Assembly: GCA_022821725.1 (NCBI GenBank)
Contig: JAJEDB010000022.1
Location: forward strand, 1-64,000
Length of the DNA stretch: 64,000 nt
Direction: 5' to 3'
Source of the DNA: Candidatus Poribacteria bacterium
GTDB lineage: Bacteria > Poribacteria > WGA-4E > WGA-3G
In this document: positions 1 to 64,000 of the stretch, in pieces
How the letters are laid out: each line of letters opens with the position of its first letter
Position numbering within the stretch: the stretch's first letter is position 1
Notes under the pieces: model-generated
The model's input: the letters and a program-made list of their open reading frames with translations, nothing else
What the model was told of the DNA's origin: nothing
Databases searched by the model: none
Program-made: the position numbers and the translations under genes

Positions 1-111
1 GGCATGCGATGGACACAAAACGGCATCAACGCTATCTTATTCTGGCGGTGTTTATTGAAGAATGACGCTTGGGACACCTTTTGGCAAGCACAACACCCAC
101 AAGCTGCCTAA
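1..111 (+). pseudogene. 3' end of a transposase gene (ISKra4-like), cut by the window edge
   Basis: The open frame runs from the first base to a TAA at 109-111 and encodes 36 residues. It begins GMRWTQNGINAILFWRC and continues with a NDAWDTFW segment. An RMRW-like start followed by A-(I/V)-L-x-x-R-C-L and W-D-x-F-W near the end is what I recall of the C-terminus of ISKra4-type transposases. Only the tail is visible, so it may be a full gene continuing leftwards or a remnant. The family assignment is from memory of the motif, without a search. Confidence 0.45.
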
Positions 112-140
112 CGCCTAAGGACAAAAACTTTACACACCCC

Positions 141-169
141 TTGACTTTTTTCCACACTTCTGCTAAAAT
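141..169 (+). promoter_or_regulatory. sigma-70-like promoter
   Basis: TTGACT (141-146) and TAAAAT (164-169) are separated by 17 bp, and TGC precedes the -10 box. It lies about 60 bp upstream of the start at 229, which has a GAGGGGA ribosome binding site. Confidence 0.6.
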
Positions 170-228
170 ATTCCCGAAGTGACAAAGTGGAAATTTTAAA
201 ACAGCACGCGGCAGTTGAGGGGAAATCT

Positions 229-678
229 ATGGAAAATCAGGAAACTCGGTCTGCCCTATTTACTGTCCGAGATGCTGAAGATGCTTTGGTTCGGTTCACC
301 CTTACCTTGTTCGCAATATTGATCGGAATTTTTCTGCACGGGATTCTGATAGAGAGTCAAGCGTGGAACGATGCGATGTATAAAATGTTAAGGAGTAAAC
401 CGCATGTGTTGGCATGGGCAACAGGTTTAACAATATCCTTGGAGGGAGGTGTTATTATGTTTTCACGTCTTCAAGATTATAGAGATAGGCGGAAAAGACG
501 TTTTGATGAAGCGAAAGCCGAAGGGAAAGCCGAAGGGAAAGCCGAAGGCAGAGCGGAGATTTACCAAGAGGTCGTTGAATGGAATAACCGCCGCCTTGCC
601 GCAGAGGCGCGGAATGAACCCTTCACTGAACCGTTTCCGTCTCCCCCGGAACCACCAACAAACGCCCAGATGGATTAG
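229..678 (+). CDS. small membrane protein with charged AEGK repeats
   Basis: This 149-residue protein is of unrecognised family. An ATG at 229 preceded by GAGGGGA with good spacing is preferred over the upstream GTG at 187. Two hydrophobic stretches (about residues 22-43 and 62-80) suggest two membrane helices. A very charged, probably helical cytoplasmic segment follows, with three copies of AEGK/AEGR encoded by near-identical 12-bp units at 517-549, and then a proline-rich tail. The repeat is a likely site of slippage. It has its own promoter and is followed 9 bp later by the TPR gene, so the two may be co-transcribed. No function can be assigned. Confidence 0.65.
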   Translation: MENQETRSALFTVRDAEDALVRFTLTLFAILIGIFLHGILIESQAWNDAMYKMLRSKPHVLAWATGLTISLEGGVIMFSRLQDYRDRRKRRFDEAKAEGKAEGKAEGRAEIYQEVVEWNNRRLAAEARNEPFTEPFPSPPEPPTNAQMD

Positions 679-687
679 GGATGTCCA

Positions 688-1854
688 ATGCGAAACTATT
701 TGACGCTTGTAATCCTCCTCATACTCTGCTTACCGTCATTCGGAATCATCAACGAGAAATCCGACGATCACAGCACTTATGTCCAGCACGTAGAACAAGC
801 CTTCATTCTCATGTTTCAAGGCGATAATCTCGGAGCTATCTCTGCGTTTGAAGCCGCGCTCGCGATTGAGCCCGATCACCACGAAATCCTACACTACCTC
901 GGCATGGCACACGCCCAAGAAGAATTCTGGAACAAAGCCACCGAAAGTTACCAACGCTCCTTAGCCCTGATGCCTGACAACATCGAAGCCCTCTACTCAC
1001 TCGGTGTTGCCTATTTCAGACTTGATCGGTGGACAGATGCCGTGCCGTCTCTCCAACGGGTTATAGAACTCTCGCCGCAACACGCACGTGGGCATGAAAT
1101 GCTCGGGAAATCCCTCGTAAAACGCCGTCGATACGCAGAAGCCATTCCGATCCTGACAAAGGCACTCTCACTGACACCACACGCCGCAGGTCTTTACTAT
1201 GAACTTGGCACAGCGCATCTGAATTTAAAAGCATATCCCGAAGCGATAGAGAACTTCAAACTGGCAATAGCGTATGGTCCAACGGGTTATGCTGAACCAC
1301 ACCACGGACTTGGCACGGCGTATTTTCGATCAGGCGATCGGGAGAAAAGTAGAGTGGAAATGCAAATCTATCAGCGACTTCAAAAGGAATTCGCTGAATA
1401 CGAACGCCTCACCCGTCTCACGCGCGCCGAGCCGAACAACCTTGAGGCATGGACGGAATTAGCCACACTCCTCATGAACCAAAAGAACTTTGCCAAGGCA
1501 GTCTCTGTCTTTCAGAAATGCATTGAACTCGCCCCCAATAACGCCCACTTTTACCATGGGCTGAGCCGTGCTTTCATGAGTCTCAATTATCCTAAGCACG
1601 CCGCAGAAGCCGCCAGAAAAGCCGTTCAACTCATGCCGAACCAAGCGATTCTCTACAACACCCTCGGTAGCACTTACGCGATGCAAGGCGAATCGCAAAA
1701 GGCACTGAGTGCCTTCCGAAAAGCGGTCGAACTTGACAGCGACGAGCCTTACTATCACCTCAACCTTTCAAGACTCTATCAAGGTATGGGCAACCAAAAA
1801 CTCGCGCAGGAGCATCATCGCATCTATGAACATCTTTTATCCAAGCAGAAATAG
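688..1854 (+). CDS. secreted or lipid-anchored TPR protein
   Basis: This 388-residue protein begins with a hydrophobic signal-like segment (about residues 3-20). The rest is a chain of roughly nine tetratricopeptide repeats, visible as recurring patterns such as ALxIEPDHHEILHYLGMAHA and AVxLMPNQAILYNTLGSTYA. A break with charged residues near the middle (about 225-245) separates two TPR blocks. TPR arrays are protein-binding scaffolds, so the partner is unknown. The start ATG follows an AGGGA sequence. Its 3' end overlaps the start of the FGE-fold gene by 29 bp, which implies translational coupling and a shared export or assembly role with the next two genes. Confidence 0.85.
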   Translation: MRNYLTLVILLILCLPSFGIINEKSDDHSTYVQHVEQAFILMFQGDNLGAISAFEAALAIEPDHHEILHYLGMAHAQEEFWNKATESYQRSLALMPDNIEALYSLGVAYFRLDRWTDAVPSLQRVIELSPQHARGHEMLGKSLVKRRRYAEAIPILTKALSLTPHAAGLYYELGTAHLNLKAYPEAIENFKLAIAYGPTGYAEPHHGLGTAYFRSGDREKSRVEMQIYQRLQKEFAEYERLTRLTRAEPNNLEAWTELATLLMNQKNFAKAVSVFQKCIELAPNNAHFYHGLSRAFMSLNYPKHAAEAARKAVQLMPNQAILYNTLGSTYAMQGESQKALSAFRKAVELDSDEPYYHLNLSRLYQGMGNQKLAQEHHRIYEHLLSKQK

Positions 1855-2686
1855 CCACTTCCGCAGTGTCGCATGCGGTTTATTCCTCCTGCTTTTTAGC
1901 ATTGGTATGCGTTTTGGCGTATCGGCGCAGGATACAGAGCATCTCATATTAATCTCTGCGGGGACCTTTACGATGGGAAGCGATACCCGCGCTGCCGATG
2001 AAAAACCGATGCACAAAGTCTATCTCAATGCCTACTACATCAGTAAATATGAGGTCACAAACGCCGAGTACTATGAATTTTGGAAACAGCAATTAGAGAT
2101 GACTTCTCCTGAACAAACACCCCAACACACCCCAGAGAACTTCACGCATCTTCCGCAGATCGGCGATTGGCCCGCACGCGCAGAACAGTTTCCGAATCAC
2201 CCAGTGGTCGGTGTGTCCTGGCACGATGCAAACGCTTATGCGGCGTGGAAAGGTATGCGACTCCCGACAGAGGCGGAATGGGAGAAAGCCGCGCGTGGCT
2301 ACACCAACAGAACATGGCCCTGGGGCAATGCCCTTGAATCCTACGCGAACACAGCAGCAAACGAGGATGGTTATGAGAACTGCCTCGCCCCTGTCGGCAG
2401 TTTCCCGAAAGGCAAAAGTTACTACGGCGTAATGGATATGGCTGGAAACGTCTGGGAATGGACAGCCGACTGGTACAGCGATGTCTACTATTGGCATACC
2501 TCACAAGCCGCCATGAAACGTCCGAAACAGAATCCAACAGGACCGGCAGTTGGGAGCTGGCGTGTCATCCGTGGGGGTTCATGGATTGATCCTATCGCCC
2601 GATGCAGCACTACATTTCGGTTTTATCTCTATCCTAATCTGAAAACCTCTTTTGTCGGTTTCCGATTGGCAAAATCTACTTTTTAA
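1826..2686 (+). CDS. formylglycine-generating-enzyme-fold (SUMF1/DUF323) secreted protein
   Basis: This 286-residue protein starts at the ATG at 1826, which yields a good signal peptide (about residues 1-33 ending near SAQ). Family hallmarks are FTMGSD near the N-terminus, VSWHDANAYAAWKG, RLPTEAEWEKAARG, DMAGNVWEWT and the terminal VIRGGSW ... GFRLA. In true formylglycine-generating enzymes two cysteines follow the GGS motif. Here the first is absent (GGSWIDPIARC keeps only one), so sulfatase activation is unlikely. A binding or other enzymatic role of the FGE fold is more likely. It overlaps the TPR gene by 29 bp. A repeat of family D begins at its stop codon. Confidence 0.85.
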   Translation: MNIFYPSRNSHFRSVACGLFLLLFSIGMRFGVSAQDTEHLILISAGTFTMGSDTRAADEKPMHKVYLNAYYISKYEVTNAEYYEFWKQQLEMTSPEQTPQHTPENFTHLPQIGDWPARAEQFPNHPVVGVSWHDANAYAAWKGMRLPTEAEWEKAARGYTNRTWPWGNALESYANTAANEDGYENCLAPVGSFPKGKSYYGVMDMAGNVWEWTADWYSDVYYWHTSQAAMKRPKQNPTGPAVGSWRVIRGGSWIDPIARCSTTFRFYLYPNLKTSFVGFRLAKSTF

Positions 2687-2787
2687 TTTTACCTTGCGGA
2701 GGAACGACGCGGGTTGGAACTTTGACGGTCTTTTTTCGCGAGTTGAAGAAATACCCCAGCAAAAACCCTGCGCCGTTGTTGCAGGCT
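2682..2787 (+). repeat. interspersed repeat family D, copy 1
   Basis: The element starts with TTTTAATTTTACCTTGCGGA right at the stop of the FGE-fold gene and ends with a hairpin at 2767-2786 (CCTGC ... GCAGG around GCCGTTGTT). The same two blocks recur at 10650-10733 and 50921-51010, with a partial copy at 51030-51075. The hairpin lacks a T-run, so it does not look like an ordinary terminator. Confidence 0.65.
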
Positions 2788-2813
2788 TGCGGTTTGGTAT
2801 TATCGTGAAGTCT

Positions 2814-4490
2814 ATGACTCTTAATTTTACTGTGATGTTCTTCTCACAACCTTATCGCCATTTAAAGTTGCCATTACAAGCACTCCTATTCCTGCTACTC
2901 ACCGTAGGCACCGCCGCTTCGCAATCCCCTATCTTCGTGGATGTCACCGAAGAAGCCGGTATCCACTTCAAACATAACAAAGGCACCACGGAACACAAAC
3001 ACATCATTGAGACAATGGGGTCGGGGACGGTCTTCTTCGATTACGACACTGACGGTGATTCCGACCTCTATTTCGTTAACAGTGGGAGCGTTCCTCAAGG
3101 AACCCCACAAGCGTTTCGGAACGTCCTCTATCGAAACGAAGGCGATGGACGTTTCACGGATGTTACCGAAATATCAGGAACAGGGGACACAGGATACGGG
3201 ATGGCGGCATCTGCAGCGGATATTGACAACGACGGGGATCCCGACCTCTATGTCGCCAACTTCGGACAGGATAAACTCTACCGAAACAATGGCGACGGCA
3301 CCTTTACCGACCTCACCGAAGCCGCCGGTATTGATAACACGCTCTGGAGTATCGCTGCGGTCTACCTCGATTTCGATGTAGATGGCGACTTGGACATCTT
3401 CGTCGTCAACTATCTGGTGTATGACTTGTCAATGCCGGTATCTACCTACAAAGGCATTGTCGGTTACGGGCACCCGCGTAGCTACGAAGGCACCCCCGAT
3501 GTCCTCTACCGAAACAACGGGGACGGCACTTTCACGAATATTGCTGAAACAGCAGGCGTGACGAATCCCGTCGAAGGCAGAGGTATGGCAGCGGTCGCTT
3601 GGGATTACGATCAAGACGGATTTCCGGATATCTATGTCGCGAACGATACGAATAGAAACTTTCTGTATCATAACAACGGCGACGGCACTTTCACGGACGA
3701 AAGCATCTTCATCGGTGTCGGTTACGACGACAGAGGGGTCGCTGAAGGGTCTATGGGGGTGGACGCTGCAGACTATAACGGCGATGGGTGGTTCGATCTG
3801 ATCGTTGCGAATTCGGAGAAGGCAACCCTCTATAAAAACGAGGAGGGGCTCTTCTTTGCTGATGCAACTGCGGACAGTGGATTGGAACAACCGACACTCC
3901 CGTTTGTCGGTTTTAGTCCACTCTTTCTGGATTACGATAACGACGGACATCTCGATATGTTCTGTGCAAACGGACACCCCCAAGATGTTATTGAAATATT
4001 GGGGGACAATGAAACTTATGCCCAACGCGACCAGCTCTTTCAAAACAGTGGCGACGGGACTTATACCGATGTCTCTGCGTCCGCGGGAACTTATTTTTCG
4101 GAACCCCTTGTGGGCAGAGCCGCCGCGACTGCTGACTATGACAACGACGGCGACCCCGATATTGTTATTATGAATTCCGATCAGCGTGCCGTGCTACTTC
4201 GGAATGACGGCGGAAATCTGAAAAATTGGCTGAGCCTTAAACTGATCGGAACGCAAAGCAATCGCGACGGGATCGGTGCGAAGGTCAGTGTCACGGCAGG
4301 AAACATAACGCAGATACGGGAAGTAAAGAGCGGTTCGAGCTACGCCTCAGGAAGCGATACGCGCTTACTGTTCGGCTTGGGAGAGCATCGGCATGTCGAG
4401 AAAGTGAACATCGTCTGGCAAAGTGGAACGACACAAGAACTGCGAGACCTCCCCATCAACCAGATTCTGACAATCGTGGAATCAGAATAG
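2814..4490 (+). CDS. FG-GAP/VCBS-repeat protein with C-terminal ASPIC/UnbV domain
   Basis: This is a 558-residue exported protein. Starting at the ATG at 2814 gives a signal peptide (MTLNFTVMFF ... TAASQ). At least seven calcium-binding FG-GAP repeats are visible (DYDTDGDSDLYFVN, DIDNDGDPDLYVAN, DFDVDGDLDIFVVN, DYDQDGFPDIYVAN, DYNGDGWFDLIVAN, DYDNDGHLDMFCAN, DYDNDGDPDIVIMN). They alternate with LYRNNGDGTFTD modules and build a beta-propeller. The last 80 residues, with GIGAKV and SGSSYASGSDTRLLFGLG, match the ASPIC/UnbV domain of the CRTAC1-like family. Proteins of this build are outer-surface or secreted; their ligand is generally unknown. It follows TPR and FGE-fold genes in one direction and is closed by a terminator. 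Confidence 0.9.
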   Translation: MTLNFTVMFFSQPYRHLKLPLQALLFLLLTVGTAASQSPIFVDVTEEAGIHFKHNKGTTEHKHIIETMGSGTVFFDYDTDGDSDLYFVNSGSVPQGTPQAFRNVLYRNEGDGRFTDVTEISGTGDTGYGMAASAADIDNDGDPDLYVANFGQDKLYRNNGDGTFTDLTEAAGIDNTLWSIAAVYLDFDVDGDLDIFVVNYLVYDLSMPVSTYKGIVGYGHPRSYEGTPDVLYRNNGDGTFTNIAETAGVTNPVEGRGMAAVAWDYDQDGFPDIYVANDTNRNFLYHNNGDGTFTDESIFIGVGYDDRGVAEGSMGVDAADYNGDGWFDLIVANSEKATLYKNEEGLFFADATADSGLEQPTLPFVGFSPLFLDYDNDGHLDMFCANGHPQDVIEILGDNETYAQRDQLFQNSGDGTYTDVSASAGTYFSEPLVGRAAATADYDNDGDPDIVIMNSDQRAVLLRNDGGNLKNWLSLKLIGTQSNRDGIGAKVSVTAGNITQIREVKSGSSYASGSDTRLLFGLGEHRHVEKVNIVWQSGTTQELRDLPINQILTIVESE

Positions 4491-4520
4491 TAAGGGATTT
4501 TCAATCTTACATTAGGCAAC

Positions 4521-4556
4521 AAAAAACCCGCGTCCTTATTTGGATGCGGGTTTTTT
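4521..4556. terminator. bidirectional rho-independent terminator
   Basis: A 15-bp stem (AAAAAACCCGCGTCC paired with GGATGCGGGTTTTTT, one G-T pair) closes on the loop TTATTT. A-run and T-run flank the GC-rich part, so it can act in both directions. It lies between the convergent UnbV-type gene and the secreted protein gene at 4572. Confidence 0.92.
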
Positions 4557-4571
4557 GTTAAAGAATAAAAA

Positions 4572-5294
4572 TTACTGACGCTTGAGTGCTGCCCACTGTG
4601 TTGCCAGTTTGCCTTGCGGCTCAACGGGTGTGAGGACATCCAAGAAGAGGTTATCTTTCGTGGGTGCGATGAGCAGATCGGTGTCGGTCGGTTCAAAGCG
4701 AAGGTTGACGTAATCTGCGCCACCCGATTCACCACATTTGAAGTGCAAGAAGTTCTCGCCTTTGTGGAATTGAACCTCGGTTGGCGTTGTGACTTCACGA
4801 ACCCCACCCGTCCAGGCACTGTTGTCATAGACCTGTTCGCCGTTGATCCAGATTTGAGCGTAATCATCGTGCGCGGGGTGCATCGTTGTCGTCCGGCTAT
4901 CCGGTGAAATAACGACGATAAGACCGTGCCATGTGATGTCGCGACCATCAGGGATACCGTGGCTTGTGGACATGTTCAGTTGGTCTTCGGTATTGATGTC
5001 AACAATGGACCATGCGAGTGAACCGCCATTATCTGGGAGGCTCACGATGGCGTTCGCTGTTTTTCCTGCACCGTCGCGTGTGGAGACGGAGGCGTTGGAA
5101 ATCAGGCCACCACTGCCTTCAGCAAGGTAGTCAATTCCAGCGGAAGTGCCAAAACCACCCGTATTGGTGACAAGATCGAGTCCCCACCATTTTGCAATCC
5201 AATTATCACCTGCCGGTTGCCAATTCTGCGCGAATGCCATCGGTGAAATCATGACAACGCAGGCAAGTGTGATAAAGATTGTGAATTTTTTCAT
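4572..5294 (-). CDS. secreted protein with conserved C-terminal tail
   Basis: This 240-residue protein starts at the ATG at 5294 behind an AAGGAGA sequence. A signal peptide ends near MAFAQ. The central part (IWINGEQVYDN ... FHKGENFLHFKCGESGG ... VNLRF) looks like the beta-sandwich seen in secreted carbohydrate-binding or PA14-like proteins; I do not recognise a specific family. It ends GKLATQWAALKRQ, which matches the tail shared by four other secreted proteins in this window. A promoter at 5596-5624 would give a leader of about 290 nt. Transcription converges on the UnbV-type gene. Confidence 0.75.
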   Translation of the reverse strand: MKKFTIFITLACVVMISPMAFAQNWQPAGDNWIAKWWGLDLVTNTGGFGTSAGIDYLAEGSGGLISNASVSTRDGAGKTANAIVSLPDNGGSLAWSIVDINTEDQLNMSTSHGIPDGRDITWHGLIVVISPDSRTTTMHPAHDDYAQIWINGEQVYDNSAWTGGVREVTTPTEVQFHKGENFLHFKCGESGGADYVNLRFEPTDTDLLIAPTKDNLFLDVLTPVEPQGKLATQWAALKRQ

Positions 5295-5595
5295 AGCTAT
5301 GAAATCTCCTTCTCTAAATATACACAAGGCTCAGAGTTCTTGAGTCAGAAGCGCGCTTCCCAAAACCTCATCACCTCATCAGATTTTTACTATTGGTGAT
5401 AGCAGTACTGCGTGTAAATCACGCTTTTTAATGCTGACGTTCCACCGGTCATTTGTCAGCGGTGCGATTCTTTTTTTGATCTCCTGCGAGATAGTATACG
5501 TCATCCCGAGAAGTTGAAAGAATACACAAAATCAATTATAGCACTTTTCAGATATGAATTGCAAGAAAAAAGTGCAAAACAACCGAATTTTTATA

Positions 5596-5624
5596 ATTTT
5601 ATCAGAATACATCAAATTTGTCAA
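5596..5624 (-). promoter_or_regulatory. sigma-70-like promoter for the 4572-5294 gene
   Basis: Read on the minus strand: TTGACA (5624-5619), 17 bp, TAAAAT (5601-5596). It is about 300 bp upstream of the start codon, so the transcript would have a long 5' leader. The leader region shows no riboswitch I recognise. Confidence 0.55.
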
Positions 5625-5631
5625 CTTTAAT

Positions 5632-5660
5632 TTGCCCAACTCCGTTATACATGCTACAAT
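5632..5660 (+). promoter_or_regulatory. sigma-70-like promoter for the first TolB-like gene
   Basis: TTGCCC (5632-5637) and TACAAT (5655-5660) with a 17-bp spacer and TGC before the -10. It starts 8 bp from the divergent promoter at 5596-5624, so the two could be co-regulated. The start codon of the + strand gene is at 5742. Confidence 0.55.
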
Positions 5661-5741
5661 AACCTGAGTTTCGGAGAGCCCCGATGCCTCACTCTTTACA
5701 TATATTATGGAAACGCAGTCTGATTCCTTCGGTTACGCCTT

Positions 5742-6755
5742 ATGAAAACGACACGCTTATTAGTTTTTGCCATATCCATCCTGTTAGGGCACAGCACAAG
5801 TGTTCCGTTGCTTCTTGCCCAAGCACCGACAACCCCTAAAATCCTGTTCACCTCTACACGCGATGGCAACCGTGAAATCTATACCATGAATCCGGATGGT
5901 TCCGAAAAGGTGAGACTCACACAACATCCTGGAAATGATCTGGAAGCCATCTGGTCTCCGACCGGTGAACAGATCCTTTTCGTCTCCGATCGCGACGACT
6001 TTCGTCACCGTGGCACGCGCGACCTGTATCTGATGGACCCTGATGGATCCAACGTCCGACGCGTCTTTAAGAAAAAAATAGAAGCTTGGAGAACAGACCC
6101 GACTTGGTCACCCGATGGCAAACAGTTCGCGTATAATTCCATAGATTGGGGTCGTTTAAAGATCACTCTCTATATTGCGCCCCTTGGAGAACAAGACTCG
6201 GAATTTCTTGTGAGTGGCTCTTTTCCAGCGTGGTCTCCGGATGGCGCGGAAATCGCCTGCAGTGTCGGGGGACGCCTCGTGTTAATCAACATCCGCACAA
6301 GTGCACAAAAACGACTTTTACCCAGGAATGTGGAGTTTTTTCAACGTTTTCCGTCCTGGTCTGCAGCAGGGGACAAACTCGCCTTCGCTTGGAACAAACA
6401 TCCGTTGCCACCCCCGGATGCGGAAAGGGAAGTGCACGCGGTATGGAAGGATAAAATAACAATCTATATCATCAATCGTGATGGTACTGGTCTCCAGCAA
6501 CTTATCGAAGAAGCCGGTCCCTATGCTCAGTATCCAGAGTTATCGCCGGACGGGAACACAGTTCTCTATACACAAGAAGTTAATGGAGATTTCCAAATTT
6601 TCAAACTTGATTTAAACAGCAGGGTTCGGACGCAGTTGACACATATCAATGGGTGGAACACTGGTGGAGATTGGTTCGATCCGGCGTATGCGTTGCCCGT
6701 CTCACCACAACCAAAATTGCTAACCACGACGTGGGGAACAGTAAAAAAGAAATAG
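5742..6755 (+). CDS. secreted TolB-like beta-propeller, copy 1
   Basis: This 337-residue protein has an N-terminal signal peptide (residues 1-26) followed by WD40-like/TolB-type blades. Typical blade motifs are ILFTSTRDGNREIYTMNPDG, LEAIWSPTGEQILFVSDRD, DLYLMDPDGSNVRRV and PTWSPDGKQFAY. In TolB such a propeller binds periplasmic partners; here there are no tol-pal genes nearby, so a stand-alone surface or periplasmic role is likely. The C-terminus PKLLTTTWGTVKKK carries the shared tail. The next gene is a close paralogue in tandem, with near-identical DNA over the first blades. Confidence 0.85.
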   Translation: MKTTRLLVFAISILLGHSTSVPLLLAQAPTTPKILFTSTRDGNREIYTMNPDGSEKVRLTQHPGNDLEAIWSPTGEQILFVSDRDDFRHRGTRDLYLMDPDGSNVRRVFKKKIEAWRTDPTWSPDGKQFAYNSIDWGRLKITLYIAPLGEQDSEFLVSGSFPAWSPDGAEIACSVGGRLVLINIRTSAQKRLLPRNVEFFQRFPSWSAAGDKLAFAWNKHPLPPPDAEREVHAVWKDKITIYIINRDGTGLQQLIEEAGPYAQYPELSPDGNTVLYTQEVNGDFQIFKLDLNSRVRTQLTHINGWNTGGDWFDPAYALPVSPQPKLLTTTWGTVKKK

Positions 6756-6808
6756 GCGTGTAGGCTATACGGGTAGGTCTTGTTCCTACCCTTTAGGAAG
6801 GAAATCGT

Positions 6809-7840
6809 ATGAAAAAGATACGCTCGTTAGTTTTTGCCATAATTGCTATTTTAGTGCTGAATGCAAGCGTTTCACTGCTTTTCGCAGAGGCACCGACGAC
6901 ACCTAAAATCTTGTTCACCTCTACACGCGATGGCAATCGTGAAATCTATACCATGAATCCGGATGGTTCCGAACAGGTGAGACTCACACACCACCCCGGA
7001 AACGATCTGAGTGCAGTCTGGTCCCCCACAGGTGAGCAAATCCTTTTCATCTCCGATCGCGATGGGGTGCGAGATTTGTTCTTGATGGATTCTGATGGAT
7101 CCAACGTCCGACGCGTTTTTAAAAAGGAACTTTTTAGAGGAAGACCGGCGTGGTCGCCCGATGGCACACAGATTGCTTACATGCACTTACGCTGGGATAT
7201 TGACGAGTACCCTACCTACATCGCGACGCTTGGCGAAGAAGAAGAGGAGGAACTCGTTATGAATGCCCATAATCCAGTGTGGTCGCCCGATGGGACGGAA
7301 ATCGCCTGCTCTATATCTGCCCAAATTAAAATTATCAACGTTCGCACAGGAACACAAAAACGCCCCTTATCAAGGAAAATAGTAGATCGGCAATGGCAGC
7401 TGTCTTGGTCGGCTGTCGGAAACAAAATCGCTTTTCTTGGGAACAACCATCCATTTCCTGACCTCAAGGGTCTGGCGCTGGAGGAAGCCAGGGCACTGCA
7501 CAAGGCATGGGAGGAGAAGTGGACCGTTTTCATTATGAACAGCGATGGGAGTGGTCTCAAACAACTCGTTCCTGAAGCCGGTCCGAAGGTAGCAGGACCC
7601 GCAATATCGCCAAATGGCGAAGAAGTCCTTTATACTCAAGAAATTCAGGGTCTCTTACAAGTTTTCAAAGTTGATGTCAATAGTGGCGTGCGCACCCAAT
7701 TGACACACATTGGTCACTTTTTTCAAGCGAATTCTGGTGGGGATTGGTTCGATCCAGAATATGCCTTGTCGGTCTCACCACAACCGCACCTGCTAACCAC
7801 AACGTGGGGAAAAGTGAAGAAGAAACAGACTGCGCAATAA
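6809..7840 (+). CDS. secreted TolB-like beta-propeller, copy 2
   Basis: This 343-residue tandem paralogue of the preceding protein is preceded by an AGGAAGGAAA ribosome binding site. It has a signal peptide of about 26 residues ending near FAEA, then repeated ExYTMNPDGSEQVRLT and WSPTGEQILFISDRDG blades. The copies agree closely in the first three blades and near the end (GGDWFDP and VSPQP blocks). They diverge in the middle, where this copy has an acidic EEEEEE insertion. It ends HLLTTTWGKVKKKQTAQ, the shared tail plus four residues. It probably arose by recent duplication and may be transcribed with copy 1 (53 bp apart). Confidence 0.85.
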   Translation: MKKIRSLVFAIIAILVLNASVSLLFAEAPTTPKILFTSTRDGNREIYTMNPDGSEQVRLTHHPGNDLSAVWSPTGEQILFISDRDGVRDLFLMDSDGSNVRRVFKKELFRGRPAWSPDGTQIAYMHLRWDIDEYPTYIATLGEEEEEELVMNAHNPVWSPDGTEIACSISAQIKIINVRTGTQKRPLSRKIVDRQWQLSWSAVGNKIAFLGNNHPFPDLKGLALEEARALHKAWEEKWTVFIMNSDGSGLKQLVPEAGPKVAGPAISPNGEEVLYTQEIQGLLQVFKVDVNSGVRTQLTHIGHFFQANSGGDWFDPEYALSVSPQPHLLTTTWGKVKKKQTAQ

Positions 7841-7896
7841 ATAGTGCTGATCGGGTTGAGGGATAAACAGGCTTATATCGAAATGGAGAAAACATC

Positions 7897-10107
7897 ATGA
7901 ACCGTTCCTATAGGCGACACCGTTCCATGCGCGCCCTGCTCTTTGCGGGCATCGTCCATCTTTGTCTCGCCATCACTTTTATGTTCTCGTTCTATACGCC
8001 GAGCCAGAACAGGGGTGAAGACGCGCTGGCAGTGGAACTCATCAATCCAGAAGCCTTTCGGGAACAACGGCGCACCCTCAAACCGCCGCCACCAAAAAAA
8101 CTCCGAACACCACAGCAAACAGATCCCTCTATGGATACAAACCAACGGCATCTTGACCTCATGGCTTCCGCGAATTTAATCGACGAAACCGTGCGTCAAT
8201 CGGAAGAGGCACTTCTACACAGCGCAACGCGATCCACATCGGACATAGAAACGACACTCCCCGATGTGACCACAGACGCAGAACGGATCAATAGCCGAGA
8301 GACACCGATCTCAGGAGAGGTTGCGAGTCCCTTTCAGACGACCGCAGGTGCAGGTGTAGACAGTCTCCGACAACGCGTCAAAGGGGACGGGGGTGGCGGA
8401 TTCCATAGGCTTCAATCCACGGGTGCCTCTGAAATTGGGACTATCGGCGACGGTGATGGAGACAGCGAAGGGGAAGGCACGGGTAAAGGAAGTAGCAACC
8501 CATTCGCGAAAGCACTCAAACGTATCGCCGATCATATCATCGGAACACGAGAGTTGGACAAGGTGAACGTTGTGTTCGTCATCGACACGAGCGCGAGCAT
8601 GCGCGATAACATCCAAGAAGTCGCCGCGAACCTGTTTGCCATGACCGATGAATTCGATCTCGTCAATCTGGAATACCACCTCGGCATGTCGGAATTCAGT
8701 GTCAGATACGAAGGTCAAAAACTGGAGATTCGGACGTTGTTACCGGATGTCGGTATGCTCCGCAGACGGATGCAAAAAGCCATACTCAGCGGAGATGAAC
8801 ATGCCCTCGACGCACTCTTGGATACACCGTATCGTATCGACTTCCATGCCGATGCTGACCAATACATCATCCTCGTAACCGACGAACCCGCATCGACACA
8901 CATGCGGAAGGACGGGTCTTACGAGACAATGCGGGAAAAGGTTATCAAAGAATATCAACTTCAGGGTATACGTGTGAACGTTCTTGGGGTTCCAGAACCG
9001 TTTCAACAAAAGTTAGCGGAAACGACGGGTGGCCTCTGGCAGCCGATTCCGGGCGGTTTCGGTAAGGCAACCACGCTGCCGAGTGATCGTGTCGCCAATG
9101 AGGCATTTATGAAGGTTTTCCGGGACATTGTCAAAGACATTCGCCGAAACGGGGGCCGATTGCTCTTCAGTATGGAATCCCAATTCGAGGTGCTCCTCGA
9201 AGATGGCGATGTCCCGATGAAGAAGTTGCAACGCGAATTCAAGAAGAACGGTGTCTCTATAGCTGGGGTCGACAATCCGTTTGGCAGCTCCATGGTCTGG
9301 GAGAAACAGAAGGGGGATCTGTGGGTCATCACCGATTATACAAACGGGCGCGTCTACACCATCCGCAAACAGGGCGATAAATTGAACGTTTTCGCCGGTG
9401 TCTACCCTGAAAGCTGGAATCTTTCTAACACTCTCACTGCAATGACGCAAAAGCGTGGGAACAGATGGCTCATAAACGACTCAACCCGTCGTCGCATGTA
9501 TACCATCCGAAATGAAAATAACCGCCTGAACATCTACGATGGGGCAGCACTCAGTGCATCTCCTGACAGCGCGGTGAGGGGATTTGAACCCGTCGTGGAC
9601 ATTGTGGTGATGCTCGATTACAGTCGGAGTATGGGGGGCAAATCCGAAGCGATTATGCTCGGTTTAAGCACGCTCATGGGTAGGTTAGACATCCTGCCAA
9701 TTAAATATCGGATCGGACTGATCCGTTTCGCCGAGGCGAAAGATGCGATCAAAGTCATCAACGGCGCGGTTGTGACGCAGATGCCACTCAGCGAATCCAT
9801 GCTCGAAAGTTCTATGGAGGCTCCATTTGGCGGCGACGAACACCTCATCGACGCAATTGTGGAAGGCGTGCCGAAGGTTAAATTCAGTCCCTATGCAAGC
9901 CGATTCCTGCTCATCCTGACAGATGAACCGACAACGGGAAAATATCCACCTGAACGCGCACTCCGTCTGTGTCAGTCTTCAGGCATCCGCGCTTACGTTA
10001 TCGGACATCCGGGTCCCACAGATTTTCAGAAAAAACTCGCGGAACAGACAGGCGGACGTTTCTTTACAATGCCGAAACATCTAAATAGAACCTATCCAAA
10101 TCAATAA
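7897..10107 (+). CDS. membrane-anchored protein with two von Willebrand factor A domains
   Basis: This 736-residue protein begins with a basic stretch and one membrane anchor (about residues 14-32). A TonB/energy-transducer-like leader follows, with VELINPEAF and a PPPPKK stretch. A glycine-rich linker (about 165-205) leads into VWA domain 1 at about 220-420, with the MIDAS motif DTSAS in [11 protein letters not shown] middle region follows, then VWA domain 2 at about 560-736 with MIDAS DYSRS. The two halves share the pattern [11 protein letters not shown] / [12 protein letters not shown] and LTDEP, so the domains are probably an internal duplication. Metal-dependent ligand binding in the periplasm is likely; the partner is unknown. 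The next gene, moaB, begins 20 bp later. Confidence 0.85.
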
Positions 10108-10127
10108 TCAAAAGGAGACGACATTAT

Positions 10128-10649
10128 ATGTCAACAACTTCTACAAGTACACAACAACACCGAGAAATGGCAACCGAACAGGGACCCGTCGCCGTTGCGA
10201 TCGTCACCGTGAGCGACACACGCACCCCTGAAACAGATAAAAACGCCGTATTCCTGCGCGAACAACTCGCGGCAGAAGGAAACAGCGTCACCGCATACCA
10301 AATCATAAAAGACGAACCCGATCAAGTCGCTGAAGTATTGGATAAAATGGCGGAAAGCGATGCACAGGTTATCCTCTTCAACGGTGGTACGGGTATCGCC
10401 CCGCGCGACACCACTTTTGACATTCTCGATCGCAAATTGGAAAAGACGCTGCCCGGATTCGGCGAACTTTTTCGGATGTTTAGCTACGATCAGGTCGGTG
10501 CAGCGGCGATGCTCTCCCGAGCAACGGCGGGTGTCTACCGCGGAAAAGTCGTGATCTCTACCCCGGGTTCGACCGCTGCTGTGCAATTGGCATGGGAAAA
10601 ACTGATTGGACCGGAATTGGAACATCTGGCATGGGAAGTCGGACGCTAA
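10128..10649 (+). CDS. moaB: MoaB/MogA-like molybdenum cofactor biosynthesis protein
   Basis: This 173-residue cytoplasmic protein of the MoaB/Mog family acts in adenylylation of molybdopterin in molybdenum cofactor synthesis. Visible signatures are [15 protein letters not shown] near the N-terminus, [13 protein letters not shown] and [20 protein letters not shown]. Length matches MoaB. An AAAGGAGACGACATTAT ribosome binding region precedes the start. No other molybdenum cofactor genes are in the window, so the gene stands apart from its pathway partners. A family D repeat begins at the stop codon. Confidence 0.92.
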
Positions 10650-10733
10650 TTTTTAATTTACCTTGCGGAGTAATAGCGTAGGTTTCATGTTTAGCGAGCC
10701 TTCCGTTTATCCGCCTGCGCCGTTGTTGCAGGC
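10650..10733 (+). repeat. interspersed repeat family D, copy 2
   Basis: The copy has the ACCTTGCGGAG block followed by the CCTGC/GCAGG hairpin at 10713-10732. It starts directly after the moaB stop, as copy 1 starts at a stop codon. Confidence 0.65.
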
Positions 10734-10794
10734 TCCGTTTCTGGTAGTAAGTTGTAAAGTGTTCTAATCTACGTTTTTTAACCGCGAGTTAAAA

Positions 10795-11652
10795 TTAAAG
10801 GACCTCGCGGGTGAACGTATACGCATGCCGCAACCACGAGGCATAATAGATACCGTTCGCATAAAAGAAATAGAGGAGTTTCAACCCAACGACACCGATC
10901 AAACAGACGAACAACACAGCGAGCAGGCTGTAATCCCACACGCCCATCTTCAAAGACCGGAGCGAGGTGCGTCGCGTCGCCATTTCTGGCGAGAACCCAC
11001 GACTCTCAACGGATTCACCGAGGTGTGTCGCGTGCCGGATGTTACCCGCCAAGATCGGACGGAAACTATTGATAACCCCGCGGCAGGTCGCCAATAGATT
11101 AAGACGGAGATACCGGAACCCCCTTAACCTTTGCGAACGGAACACAGTCGCAGCCTCATTCGTAATCACAGGAATGAAGTGTAACGCCGTCGTCACCATA
11201 AAAGCGAGGGTTGCAGGCACACGCAACTGCGTCAAGGCGAGGAGCAGATCGCGGGGTTGCGTCGTCCAGACGATAAAGCACCCGATAACGAGGGTCGTAT
11301 TGAAACGGAGAGATTGAACAATCCCGTGAAAGAGTCCTTCTCGATAGACCCGGATGCCGCCTGTCATTTTCCCGATGAGTGGCAGGTCGGCAGGCACAAG
11401 CGTGAACAGCACCGTGCGTGGAAATTCGTTATAGAAGATCGCTTGACTGTAAATCAGACCCCACGTCGTAAAGAAGAGGAACGCACAGAGTAACCCGATC
11501 TGCCGCCATGTCGGGACGGACAGTGCGACCAACGTGAGACTCCCAACGAAACAGACGAGTAGCGCCGTCGGGCTGTCCAACAGAACGACGAGACAACCGC
11601 TAACGAGCATCATCAGGATTTTAGTGCGGGGTTCGAGTATCGTATTACGCAT
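10795..11652 (-). CDS. EcfT-like energy-coupling factor transporter membrane protein
   Basis: This 285-residue integral membrane protein has about five to six hydrophobic helices. Features of the EcfT/CbiQ family are the block TTALHFIPVITNEAA followed by QRLRG, and ESVESRGFS (the SRG coupling motif) near residue 215. EcfT links a substrate-binding S component to the two ATPases of a vitamin or metal uptake transporter. Neither EcfA nor an S component is next to it, so it may use ATPases encoded elsewhere. It follows the large protein at 11668 by 15 bp on the same strand and is probably co-transcribed. Confidence 0.8.
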   Translation of the reverse strand: MRNTILEPRTKILMMLVSGCLVVLLDSPTALLVCFVGSLTLVALSVPTWRQIGLLCAFLFFTTWGLIYSQAIFYNEFPRTVLFTLVPADLPLIGKMTGGIRVYREGLFHGIVQSLRFNTTLVIGCFIVWTTQPRDLLLALTQLRVPATLAFMVTTALHFIPVITNEAATVFRSQRLRGFRYLRLNLLATCRGVINSFRPILAGNIRHATHLGESVESRGFSPEMATRRTSLRSLKMGVWDYSLLAVLFVCLIGVVGLKLLYFFYANGIYYASWLRHAYTFTREVL

Positions 11653-11667
11653 TGTGTTATTTTCCGA

Positions 11668-14352
11668 TTACCGCTCTAACGTCACCTTAACCGAATCCTG
11701 TCCCTCTGCATAAGGGACATCCCATTCAATCTGCTCAGAGATCTCAACGCGTCCTGTGCTCCCCCGATACGATCCTGACGGCAACCCACGCACCGAGACC
11801 TGCGCACATTCCGCATGCGTAGACGGTTTCGACAAAACAAGCACCAACCGCCGCAAATCTTTCGTGAGTGTCGCCTTCTGAATGCAAGCTTTCACCGTCT
11901 CTACCGTCACACCGAGCGGCACGAAGGCACCCCTGACCCCCAATCCATCCTGCGGGACGAGGGTATAAGCGTCCGCCGTCTCGGATACAGCACAGCCATA
12001 GCCGACAAGCCCGAAATCTGGATCTTGGACGAGGTAGGATTTCAGCATGCTCAAGTTGCCGTAAAGCCCCATCCCGACTTCACCAGAGAAACAGCCGTTG
12101 CGATAGTAGTTGTATTCCGGCGACCCCTTCTCCGGCGGGTTGAATCGCCATTCCCTACCGTTGTAGCCCTTCCCAGACGGATCGACACAACTCCAGACAG
12201 CCAATGTCGCCCCGCAAGCCTTCTGCAAGAAATGTAGATCCCCGGTCTGCTCATATCTGTCAAAAAGCGGACGTGCCATCAGCGGCGTTGGGTAGCATCC
12301 GATGTATCGCATATTCGTGCAGTAGGAGAACCACATCGGCGTGGCATCTCGGCTCGCGAGAATTGTCGCCACGACCCGCTTTTTTAAGGATTCATCGTCC
12401 GCGACCTGCGCTAAATAATACAACGCTGCCTTCGAGGCGTGATCGAAACAATACTCCGATGCGAACGGGTATTCCTCCTCAAGGAAAAACGGGAGACACC
12501 CTTCAATTGCCTCTCGAAGCGTCCGGTATTCAGTCGTCATGCCTTCCGCCTTCAGCGATTCCAGGAGACGCGCCAGAATCGGTGACCCCATCGGTGCGTG
12601 CGTCTTAGACATGTTGCCGCGGTGGTAGTCGATGTAATTTTTCGTCTCATAGACGCTCTCGTAGGTGGCATCGAGATAAGAAGCGAGGGCGGTGTTATAG
12701 GCGAGGTTGAGATACCACAACGGTTCACGACTCGTTTTTATCCCGTGCAACGTGGTAATCCGATACATCTGATAGTAGATGTTGTAGACGTGTGGATAGT
12801 TATAGATACGCCAGACGTAATCCCATCGCCGCCACGATCCGGGTCGTAGCCCGATCAGCGAGTTCAGCACTTGATAGTTGTCTTTGTTCTGTAACTTCCC
12901 GTAGAGAAACTTCTCAATGAATTCGTCGAGTGCGTGGATCTCCTTCTCATCGGGATAATAAGCGTTCTTTCCAGCGAGGAATACGGGTGGTGCAAAGCAT
13001 CTGTCATCGCTGCCCCCCATATCAATCGAGCCGCAAGGTGCCTCCGCCTCCACGATGAGCCGTTCATCCTCGTTATTCCAGATACGAAAACTGTAGTGAC
13101 AGAGGTCGTCAGGATCTTCGACGCGCTGGTTCTCCACGATGAATTTGGCGCGCGCCTTCATTAACGTCTCTATTTCCGCGATGCCGTTAAACAATAGCTG
13201 TGTCCACTCGCCATCACCGTAGCGGATTGTCACCTTCTGTTCACCCATCGCAGTGAGACGGACGGTATAAGTGTGTCGGTCTCCCATCACCGCTACAGGT
13301 TCGACATCAATATCTTCGGCAGTCTCAATCGCTGTAATCGGCTTCTTGGATCGGAGCAGCAGATGCGCCGTCGTCCCGACAGGTAGCACCATCCCCGGCA
13401 CGATCTTCACGGCGACGTTCCCATTCTGATACAACTTCTCGCTGACATCGGCGTAGTCCGCGGCTCGACACAGCATGAAACTGAAAGTCCGTCTTTCATC
13501 GGGTGCCAAAGTGAATGAACGGTGTCCATTATACCAGGGTTCCTCCGCAGTGGCTTCAGAAAATAGATAAAACAGAGAGCCAGCGCCCGTCATCATCTCG
13601 GTATTGGGAAAAAGACCATACCCAGAAATCGCCTCCAGCGCGGTGTCGCCTTGTGGCACAATCAGTAAATGGTCGCCTTTCCCACTCGCACGGGTCGCAA
13701 GGATATAGGACGAGTGTCCAGAGACAAACGAGCTTTCAATCACGCGTTGCTCAAAGACATATTTCGTAGACTCAACCGACCGATGGTTGAACCCCTGTTT
13801 CTCATCACCGATATTGTAGTTGGTATTCAGTGTGATCGGGAGTCCGAGTTCCCCGATTTCGACCGCTTCCGACGAAGTGTTATGTAGCGTGATCGTCCAT
13901 AGCATCGCATCCCCGCTTTGCGGGTTTCCCCGAAACGCATAACGTTGCTCAATATTGAGGTGCTGGAGTCCGCCGCGGTTGACGGAACTGCCCTCATAAC
14001 GGGTCGTTATCGAATCGTCGTCGTGGGTCACTGTGCGGACATCGTCGCTGAGGAAGGTGTGCATGGCGCACCACGCCGTTTCACCTGCGAGACGCGCTTT
14101 CAGGACAACATCACCAGTCCAGCAGTGCATCGGAATACGTTGCGACTTTTCGGGGACGTGCCGTTGTTTCCACCAGATGTTGAGGCGCATGTTCTGCTCA
14201 TTCCCAAAGAAGTTCGTGCCTTGTGCGTCCTCGGTCAGGTATAAACCTTTGATAACACCGCTGCGTCTATCCACATCGAGGATATACTGTTCATTCGTCA
14301 AACGGAGGTATGCATCGTGGGGGGTATAGCGTGCGTATCGGACCTGTAGCAT
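11668..14352 (-). CDS. large putative carbohydrate-active protein (DUF5695-like)
   Basis: This 894-residue protein shows no clear signal peptide. The N-terminal third is beta-rich (LTNEQYILDVDRRSGVIKGL, IEQRYAFRG). The C-terminal half (about 500-800) is helical with aromatic-rich patterns such as YNIYYQMYRITTLHG and LWYLNLAYNTAL, resembling an alpha/alpha-barrel glycosidase or lyase. The size and order fit what I remember of DUF5695 proteins, but no catalytic residues can be named. The promoter region carries a 120-bp inverted-repeat element at 14457-14576. The EcfT gene lies 15 bp downstream, which suggests the transported substrate could derive from its action; that is inference. Confidence 0.6.
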   Translation of the reverse strand: MLQVRYARYTPHDAYLRLTNEQYILDVDRRSGVIKGLYLTEDAQGTNFFGNEQNMRLNIWWKQRHVPEKSQRIPMHCWTGDVVLKARLAGETAWCAMHTFLSDDVRTVTHDDDSITTRYEGSSVNRGGLQHLNIEQRYAFRGNPQSGDAMLWTITLHNTSSEAVEIGELGLPITLNTNYNIGDEKQGFNHRSVESTKYVFEQRVIESSFVSGHSSYILATRASGKGDHLLIVPQGDTALEAISGYGLFPNTEMMTGAGSLFYLFSEATAEEPWYNGHRSFTLAPDERRTFSFMLCRAADYADVSEKLYQNGNVAVKIVPGMVLPVGTTAHLLLRSKKPITAIETAEDIDVEPVAVMGDRHTYTVRLTAMGEQKVTIRYGDGEWTQLLFNGIAEIETLMKARAKFIVENQRVEDPDDLCHYSFRIWNNEDERLIVEAEAPCGSIDMGGSDDRCFAPPVFLAGKNAYYPDEKEIHALDEFIEKFLYGKLQNKDNYQVLNSLIGLRPGSWRRWDYVWRIYNYPHVYNIYYQMYRITTLHGIKTSREPLWYLNLAYNTALASYLDATYESVYETKNYIDYHRGNMSKTHAPMGSPILARLLESLKAEGMTTEYRTLREAIEGCLPFFLEEEYPFASEYCFDHASKAALYYLAQVADDESLKKRVVATILASRDATPMWFSYCTNMRYIGCYPTPLMARPLFDRYEQTGDLHFLQKACGATLAVWSCVDPSGKGYNGREWRFNPPEKGSPEYNYYRNGCFSGEVGMGLYGNLSMLKSYLVQDPDFGLVGYGCAVSETADAYTLVPQDGLGVRGAFVPLGVTVETVKACIQKATLTKDLRRLVLVLSKPSTHAECAQVSVRGLPSGSYRGSTGRVEISEQIEWDVPYAEGQDSVKVTLER

Positions 14353-14456
14353 AATCGTTGCTCGCTTTCATGGGGGAATGGAGAGGTTTTTGTTGAGAAT
14401 ACCCGTTTTGCGGGAATCTGTCAAGAAAAAAGAGTCACAGCAAAATCTTCCTATTC

Positions 14457-14576
14457 AGGACTTACGCAAATTTGTATCCTGCGACGAAATTAATTGTTCA
14501 GAACCCAAGAACGCGCAATGAATTGCGCTACTACGAACCAAAGATCGCATAAAAATGAGCAAGCTGCGTAAGTTCT
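14457..14576. repeat. inverted-repeat mobile element (family A termini), 120 bp
   Basis: Termini AGGACTTACGC (14457-14467) and GCGTAAGTTCT (14566-14576) form an inverted repeat. The inside differs from the 90-bp members at 23941 and 45573 and contains a half of family B (GCAATGAATTGCGCTACTACGAAC-like). It fills much of the 14353-14662 intergenic gap between divergent genes and ends 4 bp before a promoter. Confidence 0.7.
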
Positions 14577-14580
14577 ACTG

Positions 14581-14609
14581 TTGACAAACATCTCAACCTA
14601 TGATAAACT
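14581..14609 (+). promoter_or_regulatory. sigma-70-like promoter for the 2-hydroxyacid dehydrogenase
   Basis: TTGACA (14581-14586) and TAAACT (14604-14609) are spaced by 17 bp. The box starts just after a mobile element, and the start codon is at 14663 behind AAGGAG. Confidence 0.65.
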
Positions 14610-14662
14610 TCGATTCATGTGAATCACTCTCACAGAAAATTTTATAACCAAGGAGACGATCA

Positions 14663-15610
14663 ATGGCGAAAGTCAAAGTTTTGATTGCCAGTGGAATTAG
14701 CCAAGAAGTTGCGGATATGCTGAAGGATGCCCCCCCGGAAATGGACATCAGTTTCCTACCGGAGGGTGAGCAGCTCAAAGACCACATCTCAGACGCTGAA
14801 ATCCTCTACGGTGTCGTATCAGAGGATGCCCTCCCGCAGGCGACATCGCTACAGTGGGTGATGCAGCCCTTCGTAGGGGTGGAACGGTCCATGTACCCCG
14901 CCTTCAAAGAGAGCCCCATCACACTGATAAACAGTAAGCGTTTGTATGGACCCCAACTCGCCGAACACGCCTTCGCGTTGCTGCTGTCCCTGACCCGCGG
15001 GATCAACACACAACTCGATTTGATGCGTGATAAGGAATGGAAGTGGACACAATGCGTCGAGGTATCGGGAATGACGATGGGTGTTCTCGGACTTGGAGGT
15101 ATCGGCAGAGCCGTCGCGCAACGTGCCAAAGCCTTCGACTTCCACGTGATTGCTGTCGATCCCGAACCGATGGAAAAGCCAGACACCGTTGACGAATTAG
15201 GACAACTCGACTGGCTACCGGAGTTCCTGTCCCGGTGCGACGTTTTGACGGTCTGCTGTCCAATCACGCCACAGACGCATAAGTTGTTATCGCATGCTGA
15301 ATTCGAGGCATTGCCAGAGGGATGCTTCTTCATCAACGTCAGCCGCGGTAAAGTGGTAGACGAAGATGCGTTGATCGCGGCGTTGAAAAGCGGAAAATTA
15401 GCAGGCGCGGGGTTGGATGTGACCTATACGGAACCGTGTCCACCAGACAACCCATTATGGACGCTTCCGAACGTGATCCTAACGTCTCACACCGCTGGCG
15501 CGTCGCAGAATATCGCCAAACGCGCAATGGAACTCTTCATTGACAACATGCACAAATACGTGAACGGTGAACCGCTCGCCAACGTTGTGGATAAGGAAAA
15601 AGGATATTAA
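14663..15610 (+). CDS. D-isomer-specific 2-hydroxyacid dehydrogenase
   Basis: This 315-residue cytoplasmic NAD(P)-dependent dehydrogenase is of the D-2-hydroxyacid/phosphoglycerate dehydrogenase family. The Rossmann motif GVLGLGGIGRAVAQRA lies near residue 140. The catalytic arginine block INVSRGKVVDEDALIAAL, the glutamate region TYTEPCPPDNPLW and the histidine in LTSHTAG are all present. Substrate cannot be read from sequence. It starts at an ATG with AAGGAGACGATCA. It converges on an enolase-superfamily gene with overlapping stop codons (4 bp); both handle hydroxyacid-type substrates, which hints at one sugar-acid pathway. Confidence 0.9.
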   Translation: MAKVKVLIASGISQEVADMLKDAPPEMDISFLPEGEQLKDHISDAEILYGVVSEDALPQATSLQWVMQPFVGVERSMYPAFKESPITLINSKRLYGPQLAEHAFALLLSLTRGINTQLDLMRDKEWKWTQCVEVSGMTMGVLGLGGIGRAVAQRAKAFDFHVIAVDPEPMEKPDTVDELGQLDWLPEFLSRCDVLTVCCPITPQTHKLLSHAEFEALPEGCFFINVSRGKVVDEDALIAALKSGKLAGAGLDVTYTEPCPPDNPLWTLPNVILTSHTAGASQNIAKRAMELFIDNMHKYVNGEPLANVVDKEKGY

Positions 15611-16749
15611 TCGCCTATTGCAAAGGCTTCCAACGCCTCTGTATCTATCGCAATACCGAGTCCGGGCATATCATCAATGACGAAAGCCCCATCCTCGATT
15701 ATAGGTTTTCGCGTGGTGATTTGCCCTTTCGATTCGTATGCCTCAGGGGAATGCTCCATAATCAAGAAATTGGGGATTGTCGCTGAGAATTGCACCGTCG
15801 CGGCGATCGAGAGGATGCCCCCGCCACCGATGTGCGGTGTTACCGGAATGTTATAGGTGTCGGCGAGGCTTGCGATGCGTTTTCCTTCTGTGAGCCCTGT
15901 TCGGGCAATATCGGGCATGGTGATGTCACAGGCGCGCCGTTCAAACACCTCCCGTAACTCATAACGGGTGCGTGTCCATTCGCCAATAGCGACCGACATA
16001 TCCAGTGCTTGCGCCAATGCCGCTTGCCCGGGGATGTCCTCGGGTGCCGTCGGCGACTCCAACCACATCACGTCCAATTCCTCAAGCCCGCGGCCGAGTA
16101 ATGTCGCCTCAGGGACACTGTATTGGGTATGGAGGTCCACCATCAACTTAATCTTCGGACCGACCTGTTCGCGCACCGCTGCGACGATCTCCAAAATCTC
16201 GGCGCGACCGTGCGTTGTGTGAATCTTTAACCCGCCATACCCCTGCGAGACATGCTTCGCCGCCTGTGTTGCCGCCGCTTCCGCGGTGCTACCGCCTACA
16301 CCGGCGTACAAAGGGATCCGATCGCGATAGCGTCCCCCCAGGACTTTATGAACGGGTTTCCCTGTCGCTTTGCCGATGATGTCCCAGAGGGCAATGTCGC
16401 ATCCAGCGAGTGCATCGATAAAAAAGCCGGTATAGTGTCCCCGCTCCCGCATCGCTGTAAACATCCGTTGCCAAAGAAATTCCACATCAAATGGATCTTT
16501 GTCCATCAGTATCGGACGACAGAGATCCTCAACGATTGTCTTCGATGTGCGCGGTGAAACGGGGCTTTGGCCTTCGCCATACCCGACGATACCCTCCGAT
16601 GTTGTAATCCGCACGACCATCGTTTCATGGTGGCGCGAGTAGATGGAACGCCATCCTTCAGGGGGTATGTAATAACCGTCCGTGGGTTCTTCTGCTGATT
16701 TTCCGGTCTGGTATCGGAGCGCGAACGCTTCAACCTGTGTAATTTTCAT
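15607..16749 (-). CDS. mandelate racemase/muconate lactonizing enzyme family protein
   Basis: This 380-residue enolase-superfamily enzyme has an N-terminal capping domain (about 1-130) and a TIM barrel. Metal ligands appear in order: Asp in KLMVDLHTQ, Glu in WLESPTAPED and Glu in AIGEWTRTR. A catalytic His sits in TPHIGGGG. These enzymes abstract the alpha proton of a carboxylate (acid-sugar dehydration or racemisation). A typical KxK motif is replaced by GGLKIHTTHGR near residue 200, so the exact reaction is open. It converges with the dehydrogenase at 14663. Confidence 0.9.
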   Translation of the reverse strand: MKITQVEAFALRYQTGKSAEEPTDGYYIPPEGWRSIYSRHHETMVVRITTSEGIVGYGEGQSPVSPRTSKTIVEDLCRPILMDKDPFDVEFLWQRMFTAMRERGHYTGFFIDALAGCDIALWDIIGKATGKPVHKVLGGRYRDRIPLYAGVGGSTAEAAATQAAKHVSQGYGGLKIHTTHGRAEILEIVAAVREQVGPKIKLMVDLHTQYSVPEATLLGRGLEELDVMWLESPTAPEDIPGQAALAQALDMSVAIGEWTRTRYELREVFERRACDITMPDIARTGLTEGKRIASLADTYNIPVTPHIGGGGILSIAATVQFSATIPNFLIMEHSPEAYESKGQITTRKPIIEDGAFVIDDMPGLGIAIDTEALEAFAIGD

Positions 16750-16793
16750 AGTTAAACACCTTTTTTGACATCAATACGTTGCGACAGATTTAC

Positions 16794-16822
16794 TTGAACT
16801 TTTACTCGAATAAACGTAAAAT
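16794..16822 (+). promoter_or_regulatory. sigma-70-like promoter
   Basis: TTGAAC (16794-16799) and TAAAAT (16817-16822) are 17 bp apart, about 75 bp upstream of the membrane protein start at 16896. Confidence 0.45.
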
Positions 16823-16895
16823 ATGGGGAGATGGTTCATTTTTCTACCACGACACACCCAAACTTTTCACCGACCCTTCAGTTCCTTGAACCCTC

Positions 16896-18839
16896 ATGAT
16901 ATCCTCATCACGTTCACCTATCAAAACACGAAACCATGAAAAGATCACTGTGCGTACCATCTTCATATCCCTGCTACTCCTGCCGTTCATCTACAAATGG
17001 CATATTGCGTGTGAAGCCCTCCGATACACCTTTCCAACATTAATGGCACCCTTCTATAGCGTTGTGTTCACACTCTTGGTCATTGCTGTGCTCAACATCG
17101 TTGTAAAGAAATACGCCCCAAAACATGCCCTGACAGGTGGCGAACTCATCAGCCTCTATGTCCTGATGTCCATAACACTCCTGTTCATGTCTTACGACAT
17201 GTTCCTGCCACTCGTCTCAATCATCGTCCACGCCTTCTATTTCGGGACCCCCGAAAACGAATGGCGCGAGTTGTTTTGGCGTTATCTGCCGGAATGGCTA
17301 ACAATCAATGACCCGCGTGTGCTCCGTGCCTTCTATCTCGGCGATGCCCAATTTTTTGATGCCCACGCTGTGAAGCACTGGGTGACACCGACGTTCTGGT
17401 GGTGCGTATTCACTTTTATGCTTATTTTCGTGATGCAGTGTATCAATGTCATCATCCGAAAACAGTGGACAGAGCAGGAACGACTCGTGTATCCGATCGT
17501 CGAGCTTCCGTATCAACTCGCTTATAACACAAATCAATTCCTTCGGAGTCGGGCGATGTGGTGGGGGTTCGGTATCGCGTCAATCATCAGTCTTGCCAAC
17601 GGGCTTAACATCTTTTTTCCTTCTATCCCGGCTTTTCCGAATAAATACATCCCCCTCAACGCTTTATTCACTGAAAAGCCGTGGACAGCCTTTCTCCGCG
17701 GTGGGGACGCAATTATTGTCTATCCGTTCGCCGTTGGACTCGGTTTCCTAATGCCGCTTGACTTGCTTATATCGTGCCTGCTCTTTTTCTTTCTTTATAA
17801 AGTGCAGTATTTTGTCGCTATCCTAACGGGATTGGAAAACGTCCCCGGCTTTCCTTATCCGTACGAGCAGAACATTGGTGCGTATATCGGCATCTGTGTT
17901 GTTGCACTCTGGAGTACACGATGGCAGATTTGGCGGGTACTGCGCACAGCATTCAAACACAGCCAAACAACCGACGCAGAAGAACCGATGCGCTATCGCA
18001 CCGCAGTTTTGGGGATCGTTTTCGGCGGTATATTCATCATCGGATTCGCGATGTCTGGCGGAATGGCGATGTGGATCGCAGTGCTGTTTTTTGTCGCACA
18101 TTTTGCGACAATCGCGATCCCACTGACGCGGATTCGCGCACAAATAGGGTTCCCGATTCATTCAACGACCTTTATCGGTCCGCATCATAGCCTTGTGAGT
18201 ATACTCGGCACGCGACGCATCGGCGCACGGAACCTGACCTGGTTTGCCCTCTTTTTCTGGTTCAATCGAGACAATCGGAGCCACCCAATGCCGCATCAAC
18301 TTGAAGCGTTTAAACTCGCCGAACGCGGCAACCTCGACGTAAAAGGCCTGTCCCGTCTAATGATTCTCCTGACAGTCATCGCGATGCCACTGTGCATCTT
18401 CATGCTCGTAGATACATTCTTTGAACTTGGGGTTAATACCGGCAAAGTGGGTGGACAGATTAACAGTTTCGGTGGACGTGCGTATCGCTTCCTTGAAGGC
18501 TGGCTCACTTCGCCACAAGATGCAAACAGCGGTCACATCGCGGCGATAATATTCGGTTTCTCTCTCACAACCTTGCTTTCAGCAGTGCGGAGTCGACTGT
18601 TCTGGTGGCCCATCCATCCGCTCGGTTACGGCGTCTCCTTCCACCTACACCTTTTCTGGGCGGCATTTGCCATCAGTGCGCTCGCCAAATGGAGTGTTTT
18701 AAAGTATGGTGGGCTGGGTCTCTATCGGAAAGCAGTGCCGCTCTTTCTCGGGTTGGCACTCGGAGACTTTGTCATGGGGAGTTTCTGGAATATCTTAAGC
18801 ATTCTCCTTGACAGACCGACGTACACATTTTATTATTAA
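16896..18839 (+). CDS. large polytopic membrane protein (DUF6785-like)
   Basis: This 647-residue protein has around a dozen hydrophobic helices spread over its whole length, beginning at about residue 22 (TIFISLLLLPFIYKW). Conserved-looking cytoplasmic segments include RKQWTEQERLVYPIVELPYQL and PHHSLVSILGTRRIG. The pattern resembles the DUF6784/DUF6785 membrane proteins I know from Poribacteria and Planctomycetes, distantly transporter-like. Transport function is not shown. The start has no strong ribosome binding site, so an internal start is possible. The LamG-like gene downstream is convergent. Confidence 0.7.
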   Translation: MISSSRSPIKTRNHEKITVRTIFISLLLLPFIYKWHIACEALRYTFPTLMAPFYSVVFTLLVIAVLNIVVKKYAPKHALTGGELISLYVLMSITLLFMSYDMFLPLVSIIVHAFYFGTPENEWRELFWRYLPEWLTINDPRVLRAFYLGDAQFFDAHAVKHWVTPTFWWCVFTFMLIFVMQCINVIIRKQWTEQERLVYPIVELPYQLAYNTNQFLRSRAMWWGFGIASIISLANGLNIFFPSIPAFPNKYIPLNALFTEKPWTAFLRGGDAIIVYPFAVGLGFLMPLDLLISCLLFFFLYKVQYFVAILTGLENVPGFPYPYEQNIGAYIGICVVALWSTRWQIWRVLRTAFKHSQTTDAEEPMRYRTAVLGIVFGGIFIIGFAMSGGMAMWIAVLFFVAHFATIAIPLTRIRAQIGFPIHSTTFIGPHHSLVSILGTRRIGARNLTWFALFFWFNRDNRSHPMPHQLEAFKLAERGNLDVKGLSRLMILLTVIAMPLCIFMLVDTFFELGVNTGKVGGQINSFGGRAYRFLEGWLTSPQDANSGHIAAIIFGFSLTTLLSAVRSRLFWWPIHPLGYGVSFHLHLFWAAFAISALAKWSVLKYGGLGLYRKAVPLFLGLALGDFVMGSFWNILSILLDRPTYTFYY

Positions 18840-18878
18840 ACTGGAACCGACAGACTTTGACCATCGCCTGAACACATG

Positions 18879-19610
18879 TTACAATCGCTGCTTGATTTTC
18901 CCCCAAGTGGTCGCGAGTTTGTCTGAAGCGGACACCGCTTGCGGTTTGCCAGCCGTTTCGCCTTCACCGTCTCCCATTTCAATGTCATCAATGTAAGCCG
19001 TCAACGCATCGGGATGGTCCCAACCGAAGAAGATCCAGCCGAGACTCGGATTCACGCCGCCTTTGCCCCCTTCGCCTCTAAAACCGAAATCATCAACGAT
19101 CTGTTCGTCATCGACGTAAAAGTCATAGGTTTTCTTCTTAAAGTCAAGCACGATGCGGAAATGATGCCATTCCCCTAATTTCAGATCCCCGACCTGTTGT
19201 CCTACATTTCCGTCAAGCGCATGGATAGAGGTATCCCCGCGGGTATTAAACACGGCAGCCCCGCCCCACTTGATGGCATCTCCACCGATATAAAACAGCA
19301 TTATGCCAGCACCCTTATCCCGCTGCGTGAACAATGAAACATACTGAATTCCATCGTGCGTCCCATCGAAACTTCTGAGGACCATTGTGTTTTCTGTGAT
19401 TAGAATGCTTTTACCGGCGTCACCACGCTTCACTTCGCTCCCAATTTGGCAAGTTTTTTGGTTCATGGCCGTTTTCCAGTCATCTTGCCCAGCGATGTCA
19501 CCCTCTTTGAAGTTGTCAAAATTCTCACTGTACCACACGTTACCAAACGCATTGACCCCGAAAAATAGGAGTCCAAAACTGAATGCCAAACTTCGCTTTA
19601 ACACCCTCAT
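18879..19610 (-). CDS. secreted concanavalin-A/LamG-like protein with conserved C-terminal tail
   Basis: This 243-residue protein has a signal peptide (about residues 1-23, ending VNAFG) and then a beta-sandwich lectin-like domain. Seen motifs are YSENFDNFKEGDIAGQDDW at the start and LGEWHHFRIVLDFKKKTYDF with FYVDDEQI, typical of LamG/glucanase-fold modules. It ends DKLATTWGKIKQRL, the clearest example of the tail shared by five secreted proteins here. It likely binds polysaccharide at the cell surface or outside. The ribosome binding site is GGGGGC. It has no evident operon partner. Confidence 0.8.
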   Translation of the reverse strand: MRVLKRSLAFSFGLLFFGVNAFGNVWYSENFDNFKEGDIAGQDDWKTAMNQKTCQIGSEVKRGDAGKSILITENTMVLRSFDGTHDGIQYVSLFTQRDKGAGIMLFYIGGDAIKWGGAAVFNTRGDTSIHALDGNVGQQVGDLKLGEWHHFRIVLDFKKKTYDFYVDDEQIVDDFGFRGEGGKGGVNPSLGWIFFGWDHPDALTAYIDDIEMGDGEGETAGKPQAVSASDKLATTWGKIKQRL

Positions 19611-19712
19611 AATAAGCCCCCTGAAAGTTTTGTTATTCTACCGTATCATGCCCTCAATTACAGATACGCCTAATATACCAGAATCTCTGACGAAAGTCAA
19701 ACGTTATTTAAA

Positions 19713-19741
19713 TTGACTGTATCAAAGGTATATGCTAATCT
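19713..19741 (+). promoter_or_regulatory. sigma-70-like promoter for the cation exchanger
   Basis: TTGACT (19713-19718) and TAATCT (19736-19741) have a 17-bp spacer and an extended TGC before the -10. The gene starts at 19788. Confidence 0.55.
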
Positions 19742-19787
19742 ATTCTTTAGAAATCAACATCCTATATCTCCCTGGAAGGTACAGTTA

Positions 19788-20828
19788 ATGGAACAATGGA
19801 TCACAGAATTTGCTAACGGATTACCCAGCCTCGCGCTCTTTGCGATAATCGCGGTAACCCTTTATACACTCGGCAAAGGTGCGGATTGGCTCGTCGATGA
19901 AGCCGTCATTCTTTCAACCCGATGGGGTCTGGGAAAAGCCGTCATCGGTGCAACGATCGTGAGCATCGGCACTACAACCCCAGAGGCGGCAGTCTCTGTT
20001 CTATCGGCACTACAAGGAAAACCGGGGCTTGCCCTCGGCAACGCAGTCGGCTCAATTATATGCGACACGGGCCTCATTCTCGGATTGGCATCGCTCATCG
20101 CGCCCCTCCCCCTCAACCGTCAATTGGCTTCACGGTTGTCAAACGTTCAGGTAGGTGCCGGTATCCTGCTCGTGCTCGGGTGTTTCCCGTGGACCTCCCC
20201 AGCGAAAGTCTTCACGCAAGGCGGAACTCTGCCACAACTCGTAGGTGTCGTCTTCGTTGTACTCCTGGCGTTATACATCTATCAGTCCATCCGATGGGCA
20301 AGTGCCACAGGCGCGAATCCTGAGAATGGCGAAGAAGTAGAAGAAGTAGAAGAAGCAAGTGGGATCGGAACGCTTCTTAAACTCATCGGGTCGATTGCCA
20401 TCATTGTCGTCTCGGCACAGATCCTGATTCCGACCGTGAGCATCATGGCGGAGCGGATAGGCGTCCCGAAACACATCATCTCGGCAACCCTCGTTGCGTT
20501 TGGGACCTCGCTCCCGGAACTGGTAACGGCAATAACGGCAGTCAGACGCGGACACGGGGAGTTGGCGGTCGGTAACATCATCGGTGCGGATATTCTCAAC
20601 GTCCTCTTCGTTGCGGGTGTCTCTGCCTCGGCAACGCAAGGGGGTCTGCAGGCAGACGGTCAATTCTTCCAGTTCCTGTTCCCGGCGATGGTGTTTATCC
20701 TCATCGTCTTCCGGTGCGGGATCTTCGTATCGGGCGATCAGTTGAAACGTCCGTTTGGTGTCGTGCTGGTCGCGACATGGCTCCTAGTGACAATCCTGAG
20801 TTATGTCCTTTCGATCGAGATGCATTAA
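19788..20828 (+). CDS. sodium/calcium exchanger family membrane protein (CaCA)
   Basis: This 346-residue protein starts at the ATG at 19788 (GGAAGGT ribosome binding site) rather than further upstream, where the frame overlaps the promoter. It shows the two-fold repeat of the CaCA superfamily. Alpha-repeat 1 has GNAVGSIICDTGLILGLASL and alpha-repeat 2 has GTSLPELVTAITAVRRG with GNIIGADILNVLF. About ten membrane helices are present. A cytoplasmic loop at about residue 185 carries repeated acids (EEVEEVEEAS), a possible cation-sensing site. It exchanges calcium for sodium or protons across the inner membrane. It appears to stand alone in the transcription unit. Confidence 0.9.
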   Translation: MEQWITEFANGLPSLALFAIIAVTLYTLGKGADWLVDEAVILSTRWGLGKAVIGATIVSIGTTTPEAAVSVLSALQGKPGLALGNAVGSIICDTGLILGLASLIAPLPLNRQLASRLSNVQVGAGILLVLGCFPWTSPAKVFTQGGTLPQLVGVVFVVLLALYIYQSIRWASATGANPENGEEVEEVEEASGIGTLLKLIGSIAIIVVSAQILIPTVSIMAERIGVPKHIISATLVAFGTSLPELVTAITAVRRGHGELAVGNIIGADILNVLFVAGVSASATQGGLQADGQFFQFLFPAMVFILIVFRCGIFVSGDQLKRPFGVVLVATWLLVTILSYVLSIEMH

Positions 20829-20896
20829 AGGCTATCAGCAATCGGCAGTCGGCAATCAGGTCAACAACAAACGATTTTTTCACTATGAGCAAGTGG

Positions 20897-20967
20897 GTTT
20901 GTAGTAGTGCGATTCATCGCACGTTATAAAACGATAGGAACGGGCAATAAATTGCCCTACTACAAAC
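20897..20967. repeat. family B inverted-repeat element, 71 bp
   Basis: Termini GTTTGTAGTAG (20897-20907) and CTACTACAAAC (20957-20967) are perfect inverted repeats. Inside are two small palindromes, GTGCGATTCATCGCAC and GGGCAATAAATTGCCC. A 59-bp member lies at 56943-57001 and a half member at 58212-58240. Confidence 0.75.
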
Positions 20968-21011
20968 GAGGGTATTTAAACCAGACAGTCCTGACTTCTA
21001 CATTGCGTCCC

Positions 21012-21040
21012 TTGACAAATTTGTGATAGAATGTCACAAT
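21012..21040 (+). promoter_or_regulatory. sigma-70-like promoter for the first PhyH gene
   Basis: TTGACA (21012-21017) and CACAAT (21035-21040) are 17 bp apart, about 50 bp before the start at 21091. Confidence 0.5.
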
Positions 21041-21090
21041 CAACGCCAAGTTTCGATCACTTTCCATAAAGTTCAAATGGAGGCATGATT

Positions 21091-22263
21091 ATGAGCAACG
21101 ATCAATCCCCGAAGAAAGAGGTCTACCGTTCCCAAACTTTTGCTGATTTCAAACCGGAACTCTCGGCACCCGGTGCCACGCCGGAAAGATTGGCGCATTT
21201 AAGGGAACATGGTTTCGTCATCATCAACGACTTTGTCGACAACCCGTGGATTCCGATCCTCCGCGAGGCAGGCAGACGGGTTACACAAGCGTGCGCGCCA
21301 GAGAACGGCTACGATGTTATCGACTGCTCTAAGGGATACGTTCACCGGGCGGGTGAGAACGAACCGTGGGCAATCCGAGGCATCATCCATCCCGCATTCA
21401 AAGAACCCGCTTTCACTGAATTTTACGGCTCCCCAGATTTCACGGGCTTTGTCAAGGCATGGTGTGATGTAGAGCCTGAAGACCTCGTCATGACGAACAT
21501 TCTCCTGTGGTGTAATCCCCGCAAAAAGGAGAATAGGCTCGGATGGCACAGAGACACGACATGGTGGGGCACTGGAGAGAGTTACTTCTCACAGGAAAGT
21601 CGCCAAGAAGGTCCTGAAGCCTATTCCGAGGCGGTGGAACGGATCCGCTGGAAAGAGATTCAGGAAGAAAATGAGAAGCGAATTACCGAACGGAACAGTG
21701 TCGGTATGTTCTTGGCACTCGCAGACGATGAATGCCACGAACTCGTCCAGGGTAGCCATAGCCGATGGCGCACCCCACTTGAACACGACGTGCTACTCCC
21801 ACAATCCATGAAGGACCAAGGGGTGCCCTATACACCGAGTTGGAACGGCACGGACCCACTTCCCGGACAGATCGCGATTCGGCTTAAACCGGGGGAGGCA
21901 CTCATCCGTAACGGCACGACGATCCATACAGGACACACCGTGCCTGAACGTGAGCGCAACACGCTGTCGATCGGTTGGTCGAAATGGAGCGGTCCGCCTG
22001 AGGAGGCACCGAAGGTCGTCGATGCGCGATTCGCATGGCAACTCGATCCCGCTGTTCGCGAGGCACTCCCGCACGAATGGATGAAAACGGCTTGGGATCG
22101 CTGGGCGGCAAATCACAAACTCGGCGATAGGCTCGAAGACCGCTACGCAGGCTTTGACATCCAACGCATCAAAGCGGGTGAAGTCGTCGGATGGCGAACT
22201 GAACTGGAACGTCAAGCCGCTGCGGCAGGCGAAGCGTGGGAACAATACCAAACCGTATCCTAA
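21091..22263 (+). CDS. phytanoyl-CoA dioxygenase family protein, copy 1
   Basis: This 390-residue Fe(II)/2-oxoglutarate dioxygenase starts at the second ATG (21091), which sits at the right distance from GGAGG. The iron triad is visible as HRD in LGWHRDTTWW (about residue 155) and the distal His in IHTGHTVPERERNT, with the following Arg as 2-oxoglutarate ligand. Substrate is unknown; this family is greatly expanded in Poribacteria. It is longer than the usual 280-300 residues because of a charged helical insert at about 165-205. A strong terminator follows. Confidence 0.85.
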   Translation: MSNDQSPKKEVYRSQTFADFKPELSAPGATPERLAHLREHGFVIINDFVDNPWIPILREAGRRVTQACAPENGYDVIDCSKGYVHRAGENEPWAIRGIIHPAFKEPAFTEFYGSPDFTGFVKAWCDVEPEDLVMTNILLWCNPRKKENRLGWHRDTTWWGTGESYFSQESRQEGPEAYSEAVERIRWKEIQEENEKRITERNSVGMFLALADDECHELVQGSHSRWRTPLEHDVLLPQSMKDQGVPYTPSWNGTDPLPGQIAIRLKPGEALIRNGTTIHTGHTVPERERNTLSIGWSKWSGPPEEAPKVVDARFAWQLDPAVREALPHEWMKTAWDRWAANHKLGDRLEDRYAGFDIQRIKAGEVVGWRTELERQAAAAGEAWEQYQTVS

Positions 22264-22282
22264 TGGGAAAGAAAAATATAGA

Positions 22283-22313
22283 GGCGGATCTTCGGATCCG
22301 CCCTTTTTCTTTT
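22283..22313 (+). terminator. rho-independent terminator with TTCG loop
   Basis: The stem GGCGGATC / GATCCGCC closes on the tetraloop TTCG and is followed by CTTTTTCTTTT. It starts 20 bp after the PhyH stop codon. Confidence 0.93.
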
Positions 22314-22362
22314 CGCTGTCGACTGTCGGTTGTCGGAAACCATCGGTAAGAAAGTTTGCAAG

Positions 22363-22430
22363 TGTTCTAAAGTTAAGAAGTCCGCTAAAGTTGAAGATAG
22401 ACTTCTTGCAACTTTACAGACTTTAGAACA
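22363..22430. repeat. small inverted-repeat element, 68 bp
   Basis: Outer arms TGTTCTAAAGT (22363-22373) and ACTTTAGAACA (22420-22430) are perfect complements. An inner pair AAGAAGTC / GACTTCTT lies nearby. It sits between the PhyH terminator and the convergent aldo/keto reductase gene and may be a mobile hairpin element. Confidence 0.55.
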
Positions 22431-22490
22431 TTTTAGTACACTTTACAGACGCTATCCTTCCGACTGCTGACTGCCGATCGCTGATCGCCA

Positions 22491-23477
22491 TTAAGCCGGG
22501 GGTGCGATGAGTCGCACAAACGAACTCGACACCTCGTCCAACTCGTCCCGAACCGCTGGATCCAACTCCCAACCGACACCGCCGAGTGTATCGTCGAGTT
22601 GCGCAATCGTGTCACTACCACTAATCGCGACGGTGACCTCTGGATGTGATAATACCCATGCGACAGCGAGCTGCGCAGGCGTTTTATCCAACTCCGCTGC
22701 GAGCCGCTTAAGGGTTCGGATCACCTGTCCGGTTTCGCCACGCATCCGCTGCGCGAATTCCTCACGTAAGCGGGTCCCCCACAACGTGTCTGCCGGCGGC
22801 GGTTCATCGGGTGCGTAGACCCCACTCAACAAACCCACGGCTAACGGACTATAACACATAACGCCTAAGCCTTCCTCACGGACCAAACCGAACAGCTCGG
22901 TTTCCATATCCCGATTCAGCAGGTTATACATGTTCTGAAGACACATATAGGGTGTTGCATTAATCCGATCGGCGATCCAAAGCGCCTTACACGCCTGCCA
23001 GGCTTGATGATTACAGCAGCCGATATAGCGGACCTTCCCTGAACGGACGAGATCATCCATTGCACGGACCGTCTCCTCCTGCGGTGTCGTTTCATCGGGG
23101 GCGTGGATGAGGTAGATATCAATATGGTCGGTGTTGAGCCGTTTCAAGGAACGTTCCACCTCTCGCATGATATGGTATCTCGACAACCCCTGATCGTTCG
23201 GACCTGGACCGATCTGGCTGAAAACCTTCGACGTAATTACGACGTCATCGCGTTTGCCCTGCATCGCTTTACCGAGAATCTCCTCAGAACGTCCGATGTT
23301 GGCGCGATCGTCCATCAGTCCATAGATGTTGGCACAATCAATGAAATTGATACCCGAATTGATGGCGTGTTCAATGAGTCTTTGGGCATCCTTCGCGTCG
23401 CCTTGTCCCCTGAGTCCTAACCCCAACGCGAGTGGACTTACTTTAACGCCCGCTTTTCCAAAATTGACATATTCCAC
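22491..23477 (-). CDS. aldo/keto reductase
   Basis: This 328-residue NADPH-dependent oxidoreductase has a TIM-barrel fold. The catalytic tetrad is complete: Asp and Tyr in FIDCANIYG, Lys in VVITSKV and His in IYLIHAPDE. The start is a GTG at 23477 behind an AAAGGAAG sequence. The cofactor-binding end shows ISGSDTIAQLDDTL. Substrate cannot be inferred. It lies 40 bp downstream of a small coiled-coil membrane protein gene on the same strand and converges on the PhyH gene. Confidence 0.9.
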   Translation of the reverse strand: MEYVNFGKAGVKVSPLALGLGLRGQGDAKDAQRLIEHAINSGINFIDCANIYGLMDDRANIGRSEEILGKAMQGKRDDVVITSKVFSQIGPGPNDQGLSRYHIMREVERSLKRLNTDHIDIYLIHAPDETTPQEETVRAMDDLVRSGKVRYIGCCNHQAWQACKALWIADRINATPYMCLQNMYNLLNRDMETELFGLVREEGLGVMCYSPLAVGLLSGVYAPDEPPPADTLWGTRLREEFAQRMRGETGQVIRTLKRLAAELDKTPAQLAVAWVLSHPEVTVAISGSDTIAQLDDTLGGVGWELDPAVRDELDEVSSSFVRLIAPPA

Positions 23478-23517
23478 AGATAGACTTCCTTTTCTATTAG
23501 TGAACTGTTGTTCCTAA

Positions 23518-23832
23518 TTACGCCTTAAACAGAGCAAACAACGCAATTATCGTAGAGACAATCGCGGTCCCGACTGCTATACGGCTCACCAAAGTCGCAC
23601 CAACCTCTGCCTTTCCCTCTAACTTCCCTCGAACCCAACTTACACCCTGTTCCAAAAGCCCCATACGGGTCTCCAGCGCGTTAAACCTTTTCTCAAACTT
23701 CTGATCCAGCGCGTCAAACTTTTGCTCAAACTTCTGATCCAGTCGCTCATATTTCTGCTCCAACCGATCAGATTTCTGTTCCAATCGTTCTAAGGCAGAT
23801 AGCACACGTTCGCGAAAATCTTGATCTGACAT
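23518..23832 (-). CDS. small coiled-coil protein with C-terminal membrane helix
   Basis: This 104-residue protein starts at MSDQDF with an excellent AGGAGG ribosome binding site; the frame upstream of that is not used. Residues 12-60 form a strong coiled coil made of short repeats (LEQKSDRLEQK, LDQKFEQKFDALDQKF). Residues 80-104 form a membrane anchor (IVSTIIALFALFKA). The repeats are also tandem at DNA level. Such proteins oligomerise at the membrane; no function is known to me. It could be co-transcribed with the aldo/keto reductase. Confidence 0.75.
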   Translation of the reverse strand: MSDQDFRERVLSALERLEQKSDRLEQKYERLDQKFEQKFDALDQKFEKRFNALETRMGLLEQGVSWVRGKLEGKAEVGATLVSRIAVGTAIVSTIIALFALFKA

Positions 23833-23940
23833 GGAAAACCTCCTGTTTCTATCAGTATAACACACGCCACACGAATGAGACAAGGCTTCTACATTTCTCG
23901 ATTGGATTTCCTTCTTTTCAGCGGATTGCGTCTTTATCAC

Positions 23941-24030
23941 AGGACTTACGCAAAATGACCAAATTTCACCTATTTTCACAGGATTCGGTGCGGTTAGAAA
24001 CCGCACCTACCGGGGGAGAGCGTAAGTCCT
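23941..24030. repeat. family A inverted-repeat element, 90 bp, with nested core palindrome
   Basis: Perfect terminal inverted repeats AGGACTTACGC (23941-23951) and GCGTAAGTCCT (24020-24030) enclose the core palindrome GGTGCGGTT ... AACCGCACC. A second member of exactly the same length is at 45573-45662. It encodes nothing and looks like a MITE-type element. Confidence 0.85.
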
Positions 24031-24043
24031 ATATCAATAGGAA

Positions 24044-25018
24044 CTATTGCGCTGCTTTTTCCCTTAGGGTATCAAGGAGCCTCCGCATATCCGCGGGCAT
24101 CTCCGCTGAAAACGTCAAGCGTTCCCCCGTTGCGGGATGCTCAAAGCCGAGCAGGCGCGCATGCAATGCCTGCCGCTTCAGTTGCGAGATCGCCTGTTTC
24201 AACTTCGGCGTGTCGGCATCGTTCAAAGCGCGTTGTTCACCCCCATAAACCGCATCACCGACGACCGGGTGCCCAATACCTTGCAGATGCACACGAATCT
24301 GATGGAGGCGTCCGGTTTCCAATGTCAGTTGAACGAACGCGAACTGGGGATACGTCTCTAAAACCACATAGTGCGTGACAGCGTGTCGTCCGCCTGTTTT
24401 AACCGTCGTCATCCGCCGTCGATCGCGTCGGCTCCGCGCAATTCGTGCATCGATCGTCCCCTCGGTTTCCGTAGGCGCGCCACAGACCACAGCGACGTAT
24501 TGGCGCGTGATGCTATGCCGTTCAAATTGGGCGGAGAGCTCCCGATGCACCCCATCCGTTTTCGCAACAACGAGCACCCCTGATGTCTCTTTATCCAATC
24601 TGTGAACAATCCCCGGTCGCTCCACGCCTCCGATCCCGGAAAGGTCTGTGCAATGCCCCAGCAAAGCATTCACAAGCGTGCCAACATTCACCCCATTCGC
24701 AGGATGAACGAGCATACCCGCGGGTTTATTCAGAACGATTAAGTGGCTATCCTCGTGAAGAATGTCGAGTGAAATTTGCTCAGGTTGGGCAGTGTCCAGA
24801 GGGCGCGGGGGTGGAAGCGTCAAGCAGACCCGATCCCCGTCCCGCAACACATAACTCGGTTGTTTACCGACCTCGCCATTGACGGTGACATCCCCCTCGC
24901 GAATCAACCGTTGGAGATACGTTCGAGATACGCCTTCCGTTGCGTCGATAAGAAAACGATCGAGACGTGTCCCGCGCTGACTTTCTTGGATATCATAGAC
25001 CTGAACTTCGTCTTTCAT
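24044..25018 (-). CDS. rluD: RluD-type 23S rRNA pseudouridine synthase
   Basis: This 324-residue enzyme has an S4 RNA-binding domain (about residues 14-75, with TYLQRLIREGDVTVNG) and then the RluA/RluD catalytic domain. The active-site motif GIVHRLDKETSGVLVVAKT contains the catalytic Asp. HPVVGDAVYGG and LHQIRVHLQ are further family blocks. RluD-type enzymes isomerise uridines in helix 69 of 23S rRNA; RluC or RluA specificity cannot be excluded. The start ATG follows GGAGTCAG. The gene runs opposite to truA, another pseudouridine synthase, across a 306-bp gap. Confidence 0.9.
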   Translation of the reverse strand: MKDEVQVYDIQESQRGTRLDRFLIDATEGVSRTYLQRLIREGDVTVNGEVGKQPSYVLRDGDRVCLTLPPPRPLDTAQPEQISLDILHEDSHLIVLNKPAGMLVHPANGVNVGTLVNALLGHCTDLSGIGGVERPGIVHRLDKETSGVLVVAKTDGVHRELSAQFERHSITRQYVAVVCGAPTETEGTIDARIARSRRDRRRMTTVKTGGRHAVTHYVVLETYPQFAFVQLTLETGRLHQIRVHLQGIGHPVVGDAVYGGEQRALNDADTPKLKQAISQLKRQALHARLLGFEHPATGERLTFSAEMPADMRRLLDTLREKAAQ

Positions 25019-25324
25019 CTGACTCCGCGGATTTCAAATAATATTGAGAGCAAAATAACTCATGTTTTGTATAGGATACCACATAAGCAATCAAAAGGCA
25101 AGTTCTTAACCAGGCAGGATTTAACTTGCCAAACCGCACTTCACAATTGATTTGAGCAATTTTGAATATTAAATATGCACATTATCCATTGGTAACAGGC
25201 GCGGAAACCTTGCCCTTACGGGTTCGCGGCCTTTGGGAAAATGGGAATTTATTTCCGAATATTGCTTGACACATAATATAAGAATGTGATACCCTTTACC
25301 TATACCCTATAACAGGGCGATACA
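25019..25324. other. intergenic gap between divergent rluD and truA
   Basis: No gene is visible. A TTGACA at 25266-25271 is followed at 18 bp by TACCCT, a weak promoter candidate for truA. A GC-rich stretch at 25195-25240 has short inverted words but no clear terminator or riboswitch. Confidence 0.4.
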
Positions 25325-26104
25325 ATGCGAAATATCAAACTTGTGCTTGAATACGATGGCACGAACTACCACGGCTGGCAGACACAACCGAACGTGCCGA
25401 CACTCCAAGATACTATCGAGGAAAGTTTGGCAAAGCTTACCAAAACCCCGATACAGATCATCGGGGCAGGGCGGACGGATACCGGTGTCCACGCAGAGGG
25501 GCAGGTCGCCAATTTCCATACGGACTCACAGATACCCGTCGTCGCATTTCAGAAAGGACTCAACGCCCTGCTGCCTCGGGATATCGTTGTCTGTTCGGCA
25601 ACAGAGATGTCCCCTGAGTTTCACGCCCGTTTCAGCGCAACACGTCGGCGGTATCGCTACACGATTTTGAATCGGGAATACCCGAGCGCACTGCTGCGAC
25701 AGACAAGTTACTGCTTCTCAAGAGAAATTGACATCTCGCGAGCAAATGACCTTTGCCGAATGCTGATCGGCACACACGATTTCTCCTCCTTCCAAAAGGT
25801 AGGCAGTGATCGGGTAAACCCTGTTTGTGAGATTTACGAGGCACACTGGTGGCAAAAAGAAGCCTACGTCTATTTCGAGATTGAAGCGGACTCATTCCTG
25901 CGAGGTATGGTTCGCGCCATCACCGGCACGCTCTTGACCCTTAATAGCAAGTTTTGGAAACCTACACGCTGCGTTAAAAATAGGAAATCCCAAGAGGCTG
26001 AGACAGAACTTCGTCGTATTTTAGATGCCAAAGACCGAGCCGCAGCAGGAATGTCAGCGCCGGCACACGGATTATCTCTCATTGCAGTTAAATATAACGC
26101 CTGA
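25325..26104 (+). CDS. truA: tRNA pseudouridine(38-40) synthase
   Basis: This 259-residue enzyme modifies uridines 38-40 of the tRNA anticodon arm. It begins MRNIKLVLEYDGTNYHGWQ as expected. The active-site motif GAGRTDTGVHAEGQVANF holds the catalytic Asp, and RRYRYTI, SFQKVGSD and FLRGMVRAITG match the family. Length is standard. There is no strong ribosome binding site. The downstream HD gene starts 200 bp later, so it may be a separate unit. Confidence 0.95.
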   Translation: MRNIKLVLEYDGTNYHGWQTQPNVPTLQDTIEESLAKLTKTPIQIIGAGRTDTGVHAEGQVANFHTDSQIPVVAFQKGLNALLPRDIVVCSATEMSPEFHARFSATRRRYRYTILNREYPSALLRQTSYCFSREIDISRANDLCRMLIGTHDFSSFQKVGSDRVNPVCEIYEAHWWQKEAYVYFEIEADSFLRGMVRAITGTLLTLNSKFWKPTRCVKNRKSQEAETELRRILDAKDRAAAGMSAPAHGLSLIAVKYNA

Positions 26105-26304
26105 CGCGGATTTGGCAAATGGCAATTAGCAGTCAGTCGTCAGTAAAGGGGTTTTCGTCCTACAAGACTTCCTCTTGAAATAGACGCAAAACCCGTAGCC
26201 CGTAATATAGTGGAGGGGTTTTTGCTTGGGGGTTTCCCCTAGATATAAGCAACGCCCGTCAAGGTCGAACCGCACGAACTTTAACCGCGAGGAAAAATTA
26301 AAAA

Positions 26305-27318
26305 ATGAACTATAGCCAAGTCTTGAATGAGTTGGAAACCTTAGTTAATGAAACCTTCGCACTTTGGGAACACAACCGCGTCGGTTTCCAGTGGCGGCAC
26401 TATACATGGAACCACACCATGCGTGTGCGTGCGCTGGGCATGGAACTCGGTAAACGGGAAGGTGGAGACGTGAAGCTGCTGGAAGTCGCTGGTACCCTGC
26501 ACGACATCACCAAGCGATACGACGGTATTATCTTGACGGACGACAATGGGCAACGGATTCTTGATCATAACGGATTCTGGTTAAACGAGACCCTTACCCC
26601 CGCGGGTCAGAACATCATTACTGAGCTTTACAACAAGCACGAGCTCCACGGCAAGGTCCATCACGAATCCGGAGCGGTCATTACCGAGAACATCTTGGCG
26701 ATGTACGATTTCGATCCAGATTTCGTCCAAGCCGCAACAGCCGTTGTCCTCGCGCACCTAAAACCGATGAACCTCACAGCAGAGGACTTTAAACTGCTCT
26801 ATAACAGGATCGAAAACCAAATCCTCTACGATGCGGACACAATGGACCCGAACGTCGGCTATACCGCGTTCTTCCGAAACATCCACATCCACTCGCATTT
26901 CGCACTACAACGTGGGAATTTTGACCTCGAAGATTACGTCCGAAATCTGCCACGCTGGATTAATTCCAAACAGGAATTCGTCGATAAACTCCTGACAGAG
27001 TCTTCTCGCGAAGTCGCCCAAGCCCGACAGGACAGGAACCAGCATCTTTTCTTGCAAATGGTAGATGAATTAGACGACATGGAGATAAACCGTAAATACG
27101 GATTGTTGGGTGTGATTGAGTATTTCGTCAGTGAAACTGAGGATCCTCACTTCCTGAACCAACTGAACCATTTGAAAAACGAGTGGCTCCCACAACGACA
27201 ACAGTGGCTCGCTGAAGAGGCGCAGGACGCATCGGCACGCGACCGTGCCCAAGCCGCGATTGATCGGGTTGACGATTTCCTGAGCCTCATGACCCGCGAA
27301 AGTAACGGTGAAATTTAA
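26305..27318 (+). CDS. HD-domain phosphohydrolase
   Basis: This 337-residue protein has the metal-binding HD motif near residue 67 (GTLHDITK), an upstream His in WNHTMRV and a later His at AHLKPMN, as in HD superfamily phosphohydrolases. The C-terminal third is helical (RDRAQAAIDRVDDFLSLM). Substrate may be a nucleotide or other phosphoester; not readable. The following PhyH gene begins 10 bp after the stop with its ribosome binding site overlapping the end of this gene, so the two are very likely co-translated. Confidence 0.8.
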   Translation: MNYSQVLNELETLVNETFALWEHNRVGFQWRHYTWNHTMRVRALGMELGKREGGDVKLLEVAGTLHDITKRYDGIILTDDNGQRILDHNGFWLNETLTPAGQNIITELYNKHELHGKVHHESGAVITENILAMYDFDPDFVQAATAVVLAHLKPMNLTAEDFKLLYNRIENQILYDADTMDPNVGYTAFFRNIHIHSHFALQRGNFDLEDYVRNLPRWINSKQEFVDKLLTESSREVAQARQDRNQHLFLQMVDELDDMEINRKYGLLGVIEYFVSETEDPHFLNQLNHLKNEWLPQRQQWLAEEAQDASARDRAQAAIDRVDDFLSLMTRESNGEI

Positions 27319-27328
27319 GGAGTTTAAC

Positions 27329-28192
27329 ATGGATACGCCAAGGACAAGCGAACAGGCAGACATCGCCCAAATCCCATACCCACTCGACCTGTATCGGTTT
27401 GACACAGCTGCCGAAGGAATAGCCGGTGGGTTTTCAGCCGTAACCGATGCAGACATCGAATACTTTCATCAAAACGGCTATCTCGTCATCAATGATGCCT
27501 TCAGTGCCACCGAAATCGAAGCGGCATTGGCAGGCATGATTCATCTTATGGACGGAAAGTGCCCCGATTTTCGGGCGATCCAATTTGAACCGAAACTCGT
27601 CAAACAAAAGGACGCACTGGAAGGGCAGGAACGCCGCGATGCCATCAGAAAAATCTTCAATTTTGTAGACTATGAACCGCGTCTGAACGCGATGGCAGTC
27701 CATTCAGGACTTCTCGGTGTTCTCGAACAAATGATGGGGGATACGCCTGAACTGTTCCAAGACATGGCACTCGTCAAACCGCCGCGTTATGGGTCAGAAA
27801 AGCCGTGGCATCAGGATTGTGCCTATTTTAACCTACCGGAAGGAACAACGGTCGTCGGGGTATGGATCGCTTTAGATGAAGCCACGGCTGAAAACGGATG
27901 CTTACACGTCATCCCGGGTTCAAATATCGAGGGCCCGATGATCCACTTCAAACGGCGAGATTGGCAGATTTGCGATACGGATGTCCCCGTAGGGCGGGAT
28001 ACGATGGTGCCGCTTAAGCCGGGGGGATGCCTTTTCTGGCACGGTTTGACCCATCACGGCAGCCCTGCCAACCAATCGGAACAGCGACGGCGGGCCTTAC
28101 AACTCCATTACAAACCCGCGAGTGTCGGAGAGATTACAACACAGGAACGGATGGATGTTTACGGTAGCGAAGGGAAAGAGGTGGATTGTTGA
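27329..28192 (+). CDS. phytanoyl-CoA dioxygenase family protein, copy 2
   Basis: This 287-residue Fe(II)/2-oxoglutarate dioxygenase starts at the ATG at 27329 (AAGGAGTTTAAC just upstream); the earlier GTG at 27308 lies inside the HD gene. Iron ligands are His and Asp in PWHQDCAYF and His in THHGSPANQSEQRR, whose Arg pair would bind 2-oxoglutarate. ENGCLHVIPGS is a typical family block. Copy 1 at 21091 is only a distant relative. It is coupled to the HD gene. Confidence 0.88.
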   Translation: MDTPRTSEQADIAQIPYPLDLYRFDTAAEGIAGGFSAVTDADIEYFHQNGYLVINDAFSATEIEAALAGMIHLMDGKCPDFRAIQFEPKLVKQKDALEGQERRDAIRKIFNFVDYEPRLNAMAVHSGLLGVLEQMMGDTPELFQDMALVKPPRYGSEKPWHQDCAYFNLPEGTTVVGVWIALDEATAENGCLHVIPGSNIEGPMIHFKRRDWQICDTDVPVGRDTMVPLKPGGCLFWHGLTHHGSPANQSEQRRRALQLHYKPASVGEITTQERMDVYGSEGKEVDC

Positions 28193-28268
28193 GTATTCGT
28201 CATCGGTTGTCGGTTAAGAGGGTATCGTTAAAGGAACACCTCTTTACTGACTGCTGAAAGGTTTTTCG

Positions 28269-28300
28269 TATGAAGATTAATTTTTTAATTTGGTAATTTC
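28269..28300. repeat. solo IS630-type terminal repeat
   Basis: A sequence beginning ATGAAGATTAATTTTTTAAT and ending GGTAATTTCC closely matches the left end of the intact IS element that starts 54 bp further on (28323). It may be a scar of an earlier insertion or an end of a related small element. Confidence 0.55.
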
Positions 28301-28322
28301 CTAACGAGTCCGGTGCGGTTAG

Positions 28323-29563
28323 ATGAAGATTAATTTATTAATTCGGTAATAATCCAACATAGTGTAGCAACTCCTGTGAACCGCCTTTGAACTGTTCCAT
28401 GAAGGCGAGGACTTTTTCTTGAAGCGTCTGCCAGTTGTTGCTGAGACGATGAAGATGTATGACCGATTGACGCGCCCATCGCCACAACTTCTCAATCGGG
28501 TTGGTCCAAGAGGCATACGTCGGGAGTTGCAATATCTCAATAGGCAGTTTCGCAAGGGTGCCGATTTGCTTTGAGAGTTTGCCGGTCCAGTTGCGTGGCA
28601 CCGGTTTCGGAAATACGGTCGTCTGTGGCATCAAGGCTGCCATGAGATTGGCATGAAAGTGTATCGCCCGATTATCCTGAATGAGATAGATGCGTTCGAT
28701 GTTTGGGTAGCGTTGGCAAATGGAGGTGTAAAACGTATGCAGTGCGTTGACGGTACAGCGTTTCACCTGCTGGTAAACGACATCTCCGGTGTGTAGGCTC
28801 AGGGCACCAATGCCATAACACACCTCTTGCTGACGATAACTTTGACGTGCCAAGGGCGTCTTGGTGCCGGTCTGTGCCCAGTCTTTTGCCACGGTCGGTT
28901 GGAGATAGAAACTAAACTCATCTTGGTAAAGCACAACGCAGGTCTCTGGCGTCTCACGGGCTTCTTCTAAAACTTGCTGGATACGAGAGAGTTTTTCAGC
29001 ATAATCGGCATCTGGACTTCGCACATAGTCCCTGGCACGTTTATAGCTGATGCCGAGGCGTGAGAGGATTTGATGAACGCCCGGAATAGAAACATCCTGC
29101 AGCCACGGCACGACTGGACTGAGCGTGCGGAGCGTCCAGCGGGTTTGATGCCGATTGACGCGCCCCGGATCCTGACCGATCGCCGCCAAGACTTCCGACT
29201 CCGCTTCTTCAGGCGATTTCGGAGAAAAAGCCGGTTTTCGACCCCGACCCGGTTTCTGGAACAACCCACGGATGCCCTGTTTGCGATACCGACGCAACCA
29301 CTCATAGACGGTATCAGGATCGCGAGGTTTCAACAAGCCCTTGTGAGCGACTTCATGGGGAGAAGCCCCTTGATGTATTTTCAACATCGCCGTCGCACGC
29401 TCTCGCAGGTAAGCCGGTTCACCTTTATCTCGAAGGGCAACAAGTGCTTGGATTTCGGCTTCACTCAGATCGAGTGTATGGTGTTTTGCCATCGGAAAAT
29501 ACCTCCTTTTGTAGGAGGATAACATAAATAAAAATATTACCGAATTAATTTTTTAAACTTCAT
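28323..29563 (-). mobile_element. IS630-family insertion sequence, 1241 bp
   Basis: The element is bounded by inverted repeats of about 28 bp: ATGAAG ... ATTAATTCGGTAAT at 28323-28350 and its complement at 29536-29563, with only a few mismatches. One transposase gene fills it; its stop codon lies inside the left repeat. The flanks join to the two halves of the core palindrome (GGTGCGGTTAG on the left, GAAACCGCACC on the right), so the element landed in the loop of such a repeat. The usual TA duplication is not clear. Confidence 0.9.
28338..29492 (-). CDS. IS630-family DDE transposase
   Basis: This 384-residue transposase starts at the ATG at 29492 behind AAAGGAGGT, in preference to an upstream TTG/ATG. 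An N-terminal helix-turn-helix region (about 1-130) contains PDTVYEWLRRYRKQGIRGL. The DDE catalytic core has YQDEFSFYLQP, LIQDNRAIHFH and the terminal NPIEKLWRWARQ block. All three acidic residues are present and there is no frameshift, so it is probably active or recently so. The gene ends within the left terminal repeat. Confidence 0.95.
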   Translation of the reverse strand: MAKHHTLDLSEAEIQALVALRDKGEPAYLRERATAMLKIHQGASPHEVAHKGLLKPRDPDTVYEWLRRYRKQGIRGLFQKPGRGRKPAFSPKSPEEAESEVLAAIGQDPGRVNRHQTRWTLRTLSPVVPWLQDVSIPGVHQILSRLGISYKRARDYVRSPDADYAEKLSRIQQVLEEARETPETCVVLYQDEFSFYLQPTVAKDWAQTGTKTPLARQSYRQQEVCYGIGALSLHTGDVVYQQVKRCTVNALHTFYTSICQRYPNIERIYLIQDNRAIHFHANLMAALMPQTTVFPKPVPRNWTGKLSKQIGTLAKLPIEILQLPTYASWTNPIEKLWRWARQSVIHLHRLSNNWQTLQEKVLAFMEQFKGGSQELLHYVGLLPN

Positions 29564-29653
29564 GAAACCGCACCTACCGGACCTGGGAGAACATAGAATT
29601 ACCGAAATATTTAGTGAAACCTCATTAGAAAAACCGACCTGACCGCCACTACG

Positions 29654-30706
29654 CTACTTCTTTTCTTCCGGGAAGGGTGCCCGGATGTCGTAACGTCCTT
29701 CAACAAACACGGGTAACTTTCCACCTTCAACGAGAAGGTCAAGCGGGTTGGGGCGCGTTTTTAACGGGAACGTAACAACGTCTTGGAGGCGCAACGATTC
29801 ATAAATCGCCATCAAGATTTCTATCGTGCAAAGTCCATGTCTGCCAGCGTTACGGTGTTCATCAACATCACCTTCAATCCAGGCTAACATCTCATCAAAT
29901 TGATTCGGTTCACCTTGGCGAGGTTCAATCACCTGCCAGCCTGCGGTTTTGCTGTTGAGCAATTCAATCGTTCCATTTTCACCCCGACGAAGCTGCCCAT
30001 CGTCCCCGTAGACAACATCGCCGCGGAGGACGGGTTCCGGTAAATCGCTTTCGTAGATGCCGCGGATACCGTTCTCAAAGCAGATTTCCGCCATACACAG
30101 GTCTTCCGTTCTGACACGTCGCTCCCAGCGATCGGTTTTGCGTGCGACCTGACCGATGAGCCATAACGGATCGGGATCCCCGAGGATGTAACGCATCTCG
30201 TCGATTTCATGGGTGCCACGGTTCAAAAGTCCGTGTCCATCACGGCGGAGCATCGCCTGCGGCTGACCGATTGCACCTTCTTGGATGAGGCGGCGGGCCT
30301 CGCAATTCTGGGGACTGAAACGCCGCTGGTGTCCAACGACCAACTTTACATTGTGCTTGTCACAGGCCTCCATCATGTCCTGGGCATCGCCAACGGAAGC
30401 CGACATCGGTTTTTCGGTAATAACGCCGAGTACACCGTTCTCCGCAGCTGCGATCGTCGGTTCGGCACGGACGCTCTGCCACGTCGTAATACTGACGATG
30501 TCCAAATCCTCTTTCTCGCACATTTCACCGAAATCGGTATAATGGGTTGGGAGGGCGAACTCTTCTGCGAATTTCGCCGCGGATTCTGCGCTAATGTCCG
30601 AAGCCGTGACAACTTCGGCACGCCCGGTACTTGTCCAATTATTCACATGGGAACGTCCCATGCCACCACATCCAATAATTCCAATACGATATGTTTTGTC
30701 TGCCAT
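29654..30706 (-). CDS. Gfo/Idh/MocA family oxidoreductase
   Basis: This 350-residue NAD(P)-dependent oxidoreductase starts at MADKTYRIG with AAGGTGAGACAG upstream. The Rossmann motif IGIIGCGGMGRSHV, the EKPMSASVGDAQ block containing the catalytic Lys, and HQRRFSP are typical. The family oxidises or reduces sugars and cyclitols; substrate cannot be read. The C-terminal domain carries FLVEGG-like residues (LLVEGGKLPVF). It has no obvious operon partner and lies beside the IS630 copy. Confidence 0.9.
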   Translation of the reverse strand: MADKTYRIGIIGCGGMGRSHVNNWTSTGRAEVVTASDISAESAAKFAEEFALPTHYTDFGEMCEKEDLDIVSITTWQSVRAEPTIAAAENGVLGVITEKPMSASVGDAQDMMEACDKHNVKLVVGHQRRFSPQNCEARRLIQEGAIGQPQAMLRRDGHGLLNRGTHEIDEMRYILGDPDPLWLIGQVARKTDRWERRVRTEDLCMAEICFENGIRGIYESDLPEPVLRGDVVYGDDGQLRRGENGTIELLNSKTAGWQVIEPRQGEPNQFDEMLAWIEGDVDEHRNAGRHGLCTIEILMAIYESLRLQDVVTFPLKTRPNPLDLLVEGGKLPVFVEGRYDIRAPFPEEKK

Positions 30707-31143
30707 CTGTCTCACCTTGTCCTTAGTGTTAGTAAAAATTTAAATGACTTCCCCGCCAGCAATAGGCAGGATTAGAAACCCACCCAGCAAAGGCGATCGG
30801 TGTAGAAGCACATTTTAGCAAAAGTTCACCATCAAGGCAAGCGAATTGTAAGAAAAGCGAGCAATGCAAAACAGCAGTTCAGGTTAATCGATCTCATCCG
30901 CTTTCAACAAAGTAACGGTTTGTAGCAGCACAACGCATTGTGCTTTGCGTAAGTTCTGAAAAGTTCACTTACCTTTCCAATTCGTCATAACTCACTAACA
31001 TGTGTCTTTTTTGACACAATCCTTAAAACCAAAAAGCCTTATATTATCAGAGTTTGTAACAAGTAACCGATTGGCATCGTTTATGCAGGTAGGGTTAGCA
31101 CAACCCGCTATACTCGGCGACGAAAATTTGTAAGGAGACGGAA
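30707..31143. other. intergenic region upstream of murA
   Basis: No gene is visible over 437 bp. At about 30920-30957 there is a degraded half element: GTTTGTAGCAG, then the palindrome AGCACAA CGCA TTGTGCT, then TGCGTAAGTTCT, the terminal word of family A. A TATACT at 31110-31115 is a plausible -10 for murA but lacks a good -35. Confidence 0.4.
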
Positions 31144-32424
31144 ATGGAAAAATTAATCATTAAAGGTGGTACCCGACTTCAAGGGAGAATCCCCGTTAGC
31201 GGTTGCAAAAACGCGGTTCTGCCGATCGCTGTTGCCGCTGCGATCCTCGGCGATGGTGCCAGCATCCTTCACAATGTACCAAATTTAACAGATGTAAAGA
31301 CCCTGAGTGCCGTGTTGGAAGGACTCGGTGCAACAACAAAAATAAAAAACGACTCCCTCTACATTGAGCCAATAAACCACTTAGAATACGAAGCCCCTTA
31401 CGAACTCGTGCGAAAAATGCGCGCCTCTATCTATGTCCTGGGTCCACTCGTAGCGAAATTAGGGAAGGCCAAAGTCTCATTCCCCGGCGGATGCGCCATT
31501 GGACCGCGCCCGATCGACTTGCATATCCGAGGCTTGGAACATTTGGGTGCAGACGTCACAGTGGAACGTGGATACATCTATGCGCAAGCAGAACGGCTCG
31601 TTGGCACAGAGATGTATCTCATGGGACAGCACGGACCCAGCGTCGGGGCAACTGCGAATGTTATGATGGCTGCCACCTTGGCTGAAGGTACCACGGTGAT
31701 CCGAGGCGCAGCGTGTGAGCCCCACATCTCTGATCTCGCCCATTTTCTCAATGCAATGGGCGCAAATATAGAAGGCATTGGGACCTCTGTGCTGACGATT
31801 CACGGCGTTAAACAACTGCGGGGCACTGAACACACCGTCATCTCCGATGATATTGAGGCGGGTACCTTCATGGTCGCAGGCGCTATCACCAGAGGCGATG
31901 TTTACGTCGAAGGCATCACACCCCAACAAATTCCCGCCATCTCAGAAAAACTCACCGAAGCAGGGGTCGAATTAGATTGGGATGACGCCGGGGTCCGCGT
32001 TACAACCCCCCGTGAAATTAGAGGCATTGATGTCACGACAGAACCCTTCCCCGGTTTTCCGACAGACATGCAAGCACAAATTATGGGGCTGCTCTGTCTC
32101 GCATCCGGGACCAGCATTATCACGGAAAACGTACATACAGACCGCTACATTCACGCTGCGGAATTAAACCGGATGGGAGCCGACATCCTGCTCGATGGTA
32201 GCAAGGCAGTGATTAACGGGGTCAAGAGACTCAGCGGTGCCCCGGTGATGGCGTCCGATCTGCGCGCAGGGGCTGTGCTTGTAGCAGTCGGAATGGCAGC
32301 AATCGGTGAAACCGTCGTATCACGGATCTATCACATCGATCGTGGATATGAATCCATCGAGGAAAAACTCAACAACATCGGGGCAAACATTAGAAGAGTC
32401 AACGACAATACCGAAGAAGTTTAA
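31144..32424 (+). CDS. murA: UDP-N-acetylglucosamine 1-carboxyvinyltransferase
   Basis: This 426-residue enzyme transfers enolpyruvate to UDP-GlcNAc, the first committed step of peptidoglycan synthesis in the cytoplasm. The PEP-binding and catalytic cysteine loop is present (FPGGCAIGPRPIDLHI), so it should be fosfomycin-sensitive in principle. GCKNAVLPI near the N-terminus and GFPTDMQAQ near residue 305 match MurA. The start follows AAGGAGACGGAA. hisD begins 54 bp downstream, forming a murA-hisD-DUF1028 operon. Confidence 0.95.
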   Translation: MEKLIIKGGTRLQGRIPVSGCKNAVLPIAVAAAILGDGASILHNVPNLTDVKTLSAVLEGLGATTKIKNDSLYIEPINHLEYEAPYELVRKMRASIYVLGPLVAKLGKAKVSFPGGCAIGPRPIDLHIRGLEHLGADVTVERGYIYAQAERLVGTEMYLMGQHGPSVGATANVMMAATLAEGTTVIRGAACEPHISDLAHFLNAMGANIEGIGTSVLTIHGVKQLRGTEHTVISDDIEAGTFMVAGAITRGDVYVEGITPQQIPAISEKLTEAGVELDWDDAGVRVTTPREIRGIDVTTEPFPGFPTDMQAQIMGLLCLASGTSIITENVHTDRYIHAAELNRMGADILLDGSKAVINGVKRLSGAPVMASDLRAGAVLVAVGMAAIGETVVSRIYHIDRGYESIEEKLNNIGANIRRVNDNTEEV

Positions 32425-32478
32425 CCCTTTTGGGTACCGCTCGCTGGTTTCCAAAAGCAGAGGAAGGATTATTGTAGG

Positions 32479-33777
32479 ATGTTACAAATCGTCGAGACAG
32501 GGACCCAAGAAGCCGAAGATTTTCTCTCAAAGTTGAAAGGGCGCGGTAAACTCACGGATGAAGGTATCTTAAAGACAGTCCGGCGGACTTTGAGTGATGT
32601 GCAAGCGGAAGGCGATAAGGCGGTTATCCGATATACACGTAAACTCGACGCACCCCGTATCTCAGCAAAGGAGCTGAAAGTATCCCGAGAAGAATTTGGA
32701 GAAGCCTATTTAGAGGTCCCCTCTGAATTTATAGACGCACTCACACACGCCAGAACAAACATCGAAAAATTCCACGAGAAACAGTTACGGACTTCATGGC
32801 TGTCAACAGAACCCAACGGTGTCTTGCTCGGACATTTGATCCGTCCGCTAAGACGCATCGGTGTTCACATTCCAGCCGTCAGTCAACTCCTCGTCTCTTC
32901 ATTGCTGATGAGCGTCATCCCCGCTACCGTTGCGGGTGTTGAAGAGATCGCCGTCTGTATCCCGCCAATGCGAAATCGGGAGATTAACCCGTATATGCTG
33001 GTTGCCGCCGCAGAATGCGGTATCCAAGAAATCTACAAATGCGGTGGTGCGCAAGCCGTTGCCGCGATGGCGTATGGCACCAAGACCATCCCACCTGTCG
33101 ATAAAATTGTCGGACCGGGGAACCTCTATGTCCAATTTGCCAAGAAAGAGGTTTATGGGCATGTCGATATAGACAAATTAGCGGGTCCCAGCGAAATCCT
33201 TGTGATCGCCGACGGCACGGCTGACCCGGATTACGTCGCCGCGGATCTCATCTCACAAGCGGAGCACAAGGCTGATTCCGCCGCAATCCTCATCACCCCT
33301 TCATTTGGGTTCGCAGAACAGGTCAAATCCGCTATCGAGGTTCAGGGGGAATCTTTACCGCGCCGCGACGAACTTACAGCGGCGTTTGCGAACCTCGGTG
33401 CCGCGCTTATCACCGCCAACCTATCCGAGGCGTTCACCCTCGCCAACGAAATCGCCCCCGAACACCTTGAACTTCACATTGAAAATCCATTGGATCGGCT
33501 CGGGGACGTGCATAACGCTGGTGCCATTCTCATCGGTCCGTATTCGCCAGAAGCCGTTGGGGATTACATCGCAGGACCGAACCATGTCTTGCCCACAGGG
33601 ACAGCGGCACGCTACGCCTCGCCCCTCAGCGTTGACGATTTCCTCAAGAAGTCAAGTCTCATCTCATACACCAAAGCGGCTTTAGCGGAAGTCACACCCG
33701 CAGTCGTTAGACTGGCTGAGGTTGAAGGCCTCGAAGGGCACGCCGCGGCTATGAAGATCCGATTTGAAGACGACTAA
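32479..33777 (+). CDS. hisD: histidinol dehydrogenase
   Basis: This 432-residue zinc enzyme catalyses the last two steps of histidine synthesis. Family blocks are VDKIVGPGNLYVQFAKKEVYG, AGPSEILVIAD, DLISQAEHKADSAAILIT and the C-terminal GPYSPEAVGDYIAGPNHVLP (zinc and substrate ligands His and Asp). Length is standard. It is the second gene of a tight + strand run; hisC lies far away at 53789 on the other strand, so histidine genes are dispersed. Confidence 0.95.
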   Translation: MLQIVETGTQEAEDFLSKLKGRGKLTDEGILKTVRRTLSDVQAEGDKAVIRYTRKLDAPRISAKELKVSREEFGEAYLEVPSEFIDALTHARTNIEKFHEKQLRTSWLSTEPNGVLLGHLIRPLRRIGVHIPAVSQLLVSSLLMSVIPATVAGVEEIAVCIPPMRNREINPYMLVAAAECGIQEIYKCGGAQAVAAMAYGTKTIPPVDKIVGPGNLYVQFAKKEVYGHVDIDKLAGPSEILVIADGTADPDYVAADLISQAEHKADSAAILITPSFGFAEQVKSAIEVQGESLPRRDELTAAFANLGAALITANLSEAFTLANEIAPEHLELHIENPLDRLGDVHNAGAILIGPYSPEAVGDYIAGPNHVLPTGTAARYASPLSVDDFLKKSSLISYTKAALAEVTPAVVRLAEVEGLEGHAAAMKIRFEDD

Positions 33778-33808
33778 GCCCGCTCTGTTCCAATAGGAGA
33801 TCCATCAA

Positions 33809-34519
33809 ATGCTGCTCATTCCGTTGAGTCTACTGTTCCACCTTTCCGAACCCGACACATTCCATGAAAAATCTGTTCTACCGCCTGTCGCGACGTTCTC
33901 AATTGTCGGATATGACACAGAAACCGGTGCGCTTGGAATCGGTGTGCAATCCAAATTTTTCGCCGTTGGCTCGGTTGTCCCGTGGGCAGCGGCAGGGGTT
34001 GGCGCGATTGCAACCCAATCTTGGGCAAATACGACCTTCGGTCCGAACGGTTTAAAACTTCTCAAAAGCGGACTCTCCGCTGAACAGACTTTGGAACGCC
34101 TCATCGCAGCGGATCCGGGACGTGCGACCCGGCAGGTAGGCATCGTGGATGCGAAAGGCAACGTGGCTAACTATACAGGCGACGCATGCAACGCATGGGC
34201 AGGTGCCGTCTCAGGGAAACATTACACAGCACAAGGCAACATCCTCGCAGGTGAAGCGGTCGTCAAAGCGATGGGCAAAGCGTTTGAGGAAACAGAGGAT
34301 GAACTGGCGGACAGATTAATGGCGGCACTCTTCGCAGGGCAAGCAGCAGGCGGAGACACGCGCGGACAACAATCCGCCGCCCTGCTCGTCGTTCAAGAGG
34401 GCAGCGGCTACGGCGGATTCAACGACCGATACATCGATCTACGGGTGGACGATGCCGAAAAACCGATCGAAGCACTCCAACGGTTATTGGAGATTCACAA
34501 GCAATTGGTCCCCCGGTAG
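33809..34519 (+). CDS. DUF1028 family protein
   Basis: This 236-residue protein belongs to the DUF1028 (Ntn-hydrolase-like) family. It has FSIVGYDTETGALGIGVQSKFFAVG at the N-terminus, followed by PWAAAGVGAIATQSWAN. Proteins of this family resemble self-processing amidohydrolases, but their reaction is unknown. The first 25 residues are extra and hydrophobic (MLLIPLSLLFHLSEPDT), possibly a signal peptide. The ribosome binding site is GGAGAT. It ends the murA-hisD run (31 bp after hisD). Confidence 0.85.
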   Translation: MLLIPLSLLFHLSEPDTFHEKSVLPPVATFSIVGYDTETGALGIGVQSKFFAVGSVVPWAAAGVGAIATQSWANTTFGPNGLKLLKSGLSAEQTLERLIAADPGRATRQVGIVDAKGNVANYTGDACNAWAGAVSGKHYTAQGNILAGEAVVKAMGKAFEETEDELADRLMAALFAGQAAGGDTRGQQSAALLVVQEGSGYGGFNDRYIDLRVDDAEKPIEALQRLLEIHKQLVPR

Positions 34520-34530
34520 TCCGAGCGTCT

Positions 34531-35007
34531 TCATCTACACCGCGATGACGACTCTGAACCAGAGACGTCCACCGACTCCTCCAATACAAACAACGGACGC
34601 TTAAAGCGTGAACGAATGCCGTTTGCGGTCGCTAAGATGGCTGGCAGCCGTATAATCCGCCGTTCCACCCGCCGCTTTCCGGGAAGATCGCTGATGATAA
34701 TCCCGATCAGTATCGTCAAAACACCTTGTCCGGGTAAGGGTATTTGGATAATCCCTACAATAACAAGCAGCATCGCGAATAGATTTTTTAAGAACTTGAG
34801 ACCTATCCGCAAAACGGGGTTTTTGATGCGACTCGACTGTCCAGTAGGTAAGAAATAGTTGGAAGGTAAGTAAGCAATCACCAGCGTGCAGAAGAGGATG
34901 CTCACGATAAAACTCGTGACAGAGACGGAAATTAGCATCACTCCATGCCCTTTTAGCCATTCAAAGAGAACGAAACAGAAAGTTTTTAACGGTTCAATAA
35001 ACCCCAA
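34531..35007 (-). CDS. small membrane protein, PGPGW-like
   Basis: This 158-residue protein has three hydrophobic segments, at about 22-45 (SVTSFIVSILFCTLVIAYL) and about 73-88 and 90-105. The block IPLPGQGVLTILIGIIISDLPG resembles the PGPGW signature of a small family of membrane proteins. A basic tail follows. Function is unknown. It converges on the DUF1028 gene and follows the SDR gene on the same strand by 22 bp, so the two are probably co-transcribed. Confidence 0.65.
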   Translation of the reverse strand: MGFIEPLKTFCFVLFEWLKGHGVMLISVSVTSFIVSILFCTLVIAYLPSNYFLPTGQSSRIKNPVLRIGLKFLKNLFAMLLVIVGIIQIPLPGQGVLTILIGIIISDLPGKRRVERRIIRLPAILATANGIRSRFKRPLFVLEESVDVSGSESSSRCR

Positions 35008-35029
35008 AAAGTCTTCTCCTCCTCACAAT

Positions 35030-35803
35030 TCATCGACGCGAAACAGCGCCTCCGTCAACAGTCATAATATCGCCACTGATATAGGAGGCTTCATCAGAGG
35101 CAAGAAACAACACTGCCCCGATATAGTCCCAGACCGTTGCCCCGCGTTCCAGCGGAGGGACGTCCGGTGAAGCGGATGGTAAATCCGGGAGCGTGTCATC
35201 TTCAGGAAGATTCCGTGAAGCGTTCATGCCGGTGGGTGCCCCGCCTCCCGGTGCGATAGCATTTACGGTGATACCGTGTGGACGGAGTTCGAGCGCGAGA
35301 CTCCGTGTGAGCCGATTCAGCGCAGCTTTACTCACACAATAACTCAAAACCCCGACGTGAGATTCCTCGGCAAAAATAGAGGAGTTGTTAATAATGCGTC
35401 CGCGTATCCCTTGATCTATCATCACCGCAGCGACCGCCTGCGCACAGAGCAGGCATCCCTTCACGTTCACCGCCATCACCCTGTCAAACTGTTCTGGTGT
35501 CACTTCAAACAACGGCTGCCTACCGAGAATCCCGGCGTTATTGAAGAGAATATCAATCCGTTTAAATGTCTTCACGGTGCTCTCTACGGCTTCCTGAACC
35601 TCCTCCGGCACGGTGACATCTAACGGAACGGCAATAGCTTCTCCACCCTCGGCGCGGATCTCGGCGGCTACAGGCTCTGCGCTTCTACCTCCAGCGACAA
35701 CGACAGATGCCCCTTCACGGGCAAACGCCAAACACGCCGCTCTCCCAATACCTAACGGTCCACCGCCTCCTGTTACGAATGCAACCTTGTTCTCAAAACG
35801 CAT
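35030..35803 (-). CDS. short-chain dehydrogenase/reductase
   Basis: This 257-residue NAD(P)-dependent SDR starts at MRFENKVAF with GGGAGAACAGG upstream; the longer frame to 35890 is rejected. The cofactor motif TGGGGPLGIGRA (an expanded TGxxxGIG), NNAGILG, the catalytic Ser in INNSSIFAEE and YCVSKAALN with Tyr and Lys are all present. Substrate is unknown. The start region is divergent from the PQQ-type propeller gene, and the gap holds a tandem palindrome at 35896-35945. Confidence 0.92.
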   Translation of the reverse strand: MRFENKVAFVTGGGGPLGIGRAACLAFAREGASVVVAGGRSAEPVAAEIRAEGGEAIAVPLDVTVPEEVQEAVESTVKTFKRIDILFNNAGILGRQPLFEVTPEQFDRVMAVNVKGCLLCAQAVAAVMIDQGIRGRIINNSSIFAEESHVGVLSYCVSKAALNRLTRSLALELRPHGITVNAIAPGGGAPTGMNASRNLPEDDTLPDLPSASPDVPPLERGATVWDYIGAVLFLASDEASYISGDIMTVDGGAVSRR

Positions 35804-35895
35804 CCTGTTCTCCCTTCCACACTCGGCGAGGAATGTAATACATTGTCCCGTAAGTCCACACGCGACTTGCGCTACGGAAATGTAATACAAGGAAC

Positions 35896-35945
35896 GGATT
35901 TAGTCTATCCGTAGACTAAATCCAGTCTATCCGTAGACTAAATCC
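35896..35945. promoter_or_regulatory. tandem palindrome, possible operator
   Basis: GGATTTAGTCTA-TCCG-TAGACTAAATCC is a perfect 12-bp inverted repeat, followed immediately by a second copy of its last 22 bp (35902-35923 equals 35924-35945). It lies between the divergent SDR and PQQ-type genes. It could be a dimeric repressor site or just a hairpin duplication. The rest of the 35804-36191 gap shows only the promoter at 36088. Confidence 0.4.
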
Positions 35946-36087
35946 CCCAACCGCGCCGATGCAGCGTGTATAAGTAATCCTAAAACACACCCTACCAATA
36001 TTTTATCATAACGTTCTTTCCTTATGCAAAGTTTCATGCGATTTACAGCGCGAAAAACGCTCGCATCCCAGTCCCCTACGAATTTCC

Positions 36088-36117
36088 TTGACAAACCTTA
36101 ATGAAAGACACTATTAT
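36088..36117 (+). promoter_or_regulatory. sigma-70-like promoter
   Basis: TTGACA (36088-36093) and TATTAT (36112-36117) with an 18-bp spacer, upstream of the PQQ-type propeller gene. Confidence 0.55.
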
Positions 36118-36191
36118 AGTTAGTAGAGTCGTGTAAAACCTTGAAATTTAGGCGTAATCTCACGTTTCATGAAGGAAAAGGAACTCTCACA

Positions 36192-37733
36192 GTGGAAAAT
36201 ACTCCAAAATCGATCCGCTGGTGGCCCCTCTGGGTTGTCCTTGGTTTAGCCATTTTAGGCACGCTGGCGACATGGATTTTTGACGCGGGTCATCGTCAAG
36301 ACAGGATTCTCTTAACCACCACGATTGTGATCGGCACAGTCATCTTGGGCATATTATGGTTGTTATTTCTCTCTGAAATGAGATGGCGCCTGAAATCCGT
36401 TGTGCTTGCGGCACTCGTTTTGATTGGTTTTCTCGGAACCAACCTATTGGAGTTCAAAGGATTCAGCGGCGACCTTGTCCCGATATTTGAGTGGCGTTGG
36501 CAAGAGCGGCAAACGACCTTCCTATCGCGTTCTGAAATCGCGTCGGATCCCCAAATGTCCGCAACCGACTATCCCCAATTCCTCGGACAGAACCGAAACG
36601 GGGTCATATCTACGACGCGGTTAAACCTGGATTGGGAAAACTCTCCACCGCAGTTAGTATGGCGGCGACCTGTCGGCGCAGGTTGGTCGGGTTTCGCAAT
36701 CGCCGGTAATTCCGCAATCACACAAGAACAGGAAGACGACCAGGAAAAAGTGGTCTCCTATGAACTACACACGGGCGACGTAAAGTGGAGTCATCAAGAT
36801 TACGCCAGATACGACACACCCCCCGCTGGACTCGGACCGCGAGCAACGCCCACGATTTCAGGGAACAGGGTTTATACCGTCGGTTCAACAGGGATCCTCA
36901 ACTGTCTCGACCTTGAGACGGGAGAACAACTCTGGACAACGAACATCTTTGAAGAACACGATGCGGAAGCCCCCCCTTGGGGCGTAAGTATTTCGCCGCT
37001 TGTTTTCGGAGAACTCGTTGTCGTCAGTGCTGGCGGTGCGGTTGCCTATCACAGAGAGACTGGCGAAGTCGTTTGGATAGGATACAGAACGCAGAGCGGT
37101 TACAGCTCCCCGTTCCTCACCACGTTAGCGGGTGTCGAGCAGATCGTGCTTTTTAATCAAGGCCTCGTCACGGCGCATGAACCCTTGAGCGGCGAACTCT
37201 TATGGCAGCAACCGTGGCCGACCGCCGTCGAATGTGTCTCGCAGCCAGTCCCGCTACCAGATGATAAACTCCTCGTCTCAAGTGGTTACGGGGTCGGTGC
37301 TAAACTGTTCCAAATTTCCCGTAACCCAACCCGTGAATTCAACGTCTCTATTATATGGGAGACCATATACCTGAAAGCCAAATTCACCAACATTGTTTAT
37401 CACGAAGGTTACCTGTATGGGTTAGACGATGGAATTTTTGCCTGTATAAACCCAGCCGATGGCACCCGTCAATGGAAACGCGGTAGATACGGACACGGAC
37501 AGACGCTCTTAATCTCCGACGTTCTCCTCGTTTTGACCGAATCCGGCGAAGTTGTACTCGTAGACCCGAATCCGAACGAGCATATAGAACACGCACGTTT
37601 CGCGCCCCTCAAGGGTAGAACTTGGAACACCCCCGCCCTCGCGGGGGATTATCTCCTCGTCCGAAACGATCGTGAGGCGGCGTGTTATCAACTACCGACT
37701 CTGAATACGGATATTAATTCCAGCACTGAGTAA
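36192..37733 (+). CDS. membrane-anchored PQQ-type beta-propeller protein
   Basis: The protein has about 513 residues from the GTG at 36192, which follows AAGGAACTC; a TTG at 36141 is the alternative. Three hydrophobic helices (about 9-28, 36-60 and 70-90) are followed by an extracytoplasmic PQQ-like propeller. Blades include YELHTGDVKWSHQDYARYDT, NCLDLETGEQLWTTNIF, AYHRETGEVVWIGY and CINPADGTRQWKRGRYG. No PQQ- or haem-binding residues stand out, so it is probably a structural or binding propeller rather than a dehydrogenase. It has its own promoter. Confidence 0.82.
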   Translation: MENTPKSIRWWPLWVVLGLAILGTLATWIFDAGHRQDRILLTTTIVIGTVILGILWLLFLSEMRWRLKSVVLAALVLIGFLGTNLLEFKGFSGDLVPIFEWRWQERQTTFLSRSEIASDPQMSATDYPQFLGQNRNGVISTTRLNLDWENSPPQLVWRRPVGAGWSGFAIAGNSAITQEQEDDQEKVVSYELHTGDVKWSHQDYARYDTPPAGLGPRATPTISGNRVYTVGSTGILNCLDLETGEQLWTTNIFEEHDAEAPPWGVSISPLVFGELVVVSAGGAVAYHRETGEVVWIGYRTQSGYSSPFLTTLAGVEQIVLFNQGLVTAHEPLSGELLWQQPWPTAVECVSQPVPLPDDKLLVSSGYGVGAKLFQISRNPTREFNVSIIWETIYLKAKFTNIVYHEGYLYGLDDGIFACINPADGTRQWKRGRYGHGQTLLISDVLLVLTESGEVVLVDPNPNEHIEHARFAPLKGRTWNTPALAGDYLLVRNDREAACYQLPTLNTDINSSTE

Positions 37734-37810
37734 TTCACGACTCAGATGTCCTCTTGCACGCATAGATAAAACCTCCTCCACCCGTTGGGAAAAAGAAAAT
37801 AGGCGATAGA

Positions 37811-38746
37811 ATGTTTAGATACATACGAACATTATACCCTCTTTTAATCTGTTGTAGTATCGCGCTCTTATCTCCGATAGATAACGCGGCAGCGGGAGAA
37901 TATTGTAGTGTCCCACGTAAAATCCGAGGGACGATCGATTCACCTTTGGAGGCAACTTTTGAGCTTTATATCAAAAACAAGCGGAATCGCCGCGTCCTCT
38001 CAACAACCGATCGGACGAGTTTCGTCGTCTACGATATCTCAAAAAATAAAAAACTGGTGTCCATCAACGAAGATCGGCAGATGATGGCAGCTTCTCTGAT
38101 TAAGAACTTCGTTATGCTTGCCTACTTTCATGAAGTTAAACACGGACGCCAAGCACACACGAATACAAATCGGGGACACCTGAGAGCAATGATCCAGGTG
38201 AGCTCAAACCTATCAACCAACTATTTTATTCGGTTACTCGGCGGTCCCTCACGCGTGAACCGGATATTACGCGTCAATTATCCGTATTTTAAACAGACTC
38301 GGATTGTCGAATACATACCCGCCGGCGGACGGACTTACAAGAATATGACCTCCGCTCGTGATATCAGCACGTTCTTTTTGCGGTTATGGCACGGGCGACT
38401 CCCGTATTCCCAGAAAATGAAGTGGTATTTCAAGCTCAAAAACGGCGATTATATCTTTAAAAAAACCTACATCCCATCAGGGGTGGCGGTTTATAACAAA
38501 ACCGGGACTGTCTACGGGTTGGTAGGAGACGGCGGCATATTGGTGCTCCGAGACCCGCAAGGCAAATCGAGACCTTATGTTTTTGTTGGACTCATGGAGG
38601 ACAGAACCAAAACAACCTACAGAAACCGCTGGCAGTCCTTCGCGAATTGGAGAAATCAGCGCACCTTTATTTTACGACGGCTCTCAGAACGCGCCTATAA
38701 GTACATCTATGAAAACCACTACGGCGGTAGACTCGTCCGTCGCTAA
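37811..38746 (+). CDS. serine beta-lactamase/transpeptidase-fold protein
   Basis: This 311-residue protein has a signal peptide (about residues 1-27) and the three class A-type motifs: SxxK in AASLIKNFVML (about residue 95), SxN in VSSNLSTNYF and KTG in YNKTGTVYGLVGDGG. The acylating serine, lysine and KTG are intact. The Glu166 omega-loop region is hard to place, so it may be a D-alanyl-D-alanine-cleaving or signalling homologue rather than a resistance enzyme. The periplasm is expected. It is followed by the FACxHxH gene after 20 bp, in the same operon as the selenoprotein candidates. Confidence 0.8.
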   Translation: MFRYIRTLYPLLICCSIALLSPIDNAAAGEYCSVPRKIRGTIDSPLEATFELYIKNKRNRRVLSTTDRTSFVVYDISKNKKLVSINEDRQMMAASLIKNFVMLAYFHEVKHGRQAHTNTNRGHLRAMIQVSSNLSTNYFIRLLGGPSRVNRILRVNYPYFKQTRIVEYIPAGGRTYKNMTSARDISTFFLRLWHGRLPYSQKMKWYFKLKNGDYIFKKTYIPSGVAVYNKTGTVYGLVGDGGILVLRDPQGKSRPYVFVGLMEDRTKTTYRNRWQSFANWRNQRTFILRRLSERAYKYIYENHYGGRLVRR

Positions 38747-38766
38747 CTGCTGTGAGGGCATCCATA

Positions 38767-39423
38767 ATGCGACGTGTTGTTGACATCGGCAGACGTATCG
38801 AACTCATACCCATGGATCCACACTTCCACGATATTACCATTGGACTCTATCGTCAGCAAATTGCCGATACACCCCTGGGAACGGATTTCCCTGCCTTTCT
38901 TGTTCATACCTATAGCCAAATCACGGGTGCGCCTGAGAGAATTCAGGAAGTTGTGCAAGCGATGCAAATACTCGGTGGCATGCGAAAAACCGAGGATGGG
39001 TTGCTCTATTTCGCTTGTAAACACCCTCACGAAGCCGCATGCCGTCGCGTCTTCTTGGAGGCATGCAAACTCGCCTCAAACACCCCTGCCGAACCGCGTC
39101 CTTTGAACATACTGGATAGGAAATCCCGACTTACCATCACCGTCGATTCAACTGGAAACGGCACATATCAGGTGAGTGCAAACGGCGAAGGCAGAGGTGC
39201 GGCACGTCGGATATCAGCGATTGCAGGTGGCTTGATGAAATTAGGCGAAATGGAAAGCGTCGCAACCGATAACAATGATACCGTCCGTTTTGCCTGTGGG
39301 CATTCCCATGACGCGCTTGTCGGTCTCCTGCTGGTCCGTGCCCCGAACGTCAGAGTCGCCTTACGAGAAGCGGAAATGGGCGCCGCACGCGGGGTGCTCG
39401 CTGCCCCAAGTCAGCAAACATAA
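38767..39423 (+). CDS. unknown protein with duplicated FACxHxH motif
   Basis: This 218-residue cytoplasmic protein matches no family I recognise. It starts at the ATG at 38767 behind GAGGGC. Two halves each carry FAC-x-H-x-H: YFACKHPHEAACRR at about residue 82 and RFACGHSHDALVGLL at about residue 180. Each is preceded by a helix ending (L)GxM. A Cys-His-His cluster repeated twice suggests metal or corrinoid/haem binding. It lies 13 bp before the MtaA-like URO-D gene, so a role as its partner protein is possible; that is inference. Confidence 0.6.
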   Translation: MRRVVDIGRRIELIPMDPHFHDITIGLYRQQIADTPLGTDFPAFLVHTYSQITGAPERIQEVVQAMQILGGMRKTEDGLLYFACKHPHEAACRRVFLEACKLASNTPAEPRPLNILDRKSRLTITVDSTGNGTYQVSANGEGRGAARRISAIAGGLMKLGEMESVATDNNDTVRFACGHSHDALVGLLLVRAPNVRVALREAEMGAARGVLAAPSQQT

Positions 39424-39436
39424 AAGGAACTTGAAG

Positions 39437-40465
39437 ATGCAAACATCAATGACGGGTCGTGAACGGGTGCTCGCTGCACTTCGCAATGAACCGACCGATC
39501 AAACGCCTATCTGCAATCCAACCTCCGTCGCTACGGTTGAACTGATGGATCTCGTTGATGCGCCTTTCCCAGAGGCAAATCGAGAACCGGAACTCATGGC
39601 ACGCCTCGCTGCTACGGGATACACCGAACTCGGGTTCGATACCATCATGCCCGTTTTCACGATCATCCAAGAATCCAGCGCACTCGGTTGCCAAATTCAG
39701 TGGGAACAGAAGGATAACTGGCCCACCGTTAGAATGCGAGAACCGATCTGGGAAGATGTCGATGATATTGTTGTCCCGAACGACTTTTTGACACATCCAG
39801 ACACCCAGTGCGTCTTGGAAGCGATCAAAATCCTGAAGAAAGAATACGGCGATGATGTCGCTGTCATCGGGAAAACGATGGGGCCCTGGTCGCTCGGCTA
39901 CCACTGCTTTGGGGTTGAACCTTTTCTGTTGCTCTCGCTTGACGATCCGGGTAAAACCAAACTCGCCCTCGATCGGATGAAGGAAGCCACTGTGCAATTC
40001 GGTATCGCACAAATCGAGGCGGGTGCCGATGCCCTTACGCTCCCGGACCACGCCACAGGCGATCTCGTCAGCGGAGAATACTATCAACGTTACCTTCGGG
40101 ACCTCCACATCGAATTCGTTGAACGTCTCCCTATCCCTCTAATCCTGCACATTTGCGGTCGCACGGTTGACAGAATGGAATACATCGCACAAACCGGCAT
40201 GTCCGCCTTCCACTTCGATTCCAAAAACGAACCGCAGGAATCCATGGACATCGTGAAAGAACGCATCGCGCTTGTCGGGAACATTAACAACCCTGAAACG
40301 CTGTTTTCTAAAGAACCGGAAGACGTTAAAGCGGAAGTCGTGAAAAACCTTGAGGCAGGCGTGCCACTCATCGGACCGGAGTGTGCGATCCCACTTCAAA
40401 CGACAATCGAAAACCTCCAAGCGATTCCCGAAGCCGTCCAAGAATGGCACAAGGCACAAAAATAA
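39437..40465 (+). CDS. URO-D family methyltransferase, MtaA/CmuA-like
   Basis: This 342-residue TIM-barrel protein of the uroporphyrinogen decarboxylase superfamily starts at the ATG at 39437 (AAAAGGAAC upstream). It has the zinc motif of the methylcobalamin:thiol methyltransferase branch: HxC in LILHICGRTVDR and a later Cys in IGPECAIPLQT. That favours transfer of a methyl group from a corrinoid protein over haem synthesis. The acceptor is unknown. It sits between the FACxHxH protein (13 bp before) and the first selenoprotein candidate (16 bp after). Confidence 0.85.
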   Translation: MQTSMTGRERVLAALRNEPTDQTPICNPTSVATVELMDLVDAPFPEANREPELMARLAATGYTELGFDTIMPVFTIIQESSALGCQIQWEQKDNWPTVRMREPIWEDVDDIVVPNDFLTHPDTQCVLEAIKILKKEYGDDVAVIGKTMGPWSLGYHCFGVEPFLLLSLDDPGKTKLALDRMKEATVQFGIAQIEAGADALTLPDHATGDLVSGEYYQRYLRDLHIEFVERLPIPLILHICGRTVDRMEYIAQTGMSAFHFDSKNEPQESMDIVKERIALVGNINNPETLFSKEPEDVKAEVVKNLEAGVPLIGPECAIPLQTTIENLQAIPEAVQEWHKAQK

Positions 40466-40481
40466 GCAACCTACGGTAGAA

Positions 40482-41102
40482 ATGATGGAAAAAATTATCT
40501 TCTTATTCCTAACGATCTGTTTAATGCTAACCCACTTAACCGTAGGTTACACACAAGAAACGAACCTTGAACACCTACAGGCATCCGATGTCAATGTCGA
40601 TGGCGTGGTAAACATCCTTGATTTGACATTGGTCGCTACAAACTTCGGCACGACACCCGCCGCAGATCAGCCCGTTCACATAGATGTGAACGGGGACGGC
40701 ATTGTCAATATCCTCGATTTGACGCTCGTCGCGAGCCATTTCGGTAGCAGGTCGGGTATGCCGTTTGAAGTCACGGATGCGACGTTTGACGCTATTGTCT
40801 TGGGTTCTGAACTGCCGATTGTGGTCGAATTTAAAGACGATACTTGACCCTTCTGTATATTGATGCGACCGGTGGTCGCAGAAGTGGCATTGGAATATCG
40901 AGATGTCTTCAGTTTCGTCAAGTTGGATGTAAATGCACACCCCAAGAAAACAGCCGAATATCACATTCGCGGAACACCCACCTATATCGTATTCAGAGAC
41001 GGAGAGATTGTCCAAGGCTTCGCTGGTGCAATGCCTAAGGCTGAATTGGTGCAACGCATCCTTGGCATCTTAGAGATTGAAGAAACAGAGGAGCAAAAAT
41101 GA
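40482..41102 (+). CDS. dockerin-thioredoxin selenoprotein candidate 1 (in-frame TGA = Sec122)
   Basis: The frame is 206 residues if TGA at 40845-40847 is read as selenocysteine. A signal peptide (about 1-25) and two dockerin-type calcium loops (DVNVDGVVNILDLTL at about 36 and DVNGDGIVNILDLTL at about 68) precede a thioredoxin domain. That domain reads VVEFKDDT-U-PFC-ILMRPVVAEVA, with the cis-proline motif RGTPTYIVF. Sec122 to Pro166 is 44 residues, the same as Cys32-Pro76 in E. coli thioredoxin. The domain has no Trp before the first redox residue. A hairpin follows the TGA. Ordinary gene finders would split it. The next gene overlaps by 4 bp and has the same design. Confidence 0.85.
40865..40879 (+). 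promoter_or_regulatory. SECIS-like hairpin of selenoprotein candidate 1
   Basis: GCGACC and GGTCGC form a perfect 6-bp stem around the loop GGT, whose first loop base is 26 nt after the U of UGA. A lower stem CTTCT / AGAAG (40850-40854 with 40880-40884) may extend it. Bacterial SECIS elements are stem-loops directly after the UGA with a G in the first loop positions; this fits. Confidence 0.65.
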
Positions 41103-42934
41103 GAAAAATCAGTTTTTTATTCTTAACGACCTGTTTGATCCTCACGCATTTAACCGTAGGCTATACACAAGAGGCAGATCTCGAAATGTTAAGAGCGTCC
41201 GATGTTAACGCCGATGGCGTGGTAAACATCCTCGATCTGACGTTCGTCGCCGCAAACTTCGGTGCGACCCCCGCCGCAGATCAGGCACTAAACCCGGATG
41301 TCAACGGAGACGGCACCGTCAATATCCTCGACTTGACACTCATTGCGAGGCATATAGGCAAAACCGTCCGCCCCCCTGTAGCCTTCGTGAGTGCGAACCC
41401 AGCAGTCGGATCGCAGCTGACTGTGAACGATACTATCTCTTTCACATTTGACAATCCACCAAACGACGTTACTGTTAGCACTGGGGTCGCCACAGTCACT
41501 GACAAAACTGTGGAAATCACGGGTCCTTTTGATCCAGGTGCCCTCGCACTGACAATCACTTGGGCAGATGGAACCCAAACGCTCGACTATACCATCAGAA
41601 CTCCCGCGGCGTTCATTAGCGCAGACCCAATGGCACAATCGCAAATTGATACGGATGACACCATCACCCTCACCTTTGACAATCCACCAGAAGGTGTTAC
41701 AGTGAGCACCGGTGTCGCTACACTCACTGGAGAAACAGTAGCAATTGCAGGTCCCTTTGATCCAGGTGTCCTCGCACTGACCGTCACTTGGGCGGATGGC
41801 ACCCAGACGCTCAACTACACCATCAGAACTCCTGCAGCGTTCGTGAGTGCAAATCCAGCGGCACAATCGCAAATTGATGTCAACGATACCATCACCCTCA
41901 CTTTTGACAACCCACCAGAGGACGTTACAGTGAGCACGGGTGATGCCACACTCACTGACAAAACCGTGGAAATCACGGGTCCTTTCGATCCCGGAGCACT
42001 TGCCTTGACGGTTACATGGGCGGATGGAACCCAGACGTTCAACTATACCATCAGAACTCCTGCAGCGTTTGTGAGCGCGAATCCAAAAGCCCGATCGCAA
42101 ATTGATGTCGACGATACCATTACCCTCACATTTGACAACCCACCAGAGGACGTTACAGTAAACACAGGAACGGCGAGAATCATTGGCAAACGGGTGCGAA
42201 TCACGGGTGCCTTCGATCCAGGCGCGCTCGCGCTGACAATCACTTGGGCAGATGGCACTCAAACGCTCACCTATACCGTTCGCACCCCCGATACCGAAGC
42301 CCCTAAGATTATCAGCGGAAGCGTCAATAACGGTGATAAGGACGTTGACCCCGAAGCACTGCATTTCGGTGGTCCCATCGAAATTGAATTCAGCGAAGCG
42401 GTAACGGGCAACATCGCGCTGCAAACCGTCGCAGGTGCTGATGTCGGATGGCGCGGCAAGGTTACAGGCAAGAAAGGGACACTCGAATTCGTCAGAGGTA
42501 AAGAACTCGGCAACGAGATAACCTACGTTATTAGGGGGAAAGTCAGTGATGCTGCTGGCAATTCAACCGACATCAACATTCGGTTTACCACTTCTCCTAA
42601 GACCTCTGGCATCCCATTTGCAGTCACAGATGCGACGTTCAACTCCCTTGTGCTGAACTCAGAAATACCTATTGTGGTTGAGTTTGTAAAGGACGGCTGA
42701 CCGTTCTGTAAAAGAATGGCGCCAGTTGTCGCCGAAATTGCGAGAGAGAACCGGAACACGTTTGCCGTCGCGAAAATGAATATCGCGCAGGGTCGACAAA
42801 CAACCGGAAAATATCAGGTTAGGGCACATCCGACTTATATTGTATTCAAAGATGGGAAGCTTGTTGGACGCTCGGCGCAGGAGATGACAAAAGCCCAGTT
42901 GCTTCAGAACATTTTGGGTGCGATAAATAATTAA
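41099..42934 (+). CDS. dockerin / Ig-repeat / thioredoxin selenoprotein candidate 2 (in-frame TGA = Sec534)
   Basis: The frame is 611 residues with TGA at 42698-42700 read as selenocysteine. Order: signal peptide (about 1-25), two dockerin-type loops (DVNADGVVNILDLTF, DVNGDGTVNILDLTL), four tandem 76-residue beta-sandwich repeats (about 95-398, each with TFDNPPxxVTV and FDPGALALTITWADGTQT). A Big-like domain (IEIEFSEAVTG) follows, and then the thioredoxin domain VVEFVKDG-U-PFC-KRMAPVVAEIA with cis-proline in RAHPTYIVF. Sec534 to Pro578 is again 44 residues. A SECIS-like hairpin follows the TGA. The ATGA overlap with gene 1 implies co-translation. The protein should be exported and oxidoreductive. 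Confidence 0.85.
41381..42292 (+). repeat. four in-frame tandem repeats of 228 bp
   Basis: Units start at 41381, 41609, 41837 and 42065 within selenoprotein candidate 2 and encode 76-residue Ig-like modules. Copies 2 to 4 are very alike at DNA level, so repeat number may vary between strains. Confidence 0.85.
42718..42733 (+). promoter_or_regulatory. SECIS-like hairpin of selenoprotein candidate 2
   Basis: GGCG pairs with CGCC, with a C-U mismatch and one more C-G pair closing the loop AGTT. The loop G is 27 nt after the U of UGA, the same place as in candidate 1. Confidence 0.55.
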
Positions 42935-43031
42935 GGGTGGTGCATCAATATGTCCCGTAGGGTTGGGTCTCCCAATCCGTCGGATGAACGGATAGGACAT
43001 TCTTCATAGGACGAGGGAATTTCGTCCGTAC

Positions 43032-43135
43032 TATGGTAGACCTTAGAATTAATTAGACATTCAGCACCGGTGCGGTTAGAAACCGCACCTACCGGGTGGG
43101 GTTAAAATGTCTGTTTATTTTTCAGGTTTACCATA
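43032..43135. repeat. family C inverted-repeat element, 104 bp, with nested core palindrome
   Basis: Termini TATGGTAGACCT (43032-43043) and AGGTTTACCATA (43124-43135) enclose the core palindrome GGTGCGGTT ... AACCGCACC. A member of identical length is at 55005-55108. It lies between the selenoprotein gene and a terminator. Confidence 0.8.
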
Positions 43136-43142
43136 AATCTAA

Positions 43143-43175
43143 GGGCGGATATTTATATCCGCCCGTTTTTATTTT
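43143..43175 (+). terminator. rho-independent terminator
   Basis: GGGCGGATA and TATCCGCCC form a stem around TTTA, followed by GTTTTTATTTTTT. It closes the operon that ends with selenoprotein candidate 2. Confidence 0.88.
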
Positions 43176-43178
43176 TTA

Positions 43179-45080
43179 TTACAGGCTACTCCGATGGTAG
43201 AACCACCACTCCAACACGAGCAGCAGGAGTGCGGCAAGCGCGAACCACCGCCATATCTCCTGTGCTATCGGTTGCAATCCGCCTCCTACATCCATTGAAG
43301 GTTCGGCACCCGACGCTGTAGGAGAAGACGACACCGCAGATTCTGTAGCGTTCAGCAAATTGACTGTGAACCGCTCAATCTGCCTATCGTCCGCAAAAAG
43401 GGTGTAGACCCCGATCTGATCTGTCTCGGTGTATATCGGACGCTCCATGCCAACCGTGGTTCCATCGGGTTTCTGCACATGAAGCGTGCGTCCCTCACGT
43501 GCCAACGCAACGCGCACCCCTTCACCCGTTCGAAAAGCGTGCCGGGTCCCACTTTCCTGAGACTGGAGCGGCTGTAGTGGAGCTGTTCCCGCTTCAAACC
43601 ACGCCAAACACTGGTAGATAAATTGTGGGACTTCCGGAATCGTCAGCGCAAAATTAGAGATTTCCGGGTTAAACGCATCAAACTCGAAAACAAGGAGTCG
43701 AGTGTCCTGCCTGCTACCGATCCATATCAATACCCCTTTCTCCGTCTCAACAAGCGAATGCCCCCAGAGTGGCAACTCCCGATGCGTAGACTCGCCTACC
43801 CGTATCCCTTGCAGCGACACATTCTCCATGAGCGGGTGATTCCCATCCTCTGCGATAACGCGCACAGGGGTCCTCTCGGTTTTGACAACTGGCGCGTCTT
43901 CCCGAATGAAGGGCAGGTTGTCACCGGGTGTGATGAAGACCAAAGCCGTTCCAGAAGGAACTTCAGCGAAATCTTCAAAAGCCGCGCGCCCAGCGAGCGT
44001 GCCACCCTCAAAAATTGCGACATCCGCATCACCTGTGCCGTGATAGTCCGCCGGATCCACCAAACGCAGTTGCACGTGATCGCCGTACGATTCCAAAAGT
44101 TCGGGTAGCAACGATCTTCGATTGTCACTGACAAGCAAAATCTGCAGTGAGGGAACAGGAGATAAAAATGCCCATGCACTGTTATCAAGCGGAAAATGGT
44201 CATCCACCTCAAGGTGTGCACTGAGAACCTTCCCCGCTAAACCGCTCGGATCCCCTGAAAACAGCACGGATTTGGTTTCACTCGGAGGAATAGACACCGT
44301 TCTATCATCAAGCGGAACAGTTTCCACCGCCAATTGGACATCGAATTCTCTGGGACTCTCCGTAAAATTCTGAATGCCGATGAGGACCTCGTAACGATCG
44401 GTTAACATCTCAACGCTGAATCTAACAATACCGATATTCTCTGCATTTCCACCCACCCCAATTTCCTGCACGGGCAGCGGGACATCGGGTAGATTTTCAA
44501 ACGTTCCACTGATAAAGACAATCTTATCTTGTTGGGAATCCGCATAGCGTGTTGCGGCATCGAACACGGGACGGAGATTACGCGGGGCATGCGTCTGAGC
44601 GATGTCCTCTATGGCTTGATGGAGTTTCGAGGTATCCGTCGTAAAAGTCTGTTGGATGTAGGTTTCAGGGGAATTCGTCACCATGAGCATCATCCCACCA
44701 CTCGTGGTAATCTCTTTAATATACTGCTGCGCTGCCCGTTTTGCGAGTGTGAGACGGGTTTCTCCCATCTCTGTGGAGGACATACTCGCGGCGTTATCAA
44801 CAATGAGGATTGCCTTGCCGGGCATGAATCCGGGTCTACGCAGTGCCGGACGCGCGACACTACATATCAGGAGCAACAAAAACAGGACCTGTAGCAGTGG
44901 GAGCAGTAGGTTACGGAGGCGTTGGAAAGGGATATTCGCTCTCCGGTCTTCGTCAGTGGAGAGCCAAAACATAATGCTGGGAACGAGGCGGGGGTGGCGG
45001 CGTAATTTCAGAAAGTGAAGTGCCACCACGATTGGAATAATACCGAGTAGATAAAACGCGGCAGGGTTCAGGAATTGCAT
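43179..45080 (-). CDS. BatA-like membrane protein with VWA-type domain
   Basis: This 633-residue protein starts at the ATG at 45080, five bases after GGGAGGTGAAA. The N-terminus MQFLNPAAFYLLGIIPIVV and a second helix before GKAILIVDNAASMS match the BatA/aerotolerance regulator membrane domain. The VWA metal site is degenerate (DNAASM instead of DxSxS). The large periplasmic part resembles double-domain BatA-type proteins, and a C-terminal helix (WFALAALLLLVLEWWFY) anchors it. Such proteins often go with MoxR ATPases, which are not seen here. It follows the small helical protein gene by 37 bp. Confidence 0.85.
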   Translation of the reverse strand: MQFLNPAAFYLLGIIPIVVALHFLKLRRHPRLVPSIMFWLSTDEDRRANIPFQRLRNLLLPLLQVLFLLLLICSVARPALRRPGFMPGKAILIVDNAASMSSTEMGETRLTLAKRAAQQYIKEITTSGGMMLMVTNSPETYIQQTFTTDTSKLHQAIEDIAQTHAPRNLRPVFDAATRYADSQQDKIVFISGTFENLPDVPLPVQEIGVGGNAENIGIVRFSVEMLTDRYEVLIGIQNFTESPREFDVQLAVETVPLDDRTVSIPPSETKSVLFSGDPSGLAGKVLSAHLEVDDHFPLDNSAWAFLSPVPSLQILLVSDNRRSLLPELLESYGDHVQLRLVDPADYHGTGDADVAIFEGGTLAGRAAFEDFAEVPSGTALVFITPGDNLPFIREDAPVVKTERTPVRVIAEDGNHPLMENVSLQGIRVGESTHRELPLWGHSLVETEKGVLIWIGSRQDTRLLVFEFDAFNPEISNFALTIPEVPQFIYQCLAWFEAGTAPLQPLQSQESGTRHAFRTGEGVRVALAREGRTLHVQKPDGTTVGMERPIYTETDQIGVYTLFADDRQIERFTVNLLNATESAVSSSPTASGAEPSMDVGGGLQPIAQEIWRWFALAALLLLVLEWWFYHRSSL

Positions 45081-45117
45081 TTTCACCTCCCTGCGGGCCT
45101 TTTAGCACAAAGGCATA

Positions 45118-45510
45118 CTAAGAGTCCTCTTTCTCTTTGAGGCTCTCCAGGACCTCATCTGCCTCCAGCCTGCCAGTCTCGCCATAGTCTTGGAGGCGTT
45201 CACATTCCGCTCGGGCTTTATCGTGTTCGTCAAGTTCTAAATAGAGTTTCGCTAAATTCGTGTGCATTTCCCGAAACACCCCGGGCCAATTCCGTTCGCC
45301 TTCTTTGTCAATGATACGCGTCGCATTTGTGATAGCCGTATTGACAACCTCGTCTAATTCGGCTTTTTCCTCAGTTGAGATTTGAAAATCAGCCTCTTTG
45401 CGTTTTTCGTTGTAGGCTTGTAGGTCACTAAGTGCCTTATCGCATTGGTTATATGTTTTTTCGATACTCAACGCACCTTCAAAAATTCTTGATAAGAATC
45501 CTAATTTCAT
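45118..45510 (-). CDS. small helical (TPR-like) protein
   Basis: This 130-residue protein is predicted all-helical with many charges. The segment VFREMHTNLAKLYLELDEHDKARAEC resembles one TPR-type helix pair. No family recognised. It ends 37 bp before the BatA-like gene and is likely co-transcribed, perhaps as an accessory of it. The start ATG lies 34 bp downstream of the intergenic repeat region. There is no signal peptide. Confidence 0.6.
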   Translation of the reverse strand: MKLGFLSRIFEGALSIEKTYNQCDKALSDLQAYNEKRKEADFQISTEEKAELDEVVNTAITNATRIIDKEGERNWPGVFREMHTNLAKLYLELDEHDKARAECERLQDYGETGRLEADEVLESLKEKEDS

Positions 45511-45572
45511 AACGTCTCCGGATTAGTGTAGGGCGGAGGTGGAAGTGCCTCGCCCCACGAATTATTTTAGAC

Positions 45573-45662
45573 AGGACTTACGCAAAATGACCGAATTCCA
45601 CATATTTTTATAGGATTCGGTGCGGTTAGAAACCGCACCTACCAGGGGTGTGCGTAAGTTCT
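45573..45662. repeat. family A inverted-repeat element, 90 bp, second copy
   Basis: Termini AGGACTTACGC (45573-45583) and GCGTAAGTTCT (45652-45662) enclose the core palindrome. The length equals that of the member at 23941-24030 and the sequence is very similar throughout. Confidence 0.85.
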
Positions 45663-45669
45663 ATTAGAT

Positions 45670-46446
45670 TTAGAAACCGGTTTTTAAGTCTCCCCACGTC
45701 ACCGCCAACTTATCTCGGACTTCAACGGCAAGCACGCCTGGCACACTCAGGTCCATGGATTCTTGAACCTCGTCTTCCGTCAACGCCTTGGCGTAGATGA
45801 CGACTTCATCGATAATTGCGTCCTCGACTTTATGGAGGTTCGGATTCTCGCCTGCCCCGATATAAATCGCTGCCTCTTTGAACTTGGGCCACTTGAAATT
45901 CTCCGGTTGCTCACCGATAAATTCACCGTTGACATAGATTTTGCCATCTTTCCCATCGGCAACCAAAACGTAGTGGTACCACTCTTTCAATTCAAATGTG
46001 AAGTTCGCGAGACTTTTGTCGGCGTGATGTCCAGCATCCCAAAACGGGTTGAAAGCGGGGTTCACCATCGTCCGAAACTCGCAACACCCACCCGCGGCGG
46101 CTTCAATCGAGATGATCCCATCATACGAGGCGTGTTGGTTCAGGTAAAACCACGCTTCCATAGTGATCTCTGTCTTCTCCCCGATCGGAACGATAAAGTC
46201 GTTCTGTTCCATTATAACGACACCGCCGTTCAGATGGATGGCTTTCTTGAATGCCCCATCAACGAGCGAACCCTTTCCAGCCAATTCAGCATCATTTCCG
46301 TTACCAGAATCATCGGTAACTTTGTTCCCACTCATTTTGTCAAAAGAGTAATAGACGAGGATGTCCTCTTCCTCGATAGCATAAGAGAGACTCACCGCAA
46401 ATACACAGATCGCCGCAAGCCCCAACAGGAATAGATTTCCACGCAT
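45670..46446 (-). CDS. secreted LamG-domain protein with conserved C-terminal tail
   Basis: This 258-residue protein has a signal peptide (about 1-23) and one concanavalin-A-type LamG domain. LamG blocks are ILVYYSFDKMSGNKVTDDSG, AWFYLNQHASYDGIISI, KEWYHYVLVADGKDGKIYVN and VIYAKALTEDEVQ. These domains bind glycans or matrix molecules. The C-terminus RDKLAVTWGDLKTGF carries the shared tail. It differs in fold details from the 18879 protein, so the tail is not simply inherited with the domain. Confidence 0.85.
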   Translation of the reverse strand: MRGNLFLLGLAAICVFAVSLSYAIEEEDILVYYSFDKMSGNKVTDDSGNGNDAELAGKGSLVDGAFKKAIHLNGGVVIMEQNDFIVPIGEKTEITMEAWFYLNQHASYDGIISIEAAAGGCCEFRTMVNPAFNPFWDAGHHADKSLANFTFELKEWYHYVLVADGKDGKIYVNGEFIGEQPENFKWPKFKEAAIYIGAGENPNLHKVEDAIIDEVVIYAKALTEDEVQESMDLSVPGVLAVEVRDKLAVTWGDLKTGF

Positions 46447-46601
46447 TCTTGTACCTCCATCAGCATTTTAACAAGAATTTTAACACAAATACCGAACAGC
46501 GTCAACGCATTATACCACACGCCTCGAAATTATAGCAATTGTCCGAAAAATTTCGCAGGGTCATTTATAGTAAAGCCCACAATTAAGTGAGCACTTCGGA
46601 A

Positions 46602-46630
46602 TCGGTGCGGTTAGGAAACCGCACCTACCA
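46602..46630. repeat. core palindrome, solo or degraded copy
   Basis: GGTGCGGTTAGG followed by AAACCGCACCTACC, with the same arms as in the A and C elements. A partial TATAGTAAAGCC word upstream at about 46567 suggests a decayed family C member. Confidence 0.6.
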
Positions 46631-46690
46631 GGTCGGGGAATCAAAAATGCGTAAAAAAACGGAAAACTAAATAGCGCTAAAATTTCGGAC

Positions 46691-46719
46691 TTGAAAGCCA
46701 ACGTTTTATGTGCTACAAT
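46691..46719 (+). promoter_or_regulatory. sigma-70-like promoter of uppP
   Basis: TTGAAA (46691-46696) and TACAAT (46714-46719) are 17 bp apart with TGC before the -10. The ATG at 46726 is 7 bp downstream of the -10 box, so the mRNA is likely leaderless. Confidence 0.65.
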
Positions 46720-46725
46720 ACCGAT

Positions 46726-47565
46726 ATGACATTTCTTGAAGCGATACTCCTCGGGATTTTACAGGGTTTAACAGAATTCCTACCGGTCAGTAGTTCGGGA
46801 CACCTCGTCTTGGCACAGCAATTCCTCGGACTCAAGGAACCTCTCGTCTTTTTTGATGTGATGCTTCATGTCGGAACCTTAGCCGCCGTGCTCGTCGCAT
46901 ATCGTGAGGTAATTGGCAGGTTACTGATAGGTGGATTTACGACGGTCGGGGATACCCAATTTTGGCGGAAACCCAGCGCAACGCTCAATACATCGGCGGA
47001 ACTCAAGTTCATCTGGCTGATACTCATCGGCTCCATCCCAACCGGCATTATCGCAGTGGTGTTCAAGACGCAGTTAGAGTCTTTTTTCGATGAAGTCCGC
47101 ATCGTGAGCGTTATGTTAATCCTCACGGGCATCATTCTCCAACTCCCGCGACTCCGCAGAGAGAAACCGGATAGTCCCGATACCGCCACTGCGGCATTGA
47201 AAACGTGGCACGCGCCGCTCATCGGCATCGCACAAGGATGCGCAATTACACCCGGCATCTCCCGTTCCGGCACGACCATCTCACTGGCACTCTTTCTGGG
47301 GATTCCCGCCAAAACTGCCGCCGAATACTCATTCCTACTCTCAATCCCTGCGATCCTCGGTGCGGTCGCCCTCAAAATCCGGGACCTCGGAGATACCACC
47401 ATACCACTTCACATCGTGGGAACTGGGATGCTCGCCTCGTTTATCGTCGGCTATATCGCGCTGCGGTTCCTATTGGTGCTGCTAAACCGCGGGCGATTCT
47501 CCATCTTTTCCTATTACTGCGTCGCCTTAGGGTTGACCTCACTCTTAATCGCCTTAATCCAGTAA
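46726..47565 (+). CDS. uppP: undecaprenyl-diphosphatase
   Basis: This 279-residue integral membrane enzyme dephosphorylates undecaprenyl diphosphate for cell-wall carrier recycling. Both catalytic blocks are present: LQGLTEFLPVSSSGHLVLAQ near the N-terminus and GCAITPGISRSGTTISLAL in the middle (Ser and Arg). About eight membrane helices. The ATG at 46726 is preferred because it coincides with the predicted transcription start; a start at 46708 would lie inside the promoter. It overlaps the convergent methyltransferase gene by 52 bp at the 3' ends. Confidence 0.93.
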   Translation: MTFLEAILLGILQGLTEFLPVSSSGHLVLAQQFLGLKEPLVFFDVMLHVGTLAAVLVAYREVIGRLLIGGFTTVGDTQFWRKPSATLNTSAELKFIWLILIGSIPTGIIAVVFKTQLESFFDEVRIVSVMLILTGIILQLPRLRREKPDSPDTATAALKTWHAPLIGIAQGCAITPGISRSGTTISLALFLGIPAKTAAEYSFLLSIPAILGAVALKIRDLGDTTIPLHIVGTGMLASFIVGYIALRFLLVLLNRGRFSIFSYYCVALGLTSLLIALIQ

Positions 47566-48230
47566 GTCGCGACGCATCCGAGTACTTTTTTGTTGTAGTG
47601 CCGCATCTCTGGCACCAGCCCGATACGCTTTAAGATGTCGCAGATTTTCTTATCGTTCTGAAGTGTGTTCCGAATCCACTTCTTCCCGGTGTATCTATAA
47701 ATCAGACTCGCGAGATACATCTGCAATGGCTTCAATTTGAAACGTTTGAGATACCGAAGTGGAAACCCCAAGCCGTGTCCAGAGATCGCGAGCGTGCCTC
47801 CGGGTTTCAAGACCCGCGCCAGTTCCGTTAAGGCGGTTGTGTCATCAGGGACATGCGGCATAACGAGAAAACAGGTGACGAGATCAAAAGAGGCGTCTGC
47901 GAAGGGTAGGATCGGAAGCGAGGCACGTAGCAAAGCAGGCTGCGCAGAAGGCGGCTCTATTAATTCCCCGATTTGAGAACGCCCAGTGGTGAGAAAAATC
48001 GCATCCACATCAACACCCACAAGGAGATCTGGCGTATCGGTAGAGAGGGCAACCAGAAGATTCCCCGGTCCACACCCGACATCCAATACCCTTTTGCCGG
48101 TAGCATCAATGTTCAACGTATCGAGTTGATTTCGCGTTATGCCGCGCGCTAACTCACGGTAAGCGTTCTGGATGTAGGCACGGTGCCATTCTGTCACGCG
48201 ATTTCTCCCCATACCAAAGAATTCACCCAT
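47514..48230 (-). CDS. class I SAM-dependent methyltransferase
   Basis: This 238-residue enzyme has the AdoMet motif VLDVGCGPGNLLVALS near residue 48, followed by GVDVD and a LxRVLKPGGTLAISGHG block typical of class I methyltransferases. It probably acts on a lipid, glycan or small molecule; substrate unknown. It starts at 48230, inside the end of the upstream deacetylase gene (37-bp overlap), or at 48212. It is the last gene of the reverse-strand envelope cluster and converges on uppP. Confidence 0.85.
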   Translation of the reverse strand: MGEFFGMGRNRVTEWHRAYIQNAYRELARGITRNQLDTLNIDATGKRVLDVGCGPGNLLVALSTDTPDLLVGVDVDAIFLTTGRSQIGELIEPPSAQPALLRASLPILPFADASFDLVTCFLVMPHVPDDTTALTELARVLKPGGTLAISGHGLGFPLRYLKRFKLKPLQMYLASLIYRYTGKKWIRNTLQNDKKICDILKRIGLVPEMRHYNKKVLGCVATYWIKAIKSEVNPKATQ

Positions 48231-49087
48231 CTGCTGAGCCGTTGCGGAATTGTCGTGAGTTCTGCCCGGAAGAGGGTCATTCCAGCGTCATCGGTAATCG
48301 GAACGGTCTTCAGTCGATACAGGGACGTATCCAACGTGTTCCATCCGACATCCGTCGTGCGTGCTGAACGGAAGCCACCCGTCTTTACCATCTCAATCTC
48401 GCGTTCGGTATAATCGCCATTTGGATAACTGAAATGGGAACACGTCATCCCCAAAAGCGTTTCCAAATCCGTTTTACTCTCAAGCACTTCTTGTTTACAC
48501 TCCGTCTCTGTACAGCGCGGAAGGATCGGATGGAATCGGGTATGCGGTTGAAAATCAACGCTCTCCGTCATCTCTTTCATTTCCGCGATATTGAGTGCCT
48601 GCCTGTCTGGATAGACCTTTTCAGGTTCAAAGTCAGTTGTTTCCTTGAGGCGCGCCAACCGCTCTGCGTTCGGGAGTCTTTTCAGTCTCTCCTTCTCTGC
48701 TTTGGCGTTTCCCTCTATTTTGAACCAGAAATGCCGGTGCGTGTCAATAATCTGTGTGCAGACATAGAGCGTCGGACGAATTTGGTACTGCTTGAAAATC
48801 GGCAGGAGTGCAATATTGCCAGCGTGTCCATCATCGATCGTAATCACAACACTTTTCGGAGGCATCTGTGAGAAGTCGTTTCGGTGGAGCGCCGCGACGA
48901 GGGTATCCAGTGGGATAATCGTGTAATGGCGCGAGAGATAGGCGATCTGTTTCGCGAAAATCGCCGGTTTCGGGTCGTGATACAGGAGAATCGTCACCCG
49001 ACACCGACACACCCATTCCCGAATGAGAAGCGGCATTCCCGACAGACAGACAAGCGTTGCTACTATATTTTTCAGGAAACTACGCAT
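48194..49087 (-). CDS. polysaccharide deacetylase (NodB-type)
   Basis: This 297-residue protein has an N-terminal membrane anchor (about residues 8-22) and a NodB homology domain. The motifs are VVITIDDGHAGNIALLPIF, containing the DD of the metal site, and PHTRFHPILP, whose His-x3-His would bind zinc. SYPNGDYTEREIEM completes the family pattern. It would remove N- or O-acetyl groups from a surface sugar polymer. It lies in a reverse-strand group with two glycosyltransferases, which points to envelope polysaccharide modification. Confidence 0.88.
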   Translation of the reverse strand: MRSFLKNIVATLVCLSGMPLLIREWVCRCRVTILLYHDPKPAIFAKQIAYLSRHYTIIPLDTLVAALHRNDFSQMPPKSVVITIDDGHAGNIALLPIFKQYQIRPTLYVCTQIIDTHRHFWFKIEGNAKAEKERLKRLPNAERLARLKETTDFEPEKVYPDRQALNIAEMKEMTESVDFQPHTRFHPILPRCTETECKQEVLESKTDLETLLGMTCSHFSYPNGDYTEREIEMVKTGGFRSARTTDVGWNTLDTSLYRLKTVPITDDAGMTLFRAELTTIPQRLSRWVNSLVWGEIA

Positions 49088-49117
49088 CTCTCACATCATC
49101 CCACAAAAGCACGGAAC

Positions 49118-49777
49118 TTATCCCGTTAGACCTATCCATCCGAAAATATCGGTTACTATTTCTACAAGACCATACAGCGTTCCTAAAACGACGAGCGCCC
49201 CCATGACCGTGCTAATTATCGAGTAGTACTTGATTTTATTTTCGGTGTTACCCCTTATTACGCCAACTGCGTGTAGGATCCAAAAAGGCACGTCCAATAT
49301 AATTAAACGCATCATTCGCCGCAGCCAAAAAAACGGACTAACGACTCCCCACCACTTGCGAGAAATAAGCGTTGCGAGTTCGCCGACATAAATTTCCAAA
49401 ATAGCCTGCGTCTTTGCCAATTCTTCATCAGAATATAGTGTAATATTTATCAGTGTATCGGATAACATATCAGCATCTTGGAACGGATAATCCCCAGAAG
49501 CAAGGCTGTGAATATCCAAAATCCCATGCCCTTCCATTTGATTTTTTATCCTTGTTAAATTATGGAGTAACCACTGACGATGTTCCGTTTTATGAGGGTT
49601 ATAAGGACCGCAGTCCATGAACTCATTGAATTTTGAGAGGTATTTTTTCGCAAAACGCTTTCGCCTGATGAGTGAACAAATATCGTAAACTACCCCCATG
49701 AAACCGAATCCAACGAAGACACAGAGTATCGTAAGAATGTCTAATTCAACTAAATTCGTCCAGAATTGCCTAATCAC
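49118..49777 (-). CDS. membrane protein of unknown family
   Basis: This 219-residue protein has two or three hydrophobic segments (about 12-33, 140-172 and 185-205) with a polar, helical middle part. That part contains QWLLHNLTRIKNQMEGHGIL and SDEELAKTQAILEIYVGEL. No family recognised. It is AT-richer than its neighbours, which may reflect recent acquisition. It lies between a glycosyltransferase and a deacetylase on the same strand. Confidence 0.6.
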   Translation of the reverse strand: MIRQFWTNLVELDILTILCVFVGFGFMGVVYDICSLIRRKRFAKKYLSKFNEFMDCGPYNPHKTEHRQWLLHNLTRIKNQMEGHGILDIHSLASGDYPFQDADMLSDTLINITLYSDEELAKTQAILEIYVGELATLISRKWWGVVSPFFWLRRMMRLIILDVPFWILHAVGVIRGNTENKIKYYSIISTVMGALVVLGTLYGLVEIVTDIFGWIGLTG

Positions 49778-49823
49778 TGTTCCATCCCGCGCGTTTTAAA
49801 GAATTACAAGCAACAGACATTTC

Positions 49824-50897
49824 CTACGCCACGCACAATTGCCGATAAATATCTTCCAATTTTTGAATAGACCCGGCGCTGTCAAACTTCTCCTGAATCG
49901 TCGCGCGGGCATTCCTACCCAATTCACTCGCAAGATCAGGCTCCGACAGTACCCGATGCAGTGCTGCCGCTAACGCTGCTGGATCTTGCGGCGGCACCTG
50001 AAGTCCATTTTTCCCATCTTCTATCAGATCCACGACACCCCCCACATTCGAGGCAATGCACGGCATCCCGATCCCCATCGCTTCGATTAATGCGTTCGGT
50101 GAACTCTCGTGCAACGATGGGAGCACAAAAACATCTGCCGTTAAAAGCACAGAAAAAACATCTTCACAGAAACCCGGAAACGCCACCCACTCCGAGATTC
50201 CGTGTGCTGCTGTGCGTGATCGGAGTTCCGTTTCCAGTTCACCCTCACCGAGAAACGTGCATCGCCATGCGACCTTTTCTCGGTCCAACATATTTAACGC
50301 CTCAATCAGATACCGATGCCCTTTTTCAGACGCGAACCGTCCGACGCTTACGATTAATTTCTCTTCGGGATGACACGTGTGTGGCGGTGACCACGTCTCG
50401 GTGGGTAACTCCAATAGATTGGGGATGCTAACAATGTTTTTGTCTGGATATCGTTGGTGGAGATTCCGTTGGATTTGTGCCGAGTTCGTCAACAGGACAT
50501 TGGCGGCATTGTAGATGAGTTTTTCTGTAAGCCAAAGCCGAAACTTCCCGTATCTCGCGTGGTAGTCGCCGCGTTGTGAAGCGATGAACGGAATCTGTCG
50601 CCACAGTCCGAATTTACGGGAGAGTCCACAGAGGAAATTGGAATACCATAGCCAGCTATGCACGATGTCGGGTTTGATAGCGTTGACGATCCCACCGAGT
50701 GCAAACGCTTTTTCGAGCAACCGCATGCGTCTATCTTTACCGGCGAGCGTTGCGATCTCTCGCACACAGGGCAGCGCTGCGAGTTCTCTGAGGCGTTCGC
50801 CTTCGGTACGGCTCAGCACAACAGATACTTCGTACCGCGCCGGTGGCAACCGATCCACCGTTTTGAGGAGTTGCGATTCGGCACCGTCCTTTGTCAT
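49824..50897 (-). CDS. family 4 glycosyltransferase, N-terminus uncertain
   Basis: This 357-residue GT-B enzyme resembles group 1 glycosyltransferases. The C-terminal domain has VSVGRFASEKGHRYLIEAL, GEGELE, and the nucleotide-sugar block ADVFVLPSLHESSPNALIEAM. The visible ATG gives MTKDGAESQLL, but the family normally begins KILYVIDS before it. In the same frame KIKILYVIDS precedes the ATG, with only ATT codons as possible starts (50924 or 50918). The upstream DNA is a family D repeat, so the original start was probably displaced by it. Surface glycan synthesis is likely. Confidence 0.8.
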   Translation of the reverse strand: MTKDGAESQLLKTVDRLPPARYEVSVVLSRTEGERLRELAALPCVREIATLAGKDRRMRLLEKAFALGGIVNAIKPDIVHSWLWYSNFLCGLSRKFGLWRQIPFIASQRGDYHARYGKFRLWLTEKLIYNAANVLLTNSAQIQRNLHQRYPDKNIVSIPNLLELPTETWSPPHTCHPEEKLIVSVGRFASEKGHRYLIEALNMLDREKVAWRCTFLGEGELETELRSRTAAHGISEWVAFPGFCEDVFSVLLTADVFVLPSLHESSPNALIEAMGIGMPCIASNVGGVVDLIEDGKNGLQVPPQDPAALAAALHRVLSEPDLASELGRNARATIQEKFDSAGSIQKLEDIYRQLCVA

Positions 50898-51050
50898 GGA
50901 ATCAATAACATAAAGAATTTTAATTTTTTAATTTTACCTTGCGGGGGAACAGCGTGCGTTTGAACTTTAACGTGCGTCCCTTATATCCGCCTGCGCCGTT
51001 GTTGCAGGCTACCAGTATGGAACCAATAACATAAAGAATTTTAATTTTAC
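50898..51050. repeat. family D repeat with duplicated flank
   Basis: A full family D copy (ACCTTGCGG block near 50935, hairpin CCTGC/GCAGG at 50990-51009) is flanked by two near-identical stretches: GGAATCAATAACATAAAGAA at 50898 and GGAACCAATAACATAAAGAA at 51017. The unit length is 119 bp. The duplication includes the start region of the glycosyltransferase. Confidence 0.65.
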
Positions 51051-51080
51051 CTTGCGGAGAAGCAATGTGCGTTTCAACCA

Positions 51081-52613
51081 TCACCAATACGTGTAGAGAA
51101 GGACCTCTCCGACGATCAGTTGCACAACGAGGAGACCGGCGACCCAATAGAGGTCTGACATCGGGCGGGTCGTAAGGTATTTCGCGACGGGAATCACGAA
51201 AAACGGCACCATGAAAATCCATATCCGCTCGACTTCCATGGTAAATAGCGTTGAGAAGGTGAAGTAAAAAAGCGTGATGAGGAAACCGATAACGAACGTG
51301 TCCAGCGCTTCATCGTGGCGGAATATCCAAGGGACACGGGTTCCATCGCTCCCCTGTTCAGACGCGTGAGCGTTTTGCCGCCACTCCTTCATCACTACAA
51401 CGACCTGCCGTAGCCACACGAGCGTTATCGGTAGCCCCACACCGATGAGGAACGCAAACAGGTTTGCGAAACTCAGGTGGAAATAACGCCCAACGCTCTC
51501 ATATCCCGTCCCCATGCCCAACTCATCTTTCTTGATAGCTGCCCAGAGCGCTTCAATCGGACGGAATCCGGTCAGGACGAAAAGCAACAGATAAAATCCG
51601 ATAAATCCGGAAGCCGCCGACAGCAAGACCTTCAGATACTGTCTGAACCGCTTTCGCTCCAGTAAAGCGACAACACACAAGAATACACCCACAACGACCG
51701 TTGAATACGTCATGAACATTCCAAGCGCAAGCGTAATCCCCGTTAATAAGCTATAAGGCCGGGGTTCATGCCATTTCTGATCCGATAGGGTTTCTTGATG
51801 TCGCGCTTTATAAAACAGGTAAACGCTCAGGATCGGGAAGACGCTGAAGGGACCGTCCATTGACGTGCCAGTGAACATCACAAAGTTGGGGGTGATAAGA
51901 AACAGGAGCAGGGCGTACCGACCCACCTTTTCGCCGTAAAGATGTTCGCCGAGGCGATAGATCGGAACGACTGCGATTGCCGTGAAGAGAATCGAGATCA
52001 ACGATGCCGATACGAGATTGTAACCGAAGATTTTACTAAAAAACCATAAAAAAACCACACCCCCTGGCGGGTGGGTGCGCGTATGTCCTGAGAGTGTATT
52101 AAACAATTCCGGTTTGCTATAATCCCGTAGAAACCTACCGAGTCCGAGTTCGTCAATTCGCGGCACATCGCCATAATATTCCAAGGAAGTCCGCGTATAG
52201 GGTTCTAAAAGCGTTAAAACCCGTTCCGTCTCACCCCCCCGTTCCAACTCTCGGTAGCCATCAATTTGGGCAACGCTGATATGAATCGCAAGGAAGCAGA
52301 TACCCGCAACGATCAATAACCGCCGACTGTCCGCGCCTGAAAGTAGGTATCTCTGACAAAGATACAAAAAACCGATACACACCACGAGGGCAGGCACTAT
52401 CCACCAACTCAGGTCGAAACTCGGTTCGGCATAAAGCGGCAAAATGTGCGTTTCAAACCGCACCGCACCCAGATTGATAGACATTTCGCGCATGCTGTAA
52501 TACAGGAATAGATGGTAAACGGCAAAAAATAGCGCGAGCATCCCAATCTGGACAGGAATTTTTTTAATTATTAAGTTTTTTCGCATCGTAATGACCAGTG
52601 ATTTTTTGACCAT
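51081..52613 (-). CDS. integral membrane glycosyltransferase, GT39/ArnT-like
   Basis: This 510-residue protein has about eleven hydrophobic helices. A periplasmic loop after the first helices contains acidic residues, and THPPGGVVFLWFFSKIFGYN is typical of polyprenyl-phosphate-sugar mannosyltransferases of the GT39/GT83 (PMT, ArnT) type. It probably transfers a lipid-linked sugar to a surface acceptor. The start at 52613 follows GGGG closely; an ATG at 52586 is an alternative. It is adjacent to the GT4 gene but separated from it by the family D repeat. Confidence 0.78.
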   Translation of the reverse strand: MVKKSLVITMRKNLIIKKIPVQIGMLALFFAVYHLFLYYSMREMSINLGAVRFETHILPLYAEPSFDLSWWIVPALVVCIGFLYLCQRYLLSGADSRRLLIVAGICFLAIHISVAQIDGYRELERGGETERVLTLLEPYTRTSLEYYGDVPRIDELGLGRFLRDYSKPELFNTLSGHTRTHPPGGVVFLWFFSKIFGYNLVSASLISILFTAIAVVPIYRLGEHLYGEKVGRYALLLFLITPNFVMFTGTSMDGPFSVFPILSVYLFYKARHQETLSDQKWHEPRPYSLLTGITLALGMFMTYSTVVVGVFLCVVALLERKRFRQYLKVLLSAASGFIGFYLLLFVLTGFRPIEALWAAIKKDELGMGTGYESVGRYFHLSFANLFAFLIGVGLPITLVWLRQVVVVMKEWRQNAHASEQGSDGTRVPWIFRHDEALDTFVIGFLITLFYFTFSTLFTMEVERIWIFMVPFFVIPVAKYLTTRPMSDLYWVAGLLVVQLIVGEVLLYTYW

Positions 52614-52676
52614 CCCCGTGATTTATGTGAGTGGTTTCCATGATGAAATCCCTGATAATCATAGTTCAGAGGATTC

Positions 52677-53783
52677 TCATCCCGCCTCTAACTGTTGTGC
52701 GGCTTCTAACAACGCATTTGCCAAAAATTCCGGGTTGACCTCGTCTTTCCCTCGGAAGGTGCGTACCCGTTCACCGCGAACCTTCAGAACCGCAAGCTCC
52801 TTGCCGCCCAAGTGGATACCGACCTCAGCGTTGCGCGTCTCACCGGGTCCGTTGACTTCACACCCCATCACAGCGACGGGAATTTTGATGCCGTGTTTCT
52901 CTAAGAGTTCCTCAGCGACAGCGACAATATTCTCATAATCCGCGGCAGGGTCGCCACGCCCACAGAACGGGCAGGAAACAACGTCTAACATGTCTTCCGC
53001 CATACCCAATGCCCGCAGGAGTTCTTTCGCGGTCAAAACCTCCTCGACCGGATCACCCGTAATCGAGATACGGATGGTGTCCCCAATCCCTTCCAATAAC
53101 AACGTGCCGATGCCGAGTGTCGATTTAACATGCGAACGTCGAGGCGTTCCGGCTTCCGTTACACCGAGATGCAGCGGATACGGGACTTTCGCCGCAAACT
53201 GACGGTTCGCTTCTATCATCCGGAGTGGATCACTCGACTTCACGGAGATAGCGATGTCCTTGAAATCGTGTTCCTCACAAATCTTGACGTGCCGCATCGC
53301 ACTCTCTACCAACGCCTCCGCGGTTGGGGACGGATACTTCTCCAAGAGATCCCGTTCGAGCGACCCCTCGTTGACCCCGATACGGATGGGGATATTCGCC
53401 GCTTTCGCCGCAGACAACACCTCAGCAATCCGTTGCTCATTACCGATGTTCCCGGGATTGATGCGCACCTTCGCTACGCCAGCATCTACGGCGGCGAGTG
53501 CGTATCGGTAGTTGAAATGGATATCCGAGACGATCGGGACTGAGGCACGCTTCACGAGTGCACCGAGTGCCTTTGCGTCCGGTTCTTCCGGGACAGCAAC
53601 GCGGACGATCTGCGCACCCGCCTCCGCACACCGTTCCACCTGTGCTAACGTGGCATCGACATCGCGCGTCAAGGTCGTCGTCATCGTCTGGATGGAGACA
53701 GGGCTGCCACCACCGATCGGGACGTTCCCGACCATAATTTTTCGCGTAGGACGCTTGTTATTGATCTGTATTAGTTCTTTCAT
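52677..53783 (-). CDS. ispG: 4-hydroxy-3-methylbut-2-en-1-yl diphosphate synthase
   Basis: This 368-residue iron-sulfur enzyme catalyses the penultimate step of the MEP isoprenoid pathway. Cluster ligands are visible in VVSCPFCGRGD (two Cys) and VMGCEVNGPGE (Cys and Glu). The N-terminal block IGGGSPVSIQTMTTT, VADIHFNY-like VSDIHFNYRYAL and VRINPGNIG are family hallmarks. It is a short bacterial form of the enzyme. hisC ends 5 bp before its start, so both are one operon. Isoprenoid output links it to the nearby lipid-carrier-using glycosyltransferases and uppP. Confidence 0.95.
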   Translation of the reverse strand: MKELIQINNKRPTRKIMVGNVPIGGGSPVSIQTMTTTLTRDVDATLAQVERCAEAGAQIVRVAVPEEPDAKALGALVKRASVPIVSDIHFNYRYALAAVDAGVAKVRINPGNIGNEQRIAEVLSAAKAANIPIRIGVNEGSLERDLLEKYPSPTAEALVESAMRHVKICEEHDFKDIAISVKSSDPLRMIEANRQFAAKVPYPLHLGVTEAGTPRRSHVKSTLGIGTLLLEGIGDTIRISITGDPVEEVLTAKELLRALGMAEDMLDVVSCPFCGRGDPAADYENIVAVAEELLEKHGIKIPVAVMGCEVNGPGETRNAEVGIHLGGKELAVLKVRGERVRTFRGKDEVNPEFLANALLEAAQQLEAG

Positions 53784-53788
53784 ATTTT

Positions 53789-54877
53789 TTAATGGCTGAC
53801 AACTTTTAAAGCCTTGATGAATTTTTCGTTTTCCTGTTGTGTACCGATCGTTACGCGGACCGCATTCGGATAGCCGTACCCCCCAATCGGGCGGACGATG
53901 ACCCCCTCTTTCAGCAGTGCGTCGGCGATGTCCGCTCCCGATTGTTCGAGGTGCAACATGATGAAATTCCCCTCGCTTTCGACATAACGGAGTCCCATGT
54001 CGTCAAACGCCTCGTAGAGGAAGGCTTTACCGACGGCGTTCTGTTCTCGACTCTTCGTAACGTGGGCGGTATCCTTGAGTGCCGCTCGCGCCGCCGCCTG
54101 TCCGACCAAACTGCAATTGAAGGGTTGACGCACCCGATTTAACGTCTCAATCAACGGAGGTGGCGCGATACCGTATCCGATGCGCAGCCCAGCGAGCCCA
54201 TAAATTTTAGAAAACGTTCGGGTGATGATGAAGTTCCGTCCCGCCAGCACATACGGGAGCGTCTGGGGATAGTCTGAACGGTCAACATACTCATAATAGG
54301 CTTCGTCAAAAACGACCAGCACATCGTCCGGTACCCGTTCCATAAACGCTGCTGTCTCTTCCGCCGTGACCATCGTGCCGGTCGGGTTGTTCGGATTCGC
54401 GACGAAGATGACCTTCGTCTTCTCGGTAATCGCTGCTGCCATAGCAGACAGGTCGTGTGTATGCGCCACCATCGGCACGACGACCGCTGTCGCACTGCAT
54501 AACTTCGTCACGAGACTATAGACGACGAATGCCCCGGCTGCATAGATGACCTCATCCCCCGGTGCGAGGTATGCCTCAGCAACGAATTGGAGCACATCGT
54601 TCGATCCGTTCCCTAAAATCAGATGCTCGGCAGAAATGTTGAAATATTCCGCGAGATCCGCTTTCAGGTAATAGGCGTTACCGTCAGGGTAGAGATGCAC
54701 CTGTGTCGCGCTCTCCGAGATCGCCTGCATCGCCAACGGCGAGGGACCAAACGGATTTTCGTTGGATGCCAGTTTGATAATATCGGTCGTAATGCCGAGT
54801 TCGCGGCGGACCTCTTCAATCGGCTTACCGCCCTGATACGGCTGGATTGTGTCGATGCTGGGTTTCGGTTTTAGCAT
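53789..54877 (-). CDS. hisC: histidinol-phosphate aminotransferase
   Basis: This 362-residue PLP enzyme starts at the ATG at 54877 (MLKPKPSIDTIQPYQGGKP), in preference to an upstream ATG. The PLP lysine is in ITRTFSKIYGLAGLRIGYG, with NPNNPTGTMV and FDEAYYEY also present. It forms histidinol phosphate in histidine synthesis; aromatic aminotransferase activity is a known alternative for this family. It is followed directly by ispG (5 bp). Confidence 0.92.
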   Translation of the reverse strand: MLKPKPSIDTIQPYQGGKPIEEVRRELGITTDIIKLASNENPFGPSPLAMQAISESATQVHLYPDGNAYYLKADLAEYFNISAEHLILGNGSNDVLQFVAEAYLAPGDEVIYAAGAFVVYSLVTKLCSATAVVVPMVAHTHDLSAMAAAITEKTKVIFVANPNNPTGTMVTAEETAAFMERVPDDVLVVFDEAYYEYVDRSDYPQTLPYVLAGRNFIITRTFSKIYGLAGLRIGYGIAPPPLIETLNRVRQPFNCSLVGQAAARAALKDTAHVTKSREQNAVGKAFLYEAFDDMGLRYVESEGNFIMLHLEQSGADIADALLKEGVIVRPIGGYGYPNAVRVTIGTQQENEKFIKALKVVSH

Positions 54878-55004
54878 AACGTTTCGCTTCTCAATCCTCT
54901 TATCTCTACTAAGTGGCACGTCCATCGAACGCGTCCGAATACACATCTATTATACCACACCCCTCCTTTTTTGAAAAGTTTTTTATCAGTTCCGCAGGGT
55001 CATT

Positions 55005-55108
55005 TATGGTAGGTTTTAGAATTACTTGGACATTCAGAACCAGTGCGGTTAGAAACCGCACCTACCGGATTGGGGTAGAATGTCTGTTTATCTTTCAGGT
55101 TTACCATA
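55005..55108. repeat. family C inverted-repeat element, 104 bp, second copy
   Basis: Termini TATGGTAGGTTT (from 55005) and AGGTTTACCATA (55097-55108) enclose the core palindrome (AGTGCGGTT ... AACCGCACC). Same length as the member at 43032-43135. It lies in the 54878-55342 gap, whose only other recognisable feature is the promoter at 55255. Confidence 0.8.
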
Positions 55109-55254
55109 GTTAATTGACTTGCCGACACAGACCTGATATAATGTTTTACACCTAAAACAACAGGAGAGAAACATGAGGCGATATCGGGGTTACAAACCCC
55201 TCCCACAAGAGTGATTTGTGACAAGTGAATACCTCTGACTGACAACCATAACCC

Positions 55255-55282
55255 TTGACAAAAAAGCGAATTTCGTTAAAAT
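55255..55282 (+). promoter_or_regulatory. sigma-70-like promoter for the DUF1080 gene
   Basis: TTGACA (55255-55260) and TAAAAT (55277-55282) with a 16-bp spacer, 60 bp upstream of the start codon. Confidence 0.6.
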
Positions 55283-55342
55283 AAGGAAAATTGTTATTTT
55301 ACTTCACCATTTGCGCATGCACAGCATACGAAAGGAAAACTC

Positions 55343-55969
55343 ATGGCACAAACACCTCCAGAATCCGCAGTCATCCTCTTTGACGGCACAGACCTCAGTA
55401 ATTGGACAAGCTTAGACGGCGGCGACCCCAGTTGGCAGGTCGAAGGCGACGCAATGCTCGTCGTCCCACGCACCGGCGATGTCATCAGCAAGGAAACCTT
55501 TACGGATCACTTCGTTCATGTCGAATTTAGATGTCCCGATATGCCGGAAGCGACCGGACAGGCAAAAGGCAACAGCGGTGTCTTCCTTCAGGGCAGATAC
55601 GAAGTCCAAGTCTTGGATTCCTACGGCATTGACGTTCCTGGCATGGGTGATTGCGGGGCAATTTACAACCAGTTCGCACCGCTTGTCAACGCTTGTAAAC
55701 CACCGCTTGAGTGGCAGACCTACGATATTATCTTCCGAGCCCCCCGTTTCGACGATGCTGGAGAAATGACTGAGGGTCCACGCATAACCGTCATTCAGAA
55801 CGGCTTGGTGATTATCAACAACGCCCAACTCGCTGGCGCGACTGTCGGAAGTATTGATTCAGAAGCCGCCACACCGGGTCCACTCAAACTGCAGGACCAC
55901 GGCAATGACGTTCGGTATCGGAACATCTGGGCAGTCCCACTCCCACTTGAGGGTTCGGATAAATATTAA
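55343..55969 (+). CDS. DUF1080 (3-keto-disaccharide hydrolase-type) protein
   Basis: This 208-residue protein is of the DUF1080 concanavalin-fold family. It shows ILFDGTDLSNWTS at the start, then FVHVEFRCP, GNSGVFLQGRYEVQVLDSYG and EWQTYDIIFRAPRFD. Several members hydrolyse 3-keto-glycosides. There is no signal peptide, unlike many homologues, so it may act in the cytoplasm. AGGAAAACTC precedes the ATG. The aldo/keto reductase starts 10 bp downstream, which would fit a joint oxidative sugar-processing route; that is inference. Confidence 0.9.
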   Translation: MAQTPPESAVILFDGTDLSNWTSLDGGDPSWQVEGDAMLVVPRTGDVISKETFTDHFVHVEFRCPDMPEATGQAKGNSGVFLQGRYEVQVLDSYGIDVPGMGDCGAIYNQFAPLVNACKPPLEWQTYDIIFRAPRFDDAGEMTEGPRITVIQNGLVIINNAQLAGATVGSIDSEAATPGPLKLQDHGNDVRYRNIWAVPLPLEGSDKY

Positions 55970-55979
55970 GAGGAATTTT

Positions 55980-56930
55980 ATGACAAATCAAGATCTTCCC
56001 ACAATTCCGAGGCGACGTCTCGGAAGAACGGAACTCAACATCCCCGTTATTCCGTTCGGCACACAGGGGTTTGGTAACAACTTCGGCTTCGTCTCAGATG
56101 AAGAGGCTGTGGCTCTCGTTAAACACTCCGTATCCATCGGTGTGAACCACTTCGACTGTGCACGCTGTTATGGGGACTCAATGCGGAAATTCGGTCTGGC
56201 GTTGAAGGAGATCCCGCGTGAGGATGTCATCATCACCGGGAGGCTCTGTTGCCATTCCGCTGCGAAGTGGGGTGGCTATGGAGAAGGGAGACCCGATTAT
56301 TCCGCCGAACGCGCAATCGCTGACCTCGAAGACCAACTCGAACTCCTCGGCGTAGACTACTTCGACGGCATGCTGATCCACGACCCAGGCGAGATCGATC
56401 CCACGCTGGAAAAGGGCGGCACGCTTGACGGCTTGCTCCAATGTAAGGCACGCGGACTCGTTCGCTTCCTCGGATACGGGATGCGTCCCCATGATTTCCA
56501 TCTCAAAGCGATGGCGACAGGTGATGTCGATCTCATTCTCTGCTTCAACGATTACAATCTCGTCCGGCAGAACGCCGCTGACGACATCCTCCCTTACGCC
56601 GCTGAACACGACATCGGGGTCATGAACGGCTGGTCCATCCTGCGGGGTATCCTCACAGGTGTCGATCTTGACGCTGAGATTGAAAGGGGACGTTGGAAAA
56701 AAGAGGGTGATGTTGCAGCAGCATACCCAATTTGGGAATGGTGCGTTGAAGAAGGCATAAACTTGCTTCAACTTGCCCTTCAGTTCTGTCTGAAAGAAGA
56801 GCGGATTCAGGGCAACAACATCGGGAGTCTGAACGTCGAGCAGCTCGAGGCAAACGTCAGAGCCGCCAGCACACCGCTCCCCGATGACGTCTGGGAGAAA
56901 TACCAAGCCCGCTTCGGATCAGACAATTAG
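55980..56930 (+). CDS. aldo/keto reductase family protein with altered tetrad
   Basis: This 316-residue protein starts at the ATG at 55980 (AAGAGGAATTTT upstream); the longer frame inside DUF1080 is rejected. Asp and Tyr are kept in HFDCARCYG and His in GMLIHDPGE. The position of the catalytic Lys (usually TK) reads VIITGRL, so Lys is replaced by Arg. It may be a weak enzyme or act differently. The C-terminal cofactor loop region is also unusual (NNIGSLNVEQLEA). It is co-transcribed with the DUF1080 gene. Confidence 0.85.
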   Translation: MTNQDLPTIPRRRLGRTELNIPVIPFGTQGFGNNFGFVSDEEAVALVKHSVSIGVNHFDCARCYGDSMRKFGLALKEIPREDVIITGRLCCHSAAKWGGYGEGRPDYSAERAIADLEDQLELLGVDYFDGMLIHDPGEIDPTLEKGGTLDGLLQCKARGLVRFLGYGMRPHDFHLKAMATGDVDLILCFNDYNLVRQNAADDILPYAAEHDIGVMNGWSILRGILTGVDLDAEIERGRWKKEGDVAAAYPIWEWCVEEGINLLQLALQFCLKEERIQGNNIGSLNVEQLEANVRAASTPLPDDVWEKYQARFGSDN

Positions 56931-56942
56931 AGGTTATCCTTC

Positions 56943-57001
56943 GTTCGTAGTAGTGTGATTCATCGCACGTTTTGAGTGCCATGAATTGCGCTACTACAAA
57001 C
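56943..57001. repeat. family B inverted-repeat element, 59 bp
   Basis: GTTCGTAGTAG (56943-56953) and CTACTACAAAC (56991-57001) are near-perfect inverted ends, with the GTGTGATTCATCGCAC word inside. It sits between the convergent reductase and mutY genes. Confidence 0.7.
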
Positions 57002-57006
57002 AATAA

Positions 57007-58098
57007 TTACGTTCCACTCTCACTTAATTTTTCCAAAAACTTATGCGTGACACGCGGGAGCGGATAATCCTTTAGTGCCGTGACCGCGACCCATTTCGCA
57101 TCCCGTGGACCCTTCAGAACCACCTCACCCGCTTGATACTCACACTGAAACACATCCACAACGACCTTGAAATGCGTGTAGGCATGCCTGACCTGTGTGA
57201 GATACCGCACGTTGGTGACAGAAAGGTTGACGACATCAGCGATGTGTCGGACGCACGCAGTCTCGGCGGTCTCACCCTCGGCAAGTTGTCCACCCGGAAA
57301 CTCCCAGAGTCCACCGAGCAAACCGTCCAATTGCCGTTGCGTGAGCAAAACCCTCTCATCCCTATAGATAACCCCAACAGCGAGATGGTGTTCTGGGATA
57401 GGTTTCGTCTCGCGCCGATACGGAAACTCGTCCTGTTGCGCCGTCTGAAACGCCTCACAAAACGAATTCACAGGACAGACGAGACAGGTCGGGGATTGCG
57501 GACGACACACAGTCGCGCCTAACTCCATCATCGCCTGATTGAAAAACCCCGGGGCATTCGGATCCAACAGTTCATCGGCTTGCTGTTGAAACACCTTCGC
57601 TGACTTCGCGTCATTAATCGGTGCCTCCATCAGAAACAGGCGTGCCAATACACGTTTGATGTTCCCGTCCACAGCGGCATACGGGGCATTAAAAGCGATA
57701 CTCTGCACTGCCGCTGCACTATAATCCCCGACACCCGGCAACTTCCGAAAACTCACATAATCCACGGGTATCTTCCCGTCCAGTTCATCTACAACGACCT
57801 GCGCGGCTTTGTGGAGATTCCGTGCCCTCGCATAATACCCCAGACCTTCCCAGACCTTCAGAACATCTTGCAGGGGTGCAGCTGCCAAGTGTTGCACATC
57901 CGGAAACCGTGCGATGAATCGTTCATAGTATCCCACGACCTTCTTGACCTGCGTCTGTTGAAGCATCACCTCGGAGACCCAAATCCGGTAGGGGTCATCC
58001 GTGTGTCGCCACGGCATATCGCGTTGATAAGCCTTGAACCACGCCAACAACGCGTCCCGAAAATCTTGAGAGTGTTCAATTAACTTCTGTTTTTTCAT
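57007..58098 (-). CDS. mutY: A/G-specific adenine glycosylase
   Basis: This 363-residue DNA repair enzyme removes adenine mispaired with 8-oxoguanine. It shows the helix-hairpin-helix block LPGVGDYSAAAVQSIAF with the catalytic Asp in AAVDGNIKRVLAR. Four cluster cysteines lie in CRPQSPTCLVCPVNSFC, and a C-terminal NUDIX-like domain has GGLWEFPGGQLAEGE. Catalytic Glu is in WVSEVMLQQTQV. Length is standard. It appears monocistronic. Confidence 0.95.
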   Translation of the reverse strand: MKKQKLIEHSQDFRDALLAWFKAYQRDMPWRHTDDPYRIWVSEVMLQQTQVKKVVGYYERFIARFPDVQHLAAAPLQDVLKVWEGLGYYARARNLHKAAQVVVDELDGKIPVDYVSFRKLPGVGDYSAAAVQSIAFNAPYAAVDGNIKRVLARLFLMEAPINDAKSAKVFQQQADELLDPNAPGFFNQAMMELGATVCRPQSPTCLVCPVNSFCEAFQTAQQDEFPYRRETKPIPEHHLAVGVIYRDERVLLTQRQLDGLLGGLWEFPGGQLAEGETAETACVRHIADVVNLSVTNVRYLTQVRHAYTHFKVVVDVFQCEYQAGEVVLKGPRDAKWVAVTALKDYPLPRVTHKFLEKLSESGT

Positions 58099-58104
58099 AT
58101 TAAT

Positions 58105-58151
58105 CCGAATCGCGGATTACGCGGATTTTACGGATTACGCGGATTTTTTGA
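58105..58151. repeat. CGGATTACG-type short tandem repeats
   Basis: Several tandem 10-11 bp words of the type CGGATTACG occur directly upstream of mutY. A similar block is at 59441-59481. A half of a family B element is at 58212-58240. Confidence 0.6.
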
Positions 58152-58262
58152 CATCCTGTGCCTCTTACGCTTCTTGTAAAGACCAGTGTAACCTCATTGC
58201 GAGTTGTTTCGGTTCGTAGTCGTGCGATTCATCGCACGTTGTGAAGCCCAAGATTGCCCAGC

Positions 58263-58982
58263 TTAAAGGTCAGTGGCAATCCGAAAACCGACGCTATGAA
58301 GCCCGCGGATCGGCTCATAGGCTGCACGGTTCGCACACCGCGCAGCGAACTCTCCACGTGCAATCCACGCGCCCCCGCGAATCACCTTTCGCCGTCCCTC
58401 ACTCGCGCCTAACGGATTCTCTGCAGGTGAGTACTTATACGTCTCCATGTGAAACCAATCGAAACACCAGTCGTAGGCGTTGCCCGCCATATCGTAGCAC
58501 CCGTAAGGACTCACACCCGCGGGATAACTCCCAACCGGCATCAACCGTTTATTCCCGGATTCCGATGTATTCGCTCGACTCGCATCCCACATATCGCCCC
58601 ACGGATACTCCCGAGCATTCGTGCCACGCGCCGCCTTCTCCCATTCCGCCTCCGACGGCAAACGATATTCCATACCTTCACGTTCACTCAGCCACGCTAA
58701 GAAATTAGTCGCATCGTGCCAACTCACCCCGACGACAGGAAACTCAGGGGCATTGAGATGCGCATCGTTATGGAACAGGGGTTGGGGGTATCCTGTCTCC
58801 TCGACGAACTGCGCGTATTGCGCATTCGTGACCTGATACGTGCCGATGGCATAGGCATCCAGCAGAACATTCCGTTGCGGTTCCTCTGGATCCGTCTTCC
58901 GCCATTCAGTTGGAATCGTTCCCATCGTGAACGCACCCGCGGGGATATGGATTAAAGGGTAATCAAGTGTTTCGATGTGCAT
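58263..58982 (-). CDS. formylglycine-generating-enzyme-fold protein (SUMF1/DUF323), copy 2
   Basis: This 239-residue protein without a signal peptide has the family blocks GAFTMGTIP, VSWHDATNFLAWLS, RLPSEAEWEKAARG, YDMAGNAYDWCFDW and VIRGGAWIARGEFAARC. As in copy 1 at 1826, the first of the two active-site cysteines after GGxW is missing, so it is unlikely to generate formylglycine. It may be a non-catalytic or EgtB-type relative. It lacks operon partners and lies next to the mutY gene on the same strand. Confidence 0.88.
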   Translation of the reverse strand: MHIETLDYPLIHIPAGAFTMGTIPTEWRKTDPEEPQRNVLLDAYAIGTYQVTNAQYAQFVEETGYPQPLFHNDAHLNAPEFPVVGVSWHDATNFLAWLSEREGMEYRLPSEAEWEKAARGTNAREYPWGDMWDASRANTSESGNKRLMPVGSYPAGVSPYGCYDMAGNAYDWCFDWFHMETYKYSPAENPLGASEGRRKVIRGGAWIARGEFAARCANRAAYEPIRGLHSVGFRIATDL

Positions 58983-59562
58983 GGTAGGTGTGTAGTCCTC
59001 TGAAATAAAAAATGACAGTCAACTTTCCCGCTTTCAGTATAACACATCCCAACTTCTCCTGCAATCTTCCGCGTAGAATGTTGTGAGTTTCAGAGTATTC
59101 AGAGTAAAATCGGAAAAAGGGTGGGTTTGAAAAAAGGTGTAAACATAGACTATGACTGGGTCTTCAGCGGTTTTGAGAGGCAATTTCAAAAAAGTTACTC
59201 TGAAAATGAAGATTAAGATCAGTCATTGCTGACTTTGACTATAAATACTTGTTAGGAGCATGTCTTTTCACGGAAGCTTCACGGAGTTTTTTACGGACGT
59301 AGGTGTGCCGTGGGTCGCCAAAACGCAAAATACCGCTTCTCCGTAAAAAAACAAACGTGAAAATATAATCAACTTATAGTAAACCTAAAATCTGAATGGT
59401 TTTGTCATCTTTTAGGGTCATTCAATTGTTAAATTGTCTGAATCGCGGATTACACGGATTATGCGGATTACGCGGATTTTTAAATCTTGCTCTTCAGAAC
59501 CTTTATGAAATTTGGAGAATTTCATGGAGAATTGAATGGCTCCGTCCCAAATGCCTTATAAT
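58983..59562. other. intergenic region with repeat debris
   Basis: No gene is visible. At 59370-59410 there is a TATAGTAAACCT word like a family C end, and 59441-59481 holds tandem CGGATTACG-like words. The rest is AT-rich without clear signals. Confidence 0.4.
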
Positions 59563-59591
59563 TTGACAACGCATCATGAATATATTATACT
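59563..59591 (+). promoter_or_regulatory. sigma-70-like promoter of the toxin-antitoxin remnant
   Basis: TTGACA (59563-59568) and TATACT (59586-59591) with a 17-bp spacer. A second TATACT follows at 59595. The direct repeat could include an operator. Confidence 0.65.
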
Positions 59592-59606
59592 GATTATACT
59601 GAAGGT

Positions 59607-59678
59607 ATGCAAATCACCGCCAGAGAGGTTCGAAACTATATCACACCAAACGGACATGAACACGGAAACTTTACTTAA
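59607..59678 (+). pseudogene. truncated HigB/RelE-type toxin start
   Basis: An ATG with GAAGGT upstream opens a 23-residue frame beginning MQITAREVRNYITPNG, which resembles the first residues of HigB/Gp49-like RNase toxins. It then runs out of frame into the antitoxin start (HEHGNFT, stop). The rest of the toxin (about 80 residues) is missing, apparently by deletion. Family recognition rests on this short piece. Confidence 0.5.
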
Positions 59679-59982
59679 GCAAACGACCAGTTTTAGAGAT
59701 GACCTTCTGAAAGACCTCGCAGACATAGAGTTCGCGATGTACTATTTGGAAGCAGCCCTATCAGACTATAAAGAAGATGGTAATACAGAAGCACTCTGGA
59801 CAGCCCTGTATGATGTTGTAGCGGCACAGGGCGGAATTGGAAAACTTGCTGAAAGAGCAAAGGTGAATCCTGAGCAGATCAACGATATACTCGTCTCTAA
59901 ACAGGAGCCGCGCTTAGATAATTTGCAAAACATTCTTTCCGGACTCGGATTTCAGATTCGCTTGGAATTTGCCGAAAGCTAA
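59656..59982 (+). CDS. HigA-type antitoxin, toxin partner lost
   Basis: This 108-residue protein starts at the ATG at 59656. The sequence SFRDDLLKDLADIEFAMYYL, followed by ALYDVVAAQGGIGKLAERAKV and EPRLDNLQNILSGLGFQIR, matches the addiction-module antidote family related to HigA with a Cro-like HTH. Such antitoxins bind their own operator and neutralise a RelE/HigB toxin. Here only a stub of the toxin remains upstream, so it is an orphan. It is first in a run of three antitoxin-like genes. Confidence 0.8.
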   Translation: MNTETLLKQTTSFRDDLLKDLADIEFAMYYLEAALSDYKEDGNTEALWTALYDVVAAQGGIGKLAERAKVNPEQINDILVSKQEPRLDNLQNILSGLGFQIRLEFAES

Positions 59983-60041
59983 CCCGTAACACCCGCAGCT
60001 TACACCGGATCCTTCGTTCCTGGATGAACTTCGACCTAAAT

Positions 60042-60278
60042 ATGAAGACAGATAAAACAATCACACAGGATGAACTCCGTCCAGAATATGATCTGAAAAA
60101 GTTGCGAGTGCGGAAGTTTGGTCCTGCGCGTAAGCAGTTCGGTAACTTTATCGAGTTAGAACCTGATGTCGCTGCAGTATTTCCGGATGCAGTGCCTGTT
60201 AATGAGGCACTGCGATGTCTGCTCCAAGAATACAAAGATGACGGCACAGCACTACCTCACATAGATGATGGCACTTAA
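60042..60278 (+). CDS. small antitoxin-like protein
   Basis: This 78-residue protein starts at the ATG at 60042. It shows TQDELRPEYDLKKLRVRKFG and the ending VNEALRCLLQEY. The layout resembles small proteins that pair with BrnT-like or other toxins (ribbon-helix-helix type), but no toxin is next to it. A Shine-Dalgarno sequence is weak. It lies between two other antitoxin remnants. Confidence 0.55.
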   Translation: MKTDKTITQDELRPEYDLKKLRVRKFGPARKQFGNFIELEPDVAAVFPDAVPVNEALRCLLQEYKDDGTALPHIDDGT

Positions 60279-60351
60279 CATTCGGCATGAAATAACCATC
60301 AGGACAAAACACCCTTTCACTCTTGGATAAAACATAAAAAAAGGGCAAACG

Positions 60352-60576
60352 ATGCGTAAAGAAGTTTCTACGACGGAATTGTGAGGGAAACTTGGTAAAT
60401 TGCTTGATGGCGTCCACCGCGACGGAGATCGGCTGATCGTCAACCGAGAGAAAAGCTTTTCAGTATTAGATAGAATATGGGAAAAAGTGCCAGCGGTGAG
60501 TGAAGAAGAGGCACAAGTAGATATTGAACGGGCAATTGCAGAGGGACGAGCGGAGATAGCCAGAAAAAGAAGTTAG
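60352..60576 (+). pseudogene. Phd/YefM-like antitoxin with premature TGA
   Basis: The frame MRKEVSTTEL-stop-GKLGKLLDGVHR continues for 75 codons with one in-frame TGA at 60382-60384. The family has Arg in the ELR position, and CGA to TGA is one base change, so this is a nonsense mutation. RLIVNREKSFSVL fits a Phd/YefM fold. No toxin follows. Confidence 0.6.
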
Positions 60577-60677
60577 TTGGCTCCCTGATGCGCGTTTACT
60601 GGATACAACCAGCATATCAGTCCAATTATCCGACTGCCGATGTCTGATAAATCACTTTAAGGGAACTGGGATTTTGA

Positions 60678-61841
60678 CTATCCAATCTCTTTATCCAATT
60701 CTTCCTGACTCATCTCCTGGACAAATTTAGGCGTAATTTCGGAGGCTTCTCCTTCTTCAAAAACCCCCATTTCAAACGCGCGCATCAGGGCATTACGACA
60801 CCGCTTATTCACGTCTCTCGGTGTTCCCCGTTGCAAATTAGACAGAAGTGCCCGAAGTGCTTCCTCTGTAAACGGAAAATAGGGTGTTTTGGGTTTTTCT
60901 TGGGGTCTGTAGTGACAGAGAAGCTCACGGACATATTGCAGCAGCTCTTCTTGATCTTTCACTTCATGAAAGAAAATCTGTCGGGTAATCCGATCCGTGA
61001 GATAACCTCCGAGAATCAGTTCAATTTCTTCATATTCCTCTGGCGAGGTAAGCGTGAAATTCATGAAAAGTGTGAAGAAATAAGGAAGTCGATCTACGAG
61101 TTCACGCAATCCCTGTCCGAAAGGACGATATTGTGGTGGTGTAAAATAGATGAAATTCTCCATTTCATCTATCCATAGACAGAATCGATTGTGCTGAGTT
61201 ACATCAGAGGAGTCAGATAACCCCGTAAGACATTGAAAAACCCCTGCCAATACCCGAAAATAATCTTGTGTTTTTTCGATGTTTCGATTTAAGCCGAGTT
61301 TTCGCAATTCGGTAGTCGTGCATTTGCCAAGAAAGTAGGCATTTAGGAATGAACCAGCTCCTGCAGGAATTGGTGAACTTCCCAAATCAAGCAACGCTTT
61401 CACGAAGTCCCCACTCACCATCGTTTGGCGAAGATTTTGCTTAACTACATTCCGCCCAACAGATTCTACAATTTTGTTGACTGTCTCTCCTATCCGCTCA
61501 AGTCCAATCTGTTCCATGACCTCCAGATAAAAATCCCTTGCAGGATTCCCAGTCTCAGTAGGGGTCTGAACTCTTAAAACTTCTATATTCTGGACGCTCG
61601 GCGATGCTTCAGGAATATTTTCATCGCAACTAAAGAAAAGCGAAGCGTGTGTTTTGCCTCCGCCAATAGAACCTCGGCATAATATCACTTGCGTTGGTGC
61701 TGACGCTTTCGCTTCCCGGAAGACACTATTAAATTCGTTTCTCAGTTCTTCCAGACCTGCCCAAGTTGTCTGTTTGGGATTGGTCGGAGGTTTAGTTGCA
61801 AAAGGATTTTCCCGTAAACCTGCTAAATTCCAAATATCCAT
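60678..61841 (-). CDS. AAA-type ATPase of a probable defence operon
   Basis: This 387-residue P-loop ATPase starts at the ATG at 61841 (MDIWNLAGLRENPF); upstream ATGs overlap the preceding gene. Walker A is GSIGGGKTH (about 57-65) and Walker B RFCLWIDEMENF (about 219-230). A C-terminal winged-helix-like part has PFTEEALRALLSNLQRGTPRDVN, as in ORC/Cdc6-like ATPases. Such ATPases occur in BREX- and phosphorothioate-linked systems. It lies 10 bp after the winged-helix gene and is divergent from the DUF4007 gene, which suggests a common system. Confidence 0.78.
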   Translation of the reverse strand: MDIWNLAGLRENPFATKPPTNPKQTTWAGLEELRNEFNSVFREAKASAPTQVILCRGSIGGGKTHASLFFSCDENIPEASPSVQNIEVLRVQTPTETGNPARDFYLEVMEQIGLERIGETVNKIVESVGRNVVKQNLRQTMVSGDFVKALLDLGSSPIPAGAGSFLNAYFLGKCTTTELRKLGLNRNIEKTQDYFRVLAGVFQCLTGLSDSSDVTQHNRFCLWIDEMENFIYFTPPQYRPFGQGLRELVDRLPYFFTLFMNFTLTSPEEYEEIELILGGYLTDRITRQIFFHEVKDQEELLQYVRELLCHYRPQEKPKTPYFPFTEEALRALLSNLQRGTPRDVNKRCRNALMRAFEMGVFEEGEASEITPKFVQEMSQEELDKEIG

Positions 61842-61851
61842 AAGTTTTCGG

Positions 61852-62985
61852 TTAGGTTGGAAAAAAAATAAGATATGACTCATTTTCACGGTGGGAAAAC
61901 CGGACGGCATACCGCGTATCAGGCTCTTTAGAAAACATATCTAAATCTGCCTGGAGTTCCTCAAGGTTCGCCGCGATTCCGTTATCCGTGATCAGAAGGA
62001 GTACCATATAAATGAGTGCCGGATACAAAGAAATTTTTGGGGTCGATGTACTCCGAAGCGTTTCAAAAGCCTGAAAAGTGAGTTTGTAAAGCAGCTCTTT
62101 TCTCTCCAACTTCTGTATCTCTGTCCATTGTCGATCAATTGTGCCCACATGTATTTCCGTCCATTGTCGATCAATTGTGCCCATAAGTATCTGTCCAGCA
62201 ATGCCAAAGAATTGCTTCCGCAACCACACTGAACTTGTGTGAAAAACCTGGGTTTCTTGAATTTTCGGAAGAGACTGAGAAAACTGGATCCCCATTTCTG
62301 TTAATTCGGAATGTCTCTTTCCACTATTCTCAATTGAGACCAAACCGAGGTCAGCCAACCAATGAATTCGCGGCGGCACGATATTTTCAATAGAACGTTT
62401 TGTTCCCTTTTTCCAATGTGCCACTCGATTCCGGGCTGCCAAGATGTCACGTGCTACCGACGCTTCCGCTGTCAACATGCGGGCTTGCAATTGCTGAAGA
62501 TAAAACGTTGGGAAAGCGTTTTGCAAATCGGAAAGAGATTGAGAACCGCCTGCAACTAACATCCGAATAACTGTGAGAAGTTGATCGCTGTCCTTCACCA
62601 AAAGCCAATATAGATACGCGCAGCGTTCAGCATCAGTCAGTTCAAATGGATTGTGACCAGGAACCCAGCGAAGAAAAGGAAACAATGGTTTTCCAAATCG
62701 AGTCACACGGCAAGCACCAGCGATTCGGCCTATAAGCCCCATCGAAACAACGAAGTTAGTGTATCGTCTTGGAGCAGCTTGCCCGCGTGTTGCTTTAATA
62801 AATCCCTGCTGATTCGCGTAACCCATCAAATCTCTCTCATGACTGAGGCTCCATTTTTCAAGTCGAGTATAGAGCACAGATTCACTTAGCGTTTTATGCT
62901 CAAGCAATCGTAGAATTGCAGAAACATAGCCGAGACGGCGAACAAGCGTGTTAATCTCTGTGATCCCAACTTCGTATTTAGGCAT
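61852..62985 (-). CDS. putative winged-helix protein with internal 36-bp duplication
   Basis: This 377-residue protein is of unrecognised family. The N-terminal half has helix-turn-helix-like patterns (LLEHKTLSESVLYTRLEKW and GYANQQGFIKATRG) and RVTRFGKPLFPFLRW. A middle region (IHWLADLGLVSIENSGKRHS) looks like a second winged helix. A 12-residue unit GTIDRQWTEI(H/Q) is duplicated in tandem, with 36 bp of near-identical DNA at about 62115-62186. It is the first gene of the divergent operon, with the ATPase 10 bp downstream. DNA binding is inferred only. Confidence 0.65.
   Translation of the reverse strand: MPKYEVGITEINTLVRRLGYVSAILRLLEHKTLSESVLYTRLEKWSLSHERDLMGYANQQGFIKATRGQAAPRRYTNFVVSMGLIGRIAGACRVTRFGKPLFPFLRWVPGHNPFELTDAERCAYLYWLLVKDSDQLLTVIRMLVAGGSQSLSDLQNAFPTFYLQQLQARMLTAEASVARDILAARNRVAHWKKGTKRSIENIVPPRIHWLADLGLVSIENSGKRHSELTEMGIQFSQSLPKIQETQVFHTSSVWLRKQFFGIAGQILMGTIDRQWTEIHVGTIDRQWTEIQKLERKELLYKLTFQAFETLRSTSTPKISLYPALIYMVLLLITDNGIAANLEELQADLDMFSKEPDTRYAVRFSHRENESYLIFFPT
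62115..62186. repeat. in-frame 36-bp tandem duplication
   Basis: The word TCCATTGTCGATCAATTGTG occurs twice, 36 bp apart, inside the winged-helix gene. The copies keep the frame. Confidence 0.8.
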
Positions 62986-63133
62986 TTGGTAACCTGCATG
63001 GCGATGGCAATGCTATGAAACTGAAAACGAAAAAAGAGCGTATGACACATTATCTGGGGGTTTTATTCAATTAACGATATCACAGAAGTGTGGGAAACCC
63101 TCTTAACCACGGGCTACTGCAACCGACAATAAA

Positions 63134-63162
63134 AGCATACCAGATTTTCCCAAAAATGTCAA
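63134..63162 (-). promoter_or_regulatory. sigma-70-like promoter of the ATPase operon
   Basis: On the minus strand: TTGACA (63162-63157), 17 bp, TATGCT (63139-63134). The leader would be about 140 nt. It is back to back with the promoter at 63367. Confidence 0.5.
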
Positions 63163-63366
63163 AAAATATCCCGAATCTCAGCGAATCCGCGAATAGATGA
63201 TAAATAGGCCTTGACTTTTTTAGGTTCATTTAGTTTTCGTAATTCTGGTTGACTTGTGGCGGAAGTCACAAGGTGGAGTTCACTCCTACAACGATGGGTC
63301 TGGAATTGGAGTGTTTTCGCTTAAGTATTTCCCTTCAGACGGAAAAACTGAATAGCCTTAATTTTT

Positions 63367-63396
63367 TTGACATATTCTTCACATATAAGGTATAAT
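63367..63396 (+). promoter_or_regulatory. consensus promoter of the DUF4007 gene
   Basis: TTGACA (63367-63372) and TATAAT (63391-63396), both perfect, with an 18-bp spacer. The ATG at 63404 is 7 bp after the -10, so the mRNA is leaderless or nearly so; no ribosome binding site is visible. Confidence 0.75.
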
Positions 63397-63403
63397 AAGT
63401 AAT

Positions 63404-64000
63404 ATGGAGAATCTTTCAACTACTGAACACACAACTTCACCATATCGAAAAAATCCTTCTTTTTCGGGCCACCAGACCTTCCCGTTTCGTTACACGTGGT
63501 TGAAAAAAGGCGTGGATGCGGTGAGAGATAAATCAAACATTTTTACAGAAGATAATGCTCCAGTTACCTTAGGGGTTGGTAAAAATATGGCACATTCCAT
63601 CCGTCATTGGTGTTTAGCTGCCGACCTTATCGAAAAAATTGAGGATGAGTCTGATCCTCGCGATGGATTTAAGGCTACTGATTTCGGCGAAAAAATTTTT
63701 GACGACCCAGAGGGATATGATCCCTATCTTGAAAATCCAGCGACCTTGTGGTGGATCCATTGGCAGATCGCAACGAATATGGAACGAGCATCCACATGGT
63801 CTTGGGCTTTTAATTTCCTCAATTATCCAGAGTTTACACGAGACTCCTTAACTAAGGCTCTCATGGATTGGATAAAACATGAAAAAAAAATAAAAAGGCA
63901 GCCTTCCGAAAATACGATCAAAAAGGATGTCAACTGCTTTTTCCGAACATATTGTCTTTCGCATTCACCAGAAGCCGCAATTATTGAAGATACGTTTGAT
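63404..64000 (+). CDS. DUF4007 family protein (SspB-like), 5' part
   Basis: The frame is open from the ATG at 63404 to the window edge (199 codons, no stop). Signatures are FSGHQTFPFRYTWLKKG (about residues 20-36), LGVGKNMAHSIRHWCLA (about 56-72), a polar ENPATLWWIHWQIA block and SENTIKKDVNCFFRTY. These match DUF4007. As I recall, this family includes SspB, the nickase of the SspABCD DNA phosphorothioation system, and is also found beside PAPS-reductase-like genes. The C-terminal catalytic part lies beyond the window. The gene is divergent from the ATPase/winged-helix operon. Confidence 0.85.
   Translation, partial: MENLSTTEHTTSPYRKNPSFSGHQTFPFRYTWLKKGVDAVRDKSNIFTEDNAPVTLGVGKNMAHSIRHWCLAADLIEKIEDESDPRDGFKATDFGEKIFDDPEGYDPYLENPATLWWIHWQIATNMERASTWSWAFNFLNYPEFTRDSLTKALMDWIKHEKKIKRQPSENTIKKDVNCFFRTYCLSHSPEAAIIEDTFD

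Follow-up and report, generated by a model that had tools for sequence, protein, structure and literature searches.

The Locus and Its Question

How does an insertion sequence (IS) with an IS630-type transposase come to lie in the exact middle of a palindrome, without a TA at its edges? The question is raised by an intergenic region in a contig of an uncultured member of the Poribacteria, of which a stretch of 64,000 nucleotides (the window) was analysed. The genome of the window comprises 4.97 Mb in 151 contigs. Between two convergent genes recognized by domain matches, a PhyH-type gene (27308-28192, plus strand) and a Gfo/Idh/MocA-type gene (29654-30715, minus strand), there are three symmetric structures nested within one another.

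The IS occupies 28323-29563 on the minus strand (1,241 bp, tips ATGAAG...CTTCAT), a boundary set from copies with differing flanks, and its outermost letters read ATGAAGATTAAT... and ...TTTAAACTTCAT. The earlier note had given its extent as 28311-29580; the element is indeed there, while its ends proper lie slightly inside those positions. The terminal inverted repeats are imperfect, with 40-nt arms (palindrome included) that are 85% complementary. The transposase ORF (28338-29525, minus strand) runs to 395 aa from the first ATG and is complete with no internal stop, so that the description of the transposase as intact was correct.

On either side of the IS, the halves of a core palindrome can be read directly, GGTGCGGTTAG at 28312-28322 and GAAACCGCACC at 29564-29574. 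The joined arms rebuild the 22-nt palindrome GGTGCGGTTAGGAAACCGCACC, as had been proposed, and the insertion point is its exact centre, AG/GA (here and below the slash stands for the element, as in GGTGCGGTTAG/GAAACCGCACC). The same 22-nt sequence occurs uninterrupted at 46604; in all, four other window sites hold an uninterrupted 21- or 22-nt form. The core palindrome was found four times in the window compared with none expected from window shuffles, and its pattern is present at 114 places genome-wide.

The core palindrome is itself the centre of a MITE, the two parts of which (28270-28322, tip ATGAAGATTAATTTTTTAATTTGGTAAT, and 29564-29625, ending in ...GTGAAACCTCAT) were assigned from their tips and joined length. 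The MITE tips are of the same kind as those of the IS. Without the IS this MITE measures 115 bp, and its nearest relative (L028) has the same length and is 90% identical. These MITEs are short, non-coding and present in many copies, with a left 28-nt tip that in many is identical to that of the IS. It is most likely that the MITE is mobilised by the same transposase. Its own landing site is an outer palindrome composed of GGTTTTTC with GT (28260-28269) and TA with GAAAAACC (29626-29635); at this junction, GT/TA, the last T on the left equals the first T on the right. The nesting of the IS within a MITE of its own family goes beyond the earlier note.

The PhyH and Gfo/Idh gene pair is present in all 29 relatives examined, and as none of these has element tips between the two genes, the window insertion is confined to its lineage. 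This supports the view that the insertion is recent: an autonomous IS has recently entered the dyad of the core palindrome, which is in turn the middle of a non-autonomous MITE. The exact empty allele of the window site was absent from the 29 relatives, where the intergene contains other repeats and no matching palindrome; the empty sites that do carry palindromes were found at other loci. The position of this intergene (L233-L262) is conserved, and its shuffled short repeats (TATCGG and GCAGTCAGC types) are different in nearly every relative.

Family and Spread of the Transposase

The transposase matches the NCBIfam model NF033545 (transpos_IS630) with 164 bits against a cut-off of 100, and carries a Pfam DDE_3 domain (71 bits, cut-off 28.6) together with helix-turn-helix domains. 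In an alignment of 10 relatives, D202, D284 and E345 are invariant. These residues are presumably the catalytic triad, as judged from known IS630 motifs and the extent of the DDE_3 match rather than from a structure. The predicted structure is poor (mean pLDDT 47.7), and no conclusion rests on it; a PDB sequence search with the transposase returned only two weak, chance-like matches. The family profile search gave no match to an IS1182-type transposase, and IS481 appeared only far below its cut-off. An HUH tyrosine transposase of the RAYT/REP or IS200/IS605 kind was absent from the profile matches, which consisted of the DDE_3 and helix-turn-helix domains only.

The element thus has a DDE_3-type transposase above the cut-offs, terminal inverted repeats around a single gene and the conserved acidic residues of the IS630 family, yet it is not inserted at TA with a 2-bp TA duplication. 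As the TA rule fails, it is filed as IS630-type by its transposase only and not as a canonical IS630 element.

The transposase gene is single-copy in the window’s genome. Relatives with 58-81% identity (E <=1e-60) occur in 10 of 84 genomes of the phylum, the window’s genome included, whereas the element tips are present in 36 of 38 genomes of the genus. The non-autonomous copies are therefore far more widespread than the gene.

Palindromes at the Insertion Points

The flanks of 91 distinct IS and MITE copies from Poribacteria genomes were compared, each copy being defined by adjacent tips and bordered on both sides by 15 nt or more of flanking sequence. The restriction to adjacent tips excludes the outer MITE of the window from this set. 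The loci consisted of 40 stretches from six of the 38 genomes, picked before the flanks were seen, and of loci from a tip search; 35 loci (L129-L163), in part from repeated genomes and in part from distant relatives, were left out. The tips found in the genus genomes far outnumber those sampled. The assemblies, most of them draft, all come from uncultured bacteria, and the independent events are fewer than 91 because some copies share a host repeat.

A stem was scored as perfect pairing of the two flanks, with at most 3 nt skipped per side. Stems of at least 6 bp were present in 63 of the 91 copies, compared with 14.6% for swapped flanks and 0.76% for random points in the same loci; for stems of at least 8 bp the figures were 51 of 91, 9.3% and 0.16%. 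The swapped-flank null is inflated, as many copies share the core palindrome. Where the core palindrome is present on one or both sides (25 of 32 copies with a stem, 81% after swapping), this null is uninformative, as expected. Among copies without the core palindrome, 38 of 59 had a stem against 7.0% of swapped flanks. Following removal of both core-palindrome sites and redundancy, 29 of 39 copies had a stem compared with 3.5%, the maximum in 500 shuffles being 12.8%. The suggestion that palindromes can serve as landing sites is thereby supported, and the core palindrome is only one of the targets. A listing of the targets of other copies could have told against the suggestion; these are mostly unrelated palindromes, and copies with no link to a palindrome do not prevail.

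The stems vary by site, with 28 distinct inner 6-mers. There are G+C-rich stems (GGCGCGCTT, CCCCCGACT) and terminator-like stems (GATACTTTTT, GGATTTTTT). Of the nine full-length IS copies for which both ends are present, seven are inserted in palindromes, and most of these differ in sequence: GGTGCGGTT in the window, GGCGAGGTT (L086), CCGCAAACT (L088), AATGCC (L089), CACAAACT (L090), TCACCCC (L091) and AATTATT (L092). A search of eight loci against Rfam returned nothing but a tRNA in one flank.

A stem of 6 bp or more is missing from 28 of the 91 copies, including the full-length copies L105 and L128, and a number of the 28 show shorter or imperfect stems. The genome of L105 also holds two defective copies whose right flanks are complementary to the left flank of L105 (AGTCCC), and one of them has a left flank complementary to the right flank of L105. 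Either recombination among copies or an assembly error would account for this pattern, although it is suggestive only, and some of the 28 copies may be recombinants. In one Poribacteria chromosome (OY282386), the flanks of L105/L135, L138 and L141 pair between IS copies and not within them, as if the copies had been recombined or misassembled. Three separate loci (L084, L171, L172) have the same half of a palindrome on the left, GCAAACTGT, and on the right an identical flank that does not match it, TTATGGTAAA; the whole may be a composite that moves together.

The palindrome arms have no consensus. The innermost stem base of the 5′ arm is T in 45, C in 18, G in one and A in none of 64 flank readings, and the base next inward is C in only one of 64. 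The sequence is therefore not wholly irrelevant, as this weak preference for T or C (63 of 64) indicates. It could be argued from these counts that the transposase reads a short symmetric duplex sequence, approximately Y-D-N-H-R at the insertion point, and that long palindromes are enriched as symmetric half-sites and not through extruded hairpins. Mariner-type transposases do bend DNA and flip bases at a symmetric site (PMC5481204). However, a rule of five nucleotides has no need of the 6-16 bp of perfect arm pairing that is seen beyond them, and as the arms lack a consensus, the two would need to pair with each other although the transposase reads neither. We regard this explanation as unlikely.

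The position of the element within the palindrome is equally exact. When the assumed centre was slid along the joined flanks, a centred stem was obtained for 63 copies at offset 0, 22 at -1 and 21 at +1, and for 0 or 1 copies at each of the other offsets from 2 to 12 nt. The insertion point and the middle of the palindrome are no more than 1 nt apart, and the offset profile shows that the element is placed at the dyad with single-nucleotide precision. This profile bears on the idea of a survival effect, whereby insertions would be scattered and tolerated only in intergenic hairpins. The window copy does lie between two convergent genes and several targets resemble terminator hairpins (L015, L028, L200), but selection for intergenic sites does not fix the dyad to the nucleotide, and the near absence of copies at offsets of 2 nt or more makes the idea very improbable.

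Empty Sites

Empty sites were sought for eight of the 91 sites, of which L118, L018, L039, L169 and L214 were informative and L016, L195 and L200 uninformative. For L118, on contig C116 of the window’s own genome, there is an element-free ortholog in genome G016 (L263) with 97% identity over 260 bp. It carries the palindrome and is exactly 1 nt shorter at the junction. For L018, the empty orthologs L267 and L269 (genomes G052 and G038) have intact GGCGAGGTT...CCTCGCC palindromes. L039 lies in a dispersed repeat, of which all five empty copies (L323-L327) read CCGCTCC-AGC-GGAGCGG, exactly 1 nt shorter than the occupied CCGCTCCAG/GCGGAGCGG.

Uninterrupted sister palindromes also adjoin the occupied ones at L124 and L039. 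At L124 the sister, 45 bp away, reads GCACTCC-GCT-GGAGTGC compared with the occupied GCACTCCGC/CTGGAGTGC. The 25 dispersed relatives of L169 show no length difference in 18 cases, one nucleotide longer in five, three longer in one and one shorter in one. One of these relatives, L330, carries the same palindrome without interruption and does not differ in length, which shows that a duplication of 0 bp also occurs. The relatives of L214 have the palindrome with different loops.

These sites decide between target and element. The palindrome halves might be taken for the outer part of the element’s own terminal repeats, travelling with it, as many copies in the window’s genome have the same GGTGCGGTTAG and GAAACCGCACC beyond their tips and the inverted repeat is continuous over 40 nt. 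Yet identical 28-nt tips are followed outside by quite different palindromes, palindromes also occur without the element, and the empty sites L263, L267, L269 and L323-L327 carry them, which leaves this explanation barely credible. An inverted target duplication, in which the palindrome is the product of insertion, would yield any stem sequence and a central position with no recognition rule, but it can practically be dismissed given the full palindrome already in the empty sites of L118, L018 and L039 and the sister palindromes at L124 and L039.

At the empty-site pairs of L118 and L039 both arms are kept, and a hairpin deletion of the IS1272 kind is absent there. The Poribacteria clade lands within 1 nt of the centre of many unrelated palindromes which existed beforehand, retains both arms and does so without TA.

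Duplication of the Target

The window copy has no TA duplication (AG/GA). This absence, which had seemed odd for the family, is general for the clade, and in many copies a 1-bp central duplication is found instead. TA/TA occurs at none of the 38 non-core palindromic sites, and any 2-nt match across the element is limited to six of the 91 copies.

In the commonest register, with two unpaired bases per side (2,2), equal bases flank the element in 32 of 33 copies. Counted as distinct stem and loop combinations this becomes 24 of 25, compared with 25.6% for swapped flanks. Such equality is expected when the central base of an odd palindrome is duplicated (1 bp), and all four bases occur as the duplicated base. 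A one-base lopsided register is found in 18 copies, nine of which are TG/CA; the duplication is not visible there, and the TG/CA flanks fit 0 bp. Cleavage of each strand directly behind the first base of the loop was considered as a rule; loops of 3 nt and 2 nt agree with it, but the TG/CA class does not, and the rule was dropped.

For the window copy two values come into question. The nearest MITEs have the 4-nt loop AGGA (22-nt form) in six of seven cases, the other being of the 21-nt type. A loop of AGGA would mean 0 bp, and an origin from the AGA (21-nt) form would mean 1 bp; the two cannot be separated. In a repeat family with AGGACTTACGCA ends, the 3-nt loop AGA is present in each of the four matched core palindromes that are uninterrupted, and the single matched copy that is occupied reads AG/GA, which fits 1 bp. 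Overall, odd palindromes with a 3-nt loop gain a 1-bp central duplication and at least one even palindrome gains none.

Repeats That Carry the Palindromes

The repeat family just mentioned has ends AGGACTTACGCA... and ...TGCGTAAGTCCT (window positions 23941 and 45573; L042, L051) and holds the core palindrome in its middle, from which it follows that this palindrome is common to several unrelated small repeats. In the window’s own genome (L003-L080), the core-palindrome copies are mostly in one orientation, with GGTGCGGTTAG before the ATGAAGATTAAT tip, and are rarely reversed (L012, L080). Such one-sidedness is not predicted by a symmetric target and may reflect the spread of composite units.

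The L169 family (L297-L318, L328-L330) is a dispersed repeat in which a hairpin is enclosed by conserved flanks, GTGATAGACC...CTTCTGC. The arms of this hairpin vary greatly and stay complementary, as in CCCCCGACT/AGTCGGGGG, CCCCGCCCT/AGGGCGGGG and CCCAAGTCT/AGACTTGGG. Three members tested against Rfam (L330, L328, L298) had no match. The family looks like a fast-changing element constrained by pairing.

Proposed Mechanism

We consider it quite probable that a clade of the IS630/Tc1-mariner type inserts at the dyad of pre-existing palindromes with a stagger of 0-1 bp, probably through extruded hairpins or cruciforms. The transpososome would recognize the extruded hairpin or cruciform, or possibly a palindrome bent at its dyad. 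Each 3′ end of the transposon would then be joined to a loop, at positions that are symmetric on the two strands. This could give a stagger of 0-1 bp in place of the 2 bp at TA that is usual in the family, as the two loops of a cruciform lie at one map position and a near-zero stagger results.

In the canonical family, as reported for Mos1, the TA is sharply bent and bases are flipped (PMC5481204). From this, a preference for DNA that is already bent or unpaired would, in our reading, be a short evolutionary step. The same study gives a range of staggers of 2-9 bp for DDE/D recombinases (PMC5481204), and the 0-1 bp of the Poribacteria elements falls below this stated range.

A wider proposal, towards which we lean with some reserve, is that a clade of the Tc1/mariner superfamily has exchanged recognition of TA for recognition of DNA shape, so that it uses the tips of hairpins or cruciforms of almost any sequence with a 0-1 bp stagger, and that the palindromes borne by MITEs seed nesting. 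As the MITEs carry palindromes in mid-element, each insertion creates a new landing site, and nested elements accumulate as in the window. If this is true, the choice of target can change within one fold, and in a group that includes textbook TA inserters and common genome tools. IS1182 would be joined by a second family in which structure-guided DDE transposition can be put to the test, the elements would act as natural probes of hairpin and cruciform formation in living cells, and the growth of nested palindrome and MITE clusters between Poribacteria genes would be explained.

Comparison with Known Systems

The Poribacteria element resembles the IS630/Tc1-mariner elements (IS630, ISY100, Mos1) in transposase sequence, element size, terminal repeats and the possession of one transposase gene. 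Early IS630 work by Tenzen and others is said to have described a CTAG target. ISY100, of the IS630 family, is reported to enter TA almost without exception and to duplicate these 2 bp (PMC2170065), and for the family as a whole a strict TA target and a stagger of 2 bp are described (PMC5481204). Unlike these, the Poribacteria clade shows no TA duplication at its palindromic sites; its target is the dyad and its duplication 0-1 bp. The 33%-identical Poribacteria relative L144 sits in CCTA/TAGG with a classical TA duplication, which suggests that only the closer clade has given up the use of TA. Among more distant relatives, which are single copies where tip and target are inseparable, L136 and L139 show no clear palindrome and L151 a probable one (GGGCCC).

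A second group for comparison comprises the ISs that target REP sequences (ISPsy8, ISPa11, ISPpu9/10, ISRm19, ISRm22). They lie in palindromes that occur dispersed, in some cases precisely on the axis of symmetry, and each uses one REP sequence with a fixed consensus (PMC1525189). The Poribacteria elements differ from these published descriptions in using many unrelated palindromes.

The literature searched, with most subscription journals outside it, contained no IS630 element described as targeting palindromes, nor a dyad-centred, sequence-tolerant insertion with a 0-1 bp stagger by an IS630-type transposase.

The nearest known behaviour is that of IS1272, which with TnSha1 belongs to the IS1182 family of staphylococci. 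Published work on the two describes targets that are inverted repeats or hairpins of varied sequence, often terminators, without an ordinary target duplication, and proposes a structure-dependent DDE transposition; the insertion removes all or part of the hairpin by blunt cuts (PMC5678879, PMC4923244). Like IS1272 and TnSha1 as described there, the Poribacteria element targets hairpin-type repeats of varied sequence; unlike them, it belongs to another family, keeps both arms and inserts at the dyad. The novelty is an element that is IS630-type by its transposase, yet fails the TA rule of its family.

Follow-up and report, generated by a model that had tools for sequence, protein, structure and literature searches.

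Gene content at the contig end

The window, a 64,000-nucleotide stretch of DNA from a Candidatus Poribacteria bacterium, comprises positions 1-64000 of a 69,086 bp contig, and the remaining 5 kb of that contig was read as well. At the window edge, the initial annotation had described a DUF4007 gene cut on the + strand together with winged-helix (wHTH) and ATPase ORFs on the - strand, and all three were found where it had placed them (Table 1). The DUF4007 domain matched Pfam PF13182 at 1.3e-60 for the truncated part in the window and at 1.2e-89 for the full-length product. Since sspC and sspD follow this gene in the order sspB-sspC-sspD with overlapping ends, the proposal that it encodes SspB (PADLOC 1.3e-98) was borne out, and the PAPS-reductase-like gene expected past the window is sspD. 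We considered SspC as an identity for the divergent ATPase and rejected it because the true SspC is the 1133-aa product encoded downstream of SspB. Based on gene content, the locus is thus confirmed as a complete sspBCD single-strand phosphorothioation (PT) module, which is predicted to introduce sulphur into the DNA backbone.

Table 1. Features at the window edge and in the adjoining end of the contig
Feature	Position	Strand	Description	Basis
AAA+ ATPase	60678..61849 (ORF 60678-61910)	-		alignment with 9 relatives, 43-90% identity
Deletion junction, CTTATGGATAT next to TTGGAATTTAGC	61830..61850 (approximate)	-		comparison with L081
wHTH protein	61852-62985	-	377 aa; first gene of divergent operon	alignment, AF2 model
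Tandem duplication inside wHTH gene	62114..62192	-	36 bp, in-frame; absent from relatives	alignment
Divergent intergenic region wHTH/sspB	62986..63403		promoter-like sites on both strands	consensus matches only
Promoter-like site	63162-63134	-	TTGACA-17-TATGCT	consensus match only
Promoter-like site	63367-63396	+	perfect TTGACA-18-TATAAT	consensus match only
sspB (DUF4007)	63404 to window edge at 64000, gene end 64366	+	320 aa	Pfam, PADLOC
sspC	contig 64359-67760, beyond window		3' of sspB; 1133 aa	PADLOC E=0
sspD	contig 67753-68607, beyond window		3' of sspC; 284 aa	PADLOC 1.6e-116
105-aa ORF	contig 68639-68956 (L002:8640-8957)			resemblance to GIY-YIG-like protein

The cysteine desulfurase or SspE-like gene that the initial annotation had proposed to look for downstream did not appear: no desulfurase lies between the window end and the contig end, which is reached ~480 bp after sspD, and none of the ORFs tested at contig 59.5-69.1 kb gave a PADLOC match to SspE, SspF, SspG or SspH. 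Neither PglZ nor BrxL was seen up to the same end. Elsewhere in the genome, the SspA profile gave two strong matches (2.4e-154 and 8.6e-153), which show a desulfurase and not a dedicated SspA, as the profile also matches all control genomes. In Vibrio anguillarum, IscS serves the Ssp genes (PMC8092258). In relatives, a GIY-YIG-like protein is encoded 3' of sspD, and the 105-aa ORF that follows sspD here is similar to its N-terminal part; the ORF stops short of the GIY-YIG motif and is probably truncated. In the intergenic region, 7 bp separate the end of the sigma-70 consensus on the + strand from the annotated sspB ATG, by which sspB would be either leaderless or starting further downstream.

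The divergent wHTH and ATPase genes

The ATPase carries a Walker A motif (GSIGGGKTH) and a Walker B motif (CLWIDE), and its longer ORF, which overlaps the wHTH gene, probably does not mark the real start. In the AF2 model of the wHTH protein (pLDDT 78), helix-helix-wing units are found at residues ~193-228 and ~292-374. Neither protein received a family assignment in Pfam, PADLOC, NCBIfam or PHROGs. When the wHTH model was compared with PDB folds, there was no significant match, and SspB and DndG were absent among the matches listed. We also considered the wHTH protein as an SspB paralog or a triple wHTH of the SspB/DndG/FokI type and rejected this relationship, the hhalign probability being 1.4 over 37 columns. 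A sequence search of the PDB returned only weak AspA matches for the wHTH protein and none for the ATPase. That the wHTH protein reads PT or DNA is a guess.

Pairwise dN/dS values between the window and relatives were ~0.13-0.24 for the two genes, indicating purifying selection averaged over time, including the time before the deletion described below, and therefore compatible with a recent relaxation. Considering this selection together with the co-occurrence of both genes in relatives, the pair is not a product of chance. Both genes are open in the window, and having been under past purifying selection they may have another role there, independent of a nuclease. Next to the pair, the initial annotation had noted toxin-antitoxin debris, for which we found weak support in a match to the dnstrm_HI1420 antidote family (HTH) at window 59536-59982, at 8.6e-6 and below the curated cut-off. 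An 84-aa ORF with no assigned family adjoins this antidote-type gene, the two together lying at window 59536-60278.

A PIN-fold gene completes a triplet in relatives

The wHTH gene and the ATPase gene were each found in 11 of 85 genomes searched from the phylum, in largely overlapping sets, and other genomes also carry them next to DUF4007/SspB, a recurrence that the initial annotation had proposed to check. The two genes do not form a true pair; in relatives, a third gene of ~210-240 codons sits between them, giving the conserved order wHTH-PIN-ATPase, and it is this gene that is deleted in the window. Gene calls in the relatives came from a simple longest-ORF script, so that start codons there are approximate. 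The product of the middle gene opens on the motif D(T/A).(S/A)L, and GE and LTD motifs are present as well. Its AF2 model is confident (pLDDT 86), and the nine best PDB matches were all of PIN/VapC type, with probabilities of 0.75-0.99 and E-values above 0.01. The acidic residues D7, E43, E95 and D119 are conserved apart from one D119N copy, the Pfam PIN_4 match was marginal, and the PDB sequence search gave no match. Resting on fold and motifs, the middle gene appears to encode a PIN-fold nuclease. Neither PIN nor the diverged triplet copies matched the SspE/F/G/H or DndF/G/H models of PADLOC.

The main split is congruent among the ATPase, PIN and wHTH trees. Copies linked to Dnd genes group with the Ssp-linked copy of G005, a member of another Poribacteria family, and the remaining Ssp-linked copies form a second group, a topology that under midpoint rooting points to one or more changes of PT partner. 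In wider samples, the ATPase was found in one of 386 genomes from the phylum of Pseudanabaena, in two of 396 Acidobacteria genomes (one of them distant) and in one of 399 genomes from the phylum of a Gammaproteobacteria MAG, where the match is L081 (VXNY01000010.1). The L081 contig shares an FGE-like flank and near-identical wHTH 3' DNA (153/157) with the Poribacteria locus and is probably a misbinned Poribacteria contig. Searches of plasmids and viral contigs with the ATPase confirmed nothing.

Deletion of the PIN gene in the window

Compared with L081, the window lacks 642 bp between CTTATGGATAT and TTGGAATTTAGC. The missing segment takes in almost the entire PIN gene as well as the original start of the ATPase. 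The window-side breakpoint was identical in alignments against five relatives. With a length divisible by three, the deletion is in-frame; both flanking frames stay open, and the ATPase frame now opens on the PIN start codon (ATG GAT ATT TGG..., M-D-I-W-N-L) at ~61841-61843 in + strand numbering. When the L081 segment was scanned for repeats, none joined the two breakpoints. The PIN model had no match in the window's genome, which is 91% complete, and it matched six of eight relatives used as positive controls, their best E-values being at most 4.8e-89. The other two, G074 and G028, likewise have no intact triplet. Judged from these sequences, the window genome would have lost restriction. The deletion is seen in one assembly, and the junction could conceivably be an error of assembly from short reads.

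Linkage of the triplet to phosphorothioation genes

PT genes adjoin all 12 loci that have an intact ATPase and readable flanks, and because loci from the same Poribacteria genus do not count as independent, the weight lies on the five arrangements and three phyla rather than on this count. Four genomes were left out of it: G055, whose intact triplet lies at the end of its contig, G028 and G027, with only fragments, and G074, with the wHTH gene alone beside sspB. In the window and in L056, L057, L058 and L081, triplet-type genes are divergent from sspB at a distance of ~165-420 bp. In L060 of G005, the wHTH-PIN-ATPase genes are followed by sspB 11 bp on, and in L084 (Acidobacteria) the order is sspB-sspC-sspD-wHTH-PIN-ATPase in one direction. 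The Pseudanabaena locus (L080/L089) reads sspB, sspC, sspD, sspF, sspG, sspH, triplet, sspA. Finally, in four Poribacteria loci (L062, L063, L064 and L065) the triplet is divergent from dndC-dndD-dndE. PADLOC identified these genes in L062; in L063, L064 and L065 they were assigned from the similarity of the dndC-like gene and a matching layout. The ends of the triplet genes overlap or nearly touch sspD in L084, sspB in L060, and sspH and sspA in L080. Given that the triplet adjoins both Ssp and Dnd genes, it pairs with both. On the short contig of G005, where sspB comes right after the triplet (L060:2323-4427), neither sspC nor sspD is present, and a second sspB, with sspC, lies on another contig (L122); SspB might belong to the triplet in this genome.

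Comparison with known systems

SspABCD with SspE or SspFGH (PMC8092258) shares with the present locus the same sspBCD family and the presence of an ATPase-bearing multi-gene partner beside sspBCD. The wHTH, PIN and ATPase proteins match no SspE, SspF, SspG or SspH model, however, and Pseudanabaena carries the triplet in addition to sspFGH. Assignment of the wHTH protein and the ATPase to SspF/G/H or DndF/G/H was rejected on the same coexistence and on the lack of a PADLOC match. The double-strand PT system DndBCDE with DndFGH or DndI is approached by the four Dnd-linked loci, in which the triplet copy is diverged; the triplet matches no DndF/G/H model, and the modification genes of the window are Ssp and not Dnd.

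A similar list of parts (AAA+ ATPase, wHTH and nuclease) is found in the 'HerA/FtsK capture' systems with an Orc/Cdc6 ATPase (PMC10853773), but the triplet has no HerA/FtsK gene and has PIN in place of an REase. In an acidobacterium (G496 contig 57, L093), sspBCD is faced by a gene set that looks like an Orc/Cdc6-HerA type of system beside Ssp, made up of two distant ATPase relatives (1.1e-22 for one of them), a HerA-like gene and an unassigned small protein. Type 4 BREX has in common with the locus DUF4007, a BrxC/SspC-like ATPase and a PAPS-reductase-like protein (PMC12839542). This assignment found no support, since SspC scored 1098 bits with the SspC profile against 639 bits with that of BrxC, and SspD scored 387 bits against 40 bits for BrxP. 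Neither PglZ nor BrxL was seen on the stretch that the contig covers.

PIN genes in the vicinity of Dnd and BREX loci are already listed as backup effectors (PMC10853773, PMC12839542). Our searches of open-licence main texts, including passages of these two papers, found no description of the wHTH-PIN-ATPase triplet, and an earlier listing is possible.

Interpretation of the locus

Taken together, we favor, with a probability of roughly 0.7, the reading that the locus combines an Ssp PT module with a divergent wHTH-PIN-AAA+ partner, which would be a PT-linked restriction or effector module whose nuclease has been lost here. SspBCD, with a desulfurase in trans, would put sulphur marks on self DNA, and the wHTH protein would bind DNA. 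The marked or unmarked state, or the fact that modification had failed, would be relayed by the ATPase to the PIN nuclease; once activated, the nuclease would cut nucleic acid belonging either to the invader or to the cell itself. Excision of PIN would disarm this effector arm in the window, where the modification, wHTH and ATPase genes persist. We infer the PT dependence, the nuclease activity and the choice between DNA and RNA as the PIN target. Whether wHTH-PIN-AAA+ goes further and constitutes an additional class of PT-dependent restriction module, with a PIN-fold restriction nuclease and swappable between Ssp (single-strand) and Dnd (double-strand), is evenly balanced in our judgement; the window would then represent a naturally occurring nuclease knock-out in which DNA may still be marked.

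The triplet could instead be a backup suicide effector at the edge of the PT locus, blind to PT, whose PIN fires as an RNase if a phage blocks the PT system. Many PIN-fold enzymes are RNases (VapC), and PIN genes bordering Dnd loci, in some cases on the other strand, are listed as likely suicide effectors (PMC10853773). That the nuclease has been lost more than once (window, G074 and G028) fits a costly toxin. This seems unlikely to us, since the triplet lies inside the PT operon rather than at its border in Acidobacteria and Pseudanabaena; a dedicated ATPase and wHTH protein also exceed a plain toxin, a point that the idea would survive if it stood alone. It is very improbable that the triplet is an independent defence module that merely happens to occupy the same defence island or integration site as PT genes, because all five arrangements in the three phyla include PT genes, be they Ssp or Dnd, and no match was confirmed on plasmids or viral contigs. 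That reading would account for the repeated position of the Poribacteria Ssp locus at one site (mutY, FGE-like gene) with accessory exchange, as well as for the weak TniB match of one ATPase copy (0.0077).

The gene pair left in the window might itself be functional, for example as a regulator and ATPase aiding SspBCD, with the deletion being adaptive, or the junction might be an assembly error. For both genes, the reading frame is intact and dN/dS in comparison with relatives is low, and the ATPase now neatly uses the start codon of PIN. Against this, PIN is kept between all other intact wHTH and ATPase pairs examined, and the dN/dS values reach back before the deletion, making these explanations rather improbable. 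The triplet is a concrete candidate partner for sspBCD that occurs with both Ssp and Dnd genes in three phyla, and the window copy, with PIN cleanly removed, provides a natural contrast for the role of each part. In a previous survey, 2,211 of 2,678 sspBCD loci had no recognised restriction partner, with undiscovered partners raised as one possibility (PMC8092258).

Accessory genes around Poribacteria sspBCD loci

The sspBCD loci of Poribacteria lie repeatedly beside one flank, composed of DUF1080-type, aldo/keto reductase, mutY and FGE-like genes, and exchangeable accessory genes are found on either side of sspBCD (e.g., L070, L071, L069, L098 and L120). These include an HNH protein (a cluster from 14 loci) and a DndB-like protein (18 loci), the latter often with a GIY-YIG-like gene. 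Furthermore, GmrSD-like proteins, a PLD-helicase with a DndD-like ABC ATPase, HATPase-type proteins, a type ISP enzyme and the triplet occur there, suggesting that this recurring site is a modular effector slot.
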